Assembly: GCA_026991065.1 (NCBI GenBank)
Contig: JALXCG010000182.1
Span: forward strand, 1 to 7,570
Direction: 5' to 3'
From: JALXCG01 sp026991065 [NCBI: Gemmatimonadota bacterium]
GTDB taxonomy: Bacteria > GCA-2686955
Length of the DNA stretch: 7,570 nt
Part shown: piece by piece, positions 1 through 7,570 of the stretch
How positions within the stretch are numbered: position 1 is the first letter of the stretch
How the letters are laid out: each line of letters starts with the position of its first letter
Translations under genes and position numbers: made by a program
Notes under the pieces: model-generated
The model's database searches: none
What the model was told of the DNA's origin: nothing
Seen by the model: the letters and a program-made list of their open reading frames with translations, nothing else

Positions 1-3
1 CCC

Positions 4-1500
4 ATGCCCCACACCCACTCCAGCCCCGCCGCGCCGTTCCAGCCCGATCCCGATCTGATCAACAGCGACATCGCGCCGGTTCCCCCCGCCGCGCGGAACT
101 GGAGCATCTGGAGCATGGCCTCGCTCTGGGTCGGCATGGTGGTCTGCGTGCCCACCTACATGCTGGCGGCGGGGCTGATTCAGCAGGGAATGAGCTGGAG
201 CCAGGCGGTCCTCACCGTCCTGCTGGGCAACCTGATCGTGCTCTTCCCCATGCTGCTCAACGGCCACCCCGGCACCCGCTACGGCGTCCCCTTCCCGGTC
301 CTCGCCCGCGCCGCATTCGGCATTCGCGGCGCCCACGTGCCGGCGATCCTGCGCGCCCTGGTCGCCTGCGGCTGGTTCGGCATCCAGACTTGGGTCGGTG
401 GCTCGGCGATCTACCAACTGGCCAGCGCCCTGCTCGGGCTCGACAGCGGCGCGGCGCTGCTGCCCCTGCTCGGCATCAACACCGCCCAACTGATCTCCTT
501 CCTGCTCTTCTGGCTGCTCCAGGTGGTGATTGTCTACCGCGGAGTCGAGTCGATCCGCTTCCTGGAGGTGCTGGCCGCGCCCTTCCTCATCGTCATGGGG
601 TTGGCCCTGCTCCTTTGGGCCCACCAGAAGGCCGGCGGCTTCGGCGAGATGCTCGCCGCGCCCAGCCAGTTCGCCTCCGGCGGCCCGCGCGAGGGGCAGT
701 TCTGGGCGGTCTTCTTCCCTTCGCTCACCGCCATGGTCGGCTTCTGGGCCACCCTCTCGCTCAACATCCCCGACTTCACCCGCTACGCCAAGAGCCAGCG
801 GGACCAGATGCTCGGTCAGGCGCTCGGGCTTCCCGCCACCATGACCCTCTTCGCCTTCATCGGCGTCGCCGTGACCAGTGCCACCGTCACGATCTTCGGT
901 GAAGCGATCTGGGATCCCACCGTTCTGCTGGGGCGGATGGGGGGCGGTTTTTCGGTGCTGATCTCGCTCTTCGCGCTGACCATCGCCACCCTCTCCACCA
1001 ACATCGCTGCCAACGTGGTGTCGCCGGCCAACGCCTTCATCAACCTCAATCCGCGGCGCATCAGTTTTCGCTTCGGCGGTCTGCTCACCGCCGGTATCGG
1101 CATCGCGATCTTTCCCTGGAAACTGCTGGAGAGCAGTGGTGGCTACATCTTCACCTGGCTGATCGGCTACTCCGCTCTGCTCGGGCCGATCGGCGGCATC
1201 CTGATCGCCGATTACTACCTGCTGCGCAGATGCCGTCTCGACCTGAACGGCCTCTACCAGCGCCGCGGTCCCTACAGCTACCGGGCGGGATTCAACCCGG
1301 TGGCGATTGTCAGCCTGCTCCTCGCCATCCTGCCCAATCTACCCGGATTCCTGCACGCCGCCGGGCTCGCCCCCGGAGTCGGCCCATTCTGGCGCGCCCT
1401 CTACACCTACGCCTGGTTTGTCGGCTTCTTCCTGGCCGGCGCACTCTACTGGGCCGGCATGCGGCTTAGCCTGGCCGGCCGCCGGATGGCGGCCGGCTGA
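4..1500 (+). CDS. NCS1-family nucleobase/hydantoin/allantoin-type cation symporter
   Basis: This is an inner-membrane permease of the nucleobase:cation symporter-1 family, which imports purines, pyrimidines, allantoin or hydantoins with Na+ or H+. The 498 residues match the usual family length and form about 12 hydrophobic segments. Seen in the protein: the N-terminal signature NSDIAPVPPAARNW (20-33); HPGTRYGVPFPVLARAAFG (88-106); a W124-x-x-x-Q128 pair in ACGWFGIQTWVGG, with the spacing of the Trp117/Gln121 substrate contacts of Mhp1; Trp248 before SLNIPDFTRYA, which I align with Mhp1 Trp220; and STNIAANVVSPAN (331-343), where TM8 substrate and sodium ligands lie. The ATG is only three bases from the window edge, so its ribosome-binding site cannot be judged, but the N-terminus looks complete. 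Substrate is undetermined: in the family such permeases often sit beside hydantoinase or dihydropyrimidinase genes, which would be to the left of this window. It converges on the next gene with a 50-bp gap. Confidence 0.93.
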   Translation: MPHTHSSPAAPFQPDPDLINSDIAPVPPAARNWSIWSMASLWVGMVVCVPTYMLAAGLIQQGMSWSQAVLTVLLGNLIVLFPMLLNGHPGTRYGVPFPVLARAAFGIRGAHVPAILRALVACGWFGIQTWVGGSAIYQLASALLGLDSGAALLPLLGINTAQLISFLLFWLLQVVIVYRGVESIRFLEVLAAPFLIVMGLALLLWAHQKAGGFGEMLAAPSQFASGGPREGQFWAVFFPSLTAMVGFWATLSLNIPDFTRYAKSQRDQMLGQALGLPATMTLFAFIGVAVTSATVTIFGEAIWDPTVLLGRMGGGFSVLISLFALTIATLSTNIAANVVSPANAFINLNPRRISFRFGGLLTAGIGIAIFPWKLLESSGGYIFTWLIGYSALLGPIGGILIADYYLLRRCRLDLNGLYQRRGPYSYRAGFNPVAIVSLLLAILPNLPGFLHAAGLAPGVGPFWRALYTYAWFVGFFLAGALYWAGMRLSLAGRRMAAG

Positions 1501-1509
1501 GCAGGAACG

Positions 1510-1541
1510 CCCGCGGCGATCGATCTCCGCGGATCCCCGCG
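1510..1541. terminator. possible convergent terminator hairpin
   Basis: The 50-bp gap between the convergent permease and secreted-protein genes holds two mutually exclusive GC stems. One pairs CCGCGG at 1511-1516 with CCGCGG at 1527-1532 (10-nt loop); the other pairs CGCGG at 1528-1532 with CCGCG at 1537-1541 (4-nt loop). Neither is followed by a T-run on either strand, so this would not be a classical intrinsic terminator. The call rests on position and pairing only. Confidence 0.25.
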
Positions 1542-1550
1542 AACTGTAGA

Positions 1551-3236
1551 TCACTTGGCGAGGATCAGTTTTTGTTCCGTGGTGGTTCCGGCGCTGCGCA
1601 GGCGAACGATGTAGACACCGGAAGCAACCCGGTTTCCGGAGTCGGCGCGTCCATCCCACACTGCGCGATGATCGCCCGCCGCGCGCATCCCATCCACCAG
1701 CGTGCGGATCCGCGCTCCCCGCCGGTCGTAGATCGCGAGTTGCACCCGGCCGGCGCGACCCAGATGGAACGGGATGGCGGTGCGTGGATTGAACGGGTTG
1801 GGTTCGGCCGGGCCCAGCGCGGCGCCGGGCGCCGGTGTTGCGTCACTCCCGGATTCCTCTTCGATGCCGGTGGGGTGACACATCTCGTCGTAGAGGATCC
1901 GTGCCGCCTCGACCCGGGCATCCAACTCGGAGAAGTCCCGCAGGTCGGGATCCTCCTGGGGGTAGATGCGCGCCGTCACCAACGCGATGGTGTAGGACGC
2001 ACTGTCTCCCGGGGCGATGGTGAACGGCCCGAAGGATGCAAGGAAACGGGTGTCCCTCGCCCCGACAGGATCACCGTCGCGTTCTGTGTTGAGCTGGTCT
2101 GGATCCACATACAGGTCACACCCGGGGGGATCGACGCAGAGCGAGTCGGGAAGTGTGGCGTTCTGCCAGCCGCAGAGCAACCGATACTTGTTGCTGTCTC
2201 CTTGCGGAGTTCCGCTGCCGCCGTCCGGGAAAGGTTGTCCGGGACCCCAGTCGCGGGCCGGGTCGGAGTCGCTCAGCCACCAGTTGAAACCGAGCGCCGG
2301 CCGGGCGGCGCCGGGTGTGTCGAGCAGGGCCAGAGCCAGCGCGTAGGGCACCAGAACCGAGTCGCCGGAAGACGGTTGACGATACTCCGGGCCATCGTAG
2401 TCGGCGATCCACGCATAGTCGAATCCAGCGCCCGACTCACCCGTGCTGCGCCGGCCGACGATGTCGTCGCGGGAATTGGCGGAAGCCTCGGAAATGTTGG
2501 CCGGTGTCGGCCCCACGTCTCCATCGATGTAGTAGCCGATATAGGCATCCCTGAGGAGTTGGGTGCCGATGTTGGTTACGGTCCCGTCGATGAGGATCAT
2601 GTCGCCGGCATCCTGATCCGTCCAGGAGCGGTAGATCTCCCGCACGTCGATCTGCAGCGGCAGGTGGTTGGGAGAGATGCGGGGGCAAAGCGTTGCCAAT
2701 GCCGTATCCTGATAGCCGGCGACGATCTCCAGGGGGGCGCAGGCGGCTTCGGAGTAATGCGGGGACCACGGGTCGGAAGAGCGGATGCGCAAAGTGTCGG
2801 CGCTGGAACTTCCCGCCTGGAACTCCTCCTCCAGTACCCAGCCATCGTGGCCGGTGGTCACCAGAGTGTCGTCACCGACAATGGCGCCGACCCACAAGGC
2901 GCCCAGAAACAGAAAGTCGTAACTGGCCTCGGCGGAGTAACGCAGGCCGGTGTAACCCGGGTGGTCGCAAGTTTCGGTGTAGGGGTCGTCGAAACTCTCC
3001 TCGGGCAGTCCGAGAATGCCGAAATTGGATCCGAGCAGCCAAAGATCGGCCAGGTCGACACAACGTTGTTGCACGTTTTCGCAGGCACCTCCGGCCCATG
3101 CCCGTTGTGCTTGTGGTGGCAACATCGGGGGCTGTGCGGGGAGGCTGCAGGCCCGGCGGGCGCCGGCGGCGAAAAACAGACAACACAACCCAACGAAAAC
3201 GGCAACAGTGTGCAGTTTATAGTGCTTATTGCTCAT
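1551..3236 (-). CDS. exported protein with C-terminal FlgD-like/T9SS-type sorting domain
   Basis: A 561-residue exported protein. Residues 1-30 form a signal peptide (basic start, then VAVFVGLCCLFFAAGA). The middle (about 50-455) is a beta-rich ectodomain I cannot assign; it contains GTVTNIGTQLLRDAYIGYY (218-236), a style common in large secreted-protein families of FCB-type bacteria. After an Ala/Pro/Gly linker (465-478), residues 479-561 form a FlgD Ig-like/type A sorting domain: PNPFNPRTAIPF, then LAIYDRRGARIRTLVDG, AVWDGRADSGNRVASGVYIVRL and a short basic tail. In the type IX system such domains direct outer-membrane export and are often removed; whether this organism has that system is not visible here. 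The frame stays open upstream to 3671, but I chose the ATG at 3236 because it starts the signal peptide, has AGGAG five bases upstream (3242-3246) and lies below a good promoter. The large plus-strand frame across it lacks any recognisable protein. Confidence 0.88.
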   Translation of the reverse strand: MSNKHYKLHTVAVFVGLCCLFFAAGARRACSLPAQPPMLPPQAQRAWAGGACENVQQRCVDLADLWLLGSNFGILGLPEESFDDPYTETCDHPGYTGLRYSAEASYDFLFLGALWVGAIVGDDTLVTTGHDGWVLEEEFQAGSSSADTLRIRSSDPWSPHYSEAACAPLEIVAGYQDTALATLCPRISPNHLPLQIDVREIYRSWTDQDAGDMILIDGTVTNIGTQLLRDAYIGYYIDGDVGPTPANISEASANSRDDIVGRRSTGESGAGFDYAWIADYDGPEYRQPSSGDSVLVPYALALALLDTPGAARPALGFNWWLSDSDPARDWGPGQPFPDGGSGTPQGDSNKYRLLCGWQNATLPDSLCVDPPGCDLYVDPDQLNTERDGDPVGARDTRFLASFGPFTIAPGDSASYTIALVTARIYPQEDPDLRDFSELDARVEAARILYDEMCHPTGIEEESGSDATPAPGAALGPAEPNPFNPRTAIPFHLGRAGRVQLAIYDRRGARIRTLVDGMRAAGDHRAVWDGRADSGNRVASGVYIVRLRSAGTTTEQKLILAK

Positions 3237-3265
3237 CGGTTCTCCTATCTCGATCCCAGGACTAC

Positions 3266-3314
3266 TCTCGGCCTTCTTCCGAGACTTTGTTGCCACCGGC
3301 GTCCCGCCGGCGGC
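3266..3314 (-). promoter_or_regulatory. structured 5' leader: two hairpins upstream of the secreted-protein gene
   Basis: The transcript leader predicted from the promoter at 3324-3352 is about 80 nt long and can fold into two stems. The promoter-proximal one pairs 3305-3314 with 3292-3301: ten pairs including one G-U, with a 3-nt loop. The second pairs 3279-3284 with 3266-3271: six pairs with a 7-nt loop. Neither covers the ribosome-binding site at 3242-3246. They could protect the 5' end or tune expression. No known riboswitch class is recognised. Confidence 0.4.
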
Positions 3315-3323
3315 GCTCCCATT

Positions 3324-3352
3324 CTGATAGGACTGGTGGGCGGCGGTGTCAA
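3324..3352 (-). promoter_or_regulatory. sigma70-like promoter for the secreted-protein gene
   Basis: On the minus strand a perfect -35 box TTGACA (3352-3347) is followed after exactly 17 bases by TATCAG (3329-3324), a 4-of-6 match to the -10 consensus. Transcription would begin near 3317, about 80 bases before the ATG at 3236. The site lies inside the longer open frame that reaches 3671, which argues that this frame's upstream part is not translated. The match was found by eye. Confidence 0.55.
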
Positions 3353-3432
3353 CGAGGAGAACCAAAATAAAAACGGTCGGGCTGCGGGGCCGCCGGAGCA
3401 TCCTGATGCGGAAGCCAGGGAGATGAGCTGTT

Positions 3433-3609
3433 GCCGCCGCTCTCTCGTTGGGTAAATCGGGCGCCGCAACTTGAGGCCGCCGACTCACCGAGCAGGCCGG
3501 CGGCTTCGGCGCGGTCGGTGAGTCCGCCGTCGCCGGCGTTGTACGGAAAGCGCATTCGGTCGCGCGGATCCATTCCAGTGATGACGACGTCCAGGAGCGC
3601 GTCGCCGTC
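3433..3609 (-). pseudogene. remnant of a VCBS/FG-GAP (UnbV-like) repeat protein
   Basis: A minus-strand frame with no start codon and strong third-position GC encodes a recognisable VCBS/FG-GAP repeat: DGDALLDVVITGMD, then NAGDGGLTDRAEAAGLLG, then SSCGARF. The family pattern is roughly DGDxDLxVTG, NxGDGxFTDVTEAAGL, SxGAAFxDYDxDG. The second module is already degraded where the Asp-rich DYDxDG calcium-type loop should be (here TQRESGG, ending at 3433). Coding-like character fades below about 3430 and the frame stops at 3349-3351. Intact members are large secreted repeat proteins forming beta-propeller-like blades. About 59 codons remain, squeezed between the hairpin at 3612-3634 and the promoter at 3324-3352. 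The frame is the same as that of the gene ending at 3634, but a TAA separates them. Family similarity is judged by eye. Confidence 0.55.
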
Positions 3610-3611
3610 CG

Positions 3612-3634
3612 ACCGGCGCGGATGACGCGCCGGT
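3612..3634 (-). terminator. perfect 9-bp GC hairpin at the end of the 141-residue gene
   Basis: ACCGGCGCG at 3612-3620 and CGCGCCGGT at 3626-3634 pair perfectly, leaving a 5-nt loop (3621-3625). The stem starts with the last base of the TAA stop of the upstream gene. No T-run follows on the minus strand, so release would need Rho or another factor, or the stem may instead protect the mRNA 3' end. The placement directly on the stop codon supports a 3'-end role. Confidence 0.5.
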
Positions 3635-4059
3635 TACTCCGCCCACCAGAGGGTGGCCGCCAAATGCTCACCGGCCGCCTCGGTTCCGCTCTCGCAGGGG
3701 AGTAGCGGCATATCCTTGACCGAGCCGAGGGAGATCACCTGGGCTTCGCCGGGGCCGCCGAGCAGGCGGTAGTTGCCGGCGAAGGTGGCCAGGGGGGTGC
3801 AGGACTCCAGATCCTCCCGAACCAGCCAGTGCATCTCGTAGGCGTTGTCGCCGAAGGCCCAGTTGCCCAGTACCGCGCCGGGGACGCACTGCGGAACAGG
3901 GATCTGCACGGTGCCGGTGATGCGGTTGTCGTTGTTCAGCTCCAGATTCCACTCGGCACCGTCGCCATCGACGAAGCAGAGGCTGATGGCACCCGCGTTG
4001 GTGGCGGCGGCGGTGAGGAGAGTGGCGGTCGCGAGGAGGGTGGCGAAAACGGTTTTCAC
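3634..4059 (-). CDS. small exported protein of unknown function, four cysteines
   Basis: A 141-residue protein I do not recognise. Residues 1-24 (MKTVFATLLATATLLTAAATNAGA) form a clear signal peptide with an AxA-like cleavage site, so the mature product is periplasmic or secreted and about 117 residues long. It is rich in beta-prone and acidic segments (FVDGDGAEWNLELNNDN, about 29-45) and has four cysteines (28, 58, 87, 122), enough for two disulfides. It ends in ATLWWAE. I chose the GTG at 4059 because it opens the signal peptide and has GGAG eight bases upstream (4068-4071); an upstream in-frame ATG at 4227 would bury the signal under about 56 Arg/Pro/Ser-rich residues. Downstream come the hairpin at 3612-3634 and a VCBS remnant. 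No promoter is convincing. VDGDG resembles a calcium loop, but a single copy is not diagnostic. Confidence 0.72.
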   Translation of the reverse strand: MKTVFATLLATATLLTAAATNAGAISLCFVDGDGAEWNLELNNDNRITGTVQIPVPQCVPGAVLGNWAFGDNAYEMHWLVREDLESCTPLATFAGNYRLLGGPGEAQVISLGSVKDMPLLPCESGTEAAGEHLAATLWWAE

Positions 4060-4545
4060 GGGGGAGACTCCAGAATGAACAGTAGAGCCGGCGGGACGCG
4101 GCCGTTGGCACAACACCGGCGGTGACGAAACCATAACAATAACCTGGATCGCGCGGCAGGGGGCGATCGCCGTGGAATCATGGGGAGGACTCGGGGGCGG
4201 TCCGTCGAGCATGGCTGCGGCTCCCAATGTAGGCTGCGGAGGACGGTGAGTTGGTCTTCCGTCCCACCCCGGCGCCGCGCGCAGGAGACTTGACCCGCAT
4301 CACCTGCCGGGGCTGTCGTCGGCTGATGCTGCCGCTACGGAAACAGCGCCGTGCACTCCGGCAGCGACCGCGCTCACTTCGATCCACACCTCGAAGAGAC
4401 GCAGCTTGTTCGTCCCCACTGACCGGGTTGGCGCCGAGCAATGTCGCCGGAATCTGCCGGCCATGGTGGGCGATGCGCTTGCGGCCGATGCCGTGGATCG
4501 CGCCCGGCCCTTCAGCAGAAATCGGGACAGAACATCAGGGGAACC
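4060..4545. other. intergenic stretch, no supported gene
   Basis: Nearly 490 bases with no gene I can defend. The open frames on both strands give Arg/Pro/Ser-rich translations without domains. Minus-strand codons at roughly 4280-4500 show a mild third-position GC bias in alternating frames, which could be a decayed gene, but no family is recognisable. The AT-richer patch at about 4125-4150 lies upstream of the GTG at 4059 and may hold its promoter, although no good -35/-10 pair was found. Confidence 0.5.
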
Positions 4546-4800
4546 TCAGCCCGATCTGGCAGGGCGGAAGCCGATGGTGTGGGAGGGGTAGGAGGGGTCG
4601 AAGGCATGGCGGCTGGAGACAGGAAGGTAGGAGGGGAGTTGCCCCAACTGCCGCCCCGTACGACCCGGCAGTCCTGGCCCCCGGATCTCCCTGGATCGGT
4701 TGCCGGTGAAGCGCCCAGATCGCAGTCCCACGCGTCATCGCGCCACTGAGCCCATGTCCAACGTTGCGCAGAGAAGAAACGCCATTGGAAAACGCGAGTT
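4546..4800 (-). pseudogene. frameshifted C-terminus of a formylglycine-generating-enzyme-like (FGE-sulfatase) gene
   Basis: Three minus-strand frames joined end to end read as the C-terminal part of an FGE-sulfatase/SUMF1-like domain. Before about 4760: FSNGVSSLRNV. From 4760: WTWAQWRDDAWD, ATDPGRSGGQDCRVVRGGSWGN. From about 4636 to the stop at 4546: SSRHAFDPSYPSHTIGFRPARSG. These correspond to the family landmarks GNVWEW, ATDPxG, RVxRGGSW and the closing IGFRxxR. Each junction is consistent with one lost base, and no single frame carries more than one block. The N-terminal two thirds is missing: the 3' end of the neighbouring gene lies at 4919. Family members either convert sulfatase Cys to formylglycine or, more often in bacteria, serve as divergent secreted or lectin-like domains; this copy should make nothing functional. 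Similarity above about 4800 is not convincing. Paired sequencing indels are the alternative explanation. Confidence 0.65.
4587..4636. repeat. 11-bp direct repeat in a G-rich tract
   Basis: GGTAGGAGGGG occurs at 4587-4597 and again at 4626-4636 on the plus strand, 28 bases apart, in a purine-rich stretch (about 4578-4640). The second copy coincides with the distal frameshift of the FGE-like pseudogene. The first copy sits in a run of closely spaced G-tracts that could adopt quadruplex-like structure. Confidence 0.6.
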
Positions 4801-4918
4801 CGCAGTAAGAAGCATCCAGGTCGATGAGTTCCTTGGTGCTCCATCGAGGTTGTCCTGAACCGATCGGGTCAGGGTCCATTTGGCGCGGCTGAGGAAAGCA
4901 TAACAGCGCGGCAGCGAC

Positions 4919-6889
4919 TCAGCTGCTCTCGCGGAGCACGATCGGGGCGTCGCTCAGGCGCTGAAACTCTGAATACAGGGCCTGCAGGTCGGGGTAGGCG
5001 CTTTGCGGCCAGAACGCTCGCCTCAGTCGCAAACACCGTTGCAAGGAGACGGCGTTGCCGACCCGGCGCGCGATCATTTGGCAGGAACCGACGCGATTCA
5101 CCACCGAGGTGTCGGCCGGCAGCGCCTCGATCTCCAGGTTCTGCGGTAGTTGTAGTTGAATGATCTCGGTGCGGACGTTGGCGAAATCGAAGACGATCGG
5201 CGTGACTCGGTGAGCAGCAGTCAACCGTGGTTCCCGAAAACCGGTCCAACTTAGCGGCCGCAGCAGCAACCGTGCACCCAACTCCTCGCCGCGGTTGCCG
5301 AGATCGAGTGTGGCGCGCGTTGCCAAGAGCGGCGGATCCGAGGACGCCTTTTCGATCCGCAGAGAGTCCACCGCATCGGCGAGCAGGACCCGTTGCAGCA
5401 GGTTGGAGAGTGACGCGGCGAGTGGTTCCTCATCGGTGGTTACCCCCAGCGTGTCGCGAATTGCCCAATACTCTTGCCCACTCCAACGATCGCTGCAGTG
5501 GCCGCGACAATGGCCCTCGGAGTCGATGGCGACACTGAGGGTTCGTCGATGGGTGTTCGCGCGCGGCGCCGAAAAGGGGATGGTGACCAACCGCTGTTTG
5601 ACCGCTCCGACCAGCAGCGCAGTGGTTCCTTCGAGTGTCCAGGGCAGTTGTCCGCAGGGGTAGGAATCGAACTCAAGCGAATAGAAGTCGAAACCGCCGT
5701 CATCGCGCTCCAGTGCCACCAAGTCCGTGGTGAACTGCCAGATCTTGAGGTCGCGGACGAAGACCCCCTGGTCGCGTGGCAGCCCGAAGGCCAGATGGGC
5801 CGGCAGATCAAGCGATCGCAGCAGTTCCCAGAGCAGCGCCTGCCGCTCGTGTGTGGTCCCGCAGCCACGTTGTAGCATCATTTCGCAGGAGCGATTCCGC
5901 TTGGACGCTTTCTTCGGCTGCTCGACCCGGCGGATGTGGGCGCGAACCCAGTTGTAGGCGGCGCATACCCGCTCCTCCCGGCTGCCCTCCCGCGGCAACT
6001 CCGCTTTCACTTGGTCCAAACGCTTCGAATCGCGTGTAAAGAACGCGTGGATCCAGCGTGTGGATTTCTCCGCTTGCCGATCCCAAAAGCCATGGGTCGA
6101 GCGATCGTCGCCATAGTAGAAGAAAGCGTTGGCGCTAACCATCCTCTTTTCAAAACTGAATGGCTCCGCCACATAGGGGGGAAGATTGGTCGCAGTGAAC
6201 AGTAACTCGCGCGGATCTCCGCTGTCCGGATGCCGTTCCACCCGGACCCAGTCGGCGCAGTTGCGCAGCACGTAGTTGGGCCGCAGAGGGCGGGTCTTGG
6301 TGCCGATGGCGACTGTGAACCCGTGCAAGTAGGGACCCAACCGCCAAGTGTAGCGGTTGCGCAACAACGGGATCTCTTTCTGGATCTCCCAGGGCGGCGG
6401 CACCGGAAATGAACTCTTGATGCGAATGCGAAAAGCGTAGTCGATGATGCAGTCGGTGGTGACTCCCTGCAGAGAGAAACACTGCTCCTCGATTGTGAGA
6501 TCATGGCTGCGCACCACTTCGTGCTTGCGCAGATCGCCTTTGTCGAGTTTAAACTCCCGGCCGTCGCGGAGTGTCGTCCGGGCGACGAAAGCTTCCAGTT
6601 TTTGTTGTTTCCGAAGCTGTGGAATGGTTCCTTCCGCCTGCGCAACTCCCTCGGGACCCAGAATGCGGATGCGCCGATAGAGGGTGTAGCGCTGAATGTC
6701 ATGATGGATCTGAGTGTCGTCGTTGGTGACTTCCTCGAAGATCATCACCGCGTCCTGCACCGGGCAATCGGCGGGTGCGGCAACCGCCCAGTCATCAGCG
6801 TCGATCGGTCGCAACTCCAGCTTTCCACCTGCCCACGCCCGGGCCGCCGCCAGAGAGATCAACAACAGGCAGACGAGTGTTCGCTTCAT
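4919..6889 (-). CDS. exported DUF3857/transglutaminase-like protein, catalytic triad not conserved
   Basis: A 656-residue exported protein of usual family length. Residues 1-20 are a signal peptide (MKRTLVCLLLISLAAARAWA, AxA site). About 50-210 matches DUF3857 (RYTLYRRIRILGPEGVAQAE; LRDGREFKLDKGDL). About 300-425 is the transglutaminase-like fold (VCAAYNWVRAHIR, ERQALLWELLRSLDLPAHLAFG). About 440-656 is a beta-rich C-terminal domain. Aligning by eye to family signatures, the nucleophile position (GxCxDxAxLL) is Thr346 in GTTHERQALL, the histidine of FNH is Thr388 in QFTTDLVAL, and the acid is Glu406 in YSLEFDSYPCGQLP. Cys343 is nearby but out of register. It is therefore probably non-enzymatic. 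The role of the family is poorly known, thought to be cell-envelope associated. The ATG overlaps the upstream stop (ATGA, 6886-6889) and has AAGGAG nine bases before it (6899-6904), inside the upstream gene, which points to coupled translation. Confidence 0.85.
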   Translation of the reverse strand: MKRTLVCLLLISLAAARAWAGGKLELRPIDADDWAVAAPADCPVQDAVMIFEEVTNDDTQIHHDIQRYTLYRRIRILGPEGVAQAEGTIPQLRKQQKLEAFVARTTLRDGREFKLDKGDLRKHEVVRSHDLTIEEQCFSLQGVTTDCIIDYAFRIRIKSSFPVPPPWEIQKEIPLLRNRYTWRLGPYLHGFTVAIGTKTRPLRPNYVLRNCADWVRVERHPDSGDPRELLFTATNLPPYVAEPFSFEKRMVSANAFFYYGDDRSTHGFWDRQAEKSTRWIHAFFTRDSKRLDQVKAELPREGSREERVCAAYNWVRAHIRRVEQPKKASKRNRSCEMMLQRGCGTTHERQALLWELLRSLDLPAHLAFGLPRDQGVFVRDLKIWQFTTDLVALERDDGGFDFYSLEFDSYPCGQLPWTLEGTTALLVGAVKQRLVTIPFSAPRANTHRRTLSVAIDSEGHCRGHCSDRWSGQEYWAIRDTLGVTTDEEPLAASLSNLLQRVLLADAVDSLRIEKASSDPPLLATRATLDLGNRGEELGARLLLRPLSWTGFREPRLTAAHRVTPIVFDFANVRTEIIQLQLPQNLEIEALPADTSVVNRVGSCQMIARRVGNAVSLQRCLRLRRAFWPQSAYPDLQALYSEFQRLSDAPIVLRESS

Positions 6890-7570
6890 TCCAAGTCACT
6901 CCTTGGCGCCAGGAGCAGGGACCATCCCCGCAGCCGTTTGCGCTCGATCTCGAACTGGCGAGCAGCGCTGCTCTCCGCCGCATCCAGCATTCTTCCCGTG
7001 CGGGTCTGGCGGGAGTGGAAGCGCAGCACTCCCTGCTCCTCCTCCAGATCCGCCTGCAGTTCAGCCACAGCACAAACAGCGCTTCGCCGCGGATGGTGTA
7101 TTTCAACCCCGGTGCCCTGTGGCAGTTGCCAGTCGACGGTGATCTCCTCCACCCCGGGGGGCCCGAACCAGATGGGTTGCTGGCGTTCGGAACCGATCGC
7201 CACGGGCGGCTCGGCGCCGTAGAATGGGTTGGGATGAAAGAGGGTGAGCCCCGCGCTGCGGCGAACGTAGGCCGGCACACTCAGGTGGAAACTCTCCAGC
7301 AGCAGATCGCCGCAATCGATCAGTGAATACTGCGTGACCCGGGCCGCGGAGAGGTGGGGCGCCAGCCGGGACTGCCACTCCTGCTCCCGAACAGAAGCGG
7401 CCGCGCCGCGAACCGCGCAGCGCTGCTCTCCGGCCAGCAGACCGAAGCTGGAGACACAAACAGTTGCCTCCAGCCCACCGTCTGCGGCGAGCGTGGCGGT
7501 CGCCTCCAGCCGTCGCAGCAGTGCATCGACCGGCGGTTCGGGCAGCCGTCGCAAAGCGGTTTCACCGCGG
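6886..7570 (-). CDS. DUF3857/transglutaminase-family protein, C-terminal part (5' end beyond window)
   Basis: Only the last 227 codons are present; the frame is open through the right edge (the first visible residues are RGETALRRLPEPP). A TTG at 7554 could be read as a start, but it has no ribosome-binding site and the domain continues upstream of it. The fragment is the C-terminal, DUF3858-like portion: the strand LEATATLAADGGLEATVCVS, then a segment around PIWFGPPGVEEITVDWQLPQG, ending near RLRGWSLLLAP. This parallels the end of the next gene (PIVFDFANVRTEIIQLQLPQN ... RLSDAPIVL), so the two are divergent tandem paralogs. Its stop overlaps the next start by four bases, marking an operon transcribed from beyond the window. 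Whether it keeps a catalytic triad cannot be seen. Confidence is high for coding status and moderate for family. Confidence 0.75.
   Translation of the reverse strand, partial: RGETALRRLPEPPVDALLRRLEATATLAADGGLEATVCVSSFGLLAGEQRCAVRGAAASVREQEWQSRLAPHLSAARVTQYSLIDCGDLLLESFHLSVPAYVRRSAGLTLFHPNPFYGAEPPVAIGSERQQPIWFGPPGVEEITVDWQLPQGTGVEIHHPRRSAVCAVAELQADLEEEQGVLRFHSRQTRTGRMLDAAESSAARQFEIERKRLRGWSLLLAPRSDLE

What the first reader, a model, noticed from the sequence alone, without database searches (positions are those of the whole stretch)
4919..6889. Transglutaminase-like protein with all three triad positions substituted
The fold landmarks are intact, but the positions expected to be Cys, His and Asp read Thr346, Thr388 and Glu406. 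Loss of all three in an otherwise well-kept 656-residue gene suggests a pseudoenzyme with a binding or scaffolding role, not decay. Seen directly: the residues. Family knowledge: the C-H-D triad. Inference: non-catalytic function.
Basis: partly seen in the sequence, partly recalled or inferred. Interest (0 to 1): 0.6.

Follow-up and report, generated by a model that had tools for sequence, protein, structure and literature searches.

The report
Dead transglutaminase from enzyme–pseudoenzyme operons
This gene makes a probably exported protein built like a protein-modifying enzyme whose three working residues are all gone, and its relatives in other bacteria mostly sit next to a working copy, which suggests the two act as a pair.

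Summary
The 656-aa ORF 4919-6889 (-) is a Transglut_core/DUF3858 protein. The Asp position is best read as Ser404, not Glu406: AlphaFold models of it and of an active relative put the three positions at the same helix start, strand start and strand end.

It is not an isolated oddity. In 127 stretches taken from 386 searched genomes, DUF3857-type transglutaminases are often adjacent genes or fused domains. Of 42 close pairs, 0 have two intact triads and 41 have exactly one (shuffle mean 9.9 both-active, minimum 3 in 20,000). Ten wider same-strand pairs also have one active and one dead. The window protein falls in a clade of 39 rows, all dead (support 88). Dead copies in two sister-genome pairs are under purifying selection (dN/dS 0.07-0.10).

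Most likely it is the non-catalytic partner of an active DUF3857 transglutaminase-fold enzyme. For the window itself this is inferred: the upstream gene is a paralog, but the contig ends before its catalytic core. Dead transglutaminase domains are known; eight searches of the paper library found no description of this pairing.

The parts
4919..6889 (-). P0001, 656-aa DUF3857-type transglutaminase-fold pseudoenzyme
6830..6889 (-). residues 1-20, probable Sec signal peptide (K-R, hydrophobic run, A-W-A before G)
   Evidence: read by eye; no signal-peptide program was run
6098..6769 (-). residues 41-264, N-terminal beta domain in the DUF3857 position
   Evidence: structural matches to 3kd4, M1 aminopeptidase N-domains, ITIH1 and ribophorin I; PF12969 not reached
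5570..6091 (-). residues 267-440, transglutaminase core
   Evidence: PF01841 27.7 bits over cut-off 23; matches to TGM2, TGM3, factor XIII, LapG, XPC/Rad4
5852..5854 (-). Thr346, position of the catalytic Cys (first residue of helix 346-359)
5726..5728 (-). Thr388, position of the catalytic His (first residue of strand 388-394)
5678..5680 (-). Ser404, position of the catalytic Asp (just after strand 400-403)
4940..5161 (-). residues 577-650, DUF3858 C-terminal domain
   Evidence: PF12970 28.2 bits, cut-off 27
6899..6904 (-). AAGGAG ribosome-binding site inside the end of the upstream gene
6886..7569 (-). 3' part of an upstream paralog (227 aa after the core), ATGA overlap with P0001; cut by the contig end, catalytic core not seen
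   Evidence: (43.9 bits to profile positions 424-632); no Pfam match

Best explanation
P0001 is a probably exported pseudoenzyme: DUF3857-like domain, transglutaminase core, DUF3858 domain, with all three catalytic residues replaced (Thr346, Thr388, Ser404). It descends from an old lineage of dead paralogs that are mostly kept beside an active DUF3857 transglutaminase-fold paralog, as touching genes; in other lineages of the family the two are also found as one fused chain. I propose that the dead copy binds the active copy, its substrate, or both, outside the cytoplasm, and tunes or targets the active copy's thiol chemistry (proteolysis or transamidation). Shown here: the substitutions, the kept fold, the dead clade, the one-active-per-pair rule in relatives, fusions, and purifying selection on three dead relatives in two sister-genome pairs. 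Inferred: physical complex, location, direction of the effect, and that this organism has an active partner.
For: Triad loss by three alignment methods and by matching AlphaFold landmarks in dead and active proteins. 42 close same-strand pairs in 31 genomes: 35 active-dead, 5 dead-active, 1 active-partial, 1 dead-dead, 0 active-active. Shuffling labels within pairs gives a mean of 9.9 active-active, minimum 3 in 20,000; 41 pairs with exactly one active against a mean of 21.2, maximum 35. The 17 pairs of the later fetch, chosen from DUF3857 matches and not by a dead query (4 of the 17 contigs were also on the dead query's list), all have exactly one active. Ten wider same-strand pairs also have one active and one dead; in 7 of them the frames touch or overlap, in 3 they lie 0.6, 1.4 and 4.6 kb apart. 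4 of 42 close pairs are fused in one ORF. P0001 lies in a clade of 39 rows, all dead (support 88). In 20 stretches from G084's phylum, 16 of 18 multi-gene stretches have exactly one active on the same strand and none has two. Active and dead members have parallel distances (r 0.85, 41 pairs, 0 of 5,000 permutations). dN/dS 0.10, 0.07 and 0.09 for dead genes against 0.06 and 0.04 for their active partners in two sister-genome pairs.
Against: No active DUF3857 copy was found in the window's own genome (84% complete, 902 contigs). The upstream paralog's core is missing, and its 10 best C-terminal matches are all dead members, so it may be a second dead copy; such matches classify well when strong (190 of 210) but hardly when weak as here (113 of 208). 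16 dead copies, the window included, have no active member on the same strand in the fetched stretch, and in 6 of 87 genomes only dead copies were seen. The gene's nearest relatives are only about 22% identical, so selection on this very gene cannot be measured. The only other held genome of the phylum lacks the gene. The fusions lie outside P0001's own clade. No interaction data exist.
Confidence: 0.6

Rival explanations
1. It is dead and useful, but works alone: an exported binding or anchoring protein that uses the old substrate groove to hold peptides, with no active partner.
For: 16 dead copies without an active member on the same strand in the fetched stretch and 6 of 87 genomes with only dead copies seen; no active copy seen in its own genome. 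[quoted passage not shown]
Against: Its clade is mostly found beside active members; unpaired cases include short or cut contigs (for example L201 and L246).
Confidence: 0.2
2. The dead copy is an inhibitor or immunity-like partner that keeps the active paralog silent until it is needed.
For: Same pairing evidence as the best explanation; touching genes suit one-to-one dosage.
Against: Fused forms exist (4 of 42 close pairs), which would need cutting to release an inhibitor; nothing here gives the direction of the effect.
Confidence: 0.12
3. It is still an enzyme with a moved or changed active site, using Thr345/Thr346 or Cys343 with the neighbouring His347.
For: His347 directly follows Thr346; in GP42 transglutaminase the His sits right after the Cys, and in DUF1839 Ser/Thr hydroxyls are kept in the site (PMC10318531, passages). 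Vasohibins use Cys-His-Ser (PMC4866520, abstract and passages).
Against: The variants with a moved His in those passages keep the Cys; Cys343 and His347 are not found in any of the 22 relatives aligned; no base is left at the His position; the residues at the Cys column of the dead members of pairs are scattered (S, T, P, A, R, W, V, G, Y, K, D, L).
Confidence: 0.06
4. It is a decaying pseudogene.
For: All three residues lost; long branch in the tree; no close relative in which its own selection could be measured.
Against: Intact 656-codon frame with ribosome site and coding-like GC by codon position; confident fold; purifying selection in dead relatives.
Confidence: 0.03

Closest known systems
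BDI_1141 of Parabacteroides distasonis (PDB 3kd4), solved protein with DUF3857-DUF3858 architecture
   Same: Matches along the whole chain; best structural match (Z 18.9, rmsd 6.4, 479 residues aligned) and best profile match in PDB (1.3e-36). It also reads Pro where the Cys should be (YGTPLEIA, alignment).
   Different: 13% identity; its function and gene neighbours were not examined here. The library holds 2 papers with the string 3KD4, one unrelated, one that lists it as a fold match.
Active DUF3857 transglutaminase-fold proteins (the intact partners, for example L232:6456-8561)
   Same: Similar length, full-length homology and the same landmark positions.
   Different: They keep Cys-His-Asp; P0001 has none of the three.
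Bacterial inactive transglutaminase RloB (fused to seven transmembrane helices)
   Same: A bacterial transglutaminase domain reported as inactive, in an operon with an aspartic protease and an ATP-grasp protein (PMC12239564, abstract and passages).
   Different: Other architecture; the operon partners are not active paralogs of the same family.
Cyk3 and XPC/Rad4
   Same: Transglutaminase-fold domains used without the full catalytic site; [quoted passage not shown] XPC/Rad4 are among the structural matches; that they are inactive is recalled.
   Different: Eukaryotic; Cyk3 keeps His and Asp, and no pairing with an active paralog is described in the passages seen.
AdoMetDC prozyme of Trypanosoma brucei
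   Same: A catalytically dead paralog that heterodimerises with the live enzyme to form the active complex (PMC6221367, abstract).
   Different: Another enzyme and pathway (fold recalled as unrelated); an analogy for the mechanism only.

Membership tests
DUF3857-type transglutaminase-like proteins | Transglutaminase core at family threshold | tested here: met
   PF01841 27.7 bits, cut-off 23
DUF3857-type transglutaminase-like proteins | DUF3858 C-terminal domain at family threshold | tested here: met
   PF12970 28.2 bits, cut-off 27
DUF3857-type transglutaminase-like proteins | DUF3857 domain at Pfam threshold | tested here: not met
   no PF12969 match in P0001 or its genome, although relatives L060:2174-4276, L061:6538-8505 and both L232 proteins do match and the N-terminal fold is there. 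It is therefore filed as a divergent relative, not as a Pfam DUF3857 member
DUF3857-type transglutaminase-like proteins | Full-length homology to accepted members | tested here: met
   hhalign of active profile A3 to profile A2 (P0001 first), probability 100, 586 columns; 3kd4 Z 18.9
Catalytically active transglutaminase/Cys peptidase | Cys-His-Asp triad | tested here: not met
   Thr346, Thr388, Ser404
Active-dead DUF3857 pair | Adjacent paralog on the same strand | tested here: met
   6886-7569 with ATGA overlap matches the family profile
Active-dead DUF3857 pair | The neighbour keeps the triad | tested here: inconclusive
   the contig ends before its core; G000:C590 carries a different transglutaminase; C-terminal similarity points to dead members but weakly
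Active-dead DUF3857 pair | Physical complex of the two | not testable with these tools
   needs co-purification
Transglutaminase with seven membrane helices (RloB type) | Seven transmembrane helices after the core | tested here: not met
   after the core the model is beta-rich with three or four helices, to residue 654, and Pfam finds DUF3858

The most novel reading that the evidence does not exclude
Many bacterial lineages carry an exported two-part transglutaminase-fold machine in which one paralog does the chemistry and a second, catalytically dead paralog is a conserved subunit; the arrangement arose or was reshaped several times (at least 4 label changes forced by well-supported branches), sometimes with two or three dead copies per live one, and P0001 is a dead subunit in a phylum with only two genomes held here.
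Probability: 0.45. Interest if true: 0.8.

Novelty: new variant of a known kind. Interest (0 to 1): 0.6.

Why it matters
DUF3857 proteins are common (99 of 386 genomes searched) but almost absent from the papers searched (1 paper for DUF3857, a gene name only; 0 for DUF3858). That none of the neighbours examined both keep the triad gives a testable idea of what the family does: the working unit is often a live-dead pair. It would offer a large natural set of enzyme-pseudoenzyme pairs, fused and unfused, for studying why cells keep a dead copy.

Tried and rejected
Glu406 as the Asp position: rejected on spacing and structure. Cys343 as a moved nucleophile: not conserved. The missing part of the upstream paralog on G000:C590: rejected, that ORF looks like another transglutaminase type (judged by eye; it matched the family profile only over its core), and the contig ends share no overlap. 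Classifying the upstream paralog by its C-terminus: its 10 best matches are dead members, the best at 37.4 bits. In the control the top hit agreed with the query's class in 190 of 210 cases at any strength, but in 113 of 208 when only hits under 40 bits were used; no control query had 10 dead among its 10 best weak hits (most: 8 for active, 9 for dead queries). I leave it open. Conserved neighbours that would name the function: the commonest flanking clusters were in 7 of 60 arrays, an ABC transporter ATPase (named by eye) and one confined to arrays L233-L244 of G084's phylum. phmmer against PDB with P0001 alone: nothing useful. NCBIfam: no match over cut-off for P0001. Genome-contig scan with P0001: no relative. 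Literature searches for the pairing: searches listed papers on inactive transglutaminase domains but none that describes this pairing in its listing or in the passages I opened; most subscription papers are not in that library.

Limits of the census. Active was scored as Cys, His and Asp or Glu at profile columns; 2 of the 107 have Glu. Of the 68 without Cys, 3 have a gap in that column and 7 keep His and Asp or Glu. Of 193 matched domains, 13 lacking both the Cys and His columns were dropped, leaving 180. The first 80 stretches were chosen with a query of three dead proteins, a bias towards dead copies; of the last 47, 45 came from DUF3857 matches and 2 from the first list; both printed lists were cut or not fetched in full. 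Pairs are related to each other, so shuffles overstate independence. dN/dS was computed for 12 gene comparisons; only 5 had dS under 1 and are quoted; the other 7 (dS 1.2 or more, or saturated) gave, where finite, 0.23 and 0.11 for dead and 0.26 and 0.06 for active genes. The tree used all paired and single dead domains but only 25 of the 66 single active ones. The tree used 77 rows chosen around the P0001 branch; its main split has support 88, not starred, and the tool warned that P0001 and L060_1i are two long branches that meet. The 20 stretches are the 19 best new places plus one lower (G458:C107). Neighbours were defined by distance on stop-to-stop frames, without a check for small genes between; in a few stretches (for example L107, L165) such frames overlap widely. 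No superposition of models was possible.

Full report
What was checked. The ORF 4919-6889 on the minus strand encodes 656 residues. It starts with a stretch that looks like a Sec signal peptide (read by eye), overlaps the upstream ORF by ATGA, and has AAGGAG nine bases before its ATG. Pfam finds Transglut_core (27.7 bits, cut-off 23) and DUF3858 (28.2, cut-off 27); DUF3857 is not reached. The AlphaFold2 model has mean pLDDT 82.8 and pTM 0.80. Its best solved match is 3kd4 (BDI_1141, Z 18.9 over 479 residues, rmsd 6.4); the core, about 267-440, matches human transglutaminases, factor XIII, LapG and XPC/Rad4 at Z about 8-10, and the N-terminal domain matches M1 aminopeptidase N-domains, ITIH1 and ribophorin I at Z about 8-11 (Foldseek).

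The catalytic positions. A MAFFT alignment with 22 relatives, a second alignment with 18 of them, a profile HMM over 119 domains and hhalign of the profile of 14 active members agree that Thr346 is at the Cys and Thr388 at the His. For Asp, the HMM column is D in 96 of 119 domains and P0001 has Ser404 there; as I read, hhalign gives Tyr403. Glu406 falls on a column that is T in 69 of 119. The AlphaFold model of an active relative supports Ser404: helix 380-393 begins at Cys380, strand 423-429 at His423, and Asp452 follows strand 446-451. In P0001 helix 346-359 begins at Thr346, strand 388-394 at Thr388, and Ser404 follows strand 400-403. Cys343 is found in none of the 22 relatives aligned.

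The wider pattern. A profile of P0001 and its two best relatives found matches in 81 of 386 genomes, and DUF3857 in 99 of 386. From these lists I fetched 127 stretches and scored 180 core-bearing domains, the window's included: 107 with Cys, His and Asp or Glu; 68 without Cys; 2 with Cys but no His; 3 cut. Among 42 close same-strand pairs, 35 are active then dead, 5 dead then active, 1 active then partial (Cys-Asp-Asp), 1 dead-dead and 0 active-active; 4 are fused in one ORF. Shuffling labels within pairs gives 9.9 active-active pairs on average and never fewer than 3 in 20,000; drawing from all domains gives 14.8 on average, minimum 5. All 17 pairs in the later fetch, chosen from DUF3857 matches, have exactly one active; 4 of these 17 contigs had also matched the dead query. 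Ten further same-strand pairs at wider spacing are also one active and one dead; in 7 the frames touch or overlap, in 3 they are 0.6, 1.4 and 4.6 kb apart. The 42 pairs come from 31 genomes. Against this, 16 dead domains, the window included, have no active member on their strand in the fetched stretch, and in 6 of 87 genomes only dead copies were seen.

Evolution. In a tree of 137 rows with the catalytic columns removed, the active and dead labels need 8 changes (at least 4 by well-supported branches) against 45.6 when shuffled, so the labels are strongly clustered and pairs exist in several separate lineages. Distances among active and among dead partners run in parallel (r 0.85, 41 pairs, 0 of 5,000 permutations), which fits inheritance as a unit, though shared descent alone gives this too. 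P0001 groups with L060_1i and sits in a clade of 39 dead rows (support 88; the P0001-L060_1i join is a meeting of long branches). In 20 stretches from G084's phylum, picked by similarity to P0001 and its two relatives, there are 28 dead (one a fragment) and 17 active domains outside the window; 16 of 18 multi-gene stretches have exactly one active on the same strand (dead-active, dead-dead-active, dead-dead-dead-active, active-dead), one (L240) has its active on the other strand, one (L246) shows three dead copies near a contig end, and none has two actives. For two sister-genome pairs with dS under 1, dN/dS is 0.10 and 0.07 (two dead genes) with 0.06 (active), and 0.09 (dead) with 0.04 (active). 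These dead copies are therefore kept, not decaying.

What the window lacks. The upstream ORF 6886-7569 matches the family profile at positions 424-632 but the contig ends before its core. Its ten best matches are dead members; a control shows that matches this weak classify little better than chance (113 of 208), though strong ones do well (190 of 210 at any strength). No other DUF3857-type protein was found in this genome, which is 84% complete in 902 contigs; C590 holds a different, active-looking transglutaminase. The one other held genome of the phylum lacks the gene. So the live partner of P0001 is predicted, not seen.

How it most likely works. I propose that P0001 is exported and binds an active paralog or its substrate through the kept fold, helping or restraining thiol chemistry there. 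Touching genes and fusions among relatives argue for equal amounts and contact. The direction (activator, targeting subunit or inhibitor) cannot be told from sequence.

What is known. Inactive transglutaminase domains are known in bacteria: RloB (PMC12239564, abstract and passages), an inner-membrane protein whose loss raises vesicle output (PMC12096838, abstract and passages), and N-terminal domains of polymorphic toxins (PMC3482391, passages). Eukaryotic Cyk3 lacks the Cys and its domain is important for stimulating chitin synthesis (PMC4758748, abstract and passages). 3kd4 itself reads Pro at the Cys position. A dead paralog that forms the active complex with its live partner is known in prozyme (PMC6221367, abstract). 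DUF3857 appears in one paper of the library, as a gene name (PMC6341742, passage), and DUF3858 in none. I found no account of live-dead pairing in this family in searches.

Noticed in passing
window 6098-6769 (-), model residues 41-264: The N-terminal domain resembles M1 aminopeptidase N-domains, ITIH1 and ribophorin I (Z about 8-11); ribophorin I even aligns loosely over the whole model (rmsd 17), perhaps hinting at a shared origin of DUF3857 and an oligosaccharyltransferase subunit.
   Followed up: no
L113, L167, L171, L173: Active and dead DUF3857 modules fused in one ORF of 1,286-1,390 residues.
   Followed up: partly
L242, L233, L244, L238: Arrays with two or three dead copies before one active copy.
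   Followed up: partly
L086:5146-7116 and L122:4343-6325: Members that keep Cys and Asp but have Asp at the His position, perhaps half-way states.
   Followed up: no
window 1551-3671 (-): Protein ending in a FlgD_ig/type IX sorting-like domain (41.8 bits, residues 640-692), so probably secreted; its true start is probably downstream of the listed GTG (by eye).
   Followed up: no
window 4-1500 (+): NCS1-family nucleobase/allantoin-type permease (TIGR00800, 394 bits).
   Followed up: no
L187 (G000:C590) 3164-4654 (+): A different transglutaminase with an intact-looking GDC...YHMW...LDPA site in the same genome.
   Followed up: partly
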